DNA of 64,000 bases. Source: Bacteroidota bacterium. Lineage in GTDB: Bacteria; Bacteroidota; Bacteroidia; Chitinophagales; Chitinophagaceae. The notes beneath the pieces are model-generated. The model made no database searches and was not told the DNA's origin. It saw nothing but the letters and a program-made list of their open reading frames with translations. Both the position numbers and the translations under genes were made by a program. The DNA lies in the NCBI GenBank assembly GCA_024640225.1, contig JAHEFK010000013.1:8686-72685 (forward strand), in the 5' to 3' direction. Numbering within the stretch: the first letter of the stretch is position 1; the number at the start of each line of letters is the position of its first letter. Shown one piece after another: positions 1 to 64,000 of this stretch.

Positions 1-584
1 ATAATCGGCATTTTATTTACTAATTTTTTAGCAATGGTTTTTGCTTCTTTTTGAATGGCTTTAGACTCCTTAGTTAATAAAGCTATAGCTGCTTTCAAGT
101 CTTTTTCAAAAGCATTTTTTACATACCCTAAATGGTTTAAGGCATATAATACTTGCACCATAGAATAGCCCAAACAAGAACGCGGCGGCATGCCGGAAGG
201 AATAATAACGCAATCTAAATTATGTTTTTTAGCTAATTCTTGCACTTTGCCACCCGATGTAATACAAATAATCGTTGCTTTCATCTTAATTGCTTGTTGC
301 ATAGCCGCTAAGGTTTCTTCTGTATTACCTGAATACGAAGAGATAATAACAAGCGATTTGTTATTTACGAAAGAAGGTAGAAAGTAATCTTTATTTACAA
401 TAAAAGGGATTGAACAGCTGTCTGCAATATAATTTTGAGTGATAGAACCACCAATACCGCTTCCACCTAAACCAGATAAAACGATGTTATGAAAATTATT
501 TTTTTTAGTTTTAAAGGTCTGTTTGTTTCCTATGGCAATAGCTTCTGCTAATTGTTGTGTGAAATTAACTACAAGTTGTTTCAT
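1..584 (-). CDS. Bifunctional phosphoglucose/phosphomannose isomerase, SIS domain (3' part outside window)
   Basis: The first 194 residues are visible; the rest lies beyond base 1. Translation from the ATG at 584 shows the sugar-isomerase (SIS) fold: a glycine-rich GLGGSGIGG loop near residue 42, SYSGNTEET near residue 85, and a PPR motif near 135. This set is typical of the archaeal-type bifunctional PGI/PMI family, which interconverts fructose 6-phosphate with glucose 6-phosphate and mannose 6-phosphate in the cytoplasm. It is divergent from yraN with 21 bases between the start codons. An ordinary SIS phosphosugar isomerase cannot be excluded without the C-terminal half. Confidence 0.8.
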   Translation of the reverse strand, partial: MKQLVVNFTQQLAEAIAIGNKQTFKTKKNNFHNIVLSGLGGSGIGGSITQNYIADSCSIPFIVNKDYFLPSFVNNKSLVIISSYSGNTEETLAAMQQAIKMKATIICITSGGKVQELAKKHNLDCVIIPSGMPPRSCLGYSMVQVLYALNHLGYVKNAFEKDLKAAIALLTKESKAIQKEAKTIAKKLVNKMPI

Positions 585-605
585 TATTTTAAAATTTACA
601 GTTGA

Positions 606-980
606 ATGAGCCACAAAAATACAAAAACCGGTGCAGTTGGAGAGCAATTAGCCAAAGAATATTTAATAAAGAAAGGCTATATAATTCTTGCCTCCAATTG
701 GAGAGCCCAACATAAAGAAATAGATATTATAGCCAAACATAAAGACGTGTTGGTGTTTGTAGAAGTAAAAACAAGGCGCAGCACCAAATTTGGATTCCCA
801 GAGGAAGCGGTGACTACTAAAAAATGGCAACTTCTTTTTTTAGCGGCTCAAGCCTTTATAGAACAGTATACCAATTACGAGCGTATACAGTTTGACATAA
901 TAAGTGTAGCTTTAAAAAATAAACAAATGAAGGATTCGGAAACAGAAATCGTCCATTATGAAGATGCTTATTATGGATAA
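606..980 (+). CDS. YraN family protein (UPF0102), endonuclease-like fold
   Basis: This 124-residue protein matches the YraN family in length and layout: GAVGEQLAKEYL near residue 10, an N-W-R element near 31, then EIDIIAKH and VFVEVKTR at about residues 38-57. The D-(x)n-E-x-K arrangement is the PD-(D/E)xK nuclease core also seen in Holliday-junction resolvases. The cellular role of YraN is not settled. It starts 21 bases from the divergent isomerase gene and ends 20 bases before the sigma-factor gene, so it could be transcribed with that operon. Confidence 0.85.
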   Translation: MSHKNTKTGAVGEQLAKEYLIKKGYIILASNWRAQHKEIDIIAKHKDVLVFVEVKTRRSTKFGFPEEAVTTKKWQLLFLAAQAFIEQYTNYERIQFDIISVALKNKQMKDSETEIVHYEDAYYG

Positions 981-1000
981 TTGCAAAAAGTGGAAATAGA

Positions 1001-1519
1001 TTGGATGTAGCACAACTTTTCAATCAATACAAGGATATGGTCTATAACCTTGCACTTCATTATGTTCAAAACAGAGAGGAAGCAGAAGAGATATGTCAAG
1101 ATGTTTTTGTGAATGTTCATTTTGCCAAAGATAATTTTAGAAACGAAGCGAGTATAAAAACTTGGATTTACCGTATCACAATTAATAAATCGCTGGACTA
1201 TTTAAAGGCAAAAAAAACAAAAAAACGATGGGCTGCCATTTTATCGTTAGACTTTTTTCAAGATCATGCAATAGCCTCCAAAGAAGTGCAGCACCCGGGC
1301 ATGGTATTAGAACAAAAGGAAGCTTTACAATTAATTTTTAACTGTTTAAACCAACTCCCTAATCATCAAAAAACTATAATTATTCTTTCAAAAATCGAAC
1401 AAAAAACCATTAAAGAAATTGCAGACATTCTTAACTTGAGTACCAAATCAGTAGAATCGCATATGCATAGAGCTAAAAAAAACTTAGGCCAATTGCTGCA
1501 ACAAGAAGGCCGTATTTAA
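1001..1519 (+). CDS. ECF-type RNA polymerase sigma factor, TTG start
   Basis: The 172-residue protein has sigma region 2 at about residues 8-75 (NREEAEEICQDVFVNV, then IKTWIYRITINKSLDYLK) and region 4 at about 110-165 (LPNHQKTIIILSKIEQ, IKEIADILNLSTKSVESHMHRA helix-turn-helix). It should direct core RNA polymerase to a small regulon. There is no ATG before region 2, so TTG at 1001 is the best start; AAGTGGAAA lies just before it. It heads a run of closely spaced or overlapping genes to 5289, so it most likely controls that operon, including itself. Confidence 0.88.
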   Translation: MDVAQLFNQYKDMVYNLALHYVQNREEAEEICQDVFVNVHFAKDNFRNEASIKTWIYRITINKSLDYLKAKKTKKRWAAILSLDFFQDHAIASKEVQHPGMVLEQKEALQLIFNCLNQLPNHQKTIIILSKIEQKTIKEIADILNLSTKSVESHMHRAKKNLGQLLQQEGRI

Positions 1520-1541
1520 GAACCGCTTCAACGCAACCCTT

Positions 1542-1793
1542 ATGAACATAGACTTACAACCACTCGCCCAAATACAACAACAAGCAGCACCCGATGACTT
1601 GTACCCAAAAATCATGGAGCGCCTTCAACAAAAAAAAACGCAACAAGAGCAGCTACAGCAAAGGATCTATAGTATAGTGTGTATAGGCTTATTAGCTTTT
1701 AGTTTATTTTACACCGCCAATAACTTGTACGCATCAACAGCAGATGCTCCCTACAGTAACTTATTCCAAACCAGCTCATCGCTTTATAAATAA
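1542..1793 (+). CDS. Small single-pass membrane protein, candidate anti-sigma factor
   Basis: This 83-residue protein matches no family I recognise. The first 40 residues are Gln-rich and polar, a likely helix or coiled coil (MERLQQKKTQQEQLQQR); residues 43-63 form one membrane segment; about 20 residues follow, probably in the periplasm. Lying 22 bases after an ECF sigma gene and sharing a base with the next gene (TAATG), it sits where anti-sigma factors usually sit. A cytoplasmic helix plus one membrane span fits that job, but no zinc-binding HxxxCxxC motif is present. Function is inferred from position only. Confidence 0.6.
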   Translation: MNIDLQPLAQIQQQAAPDDLYPKIMERLQQKKTQQEQLQQRIYSIVCIGLLAFSLFYTANNLYASTADAPYSNLFQTSSSLYK

Positions 1794-2248
1794 TGACCAT
1801 GCAAAATAACAATCGCTTACAATGGATTATTTTGGGATTGATTATTTCCAATCTCCTACTGTTGACGTTTATCCTCATCAATAAACCACAGCATCCAAAG
1901 ATGGATTTCAAAGCCTATATCATTTCTTCATTAGACTTTAAGGAAGCTCAAATTCAGGCTTTTGAAAAAGAGATTCAACATCATATTACAACTATGGATC
2001 AATTGGAGAAACAAATTGTTGCAAACAAAATTCAATTGTATAGCCTATGCGCGCATCCTCAAACTGAAGCTAACAAGCAAGTGCTCCTGCATAACTTGGG
2101 CAATTTACAGGAACAAGTAGAAGCTAATTTCATGGCTCATTTCAGCGCTATCCGTAGATTATGCACAGCTCCTCAACAAGCAAAATTTGATAGTCTAATC
2201 TATAGCTTTCCAAAATTTTTTAGCCGACCAAAGCGACCTAGAAAATGA
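1793..2248 (+). CDS. Spy/CpxP-like periplasmic heavy-metal sensor family protein
   Basis: The 151-residue protein has one N-terminal membrane anchor (about residues 10-30) followed by a helical periplasmic domain with two long amphipathic stretches (about 42-75 and 85-130). This resembles the Spy/CpxP/ZraP-type sensors that Bacteroidota often encode just after ECF sigma factors. Such proteins bind metals or unfolded proteins and feed a signal to a sigma/anti-sigma pair. The usual LTxxQ signature is weak here (FKEAQIQAFEKE takes its place). Stop and start codons overlap with both neighbours (TAATG; ATGA), implying translational coupling. Confidence 0.65.
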   Translation: MTMQNNNRLQWIILGLIISNLLLLTFILINKPQHPKMDFKAYIISSLDFKEAQIQAFEKEIQHHITTMDQLEKQIVANKIQLYSLCAHPQTEANKQVLLHNLGNLQEQVEANFMAHFSAIRRLCTAPQQAKFDSLIYSFPKFFSRPKRPRK

Positions 2249-2880
2249 TAAAGGCCTTTTTATTTTTATTGTGTTTGTGTAGCTATTTACAAAGCTTTAG
2301 TCAACAAATACTGTTCAGCACTAAAGCTAGCACTACTCCGTATGTATATTTAGATCAGGATACGGTGGAAATAAAAGTTTTAAAATACTATATCACCAAG
2401 CTTCAGTTATGGAAGCATCAACAATTGGTATATACCGACCAACGAGGTGCTTATTTAATTGATGGCCTTCGCGATACAACCTATTATTTGGCCAATAAAA
2501 AACCATTTGACTCGCTTAGTTTTACTTTAGGAATTGATAGTGCTATTCAACGAAAAGGCGCCTTGGGAAAGGATCTAGATCCTACAAATGGTATGTATTG
2601 GGCTTGGCAAAGTGGCTATATCCATTTCAAACTTGAAACGCATTCCTCCAACAACAAACCCTTACAATTGCATATAGGTGGCTATGCATATCCTTTCAAC
2701 ACCCTTCAACGATTGGGCTTTAAAGTAAGTAATACTAAAAAAATCAGCATTCAATTGGAGCTCTTAAAACTGTTGCAACAGATCAATAGTCAAAAGGTTT
2801 TCAAAATCATGTCGCCCAGCGCTGAAGCCGTTTTGATTGCTTCTTTTATTGCTCAATCCTTTTCAATAAGCAATGAATAA
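2245..2880 (+). CDS. MbnP family copper-binding protein
   Basis: A signal peptide (residues 1-19, ending SFSQ) precedes a beta-rich domain. The family signature LDPTNGMYWAWQSGYIHF lies at residues 111-128, followed by LHIGGY at 142-147. In methanotroph MbnP, a periplasmic protein, Cu(I) binding depends on a tryptophan oxidised to kynurenine by the di-heme partner MbnH. Here W119 and W121 are the candidate tryptophans and H127 and H143 candidate ligands; that assignment is inference. The gene overlaps its upstream neighbour by 4 bases and the MbnH-like gene by 8, so the pair is surely co-expressed. Confidence 0.85.
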   Translation: MIKAFLFLLCLCSYLQSFSQQILFSTKASTTPYVYLDQDTVEIKVLKYYITKLQLWKHQQLVYTDQRGAYLIDGLRDTTYYLANKKPFDSLSFTLGIDSAIQRKGALGKDLDPTNGMYWAWQSGYIHFKLETHSSNNKPLQLHIGGYAYPFNTLQRLGFKVSNTKKISIQLELLKLLQQINSQKVFKIMSPSAEAVLIASFIAQSFSISNE

Positions 2881-3892
2881 ACTAGGATGCATACTACTAA
2901 TTTGTTTGGGTTGGCTATGGTTATGTAGTCATCAAAGCGCTACACCCTTATTTCCAAAACCATTTCCTAAACCGATATATGATCTTGCTAGCAATCCCTT
3001 GCAAAAAGATGTCATTGATTTAGGTAGGCGTTTTTTCTACGACCCCATACTATCTAAAAACAATACTATTTCCTGTGCCAGTTGCCACAGTCCTTATAAT
3101 GCATTTGCGCATGTAGATCACGCATTAAGTCACGGTATCTACGATCGTATTGGCTTTAGAAATGCCCCGGCATTATTTAATGTAGCTTGGGCTCCCTACT
3201 TTATGCAAGACGGTGCCATTCATCATTTAGATATGCAAGCATTAGCACCGATTAGCGACTCCAATGAAATGCAAGAAACCTTTGACCATGTTATCTCAAA
3301 AATAAATGCGGATACCTCTTATAAAATTCTTTTTAAAAAAGTATATCATCAACCCCAAATCAGTGGAGCTCAATTCTTAAAAGCAATGGCGCAATTTCTG
3401 CTAAGTTTAGTAAGTGCTGAAAGCAAATACGACAGTGTAATGCGTGGTAAAGCATCCTTTAGCCAACAAGAAAAAAAGGGCTACCTACTCTTTCAAAAAC
3501 ATTGTGCTAATTGCCATCAAGAGCCCTTATTTACCAATTATACTTTTGCAAACAATGGCATTGGGGCAGATCAGCACTTGCATGATTTAGGAAGATATCG
3601 AGTAACAAAAGACTCCAATGATCTTTTAAAATTTAAAGTGCCCTCTTTGCGCAATATCGAATTTACAGCGCCTTATATGCATGATGGTCGTTTTGCTTCG
3701 CTAAAAGATGTACTACGGTTTTATACTAGTCCACACCCCACGCAAGCCAATACCGATAATAGGGTAAAACATCCTTTCCCCTTAAGCGCAAATGACCAAG
3801 TGGATATCCTTGCTTTTTTGTTATGCCTAAGCGATAAGCATTTTATTTTTAACCCCCAGCATGCTTACCCAAAAAGTATGCTTAAAAATTAA
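2873..3892 (+). CDS. Di-heme cytochrome c peroxidase/MauG family enzyme (MbnH-like)
   Basis: This 339-residue secreted protein has two haem c sites, CASCH at residues 68-72 and CANCH at 211-215, in the layout of bacterial di-heme peroxidases and MauG. A tryptophan between the haems (W106, in NVAWAPYF) could bridge electrons, and the region near YMHDGRF resembles the family's distal ligand loop. Overlap with the MbnP-like gene argues for MbnH-type work (oxidising a partner tryptophan) over plain peroxide removal. The N-terminus is a signal or membrane anchor (residues 1-20). A classical cytochrome c peroxidase is the alternative. Confidence 0.87.
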   Translation: MNKLGCILLICLGWLWLCSHQSATPLFPKPFPKPIYDLASNPLQKDVIDLGRRFFYDPILSKNNTISCASCHSPYNAFAHVDHALSHGIYDRIGFRNAPALFNVAWAPYFMQDGAIHHLDMQALAPISDSNEMQETFDHVISKINADTSYKILFKKVYHQPQISGAQFLKAMAQFLLSLVSAESKYDSVMRGKASFSQQEKKGYLLFQKHCANCHQEPLFTNYTFANNGIGADQHLHDLGRYRVTKDSNDLLKFKVPSLRNIEFTAPYMHDGRFASLKDVLRFYTSPHPTQANTDNRVKHPFPLSANDQVDILAFLLCLSDKHFIFNPQHAYPKSMLKN

Positions 3893-3951
3893 TAACTTTA
3901 ATTGCATGCAGGCCATCACGAATTCGTCTAACAAAGTTCAATCATACCAAT

Positions 3952-5289
3952 ATGAAAAAACAATTATTTGCTTGTCTTAGCATACTACTTGCCCTTCAAG
4001 CAAGTGCTCAAACCAATCCGATTATAAATGCTTGGTTGCGTAATACTACCAATATTTTAGGTCGCCATTATGTGAGTGGCAATTCCACCGCTATTCAGGA
4101 TGCTACGCCTGCAAATGTGCAAACGGTGCAATACTCTAATACTAGTGTATATATAAGCACCTCGGGAATTCCGGCTTATGTTACCGGACCATTTTTAGAT
4201 GGCAACCCTTCTTTAGCAAGCAATCAAAATGCAATTTTTAAATTTCCTTTAACCCCAACTCAAAATACGGGTACTCCAATAGCTACTACTGGGGGAAATA
4301 TTGGTGTGTTTATAAATGGTGTAGCTCTTTTCGATTATCGAGATGGCGTTTCTTGGAACAATGCACAACAAAAATTATGTGGCGGCCCCATACAACCCCC
4401 TTGCATGGGCGACGGCTTATGGAACCGAGATGCTGTTGTGGCAGAGCGTGTAGGATTTGATTGTGCGAAAGGCCATCCGGCGATGGGCAATTATCATCAT
4501 CATCAAAATCCAAGTGCATTTAAATTAGATTTGAATATTATCTCTACGGTTTGTAATCTTTATGATGCAGATGGCTTATATGTAATTGATAGCAGCAAAC
4601 ATTCCCCATTAATTGGTTATGCCTATGATGGCTTCCCAATTTATGGAGCGTATGCCTATAAAAACTTAGATGCTACAGGGGGCATCACTCGCATGAAATC
4701 TTCTTATCGATTAAAAACTAGTATGACTAGCAGAACCAATGGACCAGCTATCAACAGCACCTATCCTTTAGGTTTGTTTAAAGAAGATTATGAATATATA
4801 GCGCCTAGTGCGGGTCAAACCGATTATTTAGATGAGCACAATGGTCGTATTTGTAAAACACCCGAATATCCGAATGGAATCTATTGCTATTTTGCAACCG
4901 TAGATGCTAATTGGAACTCAGCGTATCCTTATGTAGTTGGACCAACTTTTTACGGCACTAAAGTAGCAACTAAAGTAACAAGCATAACGGAATCTACGAC
5001 TACGTATAACCCAACAACCAACATTACTAGCACGCTAAGCAATGCGGATGTTTCGGTGTTCCCAAATCCAAGTTCCGATTTACTAGTTGTGCAAATGAAC
5101 GATCTCACTAAAACAGCTGTTGAACTAAACCTATATGACCTACAAGGAAAATTAATGGATCGAAAAATTATTTATCCTGGTACAACAATCGCATATTTTG
5201 ATACCAGAACTTATTATGCAGGTATTTACATACTGCAGATTGTTCAAGCAGACAAAACCCTTACCCAACAAATTAGCCTTCAAAAATAA
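3952..5289 (+). CDS. YHYH domain protein with T9SS C-terminal sorting domain
   Basis: A 445-residue exported protein: signal peptide at residues 1-19 (ending ASAQ), a YHYH domain centred on GNYHHHQNP near residue 182 and a second conserved stretch LIGYAYDGFPIYGAYA near 220, then a type A sorting domain from about residue 362 (VFPNPSSDLL to the C-terminus). YHYH proteins have no proven function; the His cluster and genomic habit suggest metal binding. The T9SS tail predicts export across the outer membrane and surface attachment or release. It follows the di-heme gene by 59 bases and probably ends the operon at the hairpin after it. Confidence 0.85.
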   Translation: MKKQLFACLSILLALQASAQTNPIINAWLRNTTNILGRHYVSGNSTAIQDATPANVQTVQYSNTSVYISTSGIPAYVTGPFLDGNPSLASNQNAIFKFPLTPTQNTGTPIATTGGNIGVFINGVALFDYRDGVSWNNAQQKLCGGPIQPPCMGDGLWNRDAVVAERVGFDCAKGHPAMGNYHHHQNPSAFKLDLNIISTVCNLYDADGLYVIDSSKHSPLIGYAYDGFPIYGAYAYKNLDATGGITRMKSSYRLKTSMTSRTNGPAINSTYPLGLFKEDYEYIAPSAGQTDYLDEHNGRICKTPEYPNGIYCYFATVDANWNSAYPYVVGPTFYGTKVATKVTSITESTTTYNPTTNITSTLSNADVSVFPNPSSDLLVVQMNDLTKTAVELNLYDLQGKLMDRKIIYPGTTIAYFDTRTYYAGIYILQIVQADKTLTQQISLQK

Positions 5290-5303
5290 GTTGACCAAGC
5301 ATG

Positions 5304-5336
5304 AAAAAAGCCCCGAATGACTCGGGGCTTTTTTTA
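5304..5336. terminator. Two-way Rho-independent terminator between the YHYH gene and guaB
   Basis: The arms AAGCCCCGA and TCGGGGCTT close a short loop and are flanked by A6 on the left and T7 on the right. It lies 15 bases after one stop codon and 16 bases from the other, so it can end both transcripts. Confidence 0.92.
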
Positions 5337-5351
5337 TACCTATAGGATATT

Positions 5352-6821
5352 TTATCTGCTATAATTTGGCGCTTCTTTAGTAATCACAATATCATGCGGA
5401 TGGCTCTCTGCCATGGAAGCACTTGTTATACGAACAAATTGCGCTTTGTCTTGTAAGGTTTTAATATCCTTTGCACCACAATAGCCCATACCCGCTCTTA
5501 AGCCACCAACAAATTGTTGAATCACTTCACTTAAAGTGCCTTTGTAAGGTACACGACCTACGATTCCTTCTGGAACTAATTTTTTAATATCGGCTTCTAC
5601 ATCTTGGAAATAACGATCGCTGGAGCCTTCTTTCATAGCTTCTACCGAACCCATACCTCTATACGATTTGAATTTTCTACCTTCGTAAATGATTGTTTCG
5701 CCTGGACTTTCTTCAGTACCTGCAAAAATAGAACCCGCCATAACGGTTGACGCTCCGGCAACTAAGGCTTTTACCATATCACCCGTGTAACGAATACCGC
5801 CATCTGCAATCACTGGAATGCCTCTTTTCTTTAATACCGTTGCTGCTTCTATTACGGCACTTAATTGTGGTACACCTGCACCGGTAACAACGCGAGTAGT
5901 ACAAATAGAACCTGGTCCAACGCCCACTTTCACCGCATCAGCACCAGCATCTGCTAGGGCTTTAGCACCCGCCGCTGTAGCTACATTGCCGGCAATCACT
6001 TGTACGTCTTTAAATGATTTTTTTACGAGCTTCACCATATCCAATACACCTTTAGAGTGGCCATGAGCACTATCTAAAGTAATCACATCTACCCCTGCAT
6101 TTTTCAATGCTGCAACTCGATCTAAGGTGTCGGCCGTAATACCTACTGCAGCACCTACCAATAAGCGACCAAATTGGTCTTTGCAAGCAAATGGATGGCT
6201 TTTTAAATGTATGATATCTCTAAAAGTGATGAGCCCTTTTAATTTTCCAGCTTTATCAACGATCGGTAATTTCTCAATTTTGTATTGTTCTAATATCCCC
6301 TCGGCCTTTTGCATGGTAGTACCAATAGGTGCAACAACCAATTTATCTTTGGTCATTACTTCTTTAATTTTCTTTTTAGGATTTTTTTCGAAACGTAAAT
6401 CTCTATTAGTAAGAATGCCCACTAATTTATTAGCAGCATCTACGATGGGAATACCCCCAATTTTGTGATCACGCATTAAACGAAGGGCATCGCCCACAGA
6501 TGCTTCTGGTGATAAGGTAATGGGATCTATAATTAAACCACTCTCTTGACGCTTTACCTTTCTAACTAACTCGGCTTGCTTTTCAATACTCATATTCTTA
6601 TGCAGAATACCAATACCACCCTCTCTAGCCAATGCAATAGCCAAGCGGTCTTCGGTAACCGTGTCCATAGCTGCAGAAACCATGGGCATATTAATCTTGA
6701 TATCTTTGGTTAAATAAGACTGAATATTGACCTCTCTAGGAAGCACTTCAGAATATGCAGGGACTAGTAATACATCATCGAATGTAAGCCCTTCTCCGTA
6801 AAATTTAGACGTTGTTGCCAT
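5352..6821 (-). CDS. guaB: IMP dehydrogenase
   Basis: 489 residues, full family length. It oxidises IMP to XMP with NAD+, the committed step to guanine nucleotides. [13 protein letters not shown] opens the barrel, two CBS domains sit at about residues 98-206 (regulatory insertion), and the catalytic cysteine loop GPGSICTT places the nucleophile at C307. The reading frame extends two codons further to a TTG (6825-6827), but that codon lies inside a TATCTTTG -7 box, so the ATG at 6821 is chosen; the message may then be leaderless. It is divergent from the acyl-CoA synthetase gene. Confidence 0.97.
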
Positions 6822-6824
6822 GTG

Positions 6825-6832
6825 CAAAGATA
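6825..6832 (-). promoter_or_regulatory. Candidate -7 promoter element of guaB
   Basis: On the minus strand the sequence is TATCTTTG, a perfect match to the Bacteroidota -7 consensus TAnnTTTG. It ends only 3 bases before the guaB ATG. No clear TTG-type -33 box is seen at the usual spacing. Confidence 0.55.
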
Positions 6833-6910
6833 AAACGACTTTTTTTTAAAACCATAAACTCTAAAAAAAAAATAAAAAATGTATTATTTTACATGAATTA
6901 AAAAAATAAT

Positions 6911-8683
6911 ATGGGTAGAAAACTCTTTGATATAGTTGCTGATCGCAAGCTAAAAAATCCAAATTCTATTTTATTGGCTGCCAAAGAAGCAGGTACTTGG
7001 CGCACCTATAATGCCCAAGAAGTATGGGATACAGCTACCGCTATGGCCTATAGCTTACAAGAAAAGGGCATTCAGTACAAAAAGAGTTTAGACCAAGTAG
7101 ATACGGTAGCCATCATATCTGGCAACCGACCAGAATGGATCATAACCGATTTGGCTACCCAATTATCGGGCGGTGTACTTACCCCTATTTACCCAACTGT
7201 GAGCGTTGCAGAACTAGCTTATATTTTTAATGAAGCACAAGTAAAAATTGTATTCGTAGCCAATCAGGAGCTGTACGACCGATTTTTACCAGCATTTAAA
7301 TTAGTACCCAGCCTACAGTTTATTTATTCCTATGATACTGTTGAGGGCGTAGCGCATTGGTCAAATTTAATTTCAAGTGAAAATCACATTAGTAAGGAAG
7401 CAATCGCTAAAATTGATGATGAAAGTTTAGCAACAATTATTTATACCTCCGGCACCACAGGCAACCCTAAAGGTGTGATGCTTAGTCATAAAAATATTGT
7501 TAGCAATATTGAAGACAGCATTCGATACTTCTCCTTTACGGATGGGATAGATAAGAAAGCACTGAGCTTTTTACCGCTCAATCACATCTTTGAGCGCATG
7601 TGCACCTATCTTTATTTTGAAAAGGGTATCTCTATTTATTATGCCGAAAGCATGGAAACCATTGGTGATAATTTAAAAGAAGTGAAGCCTGTGGTATTTA
7701 CTACCGTACCTAGACTCTTAGAGAAAGTTTATGAGAAAATTTACAATAAGGGCTTAGAATTGAACGGTATCAAAAGAGCTTTATTCTTCTGGGCACTTCG
7801 TTTGGGCGATCAGTTTGATCATAGAGAACAAAAATCATGGTGGTACACGATGCAATTAAAGCTTGCTAATAAATTAATTTTTAGCAAATGGAGAGCAGCG
7901 TTAGGGGGCGAAGTCATTGCCATTGTTACTGGCTCTGCGGCATGTCAGGAGCGCCTCATTCGTGTTTTCACTGCAGCAAAATTAACTATCATGGAAGGCT
8001 ATGGCTTGACCGAAACTTCACCGGTGGTATCTGTAAACACATTCGAAAGTTATGGAAGAAAATATGGTACGGTAGGAGTTGTTATTCCTTCTGTGGAAGT
8101 GAAACTTGCGGAGGACAATGAAATCCTTTGTAAAGGTCCGAATGTCATGCTCGGTTATTATAAACAACCCGCATTAACAGCAGAGGTTTTAAAAGACGGG
8201 TGGTTTTATACGGGTGATATCGGCACTTTCGTTGAAAACAACACGATCCTTAAATTAACGGATCGAAAGAAAGAAATGTTCAAAACTTCGGGCGGTAAAT
8301 ATGTGGCACCGCAAGTGATAGAAAATAAGTTTAAAGAATCCCCATTTATCGAACAGATCATGGTAATTGGTGCGGATAGAAAATTCATCAGCGCTCTTAT
8401 TGTTCCGTCCTTAACGAATTTGAAAAATTACTTTGAAGATCATGGATTAGCATGGCCAGTATCAACTGCTGAATTACTAAAACACGAGCGTGTACAAAAA
8501 TTAATGGATCAACAACTGCATAAATTCAACGAGCATTTCAACCATACTGAGCAAATTAAAAAGTATGCCTTACTCCCTCAAGAATGGACTGTTGATACGG
8601 GTGAAATCACCCCAACATTAAAGTTGAAAAGGAAGGTAATTATGGAAAAATATTGCCAAGAAATTGAGGCTATTTATCAATAA
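6911..8683 (+). CDS. Long-chain acyl-CoA synthetase (AMP-forming)
   Basis: 590 residues, typical of Bacteroidota long-chain fatty acyl-CoA ligases. It activates fatty acids to acyl-CoA through an acyl-adenylate. The phosphate-binding loop IIYTSGTTGNPKGVM is at residues 176-190, YGLTETSP near 362, GWFYTGDIG near 431 and the hinge/lysine region LTDRKKEMFKTSGGK near 448, all intact. It is likely membrane-associated in the cytoplasm. It stands alone with 86 bases before odhB; the A/T-rich 89-base gap to divergent guaB must hold its promoter. Confidence 0.93.
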   Translation: MGRKLFDIVADRKLKNPNSILLAAKEAGTWRTYNAQEVWDTATAMAYSLQEKGIQYKKSLDQVDTVAIISGNRPEWIITDLATQLSGGVLTPIYPTVSVAELAYIFNEAQVKIVFVANQELYDRFLPAFKLVPSLQFIYSYDTVEGVAHWSNLISSENHISKEAIAKIDDESLATIIYTSGTTGNPKGVMLSHKNIVSNIEDSIRYFSFTDGIDKKALSFLPLNHIFERMCTYLYFEKGISIYYAESMETIGDNLKEVKPVVFTTVPRLLEKVYEKIYNKGLELNGIKRALFFWALRLGDQFDHREQKSWWYTMQLKLANKLIFSKWRAALGGEVIAIVTGSAACQERLIRVFTAAKLTIMEGYGLTETSPVVSVNTFESYGRKYGTVGVVIPSVEVKLAEDNEILCKGPNVMLGYYKQPALTAEVLKDGWFYTGDIGTFVENNTILKLTDRKKEMFKTSGGKYVAPQVIENKFKESPFIEQIMVIGADRKFISALIVPSLTNLKNYFEDHGLAWPVSTAELLKHERVQKLMDQQLHKFNEHFNHTEQIKKYALLPQEWTVDTGEITPTLKLKRKVIMEKYCQEIEAIYQ

Positions 8684-8769
8684 TCGGCTTTATTAACAAA
8701 GAATAAGTATATTTCTTTATAAATATTCCATAATCCTTTAGTAATTTAGCAGCACTAATAAATCAAAAA

Positions 8770-9993
8770 ATGATTGAAATTAAAGTTCCAACAGTAGGAG
8801 AATCTATCAGTGAAGTAACCCTTGTAAAATGGTTAAAACCAGAAGGTGCATGGGTAGAGCGCGACGAATTGTTATGTGAATTAGAATCTGAAAAAGCAAC
8901 CTTTGAGTTAAACGCAGAACAAGCAGGTATATTGCACATTGTAGCAGCCGAAAACGCAACCTTAAGCATTGGCGATCTTGCATGTACAATTGATGAAACA
9001 GCTAGCCGTCCGGCAGATGCAGCCCCTGTTGCAGCCGCAAAACCAAGCAAAGAAGCGGTAAAAGAAGAAAAGAAAGAAGTTGCTGCCACTGCACCCGCTG
9101 CTAATAAAGATGTGAAAGCGACTCCTGTGGCGAACGCGATTATGGCCGACAAACAAGTAAAAGCTACGGATGTTGTTGGTTCAGGTTCTTTAGGTAAAAT
9201 AAAAAAACAAGATGTATTAGATGCATTAGCTAATCCAGGTAAAAAAGGTGGTGCTGCTGCATTTAATAGAAATGATAGACCAGAGAAAATGAGTAATCTT
9301 CGCAAAACAGTTTCACGAAGATTAGTAGAAGCGAAAAATACCACGGCTATGTTGACCACCTTTAACGAGGTAGACATGACCAATATTATGGAGATTCGCA
9401 AGAAGTATAAAGATACCTTTAAAGAATCGCATGGTGTTAACTTAGGTTTTATGTCTTTCTTCACTAAAGCGTGTTGCATTGCTTTAGAAGAATGGCCTGC
9501 TGTAAATGCCTATATTGATGGCGATCAAGTTATCTATCATGAATATTGCGATATTTCAATTGCCGTTTCGGCTCCTAAAGGTTTAGTGGTACCTGTTATT
9601 CGCAATGCAGAAAGCTTAGGTATGGCAGAAATTGAACAAGCCGTAGGTAATCTTGCAAAAAAAGCTAGAGAAAATAAATTGACCGTGGAAGAAATGACCG
9701 GCGGCACCTTCACTATTACCAATGGTGGTGTATTTGGCTCTTTGATGAGTACGCCTATTATTAATATTCCTCAATCAGCAATTTTGGGTATGCATAAAAT
9801 CCAAGAGCGCCCGATGGCTATCAATGGCAAAGTTGAAATACGCCCAATGATGTATTTAGCATTGAGCTATGACCATAGAATAATTGATGGTAGAGAATCG
9901 GTAAGCTTCTTAGTTCGTGTAAAAGAACTATTAGAAAATCCGGCACTGATGCTTATAGGAAAAGATCCTGTACAAGGATTATTAGAAATCTAA
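8770..9993 (+). CDS. odhB: 2-oxoglutarate dehydrogenase E2, dihydrolipoyl succinyltransferase
   Basis: 407 residues. An N-terminal lipoyl domain carries the lipoylation lysine K42 ([10 protein letters not shown]). An Ala/Pro/Lys-rich linker (about 75-112), an E3/E1-binding domain (about 116-152) and the acyltransferase domain follow. The active-site motif DHRIIDG gives H369 and D373. It transfers the succinyl group to CoA in the TCA cycle. The E1 gene, often next door, is not adjacent here: upstream lies an acyl-CoA synthetase. A branched-chain E2 is less likely because the core matches SucB-type sequences. Confidence 0.92.
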
Positions 9994-9995
9994 TG

Positions 9996-10022
9996 AAAAG
10001 CCCCAATTGTTGGGGCTTTTTT
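9996..10022. terminator. Two-way terminator between odhB and the EamA transporter gene
   Basis: The hairpin AAAAGCCCCAA / TTGGGGCTTTT has a 3- to 4-base loop. It starts 3 bases after the odhB stop, and its T-run overlaps the stop codon of the minus-strand gene. Confidence 0.92.
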
Positions 10023-10863
10023 ATTGCGTTAGTTGAAAAATTATAAAAGCAATTAGTATGATTGCATTCCCGATCCATTCACGCTTCGACAATTTATCTT
10101 TTAAAATAAAATAGGCAAACAATACAGAAGTAGGCTGTAAGAATAAGTTATAAAGGGTTACCTGCCTTATATCGTAAAACTTGTAGGTGTGACCCACAAC
10201 TAAAACACCCAATGTTGTAAATACGGCTATGACAACTAACTTAAAATTCATTTTAGCAAAATGGCTTACAGTTAGCGTCTTTGCTGTGCTCCAATAAAAA
10301 AGTGTAGTGATCACTAAAATTACAACTTCAATTATGAATGTACTAAGTTCTGAGGGAGATGATTGCAGTGGGTGAGCTAAAAGCACATAACCTAAGTTGA
10401 AAAACAAAGCACTACCTAAGGCATACAAGGTGCCTTTAGATAATTTGGGATGTACTATTTGAACCGCTATACCTGTTATAGCAATCAACAAGCATACAAA
10501 CGATACAAGTGTAAATTTATTACCATATAGTATCACAATAAATACCTGTTGAAACAACACCCCTAATAAAGATATCATAGCCACATTGGTATATGCAACG
10601 AACTTAAATGATCTTACAAAAAATATAAGTCCGAAAGCTAGCATTACCGCTATTCCAACAATTTGAAGATAGGTAGCAGGCGCTATTGAGTGTAAATCAA
10701 TTGGTCTTGTAAACAACCAAATACCCGTTAACAAGGTAGTCAGCAAACTTCTCTTAGAAATAAATTCGAATGTACTACCTGCAATACTCTCTTTACGAAC
10801 TAATATATCAACACAAAAAAAACAGGCGTTGATAAGAAGGATATATAAATAAACTGGAAGCAT
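10021..10863 (-). CDS. EamA/DMT family transporter
   Basis: This 280-residue, very hydrophobic protein has about ten membrane segments arranged as two five-helix halves, the layout of the drug/metabolite transporter (EamA) superfamily. Its substrate cannot be told from sequence. The stop codon lies within the T-run of the odhB terminator. On the minus strand a TATATTTG -7 box sits at 10882-10889, about 19 bases before the ATG, back to back with the promoter of the next gene. Confidence 0.8.
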   Translation of the reverse strand: MLPVYLYILLINACFFCVDILVRKESIAGSTFEFISKRSLLTTLLTGIWLFTRPIDLHSIAPATYLQIVGIAVMLAFGLIFFVRSFKFVAYTNVAMISLLGVLFQQVFIVILYGNKFTLVSFVCLLIAITGIAVQIVHPKLSKGTLYALGSALFFNLGYVLLAHPLQSSPSELSTFIIEVVILVITTLFYWSTAKTLTVSHFAKMNFKLVVIAVFTTLGVLVVGHTYKFYDIRQVTLYNLFLQPTSVLFAYFILKDKLSKREWIGNAIILIAFIIFQLTQ

Positions 10864-10929
10864 TTAAAATTATTGGCCTCGCAAATATAATTTAGATATC
10901 TGTATTCTCTAAAGTAAATGTATATTTCA

Positions 10930-10960
10930 TTGCAAGAATTCTATTTTAAAACTATATTTG
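10930..10960 (+). promoter_or_regulatory. Promoter of the RsmB-like methyltransferase gene
   Basis: TTG at 10930-10932, 20 bases, then TATATTTG at 10953-10960: a good match to the Bacteroidota -33/-7 consensus. The ATG at 10967 is only 6 bases after the box, so transcription may begin at or next to the start codon. Confidence 0.7.
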
Positions 10961-10966
10961 AATCCT

Positions 10967-12142
10967 ATGCATTTTATTTTATTTCATAGCGAAAAGATCA
11001 TTGCTGCTTATAAAGGCGAATTACCCTTATCGCATACCCTTAGGAACTATACCAAACAACATAAACAATTGGGTAGTAAAGATAGAAAATCTATAGCCCA
11101 TTGCGTGTATAGCTGGTATCGTTGTGCAAAATTTATTAGCAATGCAAAAAGCATGCACTTTGAAGAGCAAATGCATATTAGTTTATGGCTTTGTAAAGTG
11201 ACTCCATTAATTCATTTATTACCGGCCTATTTGCAAGCCACGTTTGAATTAAGTATACATGAAAAAATAAAATTCGCATCTCAAAATAATATTGCAATAG
11301 ACCTAGCTACGCCAGCTAATTTCAAATCCATTGAGTTGTCTAAAAACATATCGTATGCTTCATGGATACCCTCCCTATTCGAGCAACCACTTGTTTTCAT
11401 TCGTACGCTAGGACCGACAACAACATGCACTAGCCTGCTAACAGCAGCTCAAATAAATTTTGAAGTAATAGATACCCATTGCATAGCCGTAAATAACGCA
11501 AGTGCTATTGATCAAATTTTACCCAAAGAGTTGTATGTCATACAAGATTATGCTTCACAAAAAACAGGTAATTTTTTGGATCCAAAAAATGGAGAAAGCT
11601 GGTTAGATTGCTGTTGTGGTGCGGGAGGAAAATCACTGCTATTAGCCTCCAAGAAAAAACAAATCACCCATCATGTAATGGATGTTAGAGCTAGCATCTT
11701 ACATAATTTACAAGATCGATTTAGAACAGCCAAATTAAAAGCGCCCATTCCAATTATTGTAGACATTACGGATGCAATGTTGTTAAAACAAAAATTAGGT
11801 AATTTACAATTCGACCATATCATTTGTGATGTACCCTGCAGTGGATCGGGCACGTGGGCAAGAACACCCGAACAGTTTTATTTCTTTAATTCAAAAGAGC
11901 TCAGCAGCTTTAATGCAAAGCAATTCATTATTGCCAATAATAGTTTAGCTTATTTAAAAGAAGGAGGAACCTTAATTTATATTACTTGCTCTATTTTCCA
12001 ATCAGAAAATGAAGCAATCATTGCATCATTACTACAACACAACCCTAAAATTATTTGTAAAGAAATGCACTTGATTAATGGCATTGAAAACAAAGCCGAC
12101 TGTATGTTTGTAGCTGTTCTGGAGCGCCCTTTAGAATTTTAA
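10967..12142 (+). CDS. RsmB/NOP2-type RNA m5C methyltransferase
   Basis: 391 residues from the ATG; a TTG three codons earlier lies inside the promoter box and is rejected. The C-terminal half has the SAM-binding loop DCCCGAGGKS (about residue 210) and both cysteines of the NOP2/RsmB mechanism: CDVPCSGSGTW (releasing Cys) and ITCSIFQSENE (attacking Cys). It should methylate cytosine C5 in 16S rRNA. The N-terminal half is a divergent RNA-binding part, so RsmB versus RsmF specificity is not clear. Its last 12 bases overlap the end of the convergent subtilase gene. Confidence 0.85.
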   Translation: MHFILFHSEKIIAAYKGELPLSHTLRNYTKQHKQLGSKDRKSIAHCVYSWYRCAKFISNAKSMHFEEQMHISLWLCKVTPLIHLLPAYLQATFELSIHEKIKFASQNNIAIDLATPANFKSIELSKNISYASWIPSLFEQPLVFIRTLGPTTTCTSLLTAAQINFEVIDTHCIAVNNASAIDQILPKELYVIQDYASQKTGNFLDPKNGESWLDCCCGAGGKSLLLASKKKQITHHVMDVRASILHNLQDRFRTAKLKAPIPIIVDITDAMLLKQKLGNLQFDHIICDVPCSGSGTWARTPEQFYFFNSKELSSFNAKQFIIANNSLAYLKEGGTLIYITCSIFQSENEAIIASLLQHNPKIICKEMHLINGIENKADCMFVAVLERPLEF

Positions 12143-13801
12143 AAAGGAACATTTTTGATGCTTGCCATCAATAACTATACTTAATATATATACACCGCTG
12201 TTAATGTATGCTGGTAATGAAATACTTGCTTGATTGGTCTGATTAAAATGCAATGCACCTTTATACACCAGCATGCCATTTGAAGCAAATAATTCATAAG
12301 GCACTACTGCTTTCAAATCATTAGGCAAGGTAATATTAATAAACTCCTTACATGGATTGGGTGTTATTTGAATTTGAGTGGGATACTCTTTTATAGGTGG
12401 TAATACAATTCCCAGATTAGAAAGTGCTTGGGCAAAATCAGGCACTCCATAGCCTTGCTTATCAGTAGGTAATGCATACCGATGTGCGCTTTTACGTATC
12501 GCTTCTTTGACCGCATACAAGCTAGCATTAGGCGCAGCTTGCAACACACAAGCTGCATAGCCTGCTAATTGTGGTGCAGCAAACGAAGTACCAATTGCAT
12601 ACAATACATTTCCTCTGGTATACAATAACGCAGCAGGTGTACCTAACATACATACATCAGGTTTGATGCTACCATTAAAATTAGGTCCTGGACTAGATGC
12701 TGGACCATCATTTTTAAAAGAATCTACTGTGCCCACTGTTAATGCACTATCTGCATCACCAGGAGTTAAAAGATAATTCCAACTATTGCCCCCTTCATTT
12801 CCACTAGCTGCTACAGCGATCATTCCTTTTGAGCTTGCTTTATTTAAAGCTCTTGCTGCTAAAGTAGTTTTGCCATCTAATTGAGCCTTAGGAAAAAGAT
12901 AATAAGAAGGTGTGTAAAATTCATTATACCCCAATGACATTGTTGCTATATCGGCCCCTAAACTATCAGCGCGCTCTAAAGCAGCCAACATATTATCCAT
13001 TTCAATAAACTGCTCCGAATTATTATCTTCTGTTCTGTATAAGGCATAGTGCGCATGAGGTGCAGCTCCCACATAGAGCCCTGGTTCATTGCCAGCCATA
13101 GTAGACAGTACATAACTTCCATGATCGCCTCCAGGAATTGGATCATTGTCATGTGCAACAAAATCATATTGGTCTACAATACTGTTTTGCATTAATAAAC
13201 TATCGAAGCCATTATAGAGATTATAAAATCCGGCATCTAATACAGCAATTAGTTTGCCCTCACCTTTAAAACCAGCAGCATGCAATAGCTGACCGTTAAC
13301 CAAACTTGTTTGTTTACTGGCAGCACCATAAATACTTAAGCCATTCGTTGTTTTTAATAAATTTCCTTTCGCAATTACTTTTTCTTTTTCTAAGACGTTT
13401 GTCTTTTTTGCATGCAATCCATCCGGATAGTAGGCAATATAATCAACTTGTTTAATCCAATTTTTAGGCGTTAAAAAAGCGATTTTTGAAGAATCTGAAA
13501 GTAAAATGACTATTTGATTAAACCATTTTGATTGATTATGAAATACACCTTGCGTCAATTGCAAAACAGTATCGGTATAGTTTTGAAATACGGGAAGATC
13601 TGAACTATCGATCGTGATTGCAAAATGAGCGCGTCGATCTAAAGCGCGTTGAGATAAAAACGCCAAAGGTTGTGTAAGTGTATGCGTGCTGGGTTTATTG
13701 GCAAATTGAATTCTAAATGCATATTGCTTATTTTGCGCATACAACATAGTTGTAGCGCAATTAAAGAGCACTACAAATAATAAGCACTTTTTCAATTGCA
13801 T
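12131..13801 (-). CDS. Secreted S8 (subtilisin-like) peptidase with T9SS sorting domain
   Basis: 556 residues with a signal peptide (1-22, ending LYAQ), a pro-region to about 165, and a subtilisin domain. The catalytic triad is D189 (AVLDAGF), H227 (GGDHGS) and S406 (GTSFAAP), with the oxyanion Asn N335 (ASGNEGG). From about residue 477 a type A sorting domain (ITPNPCKEF to the C-terminus, KCSFLKF) predicts export by the type IX system. It probably degrades proteins outside the cell; target unknown. It follows the lipoprotein gene by 3 bases, so the two form an operon. Confidence 0.92.
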   Translation of the reverse strand: MQLKKCLLFVVLFNCATTMLYAQNKQYAFRIQFANKPSTHTLTQPLAFLSQRALDRRAHFAITIDSSDLPVFQNYTDTVLQLTQGVFHNQSKWFNQIVILLSDSSKIAFLTPKNWIKQVDYIAYYPDGLHAKKTNVLEKEKVIAKGNLLKTTNGLSIYGAASKQTSLVNGQLLHAAGFKGEGKLIAVLDAGFYNLYNGFDSLLMQNSIVDQYDFVAHDNDPIPGGDHGSYVLSTMAGNEPGLYVGAAPHAHYALYRTEDNNSEQFIEMDNMLAALERADSLGADIATMSLGYNEFYTPSYYLFPKAQLDGKTTLAARALNKASSKGMIAVAASGNEGGNSWNYLLTPGDADSALTVGTVDSFKNDGPASSPGPNFNGSIKPDVCMLGTPAALLYTRGNVLYAIGTSFAAPQLAGYAACVLQAAPNASLYAVKEAIRKSAHRYALPTDKQGYGVPDFAQALSNLGIVLPPIKEYPTQIQITPNPCKEFINITLPNDLKAVVPYELFASNGMLVYKGALHFNQTNQASISLPAYINSGVYILSIVIDGKHQKCSFLKF

Positions 13802-13804
13802 AGT

Positions 13805-14539
13805 TTAATTGTTTTCGTAGGCAGCAATTTTTAAGCTGTAGCCTTTAGGAAATGCTAGGGCACCATTTTTTACATAATGGGTAAGTTCTCTGTATACTAA
13901 ACCAACATTTTTGGCAAACACTTCCTGTGCATAGGTCTTTTCAACAAAGCTTACACCCGGCGTATTAAGATCGTTTAAATGATAGTCTATTTGTTTTACA
14001 ATAACGGCATCTCCATAGCCCGCATATCCATTGCTAAACGGTTTAGCTACATTGGTAAATTTGTAAACCCAACCGTTCAAATAATATAAATCCGGATCTG
14101 CTAAATTAACTTTGCTGTTACCATCCCAAGTATAGTTTTCTGTAACTGGGAATACCATTTTCACAAAACGTACATTATCCTCAAACCACTCTACAGAGCT
14201 ATCGGCATCTGTAATGTACATTACATTATTAGCTTTCCAATTGCTATTGCCATTTGCACGTCTGTAGATATCAACACGATACGTTAAGCGTTTCATATTA
14301 TCCGAAAATGTATCGGCCATTACATATTTCAAATCATAGGTAACGGTTGTTTTTACTGAATTAATATCATCCCAAACGGTAGAGTCTACGTGATAGCTAA
14401 TACTTTTACCAATTGCTAATGGCAAATAGGCACTTTTATTATTACCAGAAAGCACTGTGTTTTCTTTTTTACAAGAAGCTAAAACAGTAGCAGCAACTAA
14501 AATATATAGGCTATGCTTGATTATTGATGGTAGATGCAT
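13805..14539 (-). CDS. Putative lipoprotein of unknown function
   Basis: From the ATG at 14539 the protein has 244 residues and a lipoprotein signal ending in LASC (lipidated Cys near residue 22). A start 13 codons further upstream would put 13 hydrophobic residues in front of the signal and is unlikely. The body is beta-rich with many aromatic residues and no motif I recognise. It looks like the generic outer-membrane-anchored lipoproteins of Bacteroidota. Only 3 bases separate it from the secreted subtilase gene, suggesting joint expression; a role as partner of that protease is speculation. Confidence 0.7.
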   Translation of the reverse strand: MHLPSIIKHSLYILVAATVLASCKKENTVLSGNNKSAYLPLAIGKSISYHVDSTVWDDINSVKTTVTYDLKYVMADTFSDNMKRLTYRVDIYRRANGNSNWKANNVMYITDADSSVEWFEDNVRFVKMVFPVTENYTWDGNSKVNLADPDLYYLNGWVYKFTNVAKPFSNGYAGYGDAVIVKQIDYHLNDLNTPGVSFVEKTYAQEVFAKNVGLVYRELTHYVKNGALAFPKGYSLKIAAYENN

Positions 14540-14605
14540 GAATATAAAATTAATGATAGTAAAAATAACAAATTCCAACTAAAAATGCGTACAGATCTTA
14601 AAATA

Positions 14606-15709
14606 TTAAAATGGGATTACACCACTTTGAATAATACCCCCTCCAATAACATCATCGCCTTCATAAAAAACAGCGCTTTGTCCCGGGGCTATACTATGCA
14701 CAGCATGGTCAAAATGCACATTGATACCCTCCGCTACATTAGAAAGCGTACTCAAAGCTCCGGCGTCTTTATAACGAATTTTAGTAGTTGCCTCCAAGCC
14801 ATTTTCAATGCTTGCATATTTTACATAGTTAATGCCTTTTACGAGCATATCTTGCGCTTCTAAATCTTGTGCCTCGCCTAGCACTACCGTATTGGTTTCC
14901 GGTATTATTTTGACTACAAACATTGGTTTGCCAAATGCCACACCCAATCCTTTGCGCTGACCAATGGTATAAAACGGATAGCCTTGATGCTTACCCAAGA
15001 CCTTTCCTTGAACATCTACAAATAAACCACCGGCTAAATTCTTTTCTAAATCAACTACATTTCGTTTCAAAAATCCTCTGTAATCATTATCCGGTACGAA
15101 ACATATTTCATAACTCTCCGATTTTTTAGATAATTCTACATAGCCCTTATCAAAAGCATATTGTCGAACTTCCGTTTTAAGTAAATCGCCGAGTGGATAA
15201 ATACTTCTGCTCAAGCAAGCTTGATCTAAACCCCATAATACATAGCTTTGATCCTTGCTTAAATCTTTCGCTTTAGAGAGCACATAACGCTGGTTTTCTT
15301 CACGCACTTTCACATAATGACCGGTAGCTATGAAGTCACAATTTAATGCGTCTGCCTTCTTCAATAAGGCACTCCATTTGATATGCGTATTGCATAACAC
15401 ACATGGATTAGGCGTTCTGCCAGCCATATACTCTGACACAAAATTTTCAATTACTTGACCACCAAATTCTTCTCTAATATCTAATACATAATGCGGAAAG
15501 CCATGCTCTACAGCTGCTTGTCGTGCATCATTAAACGAATCTAAATTACAACATCCGGTTTCTTTCTTGCCACCACCTGCCGCTGCATAATCCCAGGTTT
15601 TCATGGTTATGCCAACCACTTCATAGCCTTGTTCGTGAAGCATAAGCGCACTAACGGTACTGTCAATACCGCCACTCATTGCCACTAAAACTTTACCGTG
15701 CTTACTCAT
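14606..15709 (-). CDS. mnmA: tRNA 2-thiouridylase
   Basis: 367 residues. The PP-loop SGGIDS at residues 12-17 binds ATP; the catalytic cysteines are C103 (TPNPCVLCN) and C203 (SYEICFVPD). The enzyme puts sulphur on U34 of the tRNAs for Lys, Glu and Gln. The insertion AAAGGGKKETGCC near residue 42 is typical of the Bacteroidota form. TATCTTTA at 15729-15736 (minus strand) is a likely -7 box, leaving a leader of about 15 bases. The lipoprotein gene follows 66 bases downstream. Confidence 0.96.
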   Translation of the reverse strand: MSKHGKVLVAMSGGIDSTVSALMLHEQGYEVVGITMKTWDYAAAGGGKKETGCCNLDSFNDARQAAVEHGFPHYVLDIREEFGGQVIENFVSEYMAGRTPNPCVLCNTHIKWSALLKKADALNCDFIATGHYVKVREENQRYVLSKAKDLSKDQSYVLWGLDQACLSRSIYPLGDLLKTEVRQYAFDKGYVELSKKSESYEICFVPDNDYRGFLKRNVVDLEKNLAGGLFVDVQGKVLGKHQGYPFYTIGQRKGLGVAFGKPMFVVKIIPETNTVVLGEAQDLEAQDMLVKGINYVKYASIENGLEATTKIRYKDAGALSTLSNVAEGINVHFDHAVHSIAPGQSAVFYEGDDVIGGGIIQSGVIPF

Positions 15710-15807
15710 GGATGTTAAAAATTAAATGTAAAGATACTTTAAAGGTTTTACAAAGTTTGGCGCAAGCTGTTTTTATTCTCTTATATGACTATTGACAAAA
15801 GCAATGT

Positions 15808-17769
15808 TTAGGCGTTAGCCTTTGTCAAATCGAGTAACATCGCTTTGGCACGTTCATTATTAGGTGCGCGTTTTAAAATGCGTTTTAAATATATGGCAGC
15901 CTTGGTATCTGCATGCGATTGGTGATACCAAATAGCTAAGTTGAATAAATTTTGCTCGTTATCGGGATCTAAATCATAGGCTTTATTTAAATAATCAAAC
16001 GCTAGCACCATCCTATTTTGTTGCATATATAAATAGGCCAAATTCACGTTGGCGCTGCTATGTTTAGGATTTTGTTGCAAAACATACTTAAAGGTCTGTT
16101 CTGCATCAAGAACTTTATTTGTTTGCGCATAGCATACGCCTAGTTTGTTTTGAAAATCTAACGCATTAGGCATTAATGTTACCGCTTGTTGATACCATGC
16201 AAGCGCATTCGCCTGTTGGTTTAACTTGGTGTAACTCTCCCCTACTCGATATGCCGTCCATGCATCTTTACATTGATCGACCGCTAATGATTTTGCATAA
16301 TAAATTACTTTTCTAAAATCATTTTTTAGAAAATAAGCTCTTATGAAATCTTTCTGTTGTTTTTCTTTTTCTTCTACGACTGCCGCTTTATTCAAATATT
16401 GTAGCGCAGAATCTATCAATCCCACATTCGGATTATAGCGTTCGTAAAACTCCATAAATGCACGTGCAATAGTTATAGGATCTGGGTTGGCATTATTATA
16501 ACTCTTAAGTCCTAGAAAGGCTGTAATAGCCGATTTCTCTTCTTTATTTAAAGGCCTTTTTCTAATATAATGATCGGTAACCGCTACGTGAGGGATATCA
16601 ATACTTCCGTTGCGTGGCATATGACAACTTACACAGTCGTCTTGCTTTTTACTCCTCACACTGCTTAGCTCACTGCATCCTTTTTTAGGTGCTGCATGGC
16701 AAGATTGACAAGCATCGTTGTATTGTTTTCTGGGCGTGTATTTTACACTGATATGTGGATTATGACAAGTAATACAACTCATATTTTGTGACACTAGATA
16801 GCAATTACTCATTTTCATGCGCTCTACATGAGAAGCCATAATCATTTTATCTTTAGCCCCTTTGTATGTGGGCATAAATACATTCATTACTTCCGACAAG
16901 TGCATGCCTGGTCTAAAATCAAAAAAGGTTTTATTATCATTCAAAACTGTGATGCCTTGCAAATGACATCGTTGACAAATATTGTTTTGCAATTCTGTCG
17001 ATAACCTTCTTGGATTTACTATCGAATAATCAGGGCCTTTAGAGGTATCTACTAATACACCATTTTGCTTGTCTTTGACATGAATACTTCCCGGACCATG
17101 ACACCGCTCGCAGTCTATACCTTTTTTGATCGCTAAGAATTTATTTTGACTCGTAGCATCAATAGTTGGATAAGCATTGTGACAACTCATGCATTCCAAT
17201 TCAATAATTCTTCCAAATCTACTATTAGCCCCTTTTTCAAAACCAGGAGCTAAATCCCATTGTTGTTTTTGGGTATAAAAAGTAATAGGCAATTGACTCA
17301 CATACCCATTTTCTATCATCATATGCGAGTTGGTATGCTGACCAGAACCTACAATATAACTCACTTTTTCAACGCGCTTATGAATGGTGTCTTTACCTTC
17401 TAATCTAAATTCTTTGATATAAAAATTGCCTTGATCCCAATAAGGTTGATAATAAAAATCAAGTGAATCATCGTATACGATAGCATGGGCAGGTGTAAAA
17501 TCAGCTGCTGATTTTTGTCGAGTTGCCGAGTCAAACGATTGACCCATGCCTGTTTGCATAAAGGTTTGATAAATATCTTGGTGACAAGATGCACAGGTTT
17601 GTATGCCCACATAATGCGCTGTAGTATCATATACATTCAACCAATCGGAATGATACTGATCTGTTGTAGTTGCATCTTCTTTACATTGAAAATGAGTGCT
17701 GGTTAACAATAAAAAAAAGAGTCCACTAAGTGCAATACTCCACTTTTTAAGACTCTTTTTCTTTAACAT
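15808..17769 (-). CDS. Heptaheme c-type cytochrome with TPR domain, lipoprotein
   Basis: 653 residues. The N-terminus is a lipoprotein-like signal ending THFQC (Cys 29). Seven CxxCH haem sites start at residues 59, 193, 220, 265, 332, 354 and 379. After a linker, residues of about 500-650 form four to five tetratricopeptide repeats. It should be an envelope electron-transfer protein, akin to the cytochrome c554/NrfA-like multihaem family fused to a protein-docking domain. No catalytic residue set identifies a nitrite or hydroxylamine enzyme. It lies 11 bases after tyrS on the same strand, so it may share that transcript. Confidence 0.87.
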   Translation of the reverse strand: MLKKKSLKKWSIALSGLFFLLLTSTHFQCKEDATTTDQYHSDWLNVYDTTAHYVGIQTCASCHQDIYQTFMQTGMGQSFDSATRQKSAADFTPAHAIVYDDSLDFYYQPYWDQGNFYIKEFRLEGKDTIHKRVEKVSYIVGSGQHTNSHMMIENGYVSQLPITFYTQKQQWDLAPGFEKGANSRFGRIIELECMSCHNAYPTIDATSQNKFLAIKKGIDCERCHGPGSIHVKDKQNGVLVDTSKGPDYSIVNPRRLSTELQNNICQRCHLQGITVLNDNKTFFDFRPGMHLSEVMNVFMPTYKGAKDKMIMASHVERMKMSNCYLVSQNMSCITCHNPHISVKYTPRKQYNDACQSCHAAPKKGCSELSSVRSKKQDDCVSCHMPRNGSIDIPHVAVTDHYIRKRPLNKEEKSAITAFLGLKSYNNANPDPITIARAFMEFYERYNPNVGLIDSALQYLNKAAVVEEKEKQQKDFIRAYFLKNDFRKVIYYAKSLAVDQCKDAWTAYRVGESYTKLNQQANALAWYQQAVTLMPNALDFQNKLGVCYAQTNKVLDAEQTFKYVLQQNPKHSSANVNLAYLYMQQNRMVLAFDYLNKAYDLDPDNEQNLFNLAIWYHQSHADTKAAIYLKRILKRAPNNERAKAMLLDLTKANA

Positions 17770-17780
17770 AAGCGAGGTGA

Positions 17781-19058
17781 TTAATTAAAAACAGCTAAAT
17801 AATAATTAGATTTTCCTTTTTGAATCAATAAATACTTTTCATTCAATAAATTATCGGTAGTTATTGTCAATTCTTCTAAACCAATTTTTTGTTTATTAAT
17901 AGCCACACCACCATTTTGAATTAATTTTCTTGCATCACCTTTCGAATTCACTATTTTTTGGTCGGCCATGAAGGTGATTATATCTACTCCACTAGTTAAA
18001 TCAGCTTTTGAACCTTGTACCTGAGGCACCCCTTCTAATACTTCCAACAATTGTGCTTCCGATAAAGATTGTAGGGTTTCTAAAGTAGTGGGTGCAAATA
18101 AAATTTCTGATGCTTTTAAAGCAAATGCATAGGCCTCTTCTCCATGCACCAAAATGGTCATTTCTTTGGCCAATTCCTTTTGTAAAATCCTCAAATGCGG
18201 TGCCGCTTCTTGTTGCGCTACTAATTCCTTTATGGTAGCCACCTCTTTAAAAGAAAAAACATAGGCCATATTAACCACATCGGCATCACTTAATTTTAGC
18301 CAAAACTGATAAAATTGATACGGCGATGTTTTGGCTGGATCCAACCAAATATTGCCTCCTTCTGATTTGCCAAATTTAGTACCGTCACTTTTTGTAATCA
18401 ACTTACAAGTAAACGCAAAGGCATCTCCAGCTTCCTTTCTACGAATCAGTTCTGTGCCGGTAACAATATTACCCCACTGATCTGCACCACCCATTTGTAG
18501 TTTTACATTTTTATTTTTTCGCAAATAATAAAAATCAAAACCTTGAATTAGTTGGTACGTGAACTCCGTAAAGGAAATACCCGTTTCTAATCGTTTCTGA
18601 ACAGAGTCTTTAGACATCATATAATTTACAGAGATATGCTTACCGATATCTCTAATAAATTCAAGAAATGAAAACGACTGAAACCATTCGTAATTATTAA
18701 CCAATTCAGCTGCATTCGGAATTGCGCTGTCGAAATTTAAAAATTTAGCTAATTGCTTTCTAATACCTTCACAATTATGTTCTATCGTTGCCAAATCAAG
18801 CAAATTACGCTCTGCCGATTTACCCGACGGATCACCAATCATACCTGTTGCACCTCCTACTAAAGCAATAGGTTTGTGACCTGCTCTTTGAAGACGCATT
18901 AATAAAGTAATTGGCAATAAACTTCCCACATGCAAACTATCGGCAGTTGGATCGAATCCAATATAAGCACTCGTCATCTCTTTATTCAACTGTTCTGCCG
19001 TTCCCGGCATAATATCTTGAATCAAATTCCTTTCCTGTAAATCTTGTATTAAATTCAT
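17781..19058 (-). CDS. tyrS: Tyrosyl-tRNA synthetase
   Basis: 425 residues, normal for the bacterial enzyme that charges tRNA-Tyr. The class I HIGH motif appears as HVGS at residues 43-46 and the KMSKS loop as KFGKS near residue 233. A C-terminal S4 RNA-binding domain (DARKLIQNGGVAIN) is present. A TATTTTTG box on the minus strand (19080-19087) is a likely promoter element about 21 bases before the ATG. The cytochrome gene follows 11 bases downstream. No T-box or other leader structure is seen. Confidence 0.97.
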   Translation of the reverse strand: MNLIQDLQERNLIQDIMPGTAEQLNKEMTSAYIGFDPTADSLHVGSLLPITLLMRLQRAGHKPIALVGGATGMIGDPSGKSAERNLLDLATIEHNCEGIRKQLAKFLNFDSAIPNAAELVNNYEWFQSFSFLEFIRDIGKHISVNYMMSKDSVQKRLETGISFTEFTYQLIQGFDFYYLRKNKNVKLQMGGADQWGNIVTGTELIRRKEAGDAFAFTCKLITKSDGTKFGKSEGGNIWLDPAKTSPYQFYQFWLKLSDADVVNMAYVFSFKEVATIKELVAQQEAAPHLRILQKELAKEMTILVHGEEAYAFALKASEILFAPTTLETLQSLSEAQLLEVLEGVPQVQGSKADLTSGVDIITFMADQKIVNSKGDARKLIQNGGVAINKQKIGLEELTITTDNLLNEKYLLIQKGKSNYYLAVFN

Positions 19059-19260
19059 ACGATTTAGTAATTAATGCAGCAAAAATACAAGTTAAAGTGC
19101 TTATTTTCATGATAATTACAAATAAATAGGCGCTTTTGTCCTTGTTCAGCTAGGCTTTAAATAGCACGATTTTATATAAAATACCTATTTAGTGAGCGGT
19201 TATTGTTGTTTTTACTATTTTTTTTTTAACTTAGAGGGTAATTATAAAAACACAAATACT

Positions 19261-20148
19261 TTGAAAAAGTTATTACTTGGTTTATTATTAGCAATCCCTG
19301 TATTTGCAAATGCACAATCGCATAACGAAGTGGGCATTATGGGTGGTGTAAGTAATTATTATGGCGACCTTCAGGATAAATGGTTTCCAGGCAGTGGAAA
19401 AACCTATAATCCAGTAGGGGGGTTAGTCTATAAGTTCTTTATTACTCCTCGCTTTGGTATACGCACAGGCGTTTCGTTAACTTCATTAACAGCAGCAGAT
19501 AGCTTATCCGATATATTAGTAAATCAAAAAAGAAACTTACGTTTTGCAACTAATCTATTTGAATTCCACACCGGCTTTGAATTAAACTTGTTTGCAGTTG
19601 ATTTAGATAGAGTAAAAGTAAGTCCATATATCTTTGGTGGCGTTGCTGTTATTTATTCCAATCCATACACGGATGGCTTAAATGGCGAAAAAGAATATTT
19701 ACGTCCACTAAGTACTGAAGGCCAAGGGCTTCCAAATTATCCTGATCGCAAACCCTATCACTTAGCAAACTTCTCTTTCCCAATTGGTGGAGGTATGAAG
19801 TTTTTTGTTGGACAAACATTTATGATTTGTACAGAAATGGGCTTTAGATATTGCGCTACTGACTATCTAGATGACGTAAGTACTTCTTATGTCAATTTAG
19901 ATACCTTATTTGCCTACAAAGGTCAGAAAGCAGTAGATCTAGCATTTAGAGGTGACGAAGTAAAAGGATTTGCAGAAAGTGGAAGCAATTATCCAAACTA
20001 TAAATTCCAACGTGGAGATAATAAAAAGAATGATTGGTATTGGTTTGGTAATATTTCAGTATCTATTTACTTTGATGCGTTTGGTAATTTTAAAAATTAT
20101 GTTCAAACCCATTGTCCAAATGTATTTAAAAGAGGATATAGTAAATAA
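19261..20148 (+). CDS. DUF6089-type outer-membrane beta-barrel protein, TTG start
   Basis: From TTG at 19261 the 295-residue protein begins with a clean signal peptide (KKLLLGLLLAIPVFANAQ). A reading frame 23 codons longer (from 19192) adds an unlikely Phe/Tyr-rich piece. The mature part opens with GIMGGVSNYYGDLQ and alternates barrel strands (FGIRTGVSL, VSPYIFGGVAV, FPIGGGMKFFVG), typical of this Bacteroidota family, which includes gliding- and T9SS-associated barrels. A promoter TTG, 18 bases, TAACTTAG ending at 19234 supports this start. It is divergent from tyrS and probably a single-gene transcript. Confidence 0.8.
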   Translation: MKKLLLGLLLAIPVFANAQSHNEVGIMGGVSNYYGDLQDKWFPGSGKTYNPVGGLVYKFFITPRFGIRTGVSLTSLTAADSLSDILVNQKRNLRFATNLFEFHTGFELNLFAVDLDRVKVSPYIFGGVAVIYSNPYTDGLNGEKEYLRPLSTEGQGLPNYPDRKPYHLANFSFPIGGGMKFFVGQTFMICTEMGFRYCATDYLDDVSTSYVNLDTLFAYKGQKAVDLAFRGDEVKGFAESGSNYPNYKFQRGDNKKNDWYWFGNISVSIYFDAFGNFKNYVQTHCPNVFKRGYSK

Positions 20149-20162
20149 CGTAGTTTAATAAT

Positions 20163-20196
20163 AAAAAAAGGGTCAACAGTTGTTGACCCTTTTTTT
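20163..20196. terminator. Two-way terminator between the barrel gene and hisS
   Basis: The arms GGGTCAAC and GTTGACCC close a 4-base loop, with A7 before and T7 after. It lies between two convergent stop codons. Confidence 0.93.
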
Positions 20197-20211
20197 ATAA
20201 AGGTACTTCAT

Positions 20212-21594
20212 TTATGATTGAACAGTTTGTATAACTTGAGCTAAACTTAATGCTTCTTGGACACCCGTTGCTAGATTTTTTATACTGATCGTATGATTAT
20301 CTTTTTCTTGTTCCGCTATTATGACTACAAATGGAATAGCTCTCTTATTGGCATACTTAAATTGCTTGTCAATCTTATTAGCATCCGCATAATACTCCGC
20401 TCTAATTCCTGCGGCTCTGAGCGCTTTCAAAATATCGATATTATCAGCTTCAAATGCCTTGCCTGTATTTAATATTAATACTTGGGTATCGGTATAAATA
20501 CTTTCCGGGAAAGCATTCAACTCTTCTAATACATCATAAATTCTATCTACCCCAAAAGAAATGCCTACTCCAGAAATTCCTTTAACGCCAAACAAGTCGG
20601 TTAAATGATCATATCTTCCGCCGCCACCAATACTTCCCATTTTTACAGCAATCGTAGCTACTTCTACAATCATTCCTGTATAATAGTTGAGCCCTCTTGC
20701 TAAACAAAGATCGAGTTTTACGAGTTGTGTGGCTTCTCCAGAAAGAGAATGCAAATAAGCCAGTATTTGTTCTAGTTCTTCAATACCCAACAAACCAACT
20801 GGAATAGTTGAAAGATGTTTTCGTAAATGCTGCAAAAGAGATGCATGATCTCCTTGCATATCAACAATCATTTTTATTTTCTCAATGCCATCGGCTAGTA
20901 TAGCACGATTGTGTAATTCTTTTTCTACGCCTTCCCAACCTACTTTATCTAATTTATCTAAGGCAATTGTTATATCAGTAAGTTGATGTTCATACCCTGC
21001 ATAAATAGCTATGGCTGCTAATATCTTTCTATTATTTATTTTAATGGAAAGTTGCGGTATTCCTAATTCTTTAAATACACGTGCATAAATAGCAAGCAAC
21101 TCTGCTTCGTTAAACACACTAGTACTGCCAACCATGTCACAATCGCATTGCCAAAACTCTCTATATCGTCCTTTCTGCGGACGATCGGCGCGCCATACGG
21201 GTTGCATTTGGTAACGTTTGTAGGGCATCGCTAAGTCATTAAAATTCATGGCTACATAGCGTGCAAAAGGAATCGTAAGGTCGTAGCGTAAGGCACGTTC
21301 GGTAATTAAGGTATTCGAAGATGGCTTTTCTAAAAGGCCATCCCATGCTTGTTGTAAGGCCGTTTTATCTTTCTTTTCATACAAGCCATTATTCAAAATT
21401 TTGAAAATCAATCGATCTCCTTCTTCTCCATATTTACCCATCAAGGTTTGCAACTGCTCCATTGCAGGCGTTTCTAATGGCTGAAAACCATGCAATTCAA
21501 ACACTTTTTTTATAGTATTTAGAATGTAATTCCTTTTTCTAACTGTGGCAGCAGAAAAATCTCTAGTTCCTTGAGGAATGGATGGTTTGCTCAT
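20212..21594 (-). CDS. hisS: Histidyl-tRNA synthetase
   Basis: 460 residues from the ATG at 21594, giving the standard start PSIPQGTRDFS; an ATG 11 codons upstream only adds a hydrophobic stretch. Class II motif 2 (YREFWQCDCDMVG) and the HisRS motifs LARGLNYYTG and GGGGRYDHL are intact, as is the C-terminal anticodon-binding domain. It charges tRNA-His. Upstream (minus strand) a TATTTTTG box at 21625-21632 is a likely promoter element. It converges on the barrel gene through a shared terminator. Confidence 0.97.
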   Translation of the reverse strand: MSKPSIPQGTRDFSAATVRKRNYILNTIKKVFELHGFQPLETPAMEQLQTLMGKYGEEGDRLIFKILNNGLYEKKDKTALQQAWDGLLEKPSSNTLITERALRYDLTIPFARYVAMNFNDLAMPYKRYQMQPVWRADRPQKGRYREFWQCDCDMVGSTSVFNEAELLAIYARVFKELGIPQLSIKINNRKILAAIAIYAGYEHQLTDITIALDKLDKVGWEGVEKELHNRAILADGIEKIKMIVDMQGDHASLLQHLRKHLSTIPVGLLGIEELEQILAYLHSLSGEATQLVKLDLCLARGLNYYTGMIVEVATIAVKMGSIGGGGRYDHLTDLFGVKGISGVGISFGVDRIYDVLEELNAFPESIYTDTQVLILNTGKAFEADNIDILKALRAAGIRAEYYADANKIDKQFKYANKRAIPFVVIIAEQEKDNHTISIKNLATGVQEALSLAQVIQTVQS

Positions 21595-21712
21595 GATAAA
21601 AATAAATTGAAACGATAATGTTAGCAAAAATAACTAATCTAGCAGTAGAATTCTACTAAAATGTAAGAAGTATAAAAGATTACATTTATTTTTACAGGAA
21701 TTAATTTATCCA

Positions 21713-22840
21713 TTGCAATTACTTTCTATTATACCCTATCCATTCTTACCGCCCAATAATGGGGGTAGAATTTGCATTGAACAAACCCATTTGCATTTAG
21801 GGAAACAATGCGACGACTTATTATTGTGTACTCAAAATAATAGCATAGCACCAAACACACCCTTTCAAATAGTAGAACAGATTCCAAATGGCAAAATTAG
21901 ATACCTACCATTTTTAATTACCTGGAAAATATACAAAGCTGCAAAACAAAAAAAAGCCGATGCGCTTATGTGTGAGCATCCTTACATGGCTCCGAGTGTT
22001 TGGCTAGCAGCAAGTATGCTAAAAATACCTTGGTTCATTAGAAGTCACAATATAGAAGCTACTCGCTTTCAATCATTAGGCAAATTTTGGTGGCCACTCT
22101 TATTTGCGTTCGAAAAATGGGCCCATAAAAAAGCAGCGGCTTCTTTTTTTATTACTCAAGAAGATGCACAATTTGCGCTTGAAAAATATAATTTGAACTT
22201 GAATCAAATTGCTCATGCGCCATTTGGAACAGCCCTTCAAAATGCGCCCCTAAAAAATATAGACCGCAAAACTACATTCTGCTCAGCGTACGCTATCGAT
22301 GCATCTCAACCGATTTTATATTTTCTTGGCGCATTAGATTACAGACCAAATGAAGAAGCGGTAGAAAATATCATTTATGAAATTTACCCGCGCTTGCTGC
22401 AAAACAATTTCAAGGGTACTATACTTATCATTGGTAAAGGATTAAACCCTTCTTTACAGGCTGCTATTAAAGCAAGCAAACACATTCGTTATGTTGGTTT
22501 TGTAAATTCTCTATCCGATTTATTTCATGCTGCAGATGTAATGATCAATCCAATGCAAACTGGTGGTGGCATCAAAACCAAAGTCATTGAAGCTATTGCA
22601 AATAATATTAAAGTGGTAAGCACAGAGAATGGAGCTAATGGAATTTATAAAGAGAAAATAGGGGAACAATTACAAATTGTTGCGGACCTTGATTGGGAGC
22701 AATTCTGCAAAGCAATTCAACACCACTTGAGTATAACCACAGCAACAACAGCAGATTTTTATGCCTATTATAATTGGGAGGCTATTACAAAAAATATGCT
22801 AGCGATTATGAAGCAACACCTTAATTTAAAAAACGGGTAA
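21713..22840 (+). CDS. Glycosyltransferase, GT4/PslH-like, TTG start
   Basis: 375 residues starting at TTG 21713; no ATG gives a complete N-terminal Rossmann strand. The motif IRSHNIEATRF near residue 112 and the C-terminal GTs-1 domain (ILYFLGALDYRPNEEAV; GGGIKTKVIEAIA) match PslH-like sugar transferases. These use nucleotide sugars to build exopolysaccharide or cell-surface glycans. No polysaccharide gene cluster surrounds it, so substrate and product are unknown. Its last 20 bases overlap the end of the convergent DUF4159 gene. Confidence 0.82.
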   Translation: MQLLSIIPYPFLPPNNGGRICIEQTHLHLGKQCDDLLLCTQNNSIAPNTPFQIVEQIPNGKIRYLPFLITWKIYKAAKQKKADALMCEHPYMAPSVWLAASMLKIPWFIRSHNIEATRFQSLGKFWWPLLFAFEKWAHKKAAASFFITQEDAQFALEKYNLNLNQIAHAPFGTALQNAPLKNIDRKTTFCSAYAIDASQPILYFLGALDYRPNEEAVENIIYEIYPRLLQNNFKGTILIIGKGLNPSLQAAIKASKHIRYVGFVNSLSDLFHAADVMINPMQTGGGIKTKVIEAIANNIKVVSTENGANGIYKEKIGEQLQIVADLDWEQFCKAIQHHLSITTATTADFYAYYNWEAITKNMLAIMKQHLNLKNG

Positions 22841-23483
22841 AAGCATAGTGAATAAGATTAGCACCCATCTTTAAAGCTTGGATTCTTTTCTCTGCTGCAT
22901 CATGATGTACTTCTTCATCTTCCCATCCATCTCCTAAATCTGTTTCGTAACTGTAAAAGCAAATTAATTTGTTTTCGTAAAACAAGCCAAAGCCTTTTGG
23001 ACTAGCATTATCATGCTGGTGAATTTTAGGCAAGCCTTTAGGGAAAGCAAAAGGTGTTGAATATATTGGATGATTGAATGGCACTTCTACAAAGTTTAAC
23101 TCCGGAAATACTTTTTTCATTTCTGGTCGCACATAGGCATCTAAACCGTAATTGTCATCTATATGCAAAAAGCCTCCTGCCAATAAATAATCGCGCAAAT
23201 TAGAAACCTCCGCAGCAGTCAATTCCCATCTACCATGACCTGTCATATGTATAAAGGGGTAATTAAAAATAGCTGGACTAGCAACTGCTACGCTATGGCT
23301 TTGAACATCTATATGTGTACCACACTGTTGATTGGTGAATTGTGCTAAATTTTTTAAAGCCGTTGGATTAGCATACCAATCGCCGCCCCCACTATACTCC
23401 AATACGGCTATGGGTATAGATTGCGCCACAGCGGACAAGCAAGAAATAAATAAACAAACAAAAAGTAACCTAGCTCTTTTCAT
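22821..23483 (-). CDS. DUF4159 domain protein, exported
   Basis: 220 residues with an N-terminal signal (ending AVAQ, residue 20). The rest is the DUF4159 domain: IHMTGHGRWELTAAEV near residue 78, YLLAGGFLHIDDNYG near residue 98, and the late acidic stretch DLGDGWEDEEVH. The fold resembles class I glutamine amidotransferase/ThuA-like domains but lacks a clear catalytic cysteine. The family function is not known. It overlaps rsmE by 14 bases on the same strand, so the two are translationally linked, and overlaps the convergent glycosyltransferase by 20 bases. Confidence 0.8.
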   Translation of the reverse strand: MKRARLLFVCLFISCLSAVAQSIPIAVLEYSGGGDWYANPTALKNLAQFTNQQCGTHIDVQSHSVAVASPAIFNYPFIHMTGHGRWELTAAEVSNLRDYLLAGGFLHIDDNYGLDAYVRPEMKKVFPELNFVEVPFNHPIYSTPFAFPKGLPKIHQHDNASPKGFGLFYENKLICFYSYETDLGDGWEDEEVHHDAAEKRIQALKMGANLIHYAFTRFLN

Positions 23484-24201
23484 CTAACAAATTATATAAA
23501 CTACAAACGGCCATAGCAGCAGTTTCCGTTCTCAAGCGAGTGTGCCCAAGCTGAACGGGTAAAAAAGATGCCTGCAAGGCTTGTTGAACTTCTTCTGATG
23601 TGAAATCACCCTCAGGACCAATGAGCACCAAAGCATCTTCTTTATTATTCATTGCCGCTGATAACGAAAACTTCTGATCGCTTTCCATACAGTGCGCAAT
23701 AAATTGCTGCGGTTTTTTAAAAGCAGGATTGGTAAAAAATTGCCCAATTGGCTGAACAGGATGTAATTTAGGCAAATAAAATTGTTGTGATTGCAACATA
23801 GCCGTTACAAGAATAGTATTCCATCGTTCTTCTTTAAAAAAAACTTTTTCACTGCGTTTGGTTTGAAGTGGAATAATCTCAAGTACACCTAATTCCGTAG
23901 CTTTTTCTAAAAACCATTCGTTGCGACTAGCATTTTTAGTAAATGCAACGGCAATACTTAACCCATTTGTTTTAGGAGCCACCTTTTCAATTGAAATAAT
24001 AGTTACTTCACATTTTTTCTTTTGGATAGCCGAAATGCTTACTTGAGCTTTAAGACCAATACCATCTGTCAAAAAAAAGGCATCGCCTATTTGCATCCGT
24101 AATACTTGAACTACATGCTTGGATGTTGCCTCCTCTAATACAATATTTGTATGTACAGAAGCAGTGGTAATAGCTTTATCAAAGAAAATAGGTAAATTCA
24201 T
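23470..24201 (-). CDS. rsmE: 16S rRNA m3U1498 methyltransferase
   Basis: 243 residues, the standard length. An N-terminal PUA-like domain is followed by the SPOUT knot with LVLIGPEGDFTSEEV and LGHTRLRTETAA, the SAM-binding loops of RsmE. KNASRNEWFLEKATELGV is the conserved central motif. The enzyme methylates N3 of U1498 in 16S rRNA. Its end overlaps the start of the DUF4159 gene, an arrangement that hints at nothing functional beyond co-transcription. Confidence 0.93.
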   Translation of the reverse strand: MNLPIFFDKAITTASVHTNIVLEEATSKHVVQVLRMQIGDAFFLTDGIGLKAQVSISAIQKKKCEVTIISIEKVAPKTNGLSIAVAFTKNASRNEWFLEKATELGVLEIIPLQTKRSEKVFFKEERWNTILVTAMLQSQQFYLPKLHPVQPIGQFFTNPAFKKPQQFIAHCMESDQKFSLSAAMNNKEDALVLIGPEGDFTSEEVQQALQASFLPVQLGHTRLRTETAAMAVCSLYNLLDEKS

Positions 24202-24245
24202 CTAGGATAAAATTACAAAATTCAATGATAATTGTATGTCTTATT

Positions 24246-24830
24246 TTATTGCAATACGAGTGATTGCTCATTAATCAATTTTCGTAAATTAATTAATGCA
24301 TATCGCATTCTTCCTAATGCCGTATTGATGCTACAACCAGTTTGTTCAGCAATTTCTTTAAAACTCAAATCTTCGTAAAAACGCATCTGAATGACTTGTT
24401 TTTGTTCATTAGGCAATTGCTCGATTAAAGCATGAACGATTTCCGCAGATTGCATTTGCTCTAAAATTTGTAGTGTGTTCAAATCTTGATATGCATAATT
24501 TTTTGCTGCCGGCGATGCTACATCCATTGTTTTTAAAGCTGTAGCCTTTTGCTTTCTAAAATAATCCATACACAAATTACGAGCTATGCGGCTTGCCCAA
24601 GGCAGAAATTTACCTTCCTCGGTATAGTTGCCTTTTCGTATGGTTTGTATGATTTTAATAAATACTTCTTGAAAGAGATCTTCTGCCAATGCAATATCAC
24701 GAACCAACATATAAATAGTTTGGTAGATAGGATCTTTGTACTTGGATAGGATAATTTCAAAGGCTTGTAAATTGCCTTTTTTATAAGCATTAATTAATGC
24801 CGCATCGGATAAACCTTGCATAGATTTCAT
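24246..24830 (-). CDS. ECF-type RNA polymerase sigma factor
   Basis: 194 residues from the ATG at 24830; a TTG two codons earlier is also possible. Region 2 is clear (DPIYQTIYMLVRD, DLFQEVFIKIIQTI, FLPWASRIARNLCMDYFRK) and region 4 is strong (LPNEQKQVIQMRFYEDLSFKEIA, then CSINTALGRMRYALINLRK). Many Bacteroidota keep such a stand-alone ECF factor without a linked anti-sigma gene, and none is seen here. Neighbours (rsmE downstream, the PD-(D/E)xK gene divergent) give no hint of its regulon. Confidence 0.92.
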   Translation of the reverse strand: MKSMQGLSDAALINAYKKGNLQAFEIILSKYKDPIYQTIYMLVRDIALAEDLFQEVFIKIIQTIRKGNYTEEGKFLPWASRIARNLCMDYFRKQKATALKTMDVASPAAKNYAYQDLNTLQILEQMQSAEIVHALIEQLPNEQKQVIQMRFYEDLSFKEIAEQTGCSINTALGRMRYALINLRKLINEQSLVLQ

Positions 24831-25019
24831 AAGCAAACTCTTTTGATTTCAATAAATGTAAAGCACTGATTATGTGCAATTAAAAGAGTAGCATTATAAT
24901 TCTATAGGCGTAGGATTTAGAATTGTAAAAAAATAGAAAAAAATGGAATTAACCAAATTTTTAAAGTAAATTTCCATTTATATAGACCGATATAACCTAA
25001 CATAGGTTGGAAAAATACA

Positions 25020-25472
25020 ATGAAAACAATTTTTGAGCCCCATTTACTTAAAGTCAAGCAGGAACAAGAACAGTTATTTGTTTGGGATATCATCCGTAAA
25101 AAGTGGATTCAATTAAACGCCGAAGAAGAAGTACGCCAATTACTCTTACATTTTTTATTGCAGCATTGTGCAGTACCAAAAGCACTAATTGCTATAGAAA
25201 AACAAATTAAAGTAGGTAGTTTAAATAAACGATTTGATATTATTATATACAACCAAGCAATGCAACCCTGGATGCTTATTGAGTGTAAAGCACCTGATGT
25301 CATCCTTAATCAACACACATGGTATCAATTATTAGATTATAATCAAACCTTACAAGCAAAATACGGAATCATCAGTAATGGCATTGAAACGCAATTAGCA
25401 AAGTTTGATTCAAAAACAGGTTCTTTTAATTTACTTAATACATTCCCCCAATGGGATAACGATAAAATATAA
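25020..25472 (+). CDS. Stand-alone HsdR N-terminal-like PD-(D/E)xK protein
   Basis: The 150-residue protein matches the N-terminal nuclease part of type I restriction R subunits (HSDR_N_2 type). An early EEEVRQ at residues 35-40 is followed by a PD-(D/E)xK core with D73 (KRFDIII), E88 and K90 (IECKAPDV) and a late QLLDYNQTLQA helix. The catalytic residues look complete, but no helicase, HsdM or HsdS is encoded nearby. Five bases separate it from the GlcNAc-kinase-like gene. The 189-base upstream gap holds an AACCTA/TAGGTT inverted repeat. Confidence 0.82.
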   Translation: MKTIFEPHLLKVKQEQEQLFVWDIIRKKWIQLNAEEEVRQLLLHFLLQHCAVPKALIAIEKQIKVGSLNKRFDIIIYNQAMQPWMLIECKAPDVILNQHTWYQLLDYNQTLQAKYGIISNGIETQLAKFDSKTGSFNLLNTFPQWDNDKI

Positions 25473-25477
25473 TTGAT

Positions 25478-26323
25478 ATGACTAAGAATATACTCATTAT
25501 AGATAGTGGATCCACTAAAACGGATTGGTGTTATATCAATAACGATGGCAAAATAAAGCAATTTAAAACCGAAGGTATTAATCCCAATCTTATGGAGGCA
25601 AATACCATAGCATTGCTTATTGATCAATGTTTTCATAAGCATTTGAAAAACCATGCAATTAAAGCTATCCACTATTATGGCGCTGGCATAGGCACTTTCC
25701 AAAACAAAAAATTAGTAACTAGCCTATTTAAAAAAAATGCTCCGCAAGCGCAAATAGCTGTACTATCTGATATTGTTGGTGCTGCAAGATCGCTATGCCA
25801 AGATAAAAAAGGGGTTGTTTGTATTTTAGGCACAGGAAGCAATGCGATATTTTATAATGGGAAAACTTGTACAAGCATAAATAGTTCTTTGGGCTATATA
25901 GCAGGTGACGAAGGAAGCGGCAATGATCTGGGGAAAAGGGTATTACAACATTATGCATATAAAACTTTTGACAAACCCTTACAAGATGCCTTTGAAGAAA
26001 TGACAGGCACAGACCTTACAACAATCATTACAAAGCTTTACAAAGAACCCTTTCCTAATAGATATTTAGCAAGCTTTGCTAAATTACTTGCAAATAACCG
26101 TGGTCATTTTATGGTTGAAAATATTTTAGAGGATAGTTTTACGGTATTCTTTCAGCAGCATCTTTTAAAATGTCGACAAACCTGGCAATACCCAATATAC
26201 TTTACCGGTTCTATCTCTTATGCATTTAAAGATGTTTTACTACAAATCTGTAATCAGTTAGGCTTAGAGTTGGGCGCTGTAAGCGCTGCTCCCATGAAAG
26301 GTTTAATTGCATATCACTCCTAA
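25478..26323 (+). CDS. BadF/BadG/BcrA/BcrD-type ATPase, N-acetylglucosamine kinase-like
   Basis: 281 residues with the actin-like ATPase fold of sugar kinases. DSGSTKTDW at residues 8-16 is the first phosphate loop, ILGTGSNAIFY near 113 the second, and GDEGSGNDLGKR near 140 the adenosine-side motif. Bacteroidota homologues are annotated as N-acetylglucosamine kinases; they would recycle amino sugars from the cell wall. The substrate here is inferred, not shown. It is co-transcribed with the orphan nuclease-like gene and ends at a palindromic terminator. Confidence 0.8.
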   Translation: MTKNILIIDSGSTKTDWCYINNDGKIKQFKTEGINPNLMEANTIALLIDQCFHKHLKNHAIKAIHYYGAGIGTFQNKKLVTSLFKKNAPQAQIAVLSDIVGAARSLCQDKKGVVCILGTGSNAIFYNGKTCTSINSSLGYIAGDEGSGNDLGKRVLQHYAYKTFDKPLQDAFEEMTGTDLTTIITKLYKEPFPNRYLASFAKLLANNRGHFMVENILEDSFTVFFQQHLLKCRQTWQYPIYFTGSISYAFKDVLLQICNQLGLELGAVSAAPMKGLIAYHS

Positions 26324-26337
26324 AGCAAATTACAAAA

Positions 26338-26371
26338 TAAAAAAAGCTACTCCATGGAGTAGCTTTTTTTT
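26338..26371. terminator. Two-way terminator, perfect palindrome
   Basis: AAGCTACTCC/GGAGTAGCTT around a central AT forms a palindrome with A-run before and T-run after. It separates the convergent kinase-like and OmpA-family genes. Confidence 0.92.
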
Positions 26372-26385
26372 ATTTAAAGATTGTT

Positions 26386-28161
26386 CTATTTTTTTGGAAC
26401 TAAATTAGGGAAAGGTGGCGCTTGGGTAACTGGACCATCTTCACCAATAGCAGCAGCACGATAGTTTACCGTATTGGCATCACCAGTTTGCGCATATTGG
26501 AAAATGAAACGATTACGATCAATACCATGTTTTTCACTCATGAATACAATCACCGCTTCCACACGCTCCCAAGAACGTTGTTGTTGCGATTTGCTAACAT
26601 TACCGTTACCTGCTACCACTACTTTACAAGAAGGAGAAGCGTTCATTTGAGCTGCTAAAGCAACTAATTGCGCTTGTACTTTTGCAGAGAATTTAGCTGA
26701 GTTATTATCAAATTCTAAAGTAGTTGGAGCAATGTTGCAAGCATTTGCAGGTGGAGTGATCGTTTGACAATTTGAAGGACAAGGGCAATTACCAACACCA
26801 TCAGCATCAACAGGTTGACATTCTGTAGGCGTTATTAATTGACGATCTCTGAAATCAGGAACACCATCACCATCAGTATCCATAGGTACTCCGTGTACAT
26901 CTACTGCTTGACCAGCAGGCGTATTAGGACCTTTATCTAATTGATCAGCAACACCATCACCATCTTCATCTGCTATAACAGCTGGAGGAACTTTCATGTG
27001 GCGAGGATTGCTAATTTCATTATACACATAATCTAATGGATTTAACCACCATAATGAAGCTACACGCTTAGCTTTGTTTCCTAATTGGAAATTTAAACCA
27101 GCAGAGAAATAGTTAACATTATCCGTGTTTGGAGATGGCATAGGTGTTGGCACTACTCCCGTAGGAACGGTTGCACCCCAATATTGTTGACCGTCTAATT
27201 TGTCTTCGGTTAAGCTAAAGCTAATTCTATCTTCAAATTGCAAAGATACTTTTGAACTAATTTTAAATTCCATACCCATACCAAAACTAGGTGTAAGCAA
27301 TAAAGTTTTGTTAGCAATAAAACCTAAACCAGGTTTTCTTGTGGAAAGGTTATTTTGAGCATCCGCATCATAAGAACCATCCATAGCTGCTTGAATCGCT
27401 TTCACGCGATCTGTATGATTCGTTAAATTTTGCGCTGCCATAGTTGCAGACAAAGCATTGAAATCATATTTATTACCATTAGCATCTCTTGTATTCATCC
27501 ATGTTTGAAATGCGAAAGCACCTAAACCACCAAAAGCATAAAACGATGTTTTGTGATTTGCTTTATTAAACAAAATATTGTTTAGAGAGAAAACCATATC
27601 AAAATTAAACTGGTGTGCTTCCATTTTATAAGCATAGAATACATCATTTAATTTAGGATTACCATTGGCATCTTTAGTATAATCATTTTGAGGGTTATAA
27701 TTTCCCACAAATTGTCTACCATTTTCCCATCCAGTATACGCCGGGTTTAATCCGTAGTTTTGAGCTACTTGCCAATCTAAACCTTTTGCAATACCATAAG
27801 TATAGTTAAAACGAGCAGACACTAAATAACCTAAGGCTTTTCTTGCTTGGAGATGTAAACCATAACCACCTTTTTGCCATAACATTAAAGTGGATACATC
27901 ACCTGATACATTGTATAAACCTGCACCAACACCAATTTGCCACATGTTTTTTGCACGCGCTGGAAAATCATATTGATTATTTAAAAAGCTCGTTTGCTGA
28001 GGCATACGCTTTTTTGAAATATACGATGAGTCTAAAACATCGTAATTAGAACCTCTGTAGGTCATGTCTCTTGCGCCTGAAACGGCAGCTGTTCCTACTT
28101 CTTGTGCATTAGAAGCTAGGGATAACGTAGTTAGTAAACTAACAAATAAAAATCTTTTCAT
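26386..28161 (-). CDS. OmpA family outer-membrane protein
   Basis: 591 residues with a signal peptide (1-19, ending SNAQ). Up to about residue 380 it is a beta barrel rich in aromatic and Gly-containing strands. Calcium-binding thrombospondin type 3-like repeats follow (DEDGDGVADQ and DTDGDGVPDF, about 395-435). A Cys-containing linker and an OmpA C-terminal domain (LEFDNNSAKFSAKV to DRNRFIF), which binds peptidoglycan, come last. It should tie the outer membrane to the cell wall. The 183 bases upstream are very A/T-rich and hold divergent promoters. Confidence 0.92.
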   Translation of the reverse strand: MKRFLFVSLLTTLSLASNAQEVGTAAVSGARDMTYRGSNYDVLDSSYISKKRMPQQTSFLNNQYDFPARAKNMWQIGVGAGLYNVSGDVSTLMLWQKGGYGLHLQARKALGYLVSARFNYTYGIAKGLDWQVAQNYGLNPAYTGWENGRQFVGNYNPQNDYTKDANGNPKLNDVFYAYKMEAHQFNFDMVFSLNNILFNKANHKTSFYAFGGLGAFAFQTWMNTRDANGNKYDFNALSATMAAQNLTNHTDRVKAIQAAMDGSYDADAQNNLSTRKPGLGFIANKTLLLTPSFGMGMEFKISSKVSLQFEDRISFSLTEDKLDGQQYWGATVPTGVVPTPMPSPNTDNVNYFSAGLNFQLGNKAKRVASLWWLNPLDYVYNEISNPRHMKVPPAVIADEDGDGVADQLDKGPNTPAGQAVDVHGVPMDTDGDGVPDFRDRQLITPTECQPVDADGVGNCPCPSNCQTITPPANACNIAPTTLEFDNNSAKFSAKVQAQLVALAAQMNASPSCKVVVAGNGNVSKSQQQRSWERVEAVIVFMSEKHGIDRNRFIFQYAQTGDANTVNYRAAAIGEDGPVTQAPPFPNLVPKK

Positions 28162-28344
28162 AAATATGGACTTAAAATATTACATAATATTATTTATAAA
28201 TTTAACACAATTAAATTTAAAAATCAATTCACCACCTCATAAATAACGAAAAATTAACATTTAAATGCACCGATATAAGCTATTATAAAGCGTTCTATAT
28301 AGTATATTTTGATTATTTTTACCTTTGATTGATTGTATAATTTT

Positions 28345-29307
28345 ATGGAGTTTCTAAAACAAGTTATTGGTAGTGAATTAAAACAATTTGAACAAAAATT
28401 CACTTCAAACACATTGAGTAATAACTTGTTGTTAAACAAAATAATGCACTTTATTATAAATCGAAAGGGCAAACAAATGCGCCCTATGTTTATTTTCCTG
28501 AGTGCAAAAATTGCAGGTACCATTAATGAATCTACATACAGAGCAGCAAGTTTAATAGAATTACTACATACTGCTACGCTAACCCATGATGATGTAGTTG
28601 ACAATTCCATGATTAGAAGAAATTTCTTCTCTATTAATGCCTTATGGAAAAATAAAGTTGCTGTACTGGCTGGCGATTACCTCTTATCGAAAGGCTTATT
28701 GCTTGCCTTAGAATTTAAAGATTATGAAATTTTAGAAATCACTTCAAGAGCCGTAAAGGAAATGAGTGAAGGCGAACTATTGCAAATAGAAAAAGCACGA
28801 AAATTAGATATAGAGGAAGCTGTATACTTTGAAATCATCCGCGCTAAAACTGCTTCCCTATTATCAGCATCTTGTGCAGCAGGAGCCTACTCTTCCAGTA
28901 AAGACCCCGAGATAACCGAATATTTCAGATTACTTGGTGAGAAAATTGGCATTGCCTTTCAAATTAAAGATGATTTATTTGATTATGGGAAAGACGCAGT
29001 AGGCAAACCATTGGGTATTGATATTAAAGAAAAAAAAATGACCCTACCCCTTATTTATGCCTTATCGAAAGCTGATGCTTCTACTAAGCGTAAAATTATT
29101 TATTTGATTAAAAATAAGAACACCGATAAAAAGAGCGTTGAACAAGTTATAGAATTTGTTGTTAACTCAGGAGGCATTGCTTATGCTTCTGAAAAAATGA
29201 ATGCGTTTTTAAATGAATCTATCAAAATGCTAGATCGTTTTCCTGAATCTGAAGCAAAAACAGCCATGATTCAACTCATTAATTTTGCAGTAAACAGAAC
29301 CTATTAA
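28345..29307 (+). CDS. Polyprenyl diphosphate synthase
   Basis: 320 residues from the ATG at 28345; a TTG four codons upstream is not needed. It belongs to the trans-isoprenyl diphosphate synthase family, which extends allylic diphosphates with isopentenyl diphosphate. Both Asp-rich motifs are present: HDDVVDNSMIRR (about residue 80) and FQIKDDLFDYG (about 208). It probably makes the octa- or heptaprenyl chain of the quinone. A TACCTTTG -7 box at 28320-28327 precedes the start by 17 bases. uvrA follows after 30 bases. Confidence 0.92.
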   Translation: MEFLKQVIGSELKQFEQKFTSNTLSNNLLLNKIMHFIINRKGKQMRPMFIFLSAKIAGTINESTYRAASLIELLHTATLTHDDVVDNSMIRRNFFSINALWKNKVAVLAGDYLLSKGLLLALEFKDYEILEITSRAVKEMSEGELLQIEKARKLDIEEAVYFEIIRAKTASLLSASCAAGAYSSSKDPEITEYFRLLGEKIGIAFQIKDDLFDYGKDAVGKPLGIDIKEKKMTLPLIYALSKADASTKRKIIYLIKNKNTDKKSVEQVIEFVVNSGGIAYASEKMNAFLNESIKMLDRFPESEAKTAMIQLINFAVNRTY

Positions 29308-29337
29308 TTAGTTTTCATAGCACTACAGCAATTATAT

Positions 29338-32160
29338 ATGCATACACACACGCACATTGAAATAGAAGGGGCTCGGGTTCATAATTTAAAAAATATATCC
29401 ATTGCAATACCTAAAAATAAGCTTGTAGTTATTACCGGTTTAAGTGGTAGTGGCAAGTCATCCTTAGCCTTCGATACCATTTATGCAGAAGGACAAAGAA
29501 GGTATTTAGAAAGTGTATCTGGTTATGCTCGACAATTTATGGGAGATCTAGAACGACCTGATGTGGATAGCATCAAGGGATTGTCGCCCGTAATTTCAAT
29601 TGAACAAAAAACTACGAATAGAAACCCACGATCTACCGTTGGTACGGTAACGGAAATCTACGACTTCCTTCGCCTACTCTATGCTAGAATTGCAGATGCT
29701 TATTCATATCACACCAATAAAAAAATGGTGCAATTTTCAGAAAGTGAAATTGTACAGCATGTAAAAGAACACTTATCTAATAAAAAAATAATTTTATTAG
29801 CTCCCCTAGTTAGAGGCAGAAAAGGACACTATCGTGAATTGTTTGAGCAATTAAGAAAGCAAGGATATATAAAAGTTAGGGTGGACAATGTGCTTGTTGA
29901 ATTGAAAGAAAAAATGCAAGTAGATCGATATAAGGTACACGATATTGAAGCTGTGATCGATCAAACCGTTGTAAAAGAACCGCATTTTACTCGTTTAGCA
30001 CAAAGCATTCAAAAAGGACTACAAGTAGGCAAAGACCTGCTTTTCATCTTAGATGTTGACTCCCAAAAAGTGCATGCTTATAGCAAGCAACTCATGTGTA
30101 TTGACACGGGCTTATCCTATGAGATTCCTTCACCCAATAGCTTTTCATTTAATTCCCCCTATGGTTCTTGTCCAACTTGCAAAGGTTTAGGCACCATCAA
30201 CCAAATCAATATGGAAGCTGTTATTCCTAATTGGAAAGTCAGTATTAAAGAAGGTGGCTTGGCACCATTAGGTGAAGAACGTGAAGCCTATGCCTACAAA
30301 CAAGTAATTAGTCTTGCTAAAAAATATAAAATCTCCTTAGATACACCTATTGAAAAAATTCCTACCGCCAAATTAAATGTTTTGCTTTACGGCAATGAAG
30401 AAGGGGAAATTATTAAAAACTCAGAAAGCGCCCTTGCTTCCAATGACGCAGGCTATGAAGGTATCATCAATATGGTTTACCGTTGGTTTGAAGAAACGAA
30501 TTCGGAACCCGTAAAAGATTGGGCGGAGCAATTTATGCAATTAGATACCTGCGCTACTTGCCAAGGCACGAGATTGAAAAAAGAAAGTTTATATTTCAAA
30601 ATCGATGATAAAAATATTGCAGAACTGAATGCACTGTCTATTCAAGAGTTACATTCCTGGATGTTGCAATTGCACAAATATTTAAGTAAAAAACAACAAT
30701 TAATTGCCACCGATTTAATAAAGGAAATCATTGATCGCTTAGGTTTTTTAGTGGAAGTAGGCTTACATTATCTAACCTTAGATAGAGCATCAAAAACCTT
30801 AAGTGGTGGCGAATCACAACGCATTCGATTAGCAACACAAATTGGATCGCAACTAACAGGCATAACTTATATTTTAGACGAACCGAGCATTGGCTTACAT
30901 CAACGCGATAATGAGCAGCTCATTCAAGCGCTAAAGCGATTGCGCGATAGTAATAATTCTGTAATTGTGGTAGAGCACGACAAAGACATTATGCTTGCTG
31001 CTGATTATTTAATAGATATAGGCCCAGGAGCTGGCATTCATGGTGGCGCTATCATTAGTAAAGGAAAACCGCAAGAGATTGTTAGCTTATCTTCTAATAC
31101 CAATGCTTATTTAAGTGGTGAAAAGAAAATTGAAGTGCCTACACAACGTAGAAATGGGAATGGAGCATTTTTAGAGTTAAAAGGCGCTAAAGGCCATACA
31201 CTCAAAAATGTATCTATTAAAATTCCACTTGCGGCATTTACCTGTGTTACCGGCGTGAGCGGAAGCGGCAAAAGCACTTTAATAAACGAAACCCTCTACC
31301 CTTTAGTAGCAGCACATTGCTACCCCAACTACAAACAAAAGCCACTTGCTTATCAATCCATAAAAGGGTTAGAACATATAGATAAAGTAATAGAAATCGA
31401 TCAGAGTCCAATTGGCAGAACACCTAGAAGTAATCCGGCAACTTACTGTGGTTTTTTTAACGATATTCGTCAACTTTTCGCCTTAGTACCAGAAGCAAAA
31501 ATACGCGGATACCAAGCTGGCAGATTTTCATTTAATGTGAAAGGCGGCCGATGTGAAACATGCGAAGGTGCTGGCCTTAGGCATATAGAAATGAATTTCT
31601 TACCCGATGTATTTGTACCCTGCGAACATTGTAATGGAGCACGCTATAATAGAGAAACCTTAGAGATTAGATACAAAGGGAAATCCATTGCAGATGTTTT
31701 AAATCTTACAATTGAAGAAGCGGTAAGTTTTTTTAATAATGTTCCTTTTATTTTGCGAAAAATAAAAACACTTCATGATGTTGGCTTAGGCTATATCAAA
31801 CTAGGACAATCTTCTACAACCCTTAGCGGTGGCGAAGCGCAGCGTATTAAAATTGCTACTGAGTTATCTAAAAGAGATACCGGCAAAACACTCTATATTC
31901 TCGATGAACCAACAACAGGTTTGCATTTTCAAGATATTCAATTACTTATTAATGTACTCAATAAATTGGTAGATCGAGGTAATACCCTAATTGTAATAGA
32001 ACACAATTTGGATATTATAAAAACTGCCGACTATCTGATTGATGTTGGTCCAGAAGGCGGTAAAGGCGGTGGCACAATTATAGCACAAGGCAGTCCGGAA
32101 GTAGTGGCCAAAAACAAAGACAGCCATACCGCTCGATTTTTAAAATTAGAACTACAATAA
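29338..32160 (+). CDS. uvrA: Excinuclease ABC subunit A
   Basis: 940 residues, full length. Two ABC ATPase halves have Walker A loops GLSGSGKSS (about residue 36) and GVSGSGKST (about 640) and signatures LSGGESQR and LSGGEAQR. Zinc-finger cysteines occur as CPTCKG, CATCQG and CETCEG/CEHCNG. It is the damage-recognition subunit of nucleotide-excision repair. It runs 30 bases behind the polyprenyl synthase gene and its last 9 bases overlap the end of the convergent copper ATPase gene. Confidence 0.97.
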   Translation: MHTHTHIEIEGARVHNLKNISIAIPKNKLVVITGLSGSGKSSLAFDTIYAEGQRRYLESVSGYARQFMGDLERPDVDSIKGLSPVISIEQKTTNRNPRSTVGTVTEIYDFLRLLYARIADAYSYHTNKKMVQFSESEIVQHVKEHLSNKKIILLAPLVRGRKGHYRELFEQLRKQGYIKVRVDNVLVELKEKMQVDRYKVHDIEAVIDQTVVKEPHFTRLAQSIQKGLQVGKDLLFILDVDSQKVHAYSKQLMCIDTGLSYEIPSPNSFSFNSPYGSCPTCKGLGTINQINMEAVIPNWKVSIKEGGLAPLGEEREAYAYKQVISLAKKYKISLDTPIEKIPTAKLNVLLYGNEEGEIIKNSESALASNDAGYEGIINMVYRWFEETNSEPVKDWAEQFMQLDTCATCQGTRLKKESLYFKIDDKNIAELNALSIQELHSWMLQLHKYLSKKQQLIATDLIKEIIDRLGFLVEVGLHYLTLDRASKTLSGGESQRIRLATQIGSQLTGITYILDEPSIGLHQRDNEQLIQALKRLRDSNNSVIVVEHDKDIMLAADYLIDIGPGAGIHGGAIISKGKPQEIVSLSSNTNAYLSGEKKIEVPTQRRNGNGAFLELKGAKGHTLKNVSIKIPLAAFTCVTGVSGSGKSTLINETLYPLVAAHCYPNYKQKPLAYQSIKGLEHIDKVIEIDQSPIGRTPRSNPATYCGFFNDIRQLFALVPEAKIRGYQAGRFSFNVKGGRCETCEGAGLRHIEMNFLPDVFVPCEHCNGARYNRETLEIRYKGKSIADVLNLTIEEAVSFFNNVPFILRKIKTLHDVGLGYIKLGQSSTTLSGGEAQRIKIATELSKRDTGKTLYILDEPTTGLHFQDIQLLINVLNKLVDRGNTLIVIEHNLDIIKTADYLIDVGPEGGKGGGTIIAQGSPEVVAKNKDSHTARFLKLELQ

Positions 32161-34263
32161 TTTTCGATAGTTCAAGCGTAGCGAATTTAAAATTAATACC
32201 ACATCACTTAAAGCCATGATACCAGCTCCCCATGTGGGTTCTAAATATCCAAAAGCGGCTACTGGAATAGCTATTACATTATAAAACATAGCCCAAAATA
32301 AATTTTGGATAATGGTTTGTTGCGTATAGGTACCTAAGGCAATGGCTTTAGGTAGACTGCTTAATTGATTACTTGATAAAATAATAGCAGCAGATTGCAT
32401 TGCAATATGAGAGGCATCACTCAAGGAAATGCCTACCTCGGCCATTGCCAATGCTGGCGCATCATTTATGCCATCTCCAACCATAGCTGTAGGCCCTTTA
32501 TGATTTAGTTCTTTCAAAAATTGACTCTTCATTTGAGGGGTATGTTCAAATAAAACTTGATCAAATGGAAGTTGCGCAGCAAGTTCCTCACATTTTTCTT
32601 TTCTATCGCCACTTAATAAAATTAAAGTATAGCCTTTTTGCTTGAGCACTTGCAACGTTTCATTTGCATCATTGCGTAATTCATCTATTAATTTAATAGC
32701 GCCTCTATACAAGTCATTGCACGTTAAATATAAGTCATGGCCTGACGGCATTGCTTCTTGATACAACCATTTAGCAGCACCCAATTTCCAAACATTCCCT
32801 TTATCATCTTTACCCTCCATTCCTTTGCCTTTCCATTCATTAATTTCTACAAACGTTATAGTATCTTCTTTCGTCCATTGCGTTAAAATTGATTTAGCGA
32901 TAGGATGAGAAGAGCTCGCTTCTAAATGATGCACCATATTTTTAAATTCTACCTCCGGCATGCCTTCGCAATGAAAACTATCAATTTTCATTTGCCCTGT
33001 AGTAATGGTACCCGTTTTATCAAAAACGATTTGCTTAATATTTTTTAATCGCTCTAAGGTATCGCCCCCTTTAACTAAAATACCCATGCGTGCAGCCCTT
33101 CCTAAACCAACCGCTATAGCAGCAGGTGTGGCTAGCCCCATAGCGCATGGACAAGAAATAACCAAAACTGCAATACTCCGCATGATAGCAATAGTGAAAT
33201 TATGAACATAAAAATAAGTGCCTGCAAACGTGACAAGAGCAATAGCTAAAACAACGGGGACAAAAACAATACTAATTTTATCCGCTAGTTTTTGCAAAGG
33301 TGGCTTTACGGCTTGCGCTTCTCTTATCATTTTAATAATAGACTGCAACACAGATTGCTTACCTACTTTGGTTGCTCTAATTTTTACAGGGCCGTCTAAA
33401 AGAATAGTTCCGCCAATAACCTCATCACCATTTTTTTTATATACCGGTGCACTTTCTCCACTAATCATTTTTTCATCAATCAGACCGGCACCAAAACAGA
33501 TTTGCCCATCGACAGGTATAGCGGCACCTGCATTAACTAATACCATATCATCTTTGCGAATAAATTTACTCTCCACTTCTTGAATGGTCTCTTTTCCAAT
33601 GCTATCTTTTAAAATTAAAAGTGCCGATGGTGGTTGTAATTTTAATAGATCATCAATTGCAACGGTAGTTGCCTTCACGGTTTTATATTCTATATAATTA
33701 CCCAAAAGAACCAGCGTAATTATGGATGCAGCCGTTTCAAAAAATAAATAGTTATGATGCACAACCGGCAAAAAGAAACTACCTATTACAGAATAAATAT
33801 AAGCGGCGTAGGCACCCATCATCACTAAAACATCCATATTGGGTATTCTATTTTTTATGGAGTGATAGGCACTAACGCCCAACTTCAAGGTACCTATAAA
33901 CATCACTATACTTGCTAAGGCAAACTGAAAGTAGGCATTGTGTAATATAGGAATAGGCATAAACATATGCAGCAATAATGGCAAGGTGCAAAGCAAGGAT
34001 ACAAGCAACCATAAATGTTTATCAAAAAAAGAATCCGTTTTACCTGTGCTATGTTCCTCCTCTTTTATTGCATAACCAATGCTCTCAATGACCTCGAAAT
34101 AGTTTGTAGCATTTTCTTCATCCTTAATAACAAAATTTACTTCCCCTGAAGCTGCATTTGCAGACACATTAGTAGCTCCTTTTTTTTCTAAAGATCTAGT
34201 AATACTTAATGCACAATTAGCACAAGTCATACCCTCTACATTTATTGATATCAATTGGTCCAT
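32152..34263 (-). CDS. copA: Copper-translocating P1B-type ATPase
   Basis: 703 residues. One N-terminal heavy-metal domain with GMTCANC (C14, C17) is followed by eight membrane segments. The membrane metal site is CPC (ISCPCAMGLATP), which with the HMA domain indicates Cu(I). The phosphorylation site DKTGTIT and hinge GDGINDAPAL are intact. It expels copper from the cytoplasm. It is divergent from tsaE with only 33 bases between start codons, so their promoters must overlap. No copper-responsive regulator is adjacent. Silver may be a second substrate. Confidence 0.93.
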   Translation of the reverse strand: MDQLISINVEGMTCANCALSITRSLEKKGATNVSANAASGEVNFVIKDEENATNYFEVIESIGYAIKEEEHSTGKTDSFFDKHLWLLVSLLCTLPLLLHMFMPIPILHNAYFQFALASIVMFIGTLKLGVSAYHSIKNRIPNMDVLVMMGAYAAYIYSVIGSFFLPVVHHNYLFFETAASIITLVLLGNYIEYKTVKATTVAIDDLLKLQPPSALLILKDSIGKETIQEVESKFIRKDDMVLVNAGAAIPVDGQICFGAGLIDEKMISGESAPVYKKNGDEVIGGTILLDGPVKIRATKVGKQSVLQSIIKMIREAQAVKPPLQKLADKISIVFVPVVLAIALVTFAGTYFYVHNFTIAIMRSIAVLVISCPCAMGLATPAAIAVGLGRAARMGILVKGGDTLERLKNIKQIVFDKTGTITTGQMKIDSFHCEGMPEVEFKNMVHHLEASSSHPIAKSILTQWTKEDTITFVEINEWKGKGMEGKDDKGNVWKLGAAKWLYQEAMPSGHDLYLTCNDLYRGAIKLIDELRNDANETLQVLKQKGYTLILLSGDRKEKCEELAAQLPFDQVLFEHTPQMKSQFLKELNHKGPTAMVGDGINDAPALAMAEVGISLSDASHIAMQSAAIILSSNQLSSLPKAIALGTYTQQTIIQNLFWAMFYNVIAIPVAAFGYLEPTWGAGIMALSDVVLILNSLRLNYRKLL

Positions 34264-34296
34264 ACGGTATTCCGTTTTGTTACTTATCTTAGCACC

Positions 34297-34749
34297 ATGA
34301 ATGAAAGCAGTGCACTACAAATTTCCTATTCTTTAGCCACAATTCAAGATATGCTTCCAGAATTATTTTCATGGGCTAAAGGCTATTCAATTTGGACCTT
34401 TGAGGGAACCTTAGGAGCTGGGAAAACAACGTTAATTACCCATATAGCAAACTATTTAAAAGCAGCTGGACCATTTAGCAGTCCAACGTATACGTTAATC
34501 CAAACATATCCTATTGCCAATCATGAACAGTTTAAAGGATTAACCCATATGGATTGGTATCGTATAGAAAGTAAAGAGGAAGGCATACAAGCCGGACTAG
34601 AAGATGCTCTATATAACAAACAAGATTTAATTTGCATTGAATGGGCAAGTAAAATAAAAGAACTGTTACCTAAACAACACATTACCATAAAGCTTTCTGT
34701 TATAGATGCTACTACCCGATTATTAACCGCAGAAAAACAGGGGTTTTAA
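34297..34749 (+). CDS. tsaE: tRNA t6A biosynthesis ATPase
   Basis: 150 residues from the ATG at 34297; a frame 14 codons longer would begin inside the divergent copA gene and is unlikely. The P-loop GTLGAGKTTLI near residue 38, the SSPTYTLIQTY motif and HMDWYRIES are TsaE hallmarks. It drives the TsaBD complex that makes threonylcarbamoyl-adenosine at A37 of tRNA. TATCTTAG at 34285-34292 is a weak -7 match just 4 bases before the start. The LysE-type gene follows after one base. Confidence 0.93.
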   Translation: MNESSALQISYSLATIQDMLPELFSWAKGYSIWTFEGTLGAGKTTLITHIANYLKAAGPFSSPTYTLIQTYPIANHEQFKGLTHMDWYRIESKEEGIQAGLEDALYNKQDLICIEWASKIKELLPKQHITIKLSVIDATTRLLTAEKQGF

Positions 34750-34750
34750 T

Positions 34751-35392
34751 ATGGCATCTATAGACAGCGCAATGCTAAATGGCTTACTTTTCGGTTTGTT
34801 TTTAGCGATCTCGGTAGGGCCAACCTTATTTGCATTAATAAAGCATAGCCTTCATTATAGTTATAAAGCAGGTATTGCTTTTGTTATTGGTGTATCCGTA
34901 AGTGATATCATTTATGTTGTGATAGCGAACGCTGCCACCTCGTTCTTATTGGTATTAAAAACCTATGAAAAGCCCCTGGCAATTGCCCTATCAATTTTAG
35001 TAATAGGTGCTGGCATAGTAGGTTTACTAAATAAAAAAAAGAGTGTAAACATAGATTTCTCAGAGCAAACGATTATGAGCAAAACCGATACTGCAAAAAT
35101 ATTTGCAAGCGGTTTCTTAATTAATACGCTTAATCCTGCTGTAGCTATCAATTGGCTAGGCGCCGCAGCTGTTATTGCCACTAAAAATCTCTCTTACAAA
35201 CTTATTTTCTTTACGAGCTGTTTGGGTTTAATAATCGGCATAGACTTACTTAAAGTATTACTTTCTAGTAAAATAAAATCTAAATTAACCCCAAGTACGG
35301 TAGAGAAAATTCAAAAAACAAGCTCCTTGATATTGCTTCTTATTGGATTGGGAATATTGATTATTGCAATCTTTGGAAGTTTTTTTAGTTAA
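34751..35392 (+). CDS. LysE/RhtB-type translocator
   Basis: 213 residues with six hydrophobic segments, the size and plan of LysE family amino-acid exporters. GLFLAISVGPTLFALIKHSL opens the first helix with the family's conserved Gly-Pro, and FASGFLINTLNPAVAINWLGA near residue 115 is the second conserved block. It probably exports an amino acid or related metabolite from the cytoplasm; substrate unknown. It follows tsaE by one base, so the two are co-transcribed. The inverted repeat after it may end the transcript. Confidence 0.82.
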   Translation: MASIDSAMLNGLLFGLFLAISVGPTLFALIKHSLHYSYKAGIAFVIGVSVSDIIYVVIANAATSFLLVLKTYEKPLAIALSILVIGAGIVGLLNKKKSVNIDFSEQTIMSKTDTAKIFASGFLINTLNPAVAINWLGAAAVIATKNLSYKLIFFTSCLGLIIGIDLLKVLLSSKIKSKLTPSTVEKIQKTSSLILLLIGLGILIIAIFGSFFS

Positions 35393-35396
35393 CGGG

Positions 35397-35427
35397 AACG
35401 ACTTTTAATAAATTTTTGAAAGTCGTT
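35397..35427 (+). repeat. 9-bp inverted repeat overlapping the purF promoter
   Basis: AACGACTTT at 35397-35405 and AAAGTCGTT at 35419-35427 surround 13 bases that include the TTTTG -33 box. There is no T-run after it, so it is a weak terminator; it is well placed for an operator controlling purF. Confidence 0.6.
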
Positions 35428-35444
35428 AATTCAAAGTATATTTG
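35414..35444 (+). promoter_or_regulatory. Promoter of purF
   Basis: TTTTG ending at 35418, 18 bases, then TATATTTG at 35437-35444: an excellent Bacteroidota promoter. The chosen ATG (35452) is 7 bases after the -7 box. Confidence 0.72.
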
Positions 35445-35451
35445 CATTCTC

Positions 35452-37290
35452 ATGTCAGATGCTATACAACACGAGTGTGGTCTTGCTTATATAAGACTTC
35501 TTAAGCCCCTTTCCTATTATCAGAAAAAATATGGAACTGCCTTTTACGGCCTCAATAAATTATATTTATTAATGGAGAAACAGCATAATCGAGGCCAAGA
35601 TGGCGCCGGTATTGCTGCTGTAAAATTAAATGTAGAACCTGGAAATCCAAGTTCTTACCGAATGCGCGTAAGTGGAGCTCAAGCTATTGCAAAAATATTT
35701 CAAAACATACAACAAGAAGTAAGTACGTTAGAGAATCTATATCCAGACATTAAAGCGCATCCTGGTTTGATGAAAGGATATTTGAACTTTATGGGAGAAG
35801 TGCTTTTGGGGCATTTACGATATGGCACGCAAGGCAAAAACGATGTTGAGTTTTGTCATCCTTTCGTTAAAGCGCATATCAATCCCACACGAACGCTTAC
35901 CATGGCAGGCAATTTCAATTTGGTAAATACGGAAGAGTTGTTTAACAACTTAACATCGACAACCAGTACCTCCAAAGAGAGTGATTTGGGTGCGATGATT
36001 GAAACAATTCATGAAGCCTTATGCCAAGCGGATGCACATAATCCAGACCAATTAAACCTAGAGCAAATACTTAAAACAGCCGCGATTAATTTTGATGGAG
36101 GTTTTGTATGCAGTGGCCTTGTAGGCAATGGCGATAGTTTTGTGTTAAGAGATGCCCATGGTATTCGTCCAGCTTATTATTTCTGCAATGATGAAATAGT
36201 AGTAGCTGCAAGCGAACGCCCGGCTATTATGACTTCCTTTCATGTTGCTTTAGATGATGTAAAAGAATTGCAGCCAGGTCATGCACTTATTGTAGATGCA
36301 AAAGGCAGTGTAAAAGAAGCAGCAATTTTACCAGCTCAAGAAAAAAAAGCTTGTAGCTTTGAACGCATTTACTTTAGTAGAGGTAGCGATGCTGCTATCT
36401 ATAAAGAGCGCATGCAATTAGGAAAAAATTTAGCTGCAAATGTTCTTGAAGCTATTGACAATGATTTAAAGAATACAATTGTTTCTTTTATTCCTAATAC
36501 GGCAGAAATAGCATTTTATGGCTTAATTAAAGGACTAGAAGATTATTTAAATGCCATCAAATTAGATCGTATTTTAAATAGAGCACAAGGCCCTGATGAT
36601 ATAAAAGAAATTATAGAACGACGAGTTAGAATTGAAAAAATTGCCATCAAAGATGTGAAGATGCGCACTTTTATTACTGAAGATGCGTCGAGAAATGAAA
36701 TGGTGCAACACGTTTATGATATTACCTACGGCACCGTAAACAAAGGCACCGATACGCTAGTAGTCATTGACGATTCTATTGTTAGAGGTACTACTTTGAG
36801 AGAGAGTATTATAAAAATGCTCGATCGTTTAGGACCTAAACGCATCATTGTTGTTTCTTCTGCTCCTCAAATTAGATATCCCGATTGCTATGGTATAGAC
36901 ATGAGTAAGATGGGCGATTTTATTGCTTTCCAAGCAGCAGTAGCACTGCTAAAAGAAACAAAGCAAGAGCATATTCTTAATAAGACCTACGAATTGTGTA
37001 AAGCAGCAATTGCTTCCGATTCGGTAGCACAAGAAAATTATGTAAAAGCAATTTACGAGCCTTTTACTGCAATAGAAATTAGTGCAAAAATTGCAGCACT
37101 ATTAACACCAACTGATGTTAATGCTCAAGTAGATATTATCTACCAAACCTTAGAAGGGCTGCATCATGCTTGTCCTGAAAATAAAGGAGATTGGTATTTT
37201 ACGGGCAACTACCCAACACCGGGAGGAAATAGAGTAGCCAATAAAGCATTTATCAATTATATGGAACAGAAAGTTGGTAGAGGTTATTAA
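35452..37290 (+). CDS. purF: Amidophosphoribosyltransferase, long Bacteroidota form
   Basis: 612 residues from the ATG at 35452; an in-frame start 12 codons earlier would overlap the promoter. It makes phosphoribosylamine from PRPP and glutamine, the first step of purine synthesis. The Ntn glutaminase opens at C9 (HECGLAYIRLL), implying removal of an eight-residue leader; RGQDGAG and GHLRYGTQG follow. The PRPP loop VVIDDSIVRGTT is near residue 443 and RYPDCYGIDMS near 478. It is about 100-140 residues longer than the classical enzyme, with an enlarged glutaminase and C-terminal part. Confidence 0.85.
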   Translation: MSDAIQHECGLAYIRLLKPLSYYQKKYGTAFYGLNKLYLLMEKQHNRGQDGAGIAAVKLNVEPGNPSSYRMRVSGAQAIAKIFQNIQQEVSTLENLYPDIKAHPGLMKGYLNFMGEVLLGHLRYGTQGKNDVEFCHPFVKAHINPTRTLTMAGNFNLVNTEELFNNLTSTTSTSKESDLGAMIETIHEALCQADAHNPDQLNLEQILKTAAINFDGGFVCSGLVGNGDSFVLRDAHGIRPAYYFCNDEIVVAASERPAIMTSFHVALDDVKELQPGHALIVDAKGSVKEAAILPAQEKKACSFERIYFSRGSDAAIYKERMQLGKNLAANVLEAIDNDLKNTIVSFIPNTAEIAFYGLIKGLEDYLNAIKLDRILNRAQGPDDIKEIIERRVRIEKIAIKDVKMRTFITEDASRNEMVQHVYDITYGTVNKGTDTLVVIDDSIVRGTTLRESIIKMLDRLGPKRIIVVSSAPQIRYPDCYGIDMSKMGDFIAFQAAVALLKETKQEHILNKTYELCKAAIASDSVAQENYVKAIYEPFTAIEISAKIAALLTPTDVNAQVDIIYQTLEGLHHACPENKGDWYFTGNYPTPGGNRVANKAFINYMEQKVGRGY

Positions 37291-37325
37291 AAAAAAGGTG
37301 CTGTTTTAAACAGCACCTTTTTTTT
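37291..37325. terminator. Two-way terminator between purF and the M1-like peptidase gene
   Basis: GGTGCTGTTT/AAACAGCACC stem with a tiny loop, A-run before, T-run after. It begins directly after the purF stop and its T-run touches the peptidase stop. Confidence 0.92.
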
Positions 37326-40300
37326 AGAAACATCTTCCAATACCCACAACCCATCTAAAGGCTGTAAAGTCAGGCTGATTGGCAGGAGTTCTATTTATAA
37401 ATATCGGCAAGTCAATACGAAGCACTAAGGGCTTCACACGCGTAAAGGGACCGTAATTTTTTATCGTAAAGGCAGCACCTATACCCGCATCTGCTCGCAA
37501 CGCACTCAGCTTAGACGTGTATGTAGATTGATTATAAACACCACTTTGATTAGCACTTAAATTAATAAGTCCAGCATCTGCAAAAGCATATGCATCTGCT
37601 TTAATCCATTTATTGAATATAGCCGGTTTCCAATTAATATAATTTGAAAACTCAACTTCCATATTAAATCCCATACCGCTTGTTCCTTTAAAGGCCGTAT
37701 AGATCGTTCCATTCTTTTCTTCCACCGGCACATAACCAGCATAACCTCTTAAATTGAGTCCTCCACCCTGCTGAAAATTATTCGTTGCATCTGTTGAGTA
37801 ACCCTGCCATGCTGTAGGGATAAAACCAATACTTCTTGTATACTTATTATTCATTAACTCCTCCGGACTAGCACCAGCTAAATACAAAGCACTTTCGTTT
37901 GGCACACTAGAACCTTTACCATAGCGAGCTATCCATCTTGTTTTAACCAATAACTTATTCCATTTATTAATGTTGATAGCCTCTAATTGCGCATAAGAAT
38001 AATTAAAGGCATTGGCTCCTGTACCAACAAAAAATGGAGCTCTTATACTTGCTGTGTACTTTCCATTTCCATGTTGATAATGATAAGTGTGTGTCCAAGA
38101 AATATTTAAATTACTATTGGGTTGTAAACGAACACTACTCCATTCATTAGGATACATCAAATAATCAATATCATATGAAAATGGTCGCCACATAGTTTGC
38201 GCTACCATTTTAATATCATTTGACTTATTGATTGTCCAAGCAAGCCCTAATTTGTGTTGTTGCAAACCATCAACAAAGGCGCTATACAATTGCCACTTTA
38301 AGCTTGGGATTTGAATAGAAAGCGGTGATTGATAAGATAAAATATAATTTACTGGGGCATACTTTTTATACCAAGCTTCACTTTTAGTACTTAAATAATC
38401 ATAGCCTTGCAATACATGTGTATTTAACCATGCAGAAAATTTATACTCATGCATTGATTGTTGCTGATAGGACCCTTCGGCATGCACCCCAAGTTTAATA
38501 CCGTCTACCGGATTCCACCAAATATCGGGGCGAATTAAATGATGCATTTTTAAACGATCCATAGGAATGGACTGTAATAAATCCAATTTAAAATCCATTT
38601 TATTATTGATCGCCGAGCCTGATTTGCTATAACTATTATCGAGCATATTGATATCTGCCAATCGATTGCTTGGATCTATTACTACTTTATTAATGCCAGA
38701 AGGTATTTGCACTAAGGCATCATAGGTTTCATTTAAAATTCCATATCCAAACCACTTAGGCAAAATTGTAGCTGTAGTATTTTTCTTAAACCAAGTATTG
38801 GGGATATAAAATTTATAAGCTGCCCCATTGTTTGCAATTACTGATAAATCAATAGGCATTTGCATACTACCTTTTCTTCTTAAGGTAATAGAAAAAGAAT
38901 CATTTGAATTGATTCGCTTATACGAAGCTACTTCATAGTCAATTGACTTAGTTGTTTCTATCCATTGATCAAAAAACCAATTCAAATCTACCTTGGTGTA
39001 TTGAATAATTGAGTTTCTAAAATCTTCAAAATACGGATGCGCAAATTGCCATTGTGAAAAATAGTGCTTCATAGCATTTGAAAACAACTCATCACCCAAT
39101 GTATATTGCAAATTAACCAACATAGACGCCGTTTTGTAGTACACCAATCGATAGCCACCATCATGCCCTAGTGCGTTATTAAAATCATCGGAGTGTGTAT
39201 TCAATGTAGCATCATCATGGGTAAGTGCATCATGCGTATATACATTTAATACTCGCGTATCAAAAGGTGCCTTATATTGATAAGCGATTTTTTTAATAAA
39301 ATTAGTTGGTTTGCTTTCTAAAATTGTATCGCCATCAATTTTCTGCATACCCCAAGCAGTTAAGTACTGAGTGAATCCTTCATCTAAAGAAGCTCTGTAC
39401 GTTTCGTTGTTACCAACCATGCCATAAAACCAATTATGTGCGATTTCATGCACTAATAAGCCTCTGTAATCTGGATCACCGCCACCGTCTAAAGTCAACA
39501 TAGGATATTCCATTCCATCATTTGCATCTGCAGCAACCATTTTAGGATATTGATAGCGACCAAAATCGCGAGAGAATGTTTGAATAATTTTCGCTACAAA
39601 GTCAGCTGAATTTTGCCATGAAGCCGCATGTGGTTCTTGCACTAAACCAACACATTGAATACCCTCCCAATCTACAATACTCATTCTATATGATGGATCT
39701 GCGGTAAATGCAAAATCATGAACATTATCAGCATGGAATTTCCATATTTTACGTTTCCCTTTTTCGTACGGAATGATAATAGAAGGCGTATCATTTGGTT
39801 TTGCTTGGGCAAAATTTTTCACGTCAATTTTACGAAGTAAAGAATCGGGCAATACTTCATTTTTATTTTGCAAAACTCCAGTTGCCTCCACTATATAGTT
39901 AGATGGAAAATCTAATTGCACATCAAAAGATCCAAAATCGCCATAAAATTCTTTATTCAAATGTTGATAAGTATCCCATCCAAATTTAGCATCATACACA
40001 CTTATTTTAGGATACCATTGCACTCCATTAAAATGCGTAAAGCCCCAAGCATTGTACATTTGCATCCTTCTTCTAGTCGAAGTCTTATCATAGTAAGTAG
40101 CAAACATCAAACTCAATGTCACTTTCTCCTTTGGCAATAAAGGTTTTGGCAAATACACCTTTAAAATAGTATTATCTAATTCCATTTGCGCATTTATGCC
40201 GTCTACAACAATGGAATTAATTTCAATCCCTTTACCCATTCTTTCATTGGGACCTAATGGGGATTGTGCAAAATTTGCTTTTTCTAATGCTCGCAAATAC

Positions 40301-40590
40301 GATTTATTAATAAATGCATTTTGGTATAAATGAAAATAGACAAAACGTAAGGTGTCCGGCGAGTTATTAAAATATTCTAAATCCTCGATGGCATCAATTT
40401 TTTTAGCCTCTTCATCTATCCTAGCGGCAATAGTATAGTGTACATCTTGTTGCCAATAAGCAGCATGCGGTTTTCTATTTTGCCAATAAAGGGGATTATT
40501 ACTGTTTCTAAAAGAATTACTATTAATCAATTGTGCTTGAAGCGAATTGACCAATAAAAAGGTAAAAAGCAATACAGTAGATTTTTTCAT
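37324..40590 (-). CDS. M1-family-like metallopeptidase with C-terminal beta-barrel-like region
   Basis: 1088 residues. Signal peptide at about 1-19 (ending LQAQ). An M1-like N-terminal beta domain is followed by the catalytic region DGMEYPM, then HEIAHNW with zinc ligands H381, H385 and E404 and general base E382. From about residue 660 to the end, alternating aromatic strands (FSAWLNTHV, RAPFFVGTG, LRIDLPIF, WVVGIGRCF) look like an outer-membrane barrel with the family's terminal aromatic. It may thus be an outer-membrane-anchored aminopeptidase. An ATG three codons earlier (40599) is the other start. Confidence 0.82.
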   Translation of the reverse strand: MKKSTVLLFTFLLVNSLQAQLINSNSFRNSNNPLYWQNRKPHAAYWQQDVHYTIAARIDEEAKKIDAIEDLEYFNNSPDTLRFVYFHLYQNAFINKSYLRALEKANFAQSPLGPNERMGKGIEINSIVVDGINAQMELDNTILKVYLPKPLLPKEKVTLSLMFATYYDKTSTRRRMQMYNAWGFTHFNGVQWYPKISVYDAKFGWDTYQHLNKEFYGDFGSFDVQLDFPSNYIVEATGVLQNKNEVLPDSLLRKIDVKNFAQAKPNDTPSIIIPYEKGKRKIWKFHADNVHDFAFTADPSYRMSIVDWEGIQCVGLVQEPHAASWQNSADFVAKIIQTFSRDFGRYQYPKMVAADANDGMEYPMLTLDGGGDPDYRGLLVHEIAHNWFYGMVGNNETYRASLDEGFTQYLTAWGMQKIDGDTILESKPTNFIKKIAYQYKAPFDTRVLNVYTHDALTHDDATLNTHSDDFNNALGHDGGYRLVYYKTASMLVNLQYTLGDELFSNAMKHYFSQWQFAHPYFEDFRNSIIQYTKVDLNWFFDQWIETTKSIDYEVASYKRINSNDSFSITLRRKGSMQMPIDLSVIANNGAAYKFYIPNTWFKKNTTATILPKWFGYGILNETYDALVQIPSGINKVVIDPSNRLADINMLDNSYSKSGSAINNKMDFKLDLLQSIPMDRLKMHHLIRPDIWWNPVDGIKLGVHAEGSYQQQSMHEYKFSAWLNTHVLQGYDYLSTKSEAWYKKYAPVNYILSYQSPLSIQIPSLKWQLYSAFVDGLQQHKLGLAWTINKSNDIKMVAQTMWRPFSYDIDYLMYPNEWSSVRLQPNSNLNISWTHTYHYQHGNGKYTASIRAPFFVGTGANAFNYSYAQLEAININKWNKLLVKTRWIARYGKGSSVPNESALYLAGASPEELMNNKYTRSIGFIPTAWQGYSTDATNNFQQGGGLNLRGYAGYVPVEEKNGTIYTAFKGTSGMGFNMEVEFSNYINWKPAIFNKWIKADAYAFADAGLINLSANQSGVYNQSTYTSKLSALRADAGIGAAFTIKNYGPFTRVKPLVLRIDLPIFINRTPANQPDFTAFRWVVGIGRCF

Positions 40591-40615
40591 AAATAGCATT
40601 ATTGAACAACTAAAT

Positions 40616-41005
40616 TTAATAAAAGTGATAGGTATTATTGAGCAAATATAAAATGAACAACCAACTTACTAAGAGTAAAAAAAATAACAAGCCCGTCCAA
40701 ATTGATCTTGTATTTTTAAATGTTTTATTGATTACAACAGGGACTTCCTGATCCGCAATTATTTCATTTTGCATTTTAAGATGCTCATCAATAAATTGTT
40801 TATCCAAATCTAGGTGCGCCGACCAATCCATCTTAAACTGCTTTAAAGCATGCGCAGCATCATAACAAAACCAACAGGAACACAGATGAAACTCTACCGC
40901 ATTTAATTCTTCGGGCTCTAAAACATTAAGCACATAGGCGTTCAATTGCTGTTTTGTTAAACAGGCACTAGGTTGCATAATATAAGCGGTATCTTTAATG
41001 CGCAT
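40616..41005 (-). CDS. Zinc-finger anti-sigma factor
   Basis: 129 residues. The N-terminal ASD-like domain holds an H-x3-C-x2-C motif (H40, C44, C47 in FHLCSCWFCYDA), the ZAS zinc site of anti-sigma factors. A Lys/Asn-rich linker leads to one membrane segment (about 103-124), leaving almost nothing in the periplasm. Its start overlaps the end of the sigma-factor gene by 11 bases, the classic coupled arrangement. It should hold that sigma factor inactive at the inner membrane; the trigger is unknown. Confidence 0.82.
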   Translation of the reverse strand: MRIKDTAYIMQPSACLTKQQLNAYVLNVLEPEELNAVEFHLCSCWFCYDAAHALKQFKMDWSAHLDLDKQFIDEHLKMQNEIIADQEVPVVINKTFKNTRSIWTGLLFFLLLVSWLFILYLLNNTYHFY

Positions 41006-41585
41006 GCAGATCTAACTTTTGGTGCGAAATTACTTCAAGAGCAGCTTGTATTAAATGCAAACGATATTTGTATAAAATAGTTCGGATACTAAATTCGTCA
41101 TTACCAACCAACAAGGCAATCTCTTTAAATGATTTTTTGTGTGTATAGAATAGCTCCGCGATGTTTTCCGCATCGTTAGAACTTTGCACTTTTTCAAACA
41201 ACGCATTAGATGCTTCAGGATTGTGCTGTACAAACTTATAAATTTCTAATTCTTGTAAATAAGCGCTGTTTAATTTTTCATGTACTAAAAAGTCTGCTGT
41301 ATCTAAAACAATATTATTTTGAGCTAAACAATGATTTCTGGTAATTTGATACAACCATGCTTTAAAATTGGTAATCGGAACGCGTTCTGCCAAATCCATG
41401 ATATTGATAAACAAATGTACTGTAGCTAACCTAGCGGCATGAACTTCCTTTAAAATGCCAAAAGAAATTGCAAAAACCAAATGGGCATATCGATCGAAAA
41501 GCATTTTTATAGCTTCCGTATCCTTTTTATTGGCAAACAATGCCAATAGCGCTTCATCCGTTTGATATAAATAGGTAGTTTTCAA
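40995..41585 (-). CDS. Divergent sigma-70-like (ECF) factor, TTG start
   Basis: 196 residues. Region 2 resembles ECF factors (AIKMLFDRYAHLVFAIS, FKAWLYQITRNHCLAQNN) and region 4 is recognisable but degenerate (HKKSFKEIALLVGNDEFSIRTILYKYR). TTG at 41585 is the only start that keeps region 2 whole; it follows a run of eight T. It overlaps its ZAS anti-sigma gene. Because key region-4 residues are unusual, its promoter specificity may be narrow. The next gene, hppA, is divergent. Confidence 0.78.
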   Translation of the reverse strand: MKTTYLYQTDEALLALFANKKDTEAIKMLFDRYAHLVFAISFGILKEVHAARLATVHLFINIMDLAERVPITNFKAWLYQITRNHCLAQNNIVLDTADFLVHEKLNSAYLQELEIYKFVQHNPEASNALFEKVQSSNDAENIAELFYTHKKSFKEIALLVGNDEFSIRTILYKYRLHLIQAALEVISHQKLDLHAH

Positions 41586-41702
41586 AAAAAATATACTTAC
41601 AACCGCTAAGGTACTACATTACATGTATCCATTTAAATAGAATGCCATAAACTTATAAACACCAGTTCACACTAAAAAATAAGGAAATAAACGGTAAGAA
41701 TA

Positions 41703-41733
41703 TTGCAATTTGGCAACATATAAAGTATATTTG
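41703..41733 (+). promoter_or_regulatory. Promoter of hppA
   Basis: TTG at 41703-41705, 20 bases, then TATATTTG at 41726-41733. This leaves a leader of about 27 bases before the ATG at 41766. Confidence 0.65.
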
Positions 41734-41765
41734 CGGTCATTTAATTAATTTTAAAACCAGAGAAA

Positions 41766-44090
41766 ATGGATAAATTATTCTATTTAGTTCCGGCATTTGG
41801 TGTAGTAGCTTTATTATTTACAGCTATTAAGAGTGCTTGGGTAAGCAAACAAAGTGCTGGCAACGACCGCATGAAAGAAATTGCAGGGTATATTGCAGAA
41901 GGGGCTATGGCCTTCTTGAAAGCAGAATACAAGGTAATGAGTTATTTCGTAGTGATTGCTGCTTTATTATTAGGCATCATGGGTTATAGCGATGCAAAAA
42001 GCCATTGGTCTATTGCTGTTGCCTTTGTAATTGGTGCTTTTTTCAGTGCCTTAGCGGGCTATTTAGGTATGCGTATTGCAACCAAAAGTAACGTACGTAC
42101 AGCTGAAGCTGCTAAAACTAGTTTAAGCAAAGCCTTAAAAGTATCTTTTACAGGTGGTTCTGTAATGGGTATGGGTGTTGCCGGATTAGCGGTATTAGGT
42201 TTAGGTAGCTTATTTATTGTATTAAAAATGTATTTCGCAGCTGATGCGAGTGTAGATAGCGAAGAAATGCAACGTGCTATTGAAGTACTTACTGGTTTCT
42301 CTCTAGGAGCTGAGTCTATTGCATTGTTTGCGCGTGTAGGCGGTGGTATTTACACTAAAGCTGCCGATGTTGGTGCGGATTTAGTAGGTAAAGTTGAAGC
42401 TGGCATCCCTGAAGATGATCCACGCAACCCTGCAACCATTGCAGATAACGTAGGTGACAATGTAGGAGACGTAGCTGGTATGGGTGCCGATCTATTCGGT
42501 TCTTATGTAGCAACGGTATTAGCTACTATGGTATTAGGTAGAGAAACAACAAGTGCAGGTGATGCATTTGGTGGTTTAGCACCGATTTTATTGCCTATGT
42601 TAATAGCAGGTGTTGGTATTATACTTTCTATCATTGGTACGTTCTTCGTTCGTATTTCTGAAAGTGCCGGTTTAAGCACCGTTAAAGTTCAGAATGCATT
42701 GAATATGGGTAACTATGGTTCTATTGTATTAACCGCTATTGCTTGTTATTTCTTGTCAACTGAAATTTTACCTGCAACAATGAGTCTACGTGGATTTGAC
42801 TTCACAAATATGGATGTATTCTATTCTATCTTAGTAGGTTTAGCGGTTGGCACCTTAATGAGTATTATTACTGAATATTATACAGCCATGGGCAAACGTC
42901 CAGTAATGAGTATTGTTAAACAATCTGCTACTGGCCATGCAACTAATATCATTGGTGGATTAGCAATTGGTATGGAATCAACATTCTTACCAATGATCGT
43001 TTTAGCAGCTGGTATCTTTGGCTCTTATTATTTTGCTGGATTATATGGTGTGGCTATTGCTGCTGCTGGTATGATGGCAACAACGGCTATGCAATTAGCA
43101 ATTGACGCATTCGGTCCGATTGCTGATAATGCAGGTGGTATCGCAGAAATGAGTGAATTGCCTGCTGAAGTTCGTGAAAAAACAGATATTTTGGATGCTG
43201 TTGGTAATACTACTGCTGCTACTGGTAAAGGCTTTGCCATTGCATCAGCTGCTCTTACGGCGTTGGCTTTATTTGCTGCCTTTGTTGGTATTGCAGGTAT
43301 TGATGGTATCGATATTTACAGAGCTGATGTATTAGCAGGTTTATTCGTTGGAGCTATGATTCCTTTCATCTTCTCTTCATTAGCTATTCGTGCGGTGGGT
43401 GAAGCGGCTATGGCCATGGTTGAAGAAGTTCGTCGTCAGTTCAGAGAAATTCCAGGTATTATGGAAGGTACTGGCAAACCACAATACGATAAATGTGTAG
43501 CAATCTCTACAGAGGCTTCTATCAAAAAAATGATGTTGCCAGGTGCTATTGCTATCATCTCTCCTATTATTATCGGCTTCTTATTAGGCCCTGAAGTATT
43601 AGGTGGATTTTTAGCAGGTGCTACTGTAAGTGGTGTACTAATGGGTATGTTCCAAAACAATGCTGGTGGCGCTTGGGATAATGCAAAAAAATCATTTGAA
43701 AAAGGTGTTGAGATCAATGGTAAAATGGAATACAAAAAATCGGAGCCACACAAAGCATCTGTTACAGGTGATACGGTTGGAGATCCATTTAAAGATACTT
43801 CTGGTCCTTCTATGAACATCCTTATCAAATTGATGAGTATTGTATCTTTAGTAATTGCACCTACTTTAAGCGGCATATTCCACGACAATATTCAACAACA
43901 TAGAATAGAAAAAATGGAAACGATGATGCAAGCTTGTCATAAAGCAGGTTGCACGCCAGAGCAATGCGAACAAGTGATGGGTTCTTCTTCATCAAAAGCA
44001 TGTTGCGCAGATACTGCTGCAGCTGCAGAAGAAGTTGCTACTCCTCAAGTAGACACTGCAAACACTACCAATACAACTCCTAGTAACTAA
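41766..44090 (+). CDS. hppA: Membrane-bound pyrophosphatase with Cys-rich C-terminal tail
   Basis: 774 residues with about 16 membrane segments. The pyrophosphate site [18 protein letters not shown] and the DNVGDNVGD motif are intact. The element [10 protein letters not shown] has Ala where K+-independent enzymes have Lys, so it is predicted to need K+. It couples PPi hydrolysis to pumping of H+ or Na+; the ion cannot be settled by eye. Oddly, residues 720-774 form a polar tail with five cysteines (C724, C729, C734, C746, C747) that most members lack. Both termini of this family face the periplasm. Confidence 0.93.
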
Positions 44091-44102
44091 ACTAGAAAAT
44101 AG

Positions 44103-44148
44103 CAACTAAAAATAAAAGCCTCCAATTGGAGGCTTTTATTTTTAGTTG
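44103..44148. terminator. Two-way terminator, 46-bp perfect palindrome
   Basis: Every base from 44103 to 44125 pairs with 44126-44148, centred on CCAATTGG. The core AAAAGCCTCC/GGAGGCTTTT is flanked by ATTTTTA-type runs on both sides. It separates convergent hppA and the GT2 gene. Confidence 0.93.
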
Positions 44149-44164
44149 AATACGAATGGAGGTA

Positions 44165-44908
44165 CTAGTTTTTATAAAGTGGACTTTTTATGAGTCCCCA
44201 TTTGTGTAAGCGATGCGTAAGCGACACACGCAACACGCCTAAGCCATATTCCATACTTCTTTTAAAATTAATGCTACTCGCTTCATCAAAATATTTAGTT
44301 GGACAAGTAATTTCTCCAATTTCAAATCCATTCATGAAAATCTGAGAGATCATTTCATTATCAAAAACAAAATCATCACTATTGTGTGTAAAGTCAATAC
44401 TACGTATTACTTCAGCAGAAAATGCTCTATAGCCTGTATGGTATTCGCTTAGTTTCTCATTGATTACAATATTTTCAAAGAGTGTTAAAAAACGATTCGC
44501 AATATATTTATACATTGGCATGCCTCCTTTCAAGGCGCCTTTACCTAAAATTCTTGAGCCAAAGGAAACTGGATAAACATCGTAGGCTATCATTGAAGCC
44601 ATAGCATGAATTAACATGGGCGTATATTGATAATCGGGATGCAACATCACTACAATATCAGCACCCAATTCTAAAGCTTTAGCATAACAACTTTTCTGAT
44701 TGCCCCCATAGCCTTTATTGACCTCATGTTTTATAATATGACGGATACCAATAGATTGCGCTACCGCCACCGTATTATCCGGACTATTATCATCTACAAG
44801 CACTACATCATCCACAATATCAAAAGGGATTTCTTTATAGGTGCGTTCTAAAGTTTGTGCTGCTCGGTAAGCAGGTAATACAATAATTATTTTTTTACCA
44901 TTAAGCAT
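44165..44908 (-). CDS. Family 2 glycosyltransferase (DPM1/DPG synthase-like)
   Basis: 247 residues with a GT-A fold. IIIVLPAYRAAQTLERT starts the nucleotide-binding strand, VLVDDNSPDNT gives the first Asp pair near residue 37, and MLHPDYQYTP near residue 90 replaces the usual DxD with HPD-Y. SEYHTGYRAFSAEVIRSI is the acceptor-side motif. There is no membrane anchor. It resembles dolichol/polyprenyl phosphate sugar transferases used for lipid-linked sugars; acceptor unknown. TATCTTTA at 44926-44933 (minus) is a candidate -7 box. Confidence 0.85.
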   Translation of the reverse strand: MLNGKKIIIVLPAYRAAQTLERTYKEIPFDIVDDVVLVDDNSPDNTVAVAQSIGIRHIIKHEVNKGYGGNQKSCYAKALELGADIVVMLHPDYQYTPMLIHAMASMIAYDVYPVSFGSRILGKGALKGGMPMYKYIANRFLTLFENIVINEKLSEYHTGYRAFSAEVIRSIDFTHNSDDFVFDNEMISQIFMNGFEIGEITCPTKYFDEASSINFKRSMEYGLGVLRVSLTHRLHKWGLIKSPLYKN

Positions 44909-44938
44909 AGGCTAGTATTGGATTGTAAAGATACTAAA

Positions 44939-45409
44939 TTAATTATTAGGCATCGTTGCTTGCATGCCGGTAACTACCAAATGACTTGTAGCCGTAGCTA
45001 ATAAAGTACCATTTTCATGATGCACTTCACTTTTTACATACATCATCTTTTTGCCATGTCTGATTACCTCTGCAGAAACCAGCATTCGTTCGCCTACTTT
45101 AATTGCATATAAAAAATCAACTTGCAAATTTACACTAGTATAGAAGGTAGGCGCCTCAAGACTAACTACGGCCCAGCCAATAGCTTCATCTATAGCCAAA
45201 GCCATCATACCACCATGTATCATACCAAACGGGTTAGCCATTTCTGGACGAATAGGCAATGAAATAGTAGCATGCCCCTTTTCAATTTTCTCCAAGGTAA
45301 ACTGCAACCAGTTACCTGCTGCAGATCGAGAGGCTGTTACTACTTTATTTAAAAAAGTAGTTTTCAAATAGTCTAATAAGTGACCCGGCTGATAAGGATG
45401 TTGTTCCAT
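44939..45409 (-). CDS. PaaI-type hotdog thioesterase
   Basis: 156 residues with one hotdog domain. The signature NPFGMIHGGMMALAIDEAIG is at about residues 61-80, with the conserved Asp that acts in PaaI-like acyl-CoA thioesterases, and VEVHHENGTLLATATSHLVV-type strands near the end. It should hydrolyse small acyl-CoA esters in the cytoplasm. The GT2 gene follows 30 bases downstream and may be co-transcribed. TACCTTTG at 45426-45433 (minus) is a likely -7 box. Confidence 0.85.
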   Translation of the reverse strand: MEQHPYQPGHLLDYLKTTFLNKVVTASRSAAGNWLQFTLEKIEKGHATISLPIRPEMANPFGMIHGGMMALAIDEAIGWAVVSLEAPTFYTSVNLQVDFLYAIKVGERMLVSAEVIRHGKKMMYVKSEVHHENGTLLATATSHLVVTGMQATMPNN

Positions 45410-45503
45410 AGTAATAAATTGATTACAAAGGTACTATGCAAAGTATGAAATGTTAAAAAAGCAGGAAGTTTATTTCCTTTTTTTAATAATTAAAATATTA
45501 ATG

Positions 45504-45511
45504 TAGGTTTG
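45504..45511 (+). promoter_or_regulatory. Candidate -7 element of oxyR
   Basis: TAGGTTTG matches TAnnTTTG, 17 bases before the ATG. No clear -33 box is visible, which is common for regulated promoters. Confidence 0.45.
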
Positions 45512-45528
45512 CATTATAATTAAAATCT

Positions 45529-46485
45529 ATGACAATCACTCAATTGGAATACGTAGTGGCCGTTGCCACCTATAAGAGTTTTGTGGCTGCTGCTGAAAAA
45601 TGCTTTGTTACACAGCCTACCTTGAGTATGCAAATTCAGAAGTTAGAAGAAGAGCTAGGCGTAAAATTATTCGACAGAAACAAACATCCTATTGCTGTTA
45701 CGGTAATGGGCGATGCCATTGTAGAGCAAGCGCGTATTATTATTGCAGAATGCAGTAAAGTAACTGAACTGATACAGGTGCAACAAAATATATTAGGCGG
45801 CACCTTGCGATTTGCGGTTATTCCTACCGTTGCCCCCTATATAATCCCAGGTTTATTAGAGCATTATTCTACAGCTTTTCCAGATGTTCGCTTAGACGTA
45901 ATGGAAATGGAAACGCATCAAATTATTGCAGCACTCAAAAACAATGAAATTGATATTGCATTGGTGAGTACACCTCTTGAGGAAAACAATATTAAAGAAT
46001 ATCCATTATTCTATGAGCCCTTCATTACCTATTTTGCACCTAAAGAACCAGCACTTAAAAAGCGAACCATATCGGCAAGCGATGTGGAATTAGATAGAAT
46101 ATGGTTGCTCAATGAAGGTCATTGTATGCGTAATCAAATATTAGAATTATGCAGTGATCAAATAAAAAAATTACAAGTTAAAAAGCCCTATCGCTATGAA
46201 AGTAGCAATGTAGAAACCCTTCGAAAAATGGTTGATAAAAATGGAGGCATGACGGTATTGCCAGAATTAGCAACGGTAGAATTTAACGAAGATGAAATGG
46301 AGCGTGTTCGCTATTTTGAAAATCCAGAACCGGTAAGAGAGATAAGTTTAGTGACCAATGCACACTTTGTAAAAATAAGTATCTTGGAAAGCTTAATGGA
46401 TGAGATTTTAAAATTAGTACCCGAAAAAATGCGCGTTCAAAATAAGAAAAGAAAAGTTTTGCGCATTCAAAGTGCTAAACTATAG
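45529..46485 (+). CDS. oxyR: LysR-type peroxide sensor
   Basis: 318 residues. The helix-turn-helix covers residues 1-60 (TQLEYVVAVATYKSFVAAA...TQPTLSMQIQKLE). The regulatory domain has the redox pair in NEGHCMRNQILELC: C199 and C208, the same numbering as the E. coli disulphide switch. It should oxidise with H2O2 and activate catalase/peroxidase genes. The C-terminus carries a short basic tail (NKKRKVLRIQ). Its last 11 bases overlap the end of the convergent methyltransferase gene. Confidence 0.92.
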   Translation: MTITQLEYVVAVATYKSFVAAAEKCFVTQPTLSMQIQKLEEELGVKLFDRNKHPIAVTVMGDAIVEQARIIIAECSKVTELIQVQQNILGGTLRFAVIPTVAPYIIPGLLEHYSTAFPDVRLDVMEMETHQIIAALKNNEIDIALVSTPLEENNIKEYPLFYEPFITYFAPKEPALKKRTISASDVELDRIWLLNEGHCMRNQILELCSDQIKKLQVKKPYRYESSNVETLRKMVDKNGGMTVLPELATVEFNEDEMERVRYFENPEPVREISLVTNAHFVKISILESLMDEILKLVPEKMRVQNKKRKVLRIQSAKL

Positions 46486-47140
46486 CTGTCATTATTTTAT
46501 TAATATCATTTTCAATAATCATTAAATTTGGGTACAGGTCTTGTACCCTTTTTTGATAGTATTTCCAAGCAATAAAATCTGTTGCTATATAATTCATTAT
46601 AAATAAACCGCCAGGCTTAATTGCCTTTTTACATTGTTCTAAAAATGCAGATTGCACTGCTGCATCTGGTAAGCACTGCCCAATAAAGAGATCAACAAAT
46701 AGACAGTCGTAGGAATGGGGCACACAATGTTGTATGCTTGCGATAGCATCCGCTGCCACAAAAGTAACTTTTTCCTTAGGATAATCTTTTGGTAATACTG
46801 CTGCTGCCCATTGTATGATTTCTTTATCAATATCTATTAAAGTAACGGTTGGGTAACATCGATATTTATTTAGAATATGTACCATCGATGCTAAGCCTGC
46901 ACCTAAAACCAACACTTCTTTTGCCTGTCTAAATAAATCTAGATAATGTTTACAAGCAATATTAGCCGGCCTGTAACGAGTGCCATCTGAATAGATAGCA
47001 TCATTTGTACTTAATTGATATTGACCTTGGAAATAATAGAGGGCAAGTGCTTCTTCACGAACCAATTTACTTTTTTGAATCAATACGGGATAAAAATAAC
47101 TACGTATTTTTTCAATAAAAGTTAAGGAACTAAGTTGCAT
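46475..47140 (-). CDS. Spermidine synthase-like SAM-dependent methyltransferase
   Basis: 221 residues with a Rossmann core: VLVLGAGLASMVHIL near residue 76 (glycine loop), LIDIDKEIIQWA near residue 98 and VAADAIASI near residue 120. The family resembles short spermidine synthase-like proteins, but the polyamine-binding residues are not evident, so a methyltransferase or other SAM use is equally possible. It lies 32 bases upstream of plsY on the same strand and overlaps oxyR tail to tail. Confidence 0.65.
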   Translation of the reverse strand: MQLSSLTFIEKIRSYFYPVLIQKSKLVREEALALYYFQGQYQLSTNDAIYSDGTRYRPANIACKHYLDLFRQAKEVLVLGAGLASMVHILNKYRCYPTVTLIDIDKEIIQWAAAVLPKDYPKEKVTFVAADAIASIQHCVPHSYDCLFVDLFIGQCLPDAAVQSAFLEQCKKAIKPGGLFIMNYIATDFIAWKYYQKRVQDLYPNLMIIENDINKIMTAIV

Positions 47141-47172
47141 GAATTAAAAAGGAGCTAAAAGGTTAATTGAAA

Positions 47173-47808
47173 TTAGCGATTAGCATCAGTATCTTTTTTC
47201 TTAAATAGATTGACTTTGTTTTCGCAACCTTTTATAAGGCGTTGAATATTTTTATGATGCGTAAGAATCACTAATAAAGCCGTGGCAATAGCAAATAAAC
47301 GATAACTCAATTCGGGTTCTTTAAACACAAACAATATCATAATTGGAAACGCAATGCTTGCAATCATAGAACTTACAGAAACATATTTAGTAAGTACTAA
47401 AATAAATAAAAATACCGCTACCAAACTCAATGCAACAAGTGGCTGAATCCCTAATATAAGTCCAAATAAAGTAGCAATACCTTTGCCGCCTTTAAACTCA
47501 GCAAAAACAGGAAATATATGACCTATAACCGCCAATAAGCCTAAGCCAATTTGTAAATTGGTAAACGCAATAGAACCAAATGAAAACGTTGAAAGATAGG
47601 CCAACTTTACGGCTAATGCACCTTTTAGCATATCGATAAATAATACTACAACTCCCGTTTTAGTACCTAATACTCTAAAGGCATTGGTAGCTCCTGCATT
47701 ACCACTACCTACTTCTCTTATGTCAAATCCATAGTATTTTTTACTCACCCATACAGCTGTAGGGATAGAGCCTAATAAATAGGCAAATAGAAATAATAAT
47801 ATAATCAT
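47173..47808 (-). CDS. plsY: Acyl-phosphate:glycerol-3-phosphate acyltransferase
   Basis: 211 residues from the ATG at 47808, starting at the classic hydrophobic LLGSIPTAVWVSK. A TTG eight codons earlier lies in a TATATTTG -7 box (47830-47837, minus) and is rejected. The motifs GSGNAGATNAFRVLG, GHIFPVFAEFKGGKG and the late HHKNIQRLIKG are hallmarks of PlsY. It is an inner-membrane enzyme that starts phospholipid synthesis by making lysophosphatidate. Confidence 0.96.
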   Translation of the reverse strand: MIILLFLFAYLLGSIPTAVWVSKKYYGFDIREVGSGNAGATNAFRVLGTKTGVVVLFIDMLKGALAVKLAYLSTFSFGSIAFTNLQIGLGLLAVIGHIFPVFAEFKGGKGIATLFGLILGIQPLVALSLVAVFLFILVLTKYVSVSSMIASIAFPIMILFVFKEPELSYRLFAIATALLVILTHHKNIQRLIKGCENKVNLFKKKDTDANR

Positions 47809-47868
47809 TGTAGGAATACTATTGGTGTACAAATATATACAAACTAATTTAAAGTCATAACCAAAGCC

Positions 47869-48687
47869 TTACGCCTTACTAAAACGCATAGCAATCCAAT
47901 TGTTTTGCGTATAGGTTTCTTGATACACAAAGCCAACTCGTTCTGCACTTTCTTTAATGATCAATTCATCTTCTAATAATAATCCACTAAGTAATAATTG
48001 TCCATTTACAACACATTTTACAAACAAGCTTGGCATATAGTGTAATAAAATATGGCGATTAATATTAGCAAGTATTATATCAAAATTAGAAGCCGACACT
48101 TGTTCTAAAGAGCCGAGTATCGTCTCCACGTTATCCACCTGATTCAACAAATTATTTTCTTGTGCATTTTCAACTGCCCATTCTTCATTATCAACCGCTA
48201 TGATTTGCTTGGCACCCAATTTGGATGCAAGAATAGATAAGACTCCTGTGCCAGATCCAAAATCAAAAACATAGGCGTTTTCCACAGGCAAGGATTTCAT
48301 TGCAGTTGCCATCAATTGCGTGGTGGCATGGTGCCCTGTACCAAAAGACATTTTAGGAGTGATCAGGATATCAAGCAAGCTTGGATTATTGAATTCGTGA
48401 AATGGCGCTCTGATTACACACACCCCATCAATTACTACAGGTTCGAAACTTGCTTCCCAAAGGGCGTTCCAATTCTGTTTTTCGATAATTGATTTTGTAA
48501 AGGATAAAGAAAAATTAGTTAATAATTCAGTAAGGGAAGGTTCATCAAACAAGGAAGTGGGTATGTAGGCATTTAATTGTTGGCTATCCTGATCAAAGCC
48601 TTCATAATCCATATCAGAAAGCAATGCCGTAAGTACTTCTTGCAATTGCAAATCGTTGGTAGGAATTGAAACTTGAATATAACTCAT
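47869..48687 (-). CDS. prmA: Ribosomal protein L11 methyltransferase
   Basis: 272 residues from the ATG at 48687 (SYIQVSIPTND). An extension of 23 codons upstream adds only hydrophobic and Lys-rich residues and is rejected. The SAM motif DFGSGTGVLSILASKLGA and LANINRHILLHYMP (NPPY-like region) are typical of PrmA, which trimethylates ribosomal protein uL11. KMSFGTGHHATTQLM is the family signature. It lies 60 bases from plsY and just after the tRNA-Val terminator, which is read on the same strand. Confidence 0.94.
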   Translation of the reverse strand: MSYIQVSIPTNDLQLQEVLTALLSDMDYEGFDQDSQQLNAYIPTSLFDEPSLTELLTNFSLSFTKSIIEKQNWNALWEASFEPVVIDGVCVIRAPFHEFNNPSLLDILITPKMSFGTGHHATTQLMATAMKSLPVENAYVFDFGSGTGVLSILASKLGAKQIIAVDNEEWAVENAQENNLLNQVDNVETILGSLEQVSASNFDIILANINRHILLHYMPSLFVKCVVNGQLLLSGLLLEDELIIKESAERVGFVYQETYTQNNWIAMRFSKA

Positions 48688-48812
48688 GATTTTTTTTGAT
48701 TTTTTTGAAAGGTACAAGAACAAAGTTGAAAATAGTAATCCAATAAAGGAAAGCACATGAAGATTTAATAAATGTACTAATCAAAAAACTAATTAGGTTG
48801 CCTTTAGGTCTA

Positions 48813-48845
48813 TAAAAAAAGAGATACTTTTCAGTATCTCTTTTT
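48813..48845 (-). terminator. Terminator of the tRNA-Val transcript
   Basis: GAGATACT/AGTATCTC stem with a 4-base loop; on the minus strand it is followed by a run of seven T. It begins 2 bases after the tRNA 3' end. Confidence 0.88.
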
Positions 48846-48846
48846 G

Positions 48847-48921
48847 TGGAAGCACACGGGATCGAACCGCGGACCCTCTGCTTGTAAGGCAGATGCTCTA
48901 AACCAGCTGAGCTATGCTTCC
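48847..48921 (-). tRNA. tRNA-Val (anticodon TAC)
   Basis: On the minus strand a 75-base cloverleaf runs from GGAAGCA to TGCTTCC plus discriminator A. The D arm is AGCTCAGCTGGTTTAGAGC, the anticodon loop CTTACAA (anticodon TAC), and the T arm contains GGTTCGATCC. No CCA is encoded. A perfect promoter lies just upstream (48940-48971) and a hairpin terminator just downstream, so it is a single-tRNA unit. Confidence 0.97.
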
Positions 48922-48939
48922 TTATCCCGATTGGGAGTG

Positions 48940-48971
48940 CAAAGATATAAACTGCTTTTTATTATTCAAAA
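48940..48971 (-). promoter_or_regulatory. Promoter of tRNA-Val
   Basis: On the minus strand TTTTG (48967-48971), 19 bases, then TATCTTTG (48940-48947): the best consensus promoter in the window. It ends 18 bases before the mature tRNA. Confidence 0.85.
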
Positions 48972-49032
48972 CTTTTGTGGTATTTTTTGTGTATTTTTTT
49001 TAAATCATGATCGCTTTCGGTCATTGCTTTTG

Positions 49033-49040
49033 TAAATTTG
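49033..49040 (+). promoter_or_regulatory. Candidate -7 element of dapD
   Basis: TAAATTTG, 20 bases before the dapD ATG. A -33 box is not obvious. Confidence 0.45.
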
Positions 49041-49060
49041 CAGTCTAAATTGATATTTAA

Positions 49061-49870
49061 ATGTTGCAACAACAAATAGAAGCCGCTTTTGCTGACCGTA
49101 GTTTATTAACGAACGAAACCTATAAAAACGCTATAAAATCAGTGATTGAAGCTGTAGATAAAGGCACGTTACGCGTAGCATCTCCAACGGAACAAGGCTG
49201 GGTGGTAAACGAATGGGTAAAACAAGCCATTCTACTCTATTTTGGCATTCAGCCCATGCAAACATGGACGATGCCTCCTTTTGAATTTCATGATAAAATG
49301 CTCTTGAAAAAAGACTATGCTGCTCAAGGTGTGCGTGCTGTGCCCCATGCCATTGCACGCTACGGTTCTTTTCTTGGAAAGAACGTAGTACTGATGCCGT
49401 CTTATGTAAATATTGGTGCCTATGTTGATGAAGGCACAATGGTAGATACTTGGGCTACCGTTGGCTCTTGTGCTCAAATTGGCAAGCAGGTGCACTTAAG
49501 TGGTGGTGTTGGTATTGGGGGTGTTTTAGAACCCCTTCAAGCATCGCCAGTAATTATTGAAGATGGCTGTTTTATTGGATCTCGTTGTATCGTGGTAGAA
49601 GGTGTACATGTAGAAAAAGAGGCCGTTTTGGGTGCTAATGTGGTGTTAACGCAATCTACTAAAATAATAGATGTAAGTGGCGCGAGCCCAATTGAATACA
49701 AAGGGCGCGTACCAGCAAGAAGCGTAGTCATTCCTGGCTCTTATACCAAATCGTTCCCGGCTGGCGACTATCAAGTAAGTTGCGCTTTAATTATTGGTCA
49801 ACGTAAAGCCAGTACGGATTTGAAAACGAGCTTAAATGATGCCCTACGAGATTTTAATGTAGCAATTTAA
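49061..49870 (+). CDS. dapD: Tetrahydrodipicolinate N-succinyltransferase
   Basis: 269 residues. The C-terminal half is a left-handed beta helix of hexapeptide repeats (VLMPSYVNIGAYVDEGTMVD, HLSGGVGIGGVLEP, VLGANVVLTQST), the family's trimeric active site. The enzyme adds a succinyl group from succinyl-CoA in the lysine and diaminopimelate route, so this organism uses the succinylase branch. The next gene, an MscS channel, starts 13 bases later and may be co-transcribed. Confidence 0.95.
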   Translation: MLQQQIEAAFADRSLLTNETYKNAIKSVIEAVDKGTLRVASPTEQGWVVNEWVKQAILLYFGIQPMQTWTMPPFEFHDKMLLKKDYAAQGVRAVPHAIARYGSFLGKNVVLMPSYVNIGAYVDEGTMVDTWATVGSCAQIGKQVHLSGGVGIGGVLEPLQASPVIIEDGCFIGSRCIVVEGVHVEKEAVLGANVVLTQSTKIIDVSGASPIEYKGRVPARSVVIPGSYTKSFPAGDYQVSCALIIGQRKASTDLKTSLNDALRDFNVAI

Positions 49871-49883
49871 ACCTATCTTTACG

Positions 49884-50984
49884 ATGCAGCTGTTCCTAAC
49901 TCAAATCAATTATTGGCAAGAAACATTTTCTGGTGAACCCCGCTGGAATTATGCTTTAAGTATATTACTAATATTGCTTTCATGGGTTTTCAGAAAGATG
50001 ATAACAAGCATGCTGCTTCGTATCACGCATCGCATTTTACATAAATGGCTCAACAATGAATATAGCGATGAATTTGTAGCCTTACTTAAAAATCCAATTA
50101 GCTATTTATTTCAGATAGGGGTATTGTATGTTGCCTTAAACTTTATAGAACAACCCCTTCAAGCCGTATTATTCGAACGTATTGAAAACAACCATATCTT
50201 ATTTCATATCCGTATCATAGATTTAGTTGATCACTTATTTTTATTGGGCATCATATATTTTCATACCATCTTAGCTGTTCGTATTGCTGATTTCATTTAT
50301 CATATACGCATAGAAAAAGCGAATCAAGAAGCTGCCAGTAATCTACTTCAGCTGCTACCCATGATGAAAGAGATTATTAAAATTCTTATTTGGACCATCA
50401 GTTTCTTTTTTATTTTAGGTTTAATCTTTCATGTAAATGTACCGGCACTTATTACAGGGCTGGGCATTGGTGGTGTAGCCATAGCATTAGCAGCCAAAGA
50501 GAGTATTGAAAATTTATTTGCCTCTTTTATAATACTTGTCGATAAACCGTTCCAAATTGGAGACCATATTAAAATGGAAAAAATGGAAGGTGTTGTAGAA
50601 AAAATTGGATTCAGAAGCACCCATTTACGTTTGCCTAATGATCATTTAGGCGTTGTGCCCAACAAGAAATTGATCGACGAGCATTTGGAAAATTTAAGTG
50701 TAAAAGAATTGCACAAAGTCCTGCAGCAAATTTATTTAGAACCATGTATTGACAAAGAACAAATCATGAATTGTGTGCAACAATTAAACATGTTATTATC
50801 CCAAAATGACTATGTAGAACCAGGTGGGATGGCCTATTTCAAAGGATTTCAAGACAACAAATTGCACATTCAATTACAGTATGCTTTGAAAAATAATAAT
50901 GATAATAACACCATTAATCAATTGAAGGAAAAATTAAATTTGGAAATCTATTCCATAGTAAGAACAAATTGCAAAACAAGTTAA
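49884..50984 (+). CDS. MscS-family mechanosensitive channel
   Basis: 366 residues. Several N-terminal membrane segments (about 20-165), then the pore helix and beta domain of MscS: ALITGLGIGGVAIALAAKES at about residues 188-207 is the Gly/Ala-rich pore helix, and FASFIILVDKPFQIGDHIKM follows. The C-terminal alpha/beta vestibule reads to the end. It should open under membrane tension to release solutes after osmotic downshock. It follows dapD by 13 bases and is 10 bases from a convergent permease gene with no hairpin between. Confidence 0.9.
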   Translation: MQLFLTQINYWQETFSGEPRWNYALSILLILLSWVFRKMITSMLLRITHRILHKWLNNEYSDEFVALLKNPISYLFQIGVLYVALNFIEQPLQAVLFERIENNHILFHIRIIDLVDHLFLLGIIYFHTILAVRIADFIYHIRIEKANQEAASNLLQLLPMMKEIIKILIWTISFFFILGLIFHVNVPALITGLGIGGVAIALAAKESIENLFASFIILVDKPFQIGDHIKMEKMEGVVEKIGFRSTHLRLPNDHLGVVPNKKLIDEHLENLSVKELHKVLQQIYLEPCIDKEQIMNCVQQLNMLLSQNDYVEPGGMAYFKGFQDNKLHIQLQYALKNNNDNNTINQLKEKLNLEIYSIVRTNCKTS

Positions 50985-50994
50985 GCCTACAAGC

Positions 50995-51738
50995 TTATAA
51001 CAAGAGTACCGACAAACTATAATCTGCAATAAGTATCAGAATACAACTTACAACCACAGCAGTTGTACTAGCCTTACCTATTTCGAGTGCCCCACCCTTT
51101 ACATGATAACCATAATACGCAGGAATGGTTGTAATGATAAAAGCAAACGTTACCGATTTAATCATAGCAAAGAAGATATTATACGGTAAAAAATCTTGAC
51201 GCAAACCAATTAAAAATTGTTCTGGAGAAAAAACATTTGACAATACTCCGGCTAAATACCCCCCAGAAATACTTACTGCAATGGAAGTAGAAATTAATAA
51301 AGGAACCATAAATATTGCGGCAACAATTTTAGGTAAAATCAAATACATTTTAGTATTGATACCCATAATTTCTAATGCATCGATTTGCTCGCTCACGCGC
51401 ATATTCCCTAGTTCAGAAGCAACTTTTGAACCTACAACACCAGCTAGTACAACACAGATAACGGTAGGAGATAATTCTAGAATAGTAGAATCCCTTACAA
51501 TTTGAGCTAATACGGTTTTGGGGACAAAGGGATTTACAAGTTGATATGCAGTTTGCAAAGTGAGCACCATGCCTAAAAACAAGGAAATGATAAGAACGAT
51601 TGGTAAAGAGCGAATGCCTATATCATAACATTGTTCTATCAGTTCTTTCCAATACACTTTAGTGTTTTCAGGTTTTGAAAAACAACCCTTCAACATCAAT
51701 ACAAAACTTCCAAAATGTTCGAAAAAACGAATTAGCAT
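50995..51738 (-). CDS. mlaE: MlaE-type ABC transporter permease, no linked ATPase
   Basis: 247 residues from the ATG at 51738; a longer frame (to 51834) runs into the secDF terminator and is rejected. It has the MlaE fold: LPIVLIISLFLGMVLTLQTA (about residue 52), then EIMGINTKMYLILPKIVA near residue 135. Such permeases pair with an MlaF-like ATPase and MlaD-like MCE protein to move phospholipids between membranes. Neither partner is next to it, so the ATPase must be encoded elsewhere. secDF lies upstream on the same strand, but behind a terminator. Confidence 0.85.
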   Translation of the reverse strand: MLIRFFEHFGSFVLMLKGCFSKPENTKVYWKELIEQCYDIGIRSLPIVLIISLFLGMVLTLQTAYQLVNPFVPKTVLAQIVRDSTILELSPTVICVVLAGVVGSKVASELGNMRVSEQIDALEIMGINTKMYLILPKIVAAIFMVPLLISTSIAVSISGGYLAGVLSNVFSPEQFLIGLRQDFLPYNIFFAMIKSVTFAFIITTIPAYYGYHVKGGALEIGKASTTAVVVSCILILIADYSLSVLLL

Positions 51739-51790
51739 ACGCAAATATACAAAATGTATAAAGTATTCATTTGATAAAAGTAGTAAATAA

Positions 51791-51822
51791 AAAAGAGGAC
51801 GATCAAATGAACGTCCTCTTTT
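51791..51822 (-). terminator. Terminator after secDF
   Basis: AAAAGAGGACG/CGTCCTCTTTT stem with a 10-base loop. On the minus strand it is followed by a T-run, and it lies 20 bases after the secDF stop and before the mlaE start. Confidence 0.88.
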
Positions 51823-51841
51823 ATTATACAACAAGTTTTAA

Positions 51842-54800
51842 TTATGCTTGTGCTTTTAAATTTTCGATATGTGCATCTCTATCTACTTCATTTTTCAATG
51901 AATCTTTTTTATCCATATCTACCAATACAGGCGCTGCTACGAAAATAGATGAATAAGTACCCGTTACCACACCTATTAGCATTGCAAAAGCAAATCCACG
52001 TGTAACCTCTCCACCAAATATGAATAAGATTAAGATGGTTAAAAATACCGTAAGCGATGTCATAATCGTTCTACTTAAGGTATCATTAATAGCTCTGTTA
52101 ATAACACTTCCTTTAGATTCTTTTGGAGACTTACGGAAATATTCACGAATTCTATCAAATACAATAACGGTATCATTCATAGAGAAACCAATTACAGTTA
52201 GTACTGCCGCAATGAAATGCTGATCAATTTCTAATGCAAAAGGAACTTTTCCTCTGAAGAAAGAGAATACCGCCAATGTAACACAAACGTCGTGCAACAA
52301 GGCAATGATAGTACCCAATGAATATTGCCATTTACGGAAACGTAAGAAGATATAAATGAAGATGGCAATCAAAGAAAATAAAGTTGCCTTGATAGCTCCA
52401 GCTTTCAAATCATCAGAAATAGTAGGCAATACCGTTTGTGAGCTTTGAATATAAGAAGCTGCAAATTGTTCTTCTGTTACTGATGCATTTAAATAACCTT
52501 CCTTCACCAAACCTTCATACAACTTAGCTTGTACTTGTTTTTCAACAGCAACACCTTGTTCTTTAATTTTGTATGCAGTAGTGATGTTTAATTGCTTGTC
52601 GGTACCAATTGTTTTAACAATCGGATATTCGCCAAAGTATTTATTCAAATGCTCACGCACTTGCGCTACTTCTAATTTATTATCAAATTTTATAGTATAG
52701 CTTCTACCACCTGCAAACTCCACACCATAATCAAAACCATGGAAGAAAGATGCCACACCACCTATTAATACTACTATAGAAATTACATATGCATATTTTC
52801 TAGCTTCAATAAATTTGAAATGCGCTTTTTTAAATATAGAGCTTGATAATTTAGTAAAGTAATTAAAATGCTTGCCTTTACTCATTCTCATATCTGTAAC
52901 TAAACGAGATACCAAAATACCACAGAATAAGGATAATAAAATACCTAAGATCTGCGTAGTTGCAAAACCAAGTACTGGTCCTAAACCAAATATGAATAGA
53001 ATTACCGATGTAATTAATACCGTAATATGACCATCAAATACGGGTGCATAAGAGCGATTATAACCTTCTGAAACAGCTAATTCATAAGACTTACCCAGCG
53101 CTAATTCTTCTTTTATACGCTCAAAGATAATTACGTTTGTATCTACCGCCATACCAATGGTCAATACTAAACCAGCAATACCCGGCATCGTTAACGTTGC
53201 ATGTAAAGCCGATAAAATACCAACAGTAAATAATAAGTTTAGGATTAATGCAATGTTTGCAATGATACCACCCGTGCTGTAATAAACCATCATTAAAATG
53301 AAAATTACAACAAAGGAGATAATGATAGAATTCATACCTGCTGCAATAGATTCAGCACCTAAGGTAGGACCAACCACTTGCTCTTGTACAATGCGAGCTG
53401 GAGCAGGTAACTTACCCGTTTTCAAAATATTTGCTAAGTCTTTTGCTTCTTCAGGCGTGAAACTACCAGAAATAGAAGTTCTTCCTCCTCCAATTTCGTC
53501 ATTTACTCTTGGAGCAGAATAAACGCGATCATCTAATACTACTGTTACAAAACGACCAACATTATCACCCGTCATTTTTTTCCAAATTCTTGTACCTGTT
53601 TTGTCCATTGACATAGAAACTTCAGGTTGACCATTCATTTGATTAAAGTCATCATTTGCATCTACAATATGATCGCCTTCTAATTTAGCATCATTGGTAC
53701 CTGCAACGGTTTTGATCGCATAAATAAACAATGGAGCTTTTGGATTTTTAGCATCCTTCTTATTTTCAGCGCCATAAATAAAACGAACATTGCTCGGGAA
53801 TTTATTTTTAACAACATCTAAATTTAAATATTCATTCAATTTAGCGGTATCGCGTTTTGCCACATATCCTACCACTGGACCTTCATTGATGGCACCTTGC
53901 TGTGTGATGTTTGGCATCCAAACTGATAATAGTGGATTTTTCTTTGCTAAATCTGCTTGTTTAGTTGCAGCGCTATCTTTAGTTGTTGATTTTTTATCGC
54001 CTAAGATAGTCGCCAAGGATGCTGTATCATTTGCGTTAGCTTTTACAGTAGCAGCATTGGTATCTGCTTTTACCTCTTCTTTTGCTCCAGACAAATAAGC
54101 AGCTAATGCATCATTTGCCGGTTGCAAAGCATTAATGATTTCATCATTTGAATACGCTTCAAAGAATTGTAATTTTGCTGTTGCTTGCAAAAAGGAACGT
54201 ACACGCTCAGGATTTCTGATACCTGCCAATTCTACCGTAATAATACCTTTATTCTCATCCAAATTCATATTTGGATTTACAACACCAAATTTATCGATAC
54301 GTGTAAGCAATACATTATAAGTACGCTTGATCGCATCTTTAGACTCTTTTCTAATTTTAGCAATTACTTGATCATTTGTAGAATTGATAGTAATTTCTTT
54401 TTCAGATGGCTTTGTAAATAAATAAGCCATTTTCGCACTTGGATTTTTAGCCATGTAGGCTTGTCCAAATAAACTCACAAAGTCTAACTGGCTATTTGCT
54501 TTTGCTTTATTAGCATCAGCAATTGCTTGATTCAAAGACAAATCTGTTGGATTATTAGCCATAGAACGAACTAATTCGTCTAAACTAACCTCCAAGGTCA
54601 CATTCATACCCCCTTGTAAGTCTAAACCAAGATTCAACTCTTGTTCTTTAGCCTCTTGGAAGGTATATTTTTTGAATAACATGCTCACCACCGACTCGCC
54701 CTGAATGCTGTCTGAAATTTTGCTGTAGCGTGCTTCTGCTAATGTATTTAAAGCCTCGCCAGTAATGCCAGGATTCTTTAATTTAGCATCCTGCATTGCT

Positions 54801-54913
54801 TTTGCTTTAAATTTTGCTTCTACGTTGCGTACTACGAACGTGAATGATAATTGATACAGCGATATCAAAATTAGTGCCGCTGTAAAAAATTTAACCAACC
54901 CTTTTAACTGCAT
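51842..54913 (-). CDS. secDF: Fused protein-export protein SecDF
   Basis: 1023 residues. One N-terminal membrane helix, the P1 periplasmic domain, six SecD helices ([25 protein letters not shown]), a link, then SecF with its own six helices ([20 protein letters not shown]). Conserved Asp and Arg residues in helix 4 of each half, needed for proton-driven pulling, are visible. It helps SecYEG release exported proteins. The N-terminal periplasmic part carries an insertion rich in Lys, Asp and Ala (about residues 265-320). A TATCTTTG box is at 54957-54964. Confidence 0.95.
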   Translation of the reverse strand: [1023 protein letters not shown]

Positions 54914-55044
54914 AAGTTGTCCTTGATAATGTAAAAAAATATTAAATTTGAGTTGACAAAGATAATATTTTAATGCAAAAAATAAAGACTTCCTAAAAAA
55001 GCTTAGATTTTAATTTTTTTTTCTAACTTGTGAGGGATTTTATG

Positions 55045-55062
55045 GCAACTTGGAAGAGTTGC
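55045..55062. repeat. Small inverted repeat upstream of the M43 protease
   Basis: GCAACT and AGTTGC arms with a 6-base spacer, 31 bases before the protease ATG in the 180-base gap between two divergent genes. Possible leader hairpin or operator; low weight. Confidence 0.4.
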
Positions 55063-55093
55063 TTAGAAACCGTATTTGAATCAATAAACTATT

Positions 55094-58000
55094 ATGACCA
55101 AGAAACTACTTTTGTTTACGTTCAGTATCGTATTGACCGCATTGAACTTATTTGCACAAAGACAACCAATTTGTGGATTTGACCATGCGCACAATCAATT
55201 ATTACAGCAATCTGCTAGCTATGCCTATAATGTTAACGACTTTAACATTAAATGGGCAGCCCAACAAAAGCTGGCCGAACAAGCTCGTTTTTTGATTACT
55301 GGAACTGATACTGTTTATGAAATCCCAGTAGTGGTGCATGTTATTTATGATACCAACCCTACCATTGGCTCCGTTTACAATCCTTCCGATGCTCAAATCA
55401 ATAGTATGATTGCGTATTTGAATGCAACCTATGCTGCGCAATGGTCTGCTTATCCAGATACTAATAATGGAGGCGTTCGCGTACCTATGAAATTTGTATT
55501 AGCTAAACGCGATCCCAACTGCGGACCAACCACTGGTATTAATCGCGTAAGTGGGGCAAGCGTTGCTGGTTATTCTAGTGATGGTATTAAACATAATGGC
55601 ACTGTTGGCGCAGATGAAGCAACAATCAAAAACTTGAGTATTTGGCCCAATACCGACTATTATAACATTTGGATTGTTAATAAAATTGACAGCAAAGATG
55701 GTATTACAGGCTCAGGCTCATTCGTTGCAGGATACGCTTATATGGCAGGCACTCCAGCGCCTTTAGATGGCACTATCATGTTGGCATCTCAAGCAGTTGC
55801 CGGTTCCATTACCCTACCTCATGAAATTGGTCATGCTTTTAACTTATATCATACGTTCCAAGGATCTGTAGGAACTACCTGCGCTACCAATACACCAAAT
55901 TGTAATTTTTCTGGAGATTTCGTTTGCGATACTGATCCTGTTTTGCAAACTAATTTCAATTGTCCTTTAACTACAGACATTAATACATGTACGAATGCGC
56001 CTTATGGATATTTAGCACATAATTTCATGGACTATTCTAATTGTCAAGATCGATTTACAGCTGGACAAAGAACTCGTATGAGAGCCGCATTGTTAGGTAG
56101 TCGACTTACCTTAGCAATGTCTACAGGTGCAGTAGCTCCTCCGCCATCCTTATTGGTGGCTTCTAATTGTACTCCAACAATAAACCCTGCTAATGTTGCC
56201 AATACCTACAACGGTGGCATCACAAGGGTTCGTGTTATCAACGCTTCCAATGTATCTTTAATCGATAATACAACAGGTACATATAGTGGTGATGGGTCTA
56301 AAGTTTATTTAGATAAAACCTGTTCGCAATCTGCAATAATTACACCTGGGGCAACCTACACTATTCGTTTGAATAATACTTCTAGAGCGAGTCAAAAAGC
56401 GAAAGTTTATATTGACTATAATAACGATGGAATTTTCAACCCTGCAGCTTACCCTGCTGGAGAGTTAATAACATCCGGTGTAGCTCCTAATAATCCAAAC
56501 CAAAGCTATGCATTCCCCTATGTTGCACCTACAACTGGAATCACATTCTGTACGCCATTAAGAATGCGTTGTATCATGGATACTTCTTCTAATATTGGCC
56601 CTTGCAGTCAGTTAGAAGTTGGTCAAGCAGAAGATTATGCGCTTACATTCAAACCAACAGATACGGGAGCATACATCAATACCACGCTCACAGCAGGTAC
56701 CATGCCAGATTGTGCAAATACCCCACTTACCTTCACTACTACTAAAGGTTCTTCCTTAACTACCGTAACTTACAAATGGTACAAAAACAATGTAGTGATA
56801 GCAGGTGCTACTAGTAACGTGCTTACTACAGCTAATTTAAATAATTTAGATACCATTACTTGTAGAGTGTTTTTCACTAGTTTCTGCGGTGCGGATAGTT
56901 TAACATCAACGCCAATTACTATTTTACGACTCCCAACCAATGTTCCAAGTATCTCAATAGCTATTACGGCTGGCACCAATCCTTCGTGTGCGGGACAACC
57001 AATTACTTTTAAAGCAGCAACAACTAATGGTGGAACTGCACCGGTATATACATGGATGGTTAATGGAATTATTGTGGGCAGCAATGTAGATACCTTTTAC
57101 TCAACTAGCTTATTGAATAATGATGCTGTCACTTGTACTTTATTATCAAACGCAAGTTGCGCAATTCCAGCAACGGCAACCTCTAGCCAAATCAAAATTT
57201 TATTTAGCCCAATTGTTCCTACCGTAACGCTAGCATTAACTAGCGGAACGAATCCTGCATGCGCGGTTAAGTCTGTCACCTTAAGTGCTAATCCATTATT
57301 TGGTGGAGCAACCCCACAATATGCTTGGTATCAAAATGGAATTTTGGTTAGTGGCGCAACTGGTTCAACTTTTTCAACGATTGTTAATACTGCACCTACA
57401 ACCTTAAAATGCATTATGACATCAAATCATTTCTGCGCTATGAACGTAACCGCAAAAGATTCTATGTTATTCACCATTCGTCCGGCTGATCCGTCTAGTA
57501 TTTCCATGTCATTAACGACAGGTAATAATCCTTCTTGTCAAGATTCATTATTGGAATTTACAGGTACATATGTGATGGGTGCTAACCCAATCTTATCTTG
57601 GTTAGTAAATGGTACAACAATTGCAACGGGTAATGCTATCTACAGCTCAACAAGCTTATTGAATAATGATGTAGTTAACTTTAGAGTTATTGCTACGGAT
57701 GGTGGTTGCTATGCATCAGATACCTTAACAAGTGTTGGATTTTTAGTATTACGTACTAATTTACCAACCACACCATTTATATCTTTCATTGGTAATATTT
57801 TGTCTGCTAATATTCCAGGACCTTTACAATGGTACGGACCAAATGGATTAATCCCTGGTGCTACAGGTCAAACTTACAAACCAATGGTGCAAGGCTTATA
57901 TTATGCCATAAACACCAATGGTGCTTGCCAATCTAAAAAATCAAACATACTAAGCGTTTCCCTTTTAGATATTGCAACCATTAACAAAGCTGCTTGGACG

Positions 58001-58228
58001 CTTTATCCAAATCCAAGTAACCAATTGGTAACCCTTACTTGGAACGAATCAACTTCAGCAAGCGTAGCAGTTACCAATTATATGGGACAAGAAATTATGC
58101 GTAAAAATGTTACAAATGCAACTGCAACTTCTTTTGATTTTGCAGCTTATGCAAACGGCAACTATTTTATTATTGTAACAGATGCAGAAGGAAATAGCCA
58201 GGCGCAACCCGTGACTATTATCAAATAA
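55094..58228 (+). CDS. Secreted M43 (pappalysin-type) metalloprotease with T9SS tail
   Basis: 1044 residues. Signal peptide 1-21 (ending LFAQ). The zinc motif HEIGHAFNLYH gives H243, E244, H247, H253, and MDYSNC is the Met-turn. A GEVED-type beta domain follows (about 390-520, ending QAEDYAL). Then come four Ig/PKD-like repeats of about 90 residues, each with the pattern GxNPxC plus Trp or Tyr. A type A sorting domain (LYPNPSNQLVTL) ends it. It should be an extracellular protease exported by T9SS. It stands alone between secDF (divergent) and ribE (convergent). Confidence 0.92.
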   Translation: MTKKLLLFTFSIVLTALNLFAQRQPICGFDHAHNQLLQQSASYAYNVNDFNIKWAAQQKLAEQARFLITGTDTVYEIPVVVHVIYDTNPTIGSVYNPSDAQINSMIAYLNATYAAQWSAYPDTNNGGVRVPMKFVLAKRDPNCGPTTGINRVSGASVAGYSSDGIKHNGTVGADEATIKNLSIWPNTDYYNIWIVNKIDSKDGITGSGSFVAGYAYMAGTPAPLDGTIMLASQAVAGSITLPHEIGHAFNLYHTFQGSVGTTCATNTPNCNFSGDFVCDTDPVLQTNFNCPLTTDINTCTNAPYGYLAHNFMDYSNCQDRFTAGQRTRMRAALLGSRLTLAMSTGAVAPPPSLLVASNCTPTINPANVANTYNGGITRVRVINASNVSLIDNTTGTYSGDGSKVYLDKTCSQSAIITPGATYTIRLNNTSRASQKAKVYIDYNNDGIFNPAAYPAGELITSGVAPNNPNQSYAFPYVAPTTGITFCTPLRMRCIMDTSSNIGPCSQLEVGQAEDYALTFKPTDTGAYINTTLTAGTMPDCANTPLTFTTTKGSSLTTVTYKWYKNNVVIAGATSNVLTTANLNNLDTITCRVFFTSFCGADSLTSTPITILRLPTNVPSISIAITAGTNPSCAGQPITFKAATTNGGTAPVYTWMVNGIIVGSNVDTFYSTSLLNNDAVTCTLLSNASCAIPATATSSQIKILFSPIVPTVTLALTSGTNPACAVKSVTLSANPLFGGATPQYAWYQNGILVSGATGSTFSTIVNTAPTTLKCIMTSNHFCAMNVTAKDSMLFTIRPADPSSISMSLTTGNNPSCQDSLLEFTGTYVMGANPILSWLVNGTTIATGNAIYSSTSLLNNDVVNFRVIATDGGCYASDTLTSVGFLVLRTNLPTTPFISFIGNILSANIPGPLQWYGPNGLIPGATGQTYKPMVQGLYYAINTNGACQSKKSNILSVSLLDIATINKAAWTLYPNPSNQLVTLTWNESTSASVAVTNYMGQEIMRKNVTNATATSFDFAAYANGNYFIIVTDAEGNSQAQPVTIIK

Positions 58229-58240
58229 TATAAAAATACA

Positions 58241-58284
58241 AAGCATAAAAAAAGGCATCGAAATCGATGCCTTTTTTTATGCTT
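58241..58284. terminator. Two-way terminator, 20-bp stem
   Basis: Twenty base pairs from 58241-58260 with 58265-58284 around a 4-base loop; GGCATCG core with A7/T7 runs. The right arm covers the ribE stop codon. Confidence 0.93.
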
Positions 58285-58867
58285 CTAATTGCATTTTACG
58301 CAAAAAGTATTTACCTAAAATGTCAAATTCTAAATTTACATTTTGTCCAATTTGTAAGGTATTAAAATTTGTATGATCAAACGTATAAGGGATTATGGTA
58401 ACGCTAAACGTTGAACGTTCTACATTAAATACGGTAAGGCTAACTCCATTGATGGCAATAGACCCCTTCTCAATAAGTAAGGCAGCAAATGCAGGGTCAA
58501 ATTCAAAATCAAACAACCAACTTCCGTCTCTAAATGCTATGTTCGTACAATTTGCAATCGTATCAACATGTCCTTGAACAAAATGACCATCTAATCCATC
58601 GCCTATTTTTAATGCCCGTTCTAAATTAATAACATCCCCTACTCGCCATGCAGCGATTGTAGTTTTCTTAATCGTTTCTTCTACAGCTGTCACTTTAAAG
58701 ACCATATCATTAATAGCCACTACAGTAAGACAAATGCCATTGTGAGCAATAGAATTATCTATCGAAAATGATTTAGTTAAGGGCGATGAAACCCATAAAT
58801 GTATGGAAGTTCCATCGTGCTTAATATCCACAATACTTCCTAATTCTTTTATAATTCCTGTAAACAT
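58277..58867 (-). CDS. ribE: Riboflavin synthase alpha chain
   Basis: 196 residues, normal size. The N-terminus MFTGIIKELG and two lumazine-binding repeats (NSIAHNGICLTV; GSIAINGVSLTV) are diagnostic; ALKIGDGLDGHFVQGHVD carries the conserved active-site residues. It converts two molecules of 6,7-dimethyl-8-ribityllumazine to riboflavin. No FMN riboswitch is seen upstream; its leader is taken by the neighbouring lipoprotein gene one base away, so the two are co-transcribed. Confidence 0.96.
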   Translation of the reverse strand: MFTGIIKELGSIVDIKHDGTSIHLWVSSPLTKSFSIDNSIAHNGICLTVVAINDMVFKVTAVEETIKKTTIAAWRVGDVINLERALKIGDGLDGHFVQGHVDTIANCTNIAFRDGSWLFDFEFDPAFAALLIEKGSIAINGVSLTVFNVERSTFSVTIIPYTFDHTNFNTLQIGQNVNLEFDILGKYFLRKMQLEA

Positions 58868-58868
58868 A

Positions 58869-59417
58869 TTATTGTTTTATAGCACTCCCTTTATGAAAAT
58901 AAATACCGGTAGCTGTTTTTAATTTCCAATTGATTTTTAAACGTAAGGTATCAGAAAGGTATTTGAAACAAGTACCATTTACAGTGTCTAGCACATTTGA
59001 CAATAATTGACCTGGAATATTTTGTAATGAATCGAGGCTTCCATTTCCATTTTTTAAAACCGATACAAAAAGATAATCCACTGCAGTTGTAAATCCAAGT
59101 ATGACAACTCTATCCATTTTTTGTTTGTAAATATGCAATAAAACTTGATTAGTATCTATCAGCACATTAGCAATTGAATATATTGAATCATGAAATAGAT
59201 AGGTGCCTAGGTATAAATCTGCAGGATAGACACAAGTGCTATTGTCCGGGAGACCGGGAAAACCCCAATTATAGTTAACGGCAAAAGGGTCATTGCAATA
59301 CTTTTGGGTCAAGCGGGGATCGCTTGGCGATTGGGTATCTGTCCATTTAGTACAGGCGATAAAGCTTGATAAACAAACGATTACAATAAAAAAAAGGACT
59401 CTAGACTTAATTGGCAT
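58869..59417 (-). CDS. Putative lipoprotein of unknown function
   Basis: 182 residues. Signal with lipobox FIAC (lipidated Cys near residue 22). The mature part begins with a Cys-containing segment (KYCNDPFAVNYNW, NSTCVYPADLYLG), suggesting a disulphide, followed by a beta-rich domain. It recalls Bacteroidota lipocalin-like lipoproteins, but no family is certain. One base separates its stop from the ribE start, so it is co-transcribed with ribE. A TACATTTG -7 box sits at 59435-59442 (minus). Confidence 0.7.
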   Translation of the reverse strand: MPIKSRVLFFIVIVCLSSFIACTKWTDTQSPSDPRLTQKYCNDPFAVNYNWGFPGLPDNSTCVYPADLYLGTYLFHDSIYSIANVLIDTNQVLLHIYKQKMDRVVILGFTTAVDYLFVSVLKNGNGSLDSLQNIPGQLLSNVLDTVNGTCFKYLSDTLRLKINWKLKTATGIYFHKGSAIKQ

Positions 59418-59460
59418 ACTTTAAATACTACCTACAAATGTATTATTTTATTTAAAAAAG

Positions 59461-59491
59461 TTTGGAATTACTTTTAAAATAATTATCTTTG
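59461..59491 (+). promoter_or_regulatory. Promoter of rpsU
   Basis: TTTG at 59461-59464, 19 bases, then TATCTTTG at 59484-59491: consensus in both boxes. Transcription should start near 59497, giving a leader of about 30 bases. Confidence 0.82.
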
Positions 59492-59510
59492 CAGTCCTCA
59501 AATTAACCTA

Positions 59511-59519
59511 AAAAGGGGG
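59511..59519 (+). promoter_or_regulatory. Strong Shine-Dalgarno sequence of rpsU
   Basis: AAAAGGGGG, 8 bases before the ATG, can pair along the whole anti-Shine-Dalgarno core with one G-U pair. Nothing comparable precedes the other genes in the window. Confidence 0.85.
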
Positions 59520-59527
59520 TATACACT

Positions 59528-59725
59528 ATGTTAATCATTGACACAAAAGACTGCGAAAACATTGACAAGGCATTAAAAAAATACAAAAAGAAGTATGAAA
59601 AATCTCGTACTTTATTACAATTACGCGACCGCCAATCGTATACTAAAAAATCTGTACGTCGTCGTACAGAGGTTTTAAAAGCGGTTTATCGCCAACAAAT
59701 CCTTTCTGGTAAAATAGAAGATTAG
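59528..59725 (+). CDS. rpsU: 30S ribosomal protein bS21
   Basis: 65 residues, highly basic. ENIDKALKKYKKKYEKS and RDRQSYTKKSVRRRTEVLKAVYRQ are the Bacteroidota bS21 pattern. In Bacteroidota ribosomes bS21 helps cover the anti-Shine-Dalgarno end of 16S rRNA, which explains why most genes lack such sites while this one has a strong one: rpsU can then sense its own shortage. It has its own consensus promoter and is followed by a 15-bp hairpin and xerC. Confidence 0.96.
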   Translation: MLIIDTKDCENIDKALKKYKKKYEKSRTLLQLRDRQSYTKKSVRRRTEVLKAVYRQQILSGKIED

Positions 59726-59744
59726 TTTTAACAAAAAATACTTT

Positions 59745-59784
59745 TATCCGTTAGTGTAATATCCTATATTTACACTAACGGATA
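59745..59784 (+). terminator. 15-bp hairpin between rpsU and xerC (terminator or attenuator)
   Basis: TATCCGTTAGTGTAA at 59745-59759 pairs fully with 59770-59784 around a 10-base loop, then TTTTT follows. The stem ends only 5 bases before the xerC ATG, so it may end the rpsU message, limit read-through, or mask xerC translation. A TATATTTA -7-like box spans loop and right arm. Confidence 0.75.
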
Positions 59785-59789
59785 TTTTT

Positions 59790-60680
59790 ATGGGTACCTC
59801 CTACGTTAGTACATTCCTACAATACCTCAAATACGAGAAACGTTACTCGCCTCTCACTAGCCTTGCTTATGAAAAAAATCTCCGTGATTTCTTTGCGTAT
59901 TTATTAACCACCTATGCTATTGAAGATATAAAGCAAATAAAACATCTTCACATACGATCTTGGTTAGCTAGCTTGAAAGAAGCAAAACAAACAGCTACAA
60001 CCATCAACAGAAAGCAATCGGTTTTACGTTCCTTTTTTAAATATGCACAAACGCAGAATTGGATCTTAACGAATCCAATAAGCACCCTTAGATCCTTACG
60101 AACACCTGAGCGCATACCCAATTTTCTGAAAGACGAAGAAACCGAATTCTTATTTGAAGAACTTATTTTTGGAGAGGGATTCAAAGGGTTTACAGACCGT
60201 CTTATACTTGAACTACTATACCAAACCGGTATGCGTAGAGCAGAATTATTAGCATTAAAAGAACAACAAATAGAATGGAGTTTGCATCATGTAAGAGTAA
60301 TTGGGAAAGGAAACAAAGAGCGGTTAATTCCAATTAGCAAACATTTAGAATCACAAATGCAAGCATATATCAACGAGAAAAAACGTCTTTTTGAAAATCC
60401 AAACACCTCTTTTTTTATTCTGGAGAATGGCCAAAATTTATATGCCGGCTATGTATATAGACTAGTAAAGAAACACTTAAGTGCCACTACTAGCTTAAAG
60501 AAAAAGAGCCCACATGTGATGCGACATACTTTTGCCACTCAATTACTTAATAATGGCGCTAATCTACAAGCCATAAAAGATTTATTGGGACACAGCAGCT
60601 TAGCATCTACACAGATATATACCCATAATCATATTTCAAAGCTTAAAGACATACATAAAAAAAATCACCCTAGAGGATAA
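59790..60680 (+). CDS. xerC: XerC/XerD-type tyrosine recombinase
   Basis: 296 residues, the size of the chromosome-dimer resolvases. The N-terminal SAM-like domain (about 1-100) and catalytic domain are complete: R149 (TGMRRAE), K173 (GKGNKER), H242 and R245 (HVMRHTFA), H268 (LLGHSSLAST) and the nucleophile Y277 (QIYTHN). It should cut and rejoin DNA at dif to separate linked chromosomes. Whether it is the XerC or XerD ortholog is not decided. The location between rpsU and hpf is a known Bacteroidota arrangement, so it is not a phage integrase. Confidence 0.9.
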   Translation: MGTSYVSTFLQYLKYEKRYSPLTSLAYEKNLRDFFAYLLTTYAIEDIKQIKHLHIRSWLASLKEAKQTATTINRKQSVLRSFFKYAQTQNWILTNPISTLRSLRTPERIPNFLKDEETEFLFEELIFGEGFKGFTDRLILELLYQTGMRRAELLALKEQQIEWSLHHVRVIGKGNKERLIPISKHLESQMQAYINEKKRLFENPNTSFFILENGQNLYAGYVYRLVKKHLSATTSLKKKSPHVMRHTFATQLLNNGANLQAIKDLLGHSSLASTQIYTHNHISKLKDIHKKNHPRG

Positions 60681-60709
60681 GTTCTTTTTTCACCCTTAAA
60701 TTTTAGATT

Positions 60710-61009
60710 ATGACAACGCAAATTAGAAGCATTCATTTCGACGCAGATCAAAAATTACTAGAGCATGTCAATAAGAAAATTGAAAAAATGAAAACCTTTC
60801 ATGATAACATTATCGAAGTAGAGGTTTTTCTTAAGTTAGACAATATTGCACATCATATTAAGGATAAAGTTGTAGAAATAAAGGCGCATATTCCCAAACA
60901 CACGCTATTTATTAAAGAAGAATCAAAAACATTTGAAGAAAGTTGCGAAGCTGCTTTTGATGCAATGTTTCAGCAACTAAAAAAAGCAAAAGATAAAGCG
61001 CTATTATAA
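60710..61009 (+). CDS. hpf: Ribosome hibernation promoting factor, short form
   Basis: 99 residues, the short HPF/YfiA/RaiA type. TTQIRSIHFDADQKLLEHVNKKIEKM starts the first strand and helix, and ESKTFEESCEAAFDAMFQQL is the conserved second helix. It binds the decoding centre of idle ribosomes in stationary phase. It follows xerC by 29 bases and likely shares its transcript. A long inverted repeat follows 21 bases downstream. Confidence 0.92.
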   Translation: MTTQIRSIHFDADQKLLEHVNKKIEKMKTFHDNIIEVEVFLKLDNIAHHIKDKVVEIKAHIPKHTLFIKEESKTFEESCEAAFDAMFQQLKKAKDKALL

Positions 61010-61030
61010 AAATTTTAATCCATGCTCATT

Positions 61031-61065
61031 TTTTTTAGCGAAGCGGTAATAGCTTCGCTAAAAAA
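61031..61065. repeat. 14-bp inverted repeat after hpf, T-run before and A-run after
   Basis: TTTTTTAGCGAAGC and GCTTCGCTAAAAAA around GGTAATA. The polarity (T-run first, A-run last) is the reverse of a terminator on either strand, so it is a structured element of another kind, 30 bases before the lipoprotein gene. Confidence 0.75.
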
Positions 61066-61094
61066 TATTATATTGCATAATCAAACCATTTATT

Positions 61095-62213
61095 ATGAAT
61101 TCACCTTTTAAGCCTTTTTTGCTCTTATTAGCATTTAGCTTGTTATTGCTTTCTTGCGATAAAAACATGAGTGCAGATTCGGCCTTGCCGCTGGTAAAAA
61201 CACCGAGTGTCTTTATTGGATCACAAAATGCTGTATTATATGCATTAGACCCTCAAACAGGTGAAAAAAGATGGGAATTCAATGTGGGTGCTAATATACA
61301 AGGCAGCCCTTGCTTATATAATGATTGGGTATTTGTTGTGTCTGAAATGGGACAATTATTCAAATTGAATGCCTTTACAGGAGTAAAATTACATGTTTAT
61401 AGTTTTACATCACAAATATTATCAACCCCAATGATTAAAGACGGCTTCCTATACATTGGAAGTGGCGATGGCAATCTATACTGTATTGATGTGCAGGCTG
61501 ATGCAATAAAATGGACGTATCCAACGAGCGGCGCTGTTCACTCCTCTCCAACGGTTTACAACAATTTAGTTATTGTTGGTAGCTATGATGCCAAAGTACA
61601 CGCTGTAGATAAAAATACGGGGGCTGGTGTTTGGACGTGTAGCACATCTGGGCCAGTTTATTCTTCTCCAACCGCAAAAGGCAATTTTGTTTATGTAGGT
61701 TGCGCAGATGGTCGATTATACGCTATTGATATCCTAAGCGGAACAAACATTTGGACGTATCAAACGGGAAGTGAAATTCAAAGTTCGCCTATTTGTTACA
61801 GTGGTAATGTTATTTTTGGCAGCAATGATCAAAAAATTCATTGTCTAGATTCTGCATCTGGTAAAAAACGATGGGCAGTGCAAACAACAGATAGAATTGT
61901 ATCTTCTCCATATGCTTGCAATCAAGTTATTTATGTGGGTGCTTACGACTACAACCTGTATGCTTTGAGAATTATTGACGGTTCGGTAAAATGGAAATTT
62001 AAAACTAATGGGTTAATAAAATCTTCCCCTGTTATTTATCAAAACAAAGTGTACTTTGGCAGTTACGATAAATACCTATATGCATTAGATACCGCTAAGG
62101 GAGCGCTTATGTGGAAGCAAAATATTAATGGACTTATCGAATGCTCGCCAGTTGTTAATGGTCTTGATGGCGGCAACTATAATTCATCTATTAGTGGATC
62201 CTCTAAAGAATAA
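61095..62213 (+). CDS. PQQ-type beta-propeller repeat lipoprotein (BamB-like)
   Basis: 372 residues. Lipobox LLSC (Cys near residue 21). Seven to eight repeats of about 40 residues with the pattern YVGS-D-x-LYALD-x-x-xG-x-x-x-W-x-x-x-T fill the rest, making a closed beta propeller. It resembles both PQQ-binding enzymes and the BamB scaffold; no PQQ-coordinating set or dehydrogenase domain is obvious, so a binding or scaffold role in the envelope is more likely. It stands alone between the hpf repeat and a terminator. Confidence 0.82.
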   Translation: MNSPFKPFLLLLAFSLLLLSCDKNMSADSALPLVKTPSVFIGSQNAVLYALDPQTGEKRWEFNVGANIQGSPCLYNDWVFVVSEMGQLFKLNAFTGVKLHVYSFTSQILSTPMIKDGFLYIGSGDGNLYCIDVQADAIKWTYPTSGAVHSSPTVYNNLVIVGSYDAKVHAVDKNTGAGVWTCSTSGPVYSSPTAKGNFVYVGCADGRLYAIDILSGTNIWTYQTGSEIQSSPICYSGNVIFGSNDQKIHCLDSASGKKRWAVQTTDRIVSSPYACNQVIYVGAYDYNLYALRIIDGSVKWKFKTNGLIKSSPVIYQNKVYFGSYDKYLYALDTAKGALMWKQNINGLIECSPVVNGLDGGNYNSSISGSSKE

Positions 62214-62229
62214 TAAGATCTTTAAACAT

Positions 62230-62261
62230 AAAAAAAGCGTCCAAATTGGACGCTTTTTTTA
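62230..62261. terminator. Two-way terminator between the propeller gene and etfA
   Basis: AAGCGTCCAA/TTGGACGCTT stem, A6 before and T7 after, between convergent stops. Confidence 0.92.
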
Positions 62262-62288
62262 TAGACACTTTTAAGAGTACACTTAAAA

Positions 62289-63260
62289 TTAATTTGTTGC
62301 TTTAAATTTTTGCATTGCTGCTGTTAATTTAGGTAATACTTCAAGGGCATCTCCTACGATACCATAATCTGCTGCTTTGAAAAAAGGTGCTTCTGGATCT
62401 TTGTTGATAACCACAATTGTTTTAGAACTATTAACACCCGCTAAATGCTGAATAGCACCAGAAATTCCGATGGCAATATATAAGTTTGGTCTTATGGTAC
62501 CACCCGTTTGCCCAACATGTTCATGATGTGGTCTCCAATGACTGTCTGCTACCGGTCTAGAGCACGCCGTAGCAGCACCCATTACTTTCGCTAAATCTTC
62601 TATCAAATGCCAATTTTCTGGTCCTTTCATACCTCTTCCTCCACTTACTACCAATTCCGCTTCTCCTAAAGGTATGGTACCTGTTACTTTTTCAACGGCA
62701 TTCACTTTAGTTGCAAAATCAGCATCTTGGATAGCCACCTGCATTACTTGAATAGCTGCTTGTCCTTCTCCTTTTACAACACTAAACGTATTGGGAACCA
62801 ATGTAATTACTTTGAATGCTGATGTAATTGCAATAGTAGTAAATGCTTTGCCTGAAAACACACTTTTCTGAAGCTCAAATCCATTATCATAGGTAGGATA
62901 CGCCACCGCACCTGCTACCATTCCTGCTTGCATCACTGCGGCCACTCTTGGCGCTACAGCTTTACCGCAAACATCATGTGGAGCAATAAGCATTGTTGCA
63001 TTATGTTGCGTAGCTATTTGTTGTATTGCCTTAGCAAGTGCCTTAGCAGAAAACGAATCAAATCTAGCATCATTCACATGCCATACTTCTTGAGCACCAT
63101 AAGCACCCAATGCTTGCATAGCATCTTCTTGTGCACTACCTAATACAAGTGCTACAACTTTATCCTTATTTTTTTGGGCAATAGTTGCCGCATATTGAAG
63201 CACTTCAAATGTTTTCTTTTTGAAACTTCCATTTATCTGTTCTGCTAATACTAAAATCAT
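62289..63260 (-). CDS. etfA: Electron transfer flavoprotein alpha subunit
   Basis: 323 residues. The C-terminal FAD domain is clear: VSGGRGMKGPENW near residue 205, HVGQTGGTIRPNLYIAIGISGAIQHLAG near residue 247-275 and VINKDPEAPFFKAADYGIVGD. With EtfB it takes electrons from acyl-CoA dehydrogenases and passes them to ETF:quinone oxidoreductase, supporting fatty-acid oxidation together with the acyl-CoA synthetase elsewhere in the window. It lies 18 bases after etfB. Confidence 0.95.
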   Translation of the reverse strand: MILVLAEQINGSFKKKTFEVLQYAATIAQKNKDKVVALVLGSAQEDAMQALGAYGAQEVWHVNDARFDSFSAKALAKAIQQIATQHNATMLIAPHDVCGKAVAPRVAAVMQAGMVAGAVAYPTYDNGFELQKSVFSGKAFTTIAITSAFKVITLVPNTFSVVKGEGQAAIQVMQVAIQDADFATKVNAVEKVTGTIPLGEAELVVSGGRGMKGPENWHLIEDLAKVMGAATACSRPVADSHWRPHHEHVGQTGGTIRPNLYIAIGISGAIQHLAGVNSSKTIVVINKDPEAPFFKAADYGIVGDALEVLPKLTAAMQKFKATN

Positions 63261-63278
63261 GCTAGTGTCTTTTAAAAA

Positions 63279-64000
63279 TTAAATAACTTTTGCTTCTGAA
63301 TGTAATAATTGAACTAATTGATCCATATTGTCTGCATCAATCATTTTCACACCGGTTTTAGCAGCTGGCATCGCATACGAAACAATATTGCTTTGTGCTT
63401 GAGCACCGTTACCTGCTAATACGGTTAATGGCTTGGTACGTGCAGCCATAATACCTCTCATATTAGGAATGCGTTGCTCCGCCATACCTTTTTGGCAAGA
63501 AACTACTAATGGTAAATTACAAACTACATGCTCTTCACCACCTTCAATTTCTCTAACTAAGGAAGCGGTAGCACCATCTATATCCAACTTTGTTGCAAAT
63601 CCAATATATTCGGTATCCAATAAAGCAGCTAACATGGCACCAACGACGCCATTATTGTAATCAATCGATTCTTTACCACACAATACTAAATCAAATGATT
63701 GTGCAGCAGCATAAGCTGCGATTTCTTGCGCAATTACAAGCGGATCATTGCTGTCAACATCAATACGAATTGCTTCATCGCCTCCCAATGCAAGGGCTTT
63801 GCGAATAACCGGCTCTACATCTGCTTTCCCAACTGTAATTAAATGAACCGCACTAGCTTTTCCTGTTTCTTTTAATTCCAAGGCTCTCACCAATGCATAC
63901 CATTCATCGTACGGATTGATAATCATCGTCAATCCATCAGATGCAAACTGAGTATCATTATTAGTAAAAGCAATTTTGGAGGTCGTATCTGGCACTTGCG
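63279..64000 (-). CDS. etfB: Electron transfer flavoprotein beta subunit (5' end outside window)
   Basis: 240 visible residues; the first several lie beyond base 64000. The visible start QVPDTTSKIAF is the usual EtfB sequence shortly after the initiator Met. LVLCGKESIDYNNGVVGAM near residue 110 (AMP-binding loop) and PLVVSCQKGMAEQRIPNMRGIMAA near residue 175 are conserved. It binds AMP and partners EtfA. A GTG at 63995 is internal to the family sequence, not a start. Confidence 0.94.
   Translation of the reverse strand, partial: QVPDTTSKIAFTNNDTQFASDGLTMIINPYDEWYALVRALELKETGKASAVHLITVGKADVEPVIRKALALGGDEAIRIDVDSNDPLVIAQEIAAYAAAQSFDLVLCGKESIDYNNGVVGAMLAALLDTEYIGFATKLDIDGATASLVREIEGGEEHVVCNLPLVVSCQKGMAEQRIPNMRGIMAARTKPLTVLAGNGAQAQSNIVSYAMPAAKTGVKMIDADNMDQLVQLLHSEAKVI

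Follow-up and report, generated by a model that had tools for sequence, protein, structure and literature searches.

The window is a 64,000-nucleotide stretch of a Bacteroidota contig. In the open reading frame (ORF) listing, positions 1001 to 5289 of the window hold six plus-strand genes running head to tail, followed by a terminator-like hairpin:

1001-1519, plus strand: ECF sigma factor with a CnrH-like role, TTG start (Pfam, NCBIfam)
1542-1793, plus strand: one-TM protein, proposed CnrY-like anti-sigma factor (position and topology)
1793-2248, plus strand: putative periplasmic sensor of predicted CnrX/NccX fold, with an N-terminal TM (AF2, Foldseek)
2245-2880, plus strand: MbnP (PF20243), with a hydrophobic N-terminus resembling a signal peptide
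2873-3892, plus strand: MbnH/MauG-like di-heme enzyme (CCP_MauG), with two CxxCH motifs
3952-5289, plus strand: YHYH protein (PF14240) with a predicted T9SS type A C-terminal domain and a signal-peptide-like hydrophobic N-terminus
5301-5337, no strand assigned: terminator-like hairpin (folding: -23.2 kcal/mol, z -6.7 versus shuffles)

The ORF coordinates bear out the head-to-tail layout described in the sequence-only reading, with overlaps of 1, 4, and 8 bases at the TM/CnrX-like, CnrX-like/MbnP, and MbnP/MbnH junctions. Gaps of 22 and 59 bases separate sigma from TM and MbnH from YHYH. The hairpin has A/T-rich flanks, lies between YHYH and a convergent IMPDH gene, and closes the unit. It was detected by folding and missed by a consensus terminator scan, probably because its T run sits inside the stem. 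A plasmid location for the operon was tried as well and gave no plasmid match. The proposal that the six genes form a single operon-like unit, equipped with a dedicated ECF sigma factor and an envelope sensor, is supported by gene order, Pfam, and the predicted fold.

Relatives keep this order, a point on which the sequence-only reading had staked itself. A strict script recovered sigma, one-TM, CnrX-like, MbnP, MbnH, and YHYH in that order at 28 loci, which occupy about 4.3 to 4.9 kb. The genes flanking the conserved unit are unrelated between genera, and no conserved seventh gene was found in the flanks across genera. Since 28 strict loci of this size sit within nonconserved flanks, the gene order is conserved far beyond chance. 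The six-gene count rises to about 39 loci when later-found loci or those with an unrecognized TM gene are included (L249, L251 to L254, and several loci whose TM gene the search model missed are outside the strict 28). As read from record titles, loci with the six-gene order span many genera and several orders, with many environmental Bacteroidota among them. Several early “YHYH” matches rested solely on the T9SS tail and were taken out; for full-length YHYH in the host family, at least 29 of 46 genes lie within about 4 kb of MbnP (hand count).

The sigma gene matched Sigma70_r2 (E 2e-15) and Sigma70_r4_2 (E 7e-17) in Pfam and the NCBIfam ECF superfamily model at 105 bits (cut-off, 42.9). In an order-wide sample, a sigma gene was recognized upstream of the sensor at 30 of 30 loci, and in most loci the one-TM gene was recognized between the two. 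Exactly one hydrophobic segment was present in all 26 copies of the one-TM protein (window plus relatives), near residues 40 to 60 in most, and a Pfam search returned no family. From its position and topology, we propose that this protein is a CnrY-like anti-sigma factor. For the sensor, the AF2 model (pLDDT, 92.5) returned only CnrX or NccX at Foldseek ranks 1 to 10 against the PDB, all with a probability of 1.00, despite E-values of 0.012 or weaker for the CnrX matches. Profile searches matched both NccX (4clv; 7e-4) and Spy (5e-4). The window copy scored weakly against Metal_resist (E 0.087), and 19 of 40 homologues matched that family, the best at 2.8e-9. The protein is thus predicted from its model to have a CnrX/NccX fold with an N-terminal TM. 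It had earlier been called a “Spy/CpxP-like sensor”; the envelope sensor stands, and the likeness is refined to CnrX/NccX specifically.

CnrYXH/NccYXH is the Ni/Co ECF sigma switch of Cupriavidus metallidurans. With a CnrX/NccX-like sensor and a TM protein of CnrY-type topology, the front half of the unit resembles a CnrH-CnrY-CnrX cassette, in that an ECF sigma factor, a small one-TM protein, and a CnrX-fold protein with an N-terminal TM are encoded together. The gene order differs, however, and the output is MbnP/MbnH/YHYH here versus an RND efflux pump in CnrYXH/NccYXH. We take the CnrX metal ligands to be H42, H46, E63, H119, and M123. An alignment of the sensor with NccX shows clear retention of just one of these, His119, which corresponds to H116. 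His42, His46, and Met123 are absent, and conserved His64 and Cys124 are found in their stead. Most of 111 sensors retain His64, His116, and Cys124, across cargo classes. The missing ligands imply that the metal sensed may differ and that the cassette works like CnrYXH without being a member of the Ni/Co branch.

We sampled cassettes order-wide in 150 genomes, choosing them by the sensor alone and not by YHYH. MbnP/MbnH and/or YHYH lay directly downstream in about 28 of about 62 cassettes (~45%; hand count). Further copies adjoin surface phosphatases or no obvious cargo, so the stimulus is not necessarily copper. No convincing shared promoter motif emerged from the sequences preceding 32 sigma genes; a CGCAAG...CATC pair was rejected, as it occurred in just a few related loci and in the background too.

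MbnP scored 110.8 bits against PF20243 (gathering cut-off, 27) and 34.4 bits against the curated TIGR04052 equivalog, below the cut-off of 140. Its Met117, Trp119-x-Trp121, and His143, reportedly the copper-site ligands in the MbnP structure, are invariant in 99 WxW-bearing homologues. Neither sequence nor profile searches of the PDB gave a match for MbnP, and thus these ligands are not mappable onto a solved MbnP. The MbnH-like protein matched CCP_MauG at 167 bits and PDB entry 6e1c at E 5e-35. Its best NCBIfam model was MbnH itself (TIGR04039), at 190 bits and below the cut-off of 363. A residue survey found C68/C71/H72, C211/C214/H215, and Y284 in 102 of 103 sequences, and alignments with bCcP place Tyr284 where bCcP has its Met ligand, a feature shared with MauG-type enzymes and MbnH of the Methylosinus trichosporium OB3b type. 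The pair thus resembles MbnP/MbnH of M. trichosporium OB3b and others, where a protein with Met, WxW, and His sits beside a di-heme MauG-like enzyme. Unlike those pairs, it falls below both equivalog cut-offs, lacks methanobactin genes, has a dedicated sigma switch and a YHYH partner, and in this genus carries another residue in place of Trp112 of MbnH.

An MbnB-family gene had been reported missing from the window, and we confirmed this genome-wide, with no PF05114 in a genome that is 96.5% complete; the operon as part of a methanobactin cluster was therefore rejected. This setting does not amount to novelty, since MbnP/MbnH pairs outside methanobactin operons are already known (PMC3621798) and PF20243 is very common, being present in 255 of 299 genomes of the order. 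Variant loci carry T9SS-tailed multicopper oxidases, recognized by Pfam (L121 and L072), by sequence start (L126 and L172), or by position (L143). Together with the invariant Met/WxW/His of MbnP, we count these in favor of a putative copper link.

The YHYH protein matched PF14240 at 209 bits and Por_Secre_tail at 35 bits. Its C-terminal sorting domain scored 37.4 bits against TIGR04183 (cut-off, 23) and matched the T9SS C-terminal domains 8qb1 and 8glk, and the translocon gene SprA is present in the genome (E 1e-160). These results support the T9SS export suggested by the sequence-only reading, with YHYH as a predicted type A cargo. Comparison of the YHYH core with the PDB gave no fold match. 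In a 60-sequence alignment, H175, H182, H184, H217, D226, D279, and D294 are invariant.

Computation gave the gene order and its conservation, the predicted CnrX fold, the key residues of MbnP/MbnH, the T9SS domain, and the translocon gene. On this basis, we think it probable that these genes make up a self-contained metal-response operon of the cell envelope, whose switch drives MbnP/MbnH and YHYH. The CnrX-like periplasmic protein would use its conserved His/His/Cys to bind a metal, probably a soft ion such as Cu(I). Once metal bound, it would loosen the hold of the CnrY-like, one-TM anti-sigma protein on the ECF sigma factor, and the released sigma factor would transcribe its own operon. 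The di-heme MbnH-like enzyme would oxidize the first WxW tryptophan of periplasmic MbnP, probably to kynurenine, and oxidized MbnP would thereby bind copper. YHYH would be sent by T9SS to the cell surface as a metal-dependent enzyme or binder. We hold more tentatively, as a possible version, that a His/His/Cys switch (perhaps for Cu(I)) controls a kynurenine copper protein and a new-fold surface YHYH metalloenzyme receiving or using that copper. Several observations count against the metal-response operon: the sigma genes share no convincing promoter motif, the sensor lacks three CnrX ligands, other cassette copies adjoin different or no obvious cargo, and the Foldseek E-values for CnrX are weak. 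In addition, the inter-heme Trp112 of MbnH, present in 92 of 103 relatives (89%), is Gln here and, in two congeneric species, either Gln or Leu, with the nearby W106 retained. The switch itself is dispensable, since in one congener most of it is deleted and the other three genes are kept.

In the literature, we found no description of MbnP/MbnH linked to a CnrX-type switch and YHYH. This putative dedicated metal-response system outside methane-eating bacteria is apparently undescribed. As MbnP/MbnH is very common in Bacteroidota, a sensor-sigma switch with a recurrent surface partner offers a testable handle on its role outside methanotrophs. The inducing metal, once found, would open the function of both the MbnP/MbnH pair and the YHYH domain, which is uncharacterized and occurs in phage baseplates as well as in surface proteins of bacteria.

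YHYH had been cast as a surface metal carrier, for which we found no direct support. A surface metalloenzyme is suggested at least as well by its relatives and companions, namely, multicopper oxidases, a sulfatase, metallophosphatases, and phage baseplate proteins. It is conceivable, albeit somewhat unlikely, that YHYH is a surface metal-dependent hydrolase. It would then belong to a set of secreted enzymes, including phosphatases, sulfatases, and oxidases, that CnrX-type switches control and that MbnP/MbnH load or protect. Cassettes also precede T9SS-tailed metallophosphatases and solitary YHYH genes, and sulfatase and multicopper oxidase genes adjoin YHYH in variant loci. Cyanophage proteins, some annotated as baseplate, share the Pfam domain and match YHYH at 32 to 36% identity. 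A conserved His/Asp set like that of the unit's YHYH is reported for the phage domain, and in jumbo phages YHYH is predicted to be a metal-dependent hydrolase (PMC7824862). Unlike the phage proteins, YHYH here is encoded in a chromosomal operon and predicted to be T9SS cargo, and neither catalytic residues nor a fold has been identified for its core. The hydrolase reading is compatible with the metal-response operon rather than opposed to it.

A copper-starvation role is unlikely. By analogy with CorA/CorB and MopE/SACCP of methanotrophs, surface and periplasmic proteins would scavenge copper, and copper would repress the operon. The surface-export domain of YHYH favors this, but sensors of the CnrX type classically turn on their sigma factors under metal excess, and a survey of the flanks found no TonB-dependent transporter family recurring beside the operon. 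CorA and MopE, both copper proteins of the kynurenine type, have di-heme CCP partners and are copper repressible (PMC3912023, PMC3621798). Our unit would share with them a secreted kynurenine copper protein, a di-heme partner, and surface exposure. However, MbnP belongs to a different family, without marked similarity to CorA or MopE (PMC3621798), and no CnrX-type switch has been described for those systems, which are regulated by copper repression. That the cassette is a Spy/CpxP-like detector of general stress, envelope or oxidative, with MbnH as a peroxidase and the metal link incidental, is quite improbable: the sensor is profile-similar to Spy and LTXXQ proteins, several variant loci carry redoxin genes, and MbnH lies within the CCP_MauG family, but the best folds for the sensor are CnrX/NccX and not Spy, its conserved His/His/Cys resemble a metal site, Tyr284 at the bCcP Met column is MauG-type, and MbnP adjoins MbnH throughout the conserved unit.

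The sequence-only reading had described six genes running head to tail and overlapping by 1, 4, and 8 bases, a layout that was confirmed.

1001-5289: six same-strand open reading frames encoding, in order, an ECF sigma factor, a small protein with one transmembrane (TM) segment, a CnrX-like sensor, MbnP, an MbnH-like protein, and a YHYH protein
5301-5337: a hairpin folding at -23.2 kcal/mol (z -6.7)

Within the unit, two intergenic gaps measure 22 and 59 bases, and the gene after the hairpin, encoding IMPDH, is convergent to it. The genome is 1.85 Mb, 96.5% complete, and in 43 contigs. Pfam gave strong scores for ECF sigma, MbnP, CCP_MauG, and YHYH with a T9SS tail, a weak Metal_resist match for the window copy of the third product (151 amino acids [aa]), and no family match for the second (83 aa). 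All start codons were called mechanically; for the sigma gene at 1001 and 33 other sigma genes, these calls were 18 TTG, 4 GTG, and 12 ATG. The mostly non-ATG starts may reflect weak translation or miscalled starts. A promoter motif search upstream of the sigma genes found none.

The gene order proposed as a candidate system is kept in relatives. We collected MbnP relatives from the genus, family, and order, together with their neighborhoods. Under a strict script, 28 loci, including the window, carry the six genes in this order on a single strand, each spanning 4.3 to 4.9 kb. A 29th locus (L147) has all six, but with YHYH ahead of MbnP. The sensor search added five further six-gene loci (L249 and L251 to L254), and six more (L080, L089, L127, L145, L153, and L245) match in order with a TM gene unrecognized by the model used. 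Near-duplicates occur among the loci (L077/L079 and L154/L159). L127 carries one additional gene ahead of YHYH, which Pfam, run on this locus, identified as bacteriorhodopsin-like (L127:5107-5838, between MbnH and YHYH); L175 has a gene of similar size in that place. Since flanking genes vary between genera, the six genes form a conserved unit rather than shared synteny. Searching genome contigs with a YHYH alignment gave 80 loci, with record titles including Chitinophagales, Flavobacteriales, Crocinitomicaceae, Saprospiraceae, and Ignavibacteria MAGs, and MbnP or MbnH was found in 66 of them.

The third product had been read as a Spy/CpxP-like sensor. A profile search does match Spy at 5e-4, and NccX at 7e-4, and 19 of 40 homologues match Metal_resist, but the ten best PDB matches of its AlphaFold model (made from an alignment of the 40 homologues; pLDDT 92.5; a single N-terminal helix plus a helical bundle) were all CnrX or NccX (Foldseek E values 0.012 to 0.041, probability 1.00; TM-scores by target 0.59 to 0.77). 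CnrYXH is a well-known system. In the comparison with NccX, sensor His116 falls on the leading His of the HxxxM motif (CnrX His119), Met123 is replaced by Ile120, and the HxxxH pair (His42/His46) is absent. The sensor instead conserves His64 and Cys124; these and His116 are retained by most sensors in every cargo class (n = 111). Each of the 26 aligned small proteins has a single hydrophobic segment, in most cases close to residues 40 to 60. This topology is that of CnrY, and we infer an anti-sigma role for the small protein.

We then surveyed 150 genomes of the order using the sensor alone and read the neighborhoods. A sigma gene lies upstream of the sensor in nearly all loci. By hand counts that may be off by a few, MbnP/MbnH follow about 17 of about 62 such cassettes (sigma, TM protein, and sensor) and YHYH follows directly, without MbnP, in about 11; the rest precede T9SS-tailed metallophosphatase pairs, redoxins, or no obvious cargo. 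The metallophosphatase pairs occur at L232 and L247 and, by gene size, at L243 and L244. This survey, separate from the six-gene search, ties YHYH to MbnP/MbnH by way of a common regulator. Within the family, an MbnP is located no farther than about 4 kb from at least 29 of 46 full-length YHYH genes (hand count from listed places, again with a possible error of a few), against a chance expectation well below one. At variant loci, multicopper oxidases adjoin MbnH and YHYH: Pfam confirmed Cu-oxidases with T9SS tails at L121 and L072, those at L126 and L172 were recognized by sequence start only, and a gene of about 580 aa at the equivalent place in L143 is probably another. At L157, a single 1,212-aa frame (977-4615) between the sensor and YHYH fuses a multicopper oxidase to a sulfatase with a T9SS tail.

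A natural deletion appears to separate the switch from its outputs. In the third species of the genus (L066, G299:C33), the sigma gene, TM gene, and sensor residues 1 to 107 are gone from the locus; the last 44 sensor residues (66% identity) remain just after a UPF0102 gene (L066:1560-1760), and the MbnP, MbnH, and YHYH frames are open. The output genes were apparently kept when the switch was lost, with an assembly error as a possible alternative.

MbnP/MbnH beyond methanobactin producers were reported in 2013 (PMC3621798), and comparable copper proteins that carry a kynurenine and have a di-heme partner have also been described (PMC3912023). Our literature search, which covered few subscription papers, found none joining MbnP/MbnH and a CnrYXH-type switch with YHYH; given this coverage, the novelty of the link is provisional.

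For YHYH, the predicted structure (pLDDT 85.6) gave convincing PDB matches for the C-terminal domain, including the T9SS domains 8qb1 and 8glk, and none for the core. As SprA is encoded in the genome, the T9SS export first proposed is plausible. The companion genes support a metal-dependent surface enzyme no less strongly than the suggested role as a metal carrier. His175, His182, His184, His217, Asp226, Asp279, and Asp294 are invariant among 60 aligned sequences, a set consistent with the metal site predicted in phage YHYH domains (PMC7824862). Matches to cyanophage proteins, including some with a baseplate annotation, show 32 to 36% identity. Near an MbnP/MbnH pair in another genome, a YHYH fragment with three stop codons (G212:C4:6674-6931) is perhaps a decaying gene.

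Both partner proteins missed the NCBIfam equivalog cutoffs and are therefore termed MbnP-family and MbnH-like. Met117, Trp119, Trp121, and His143 are invariant in 99 WxW-bearing MbnP homologues; in the 2021 MbnP paper, His and Met reportedly bind copper beside a kynurenine derived from the first Trp. The MbnH-like protein has both CxxCH motifs. Its Tyr284 (102 of 103 proteins) aligns with the Met of the bCcPs 3o5c and 4aal, a position occupied by Tyr in MauG. Trp112 is present in 92 of 103 and is Gln or Leu in the three species of the window genus, where Trp106 is retained; with Trp112 replaced, activity of the window copy is uncertain. The window genome also carries a second MbnP/MbnH pair without YHYH (L094, G000:C21) and a single multicopper oxidase gene close to a redoxin gene (L259, G000:C14). 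Three tandem MbnP-like genes, two without the WxW motif, occur at L100:5510-8080.
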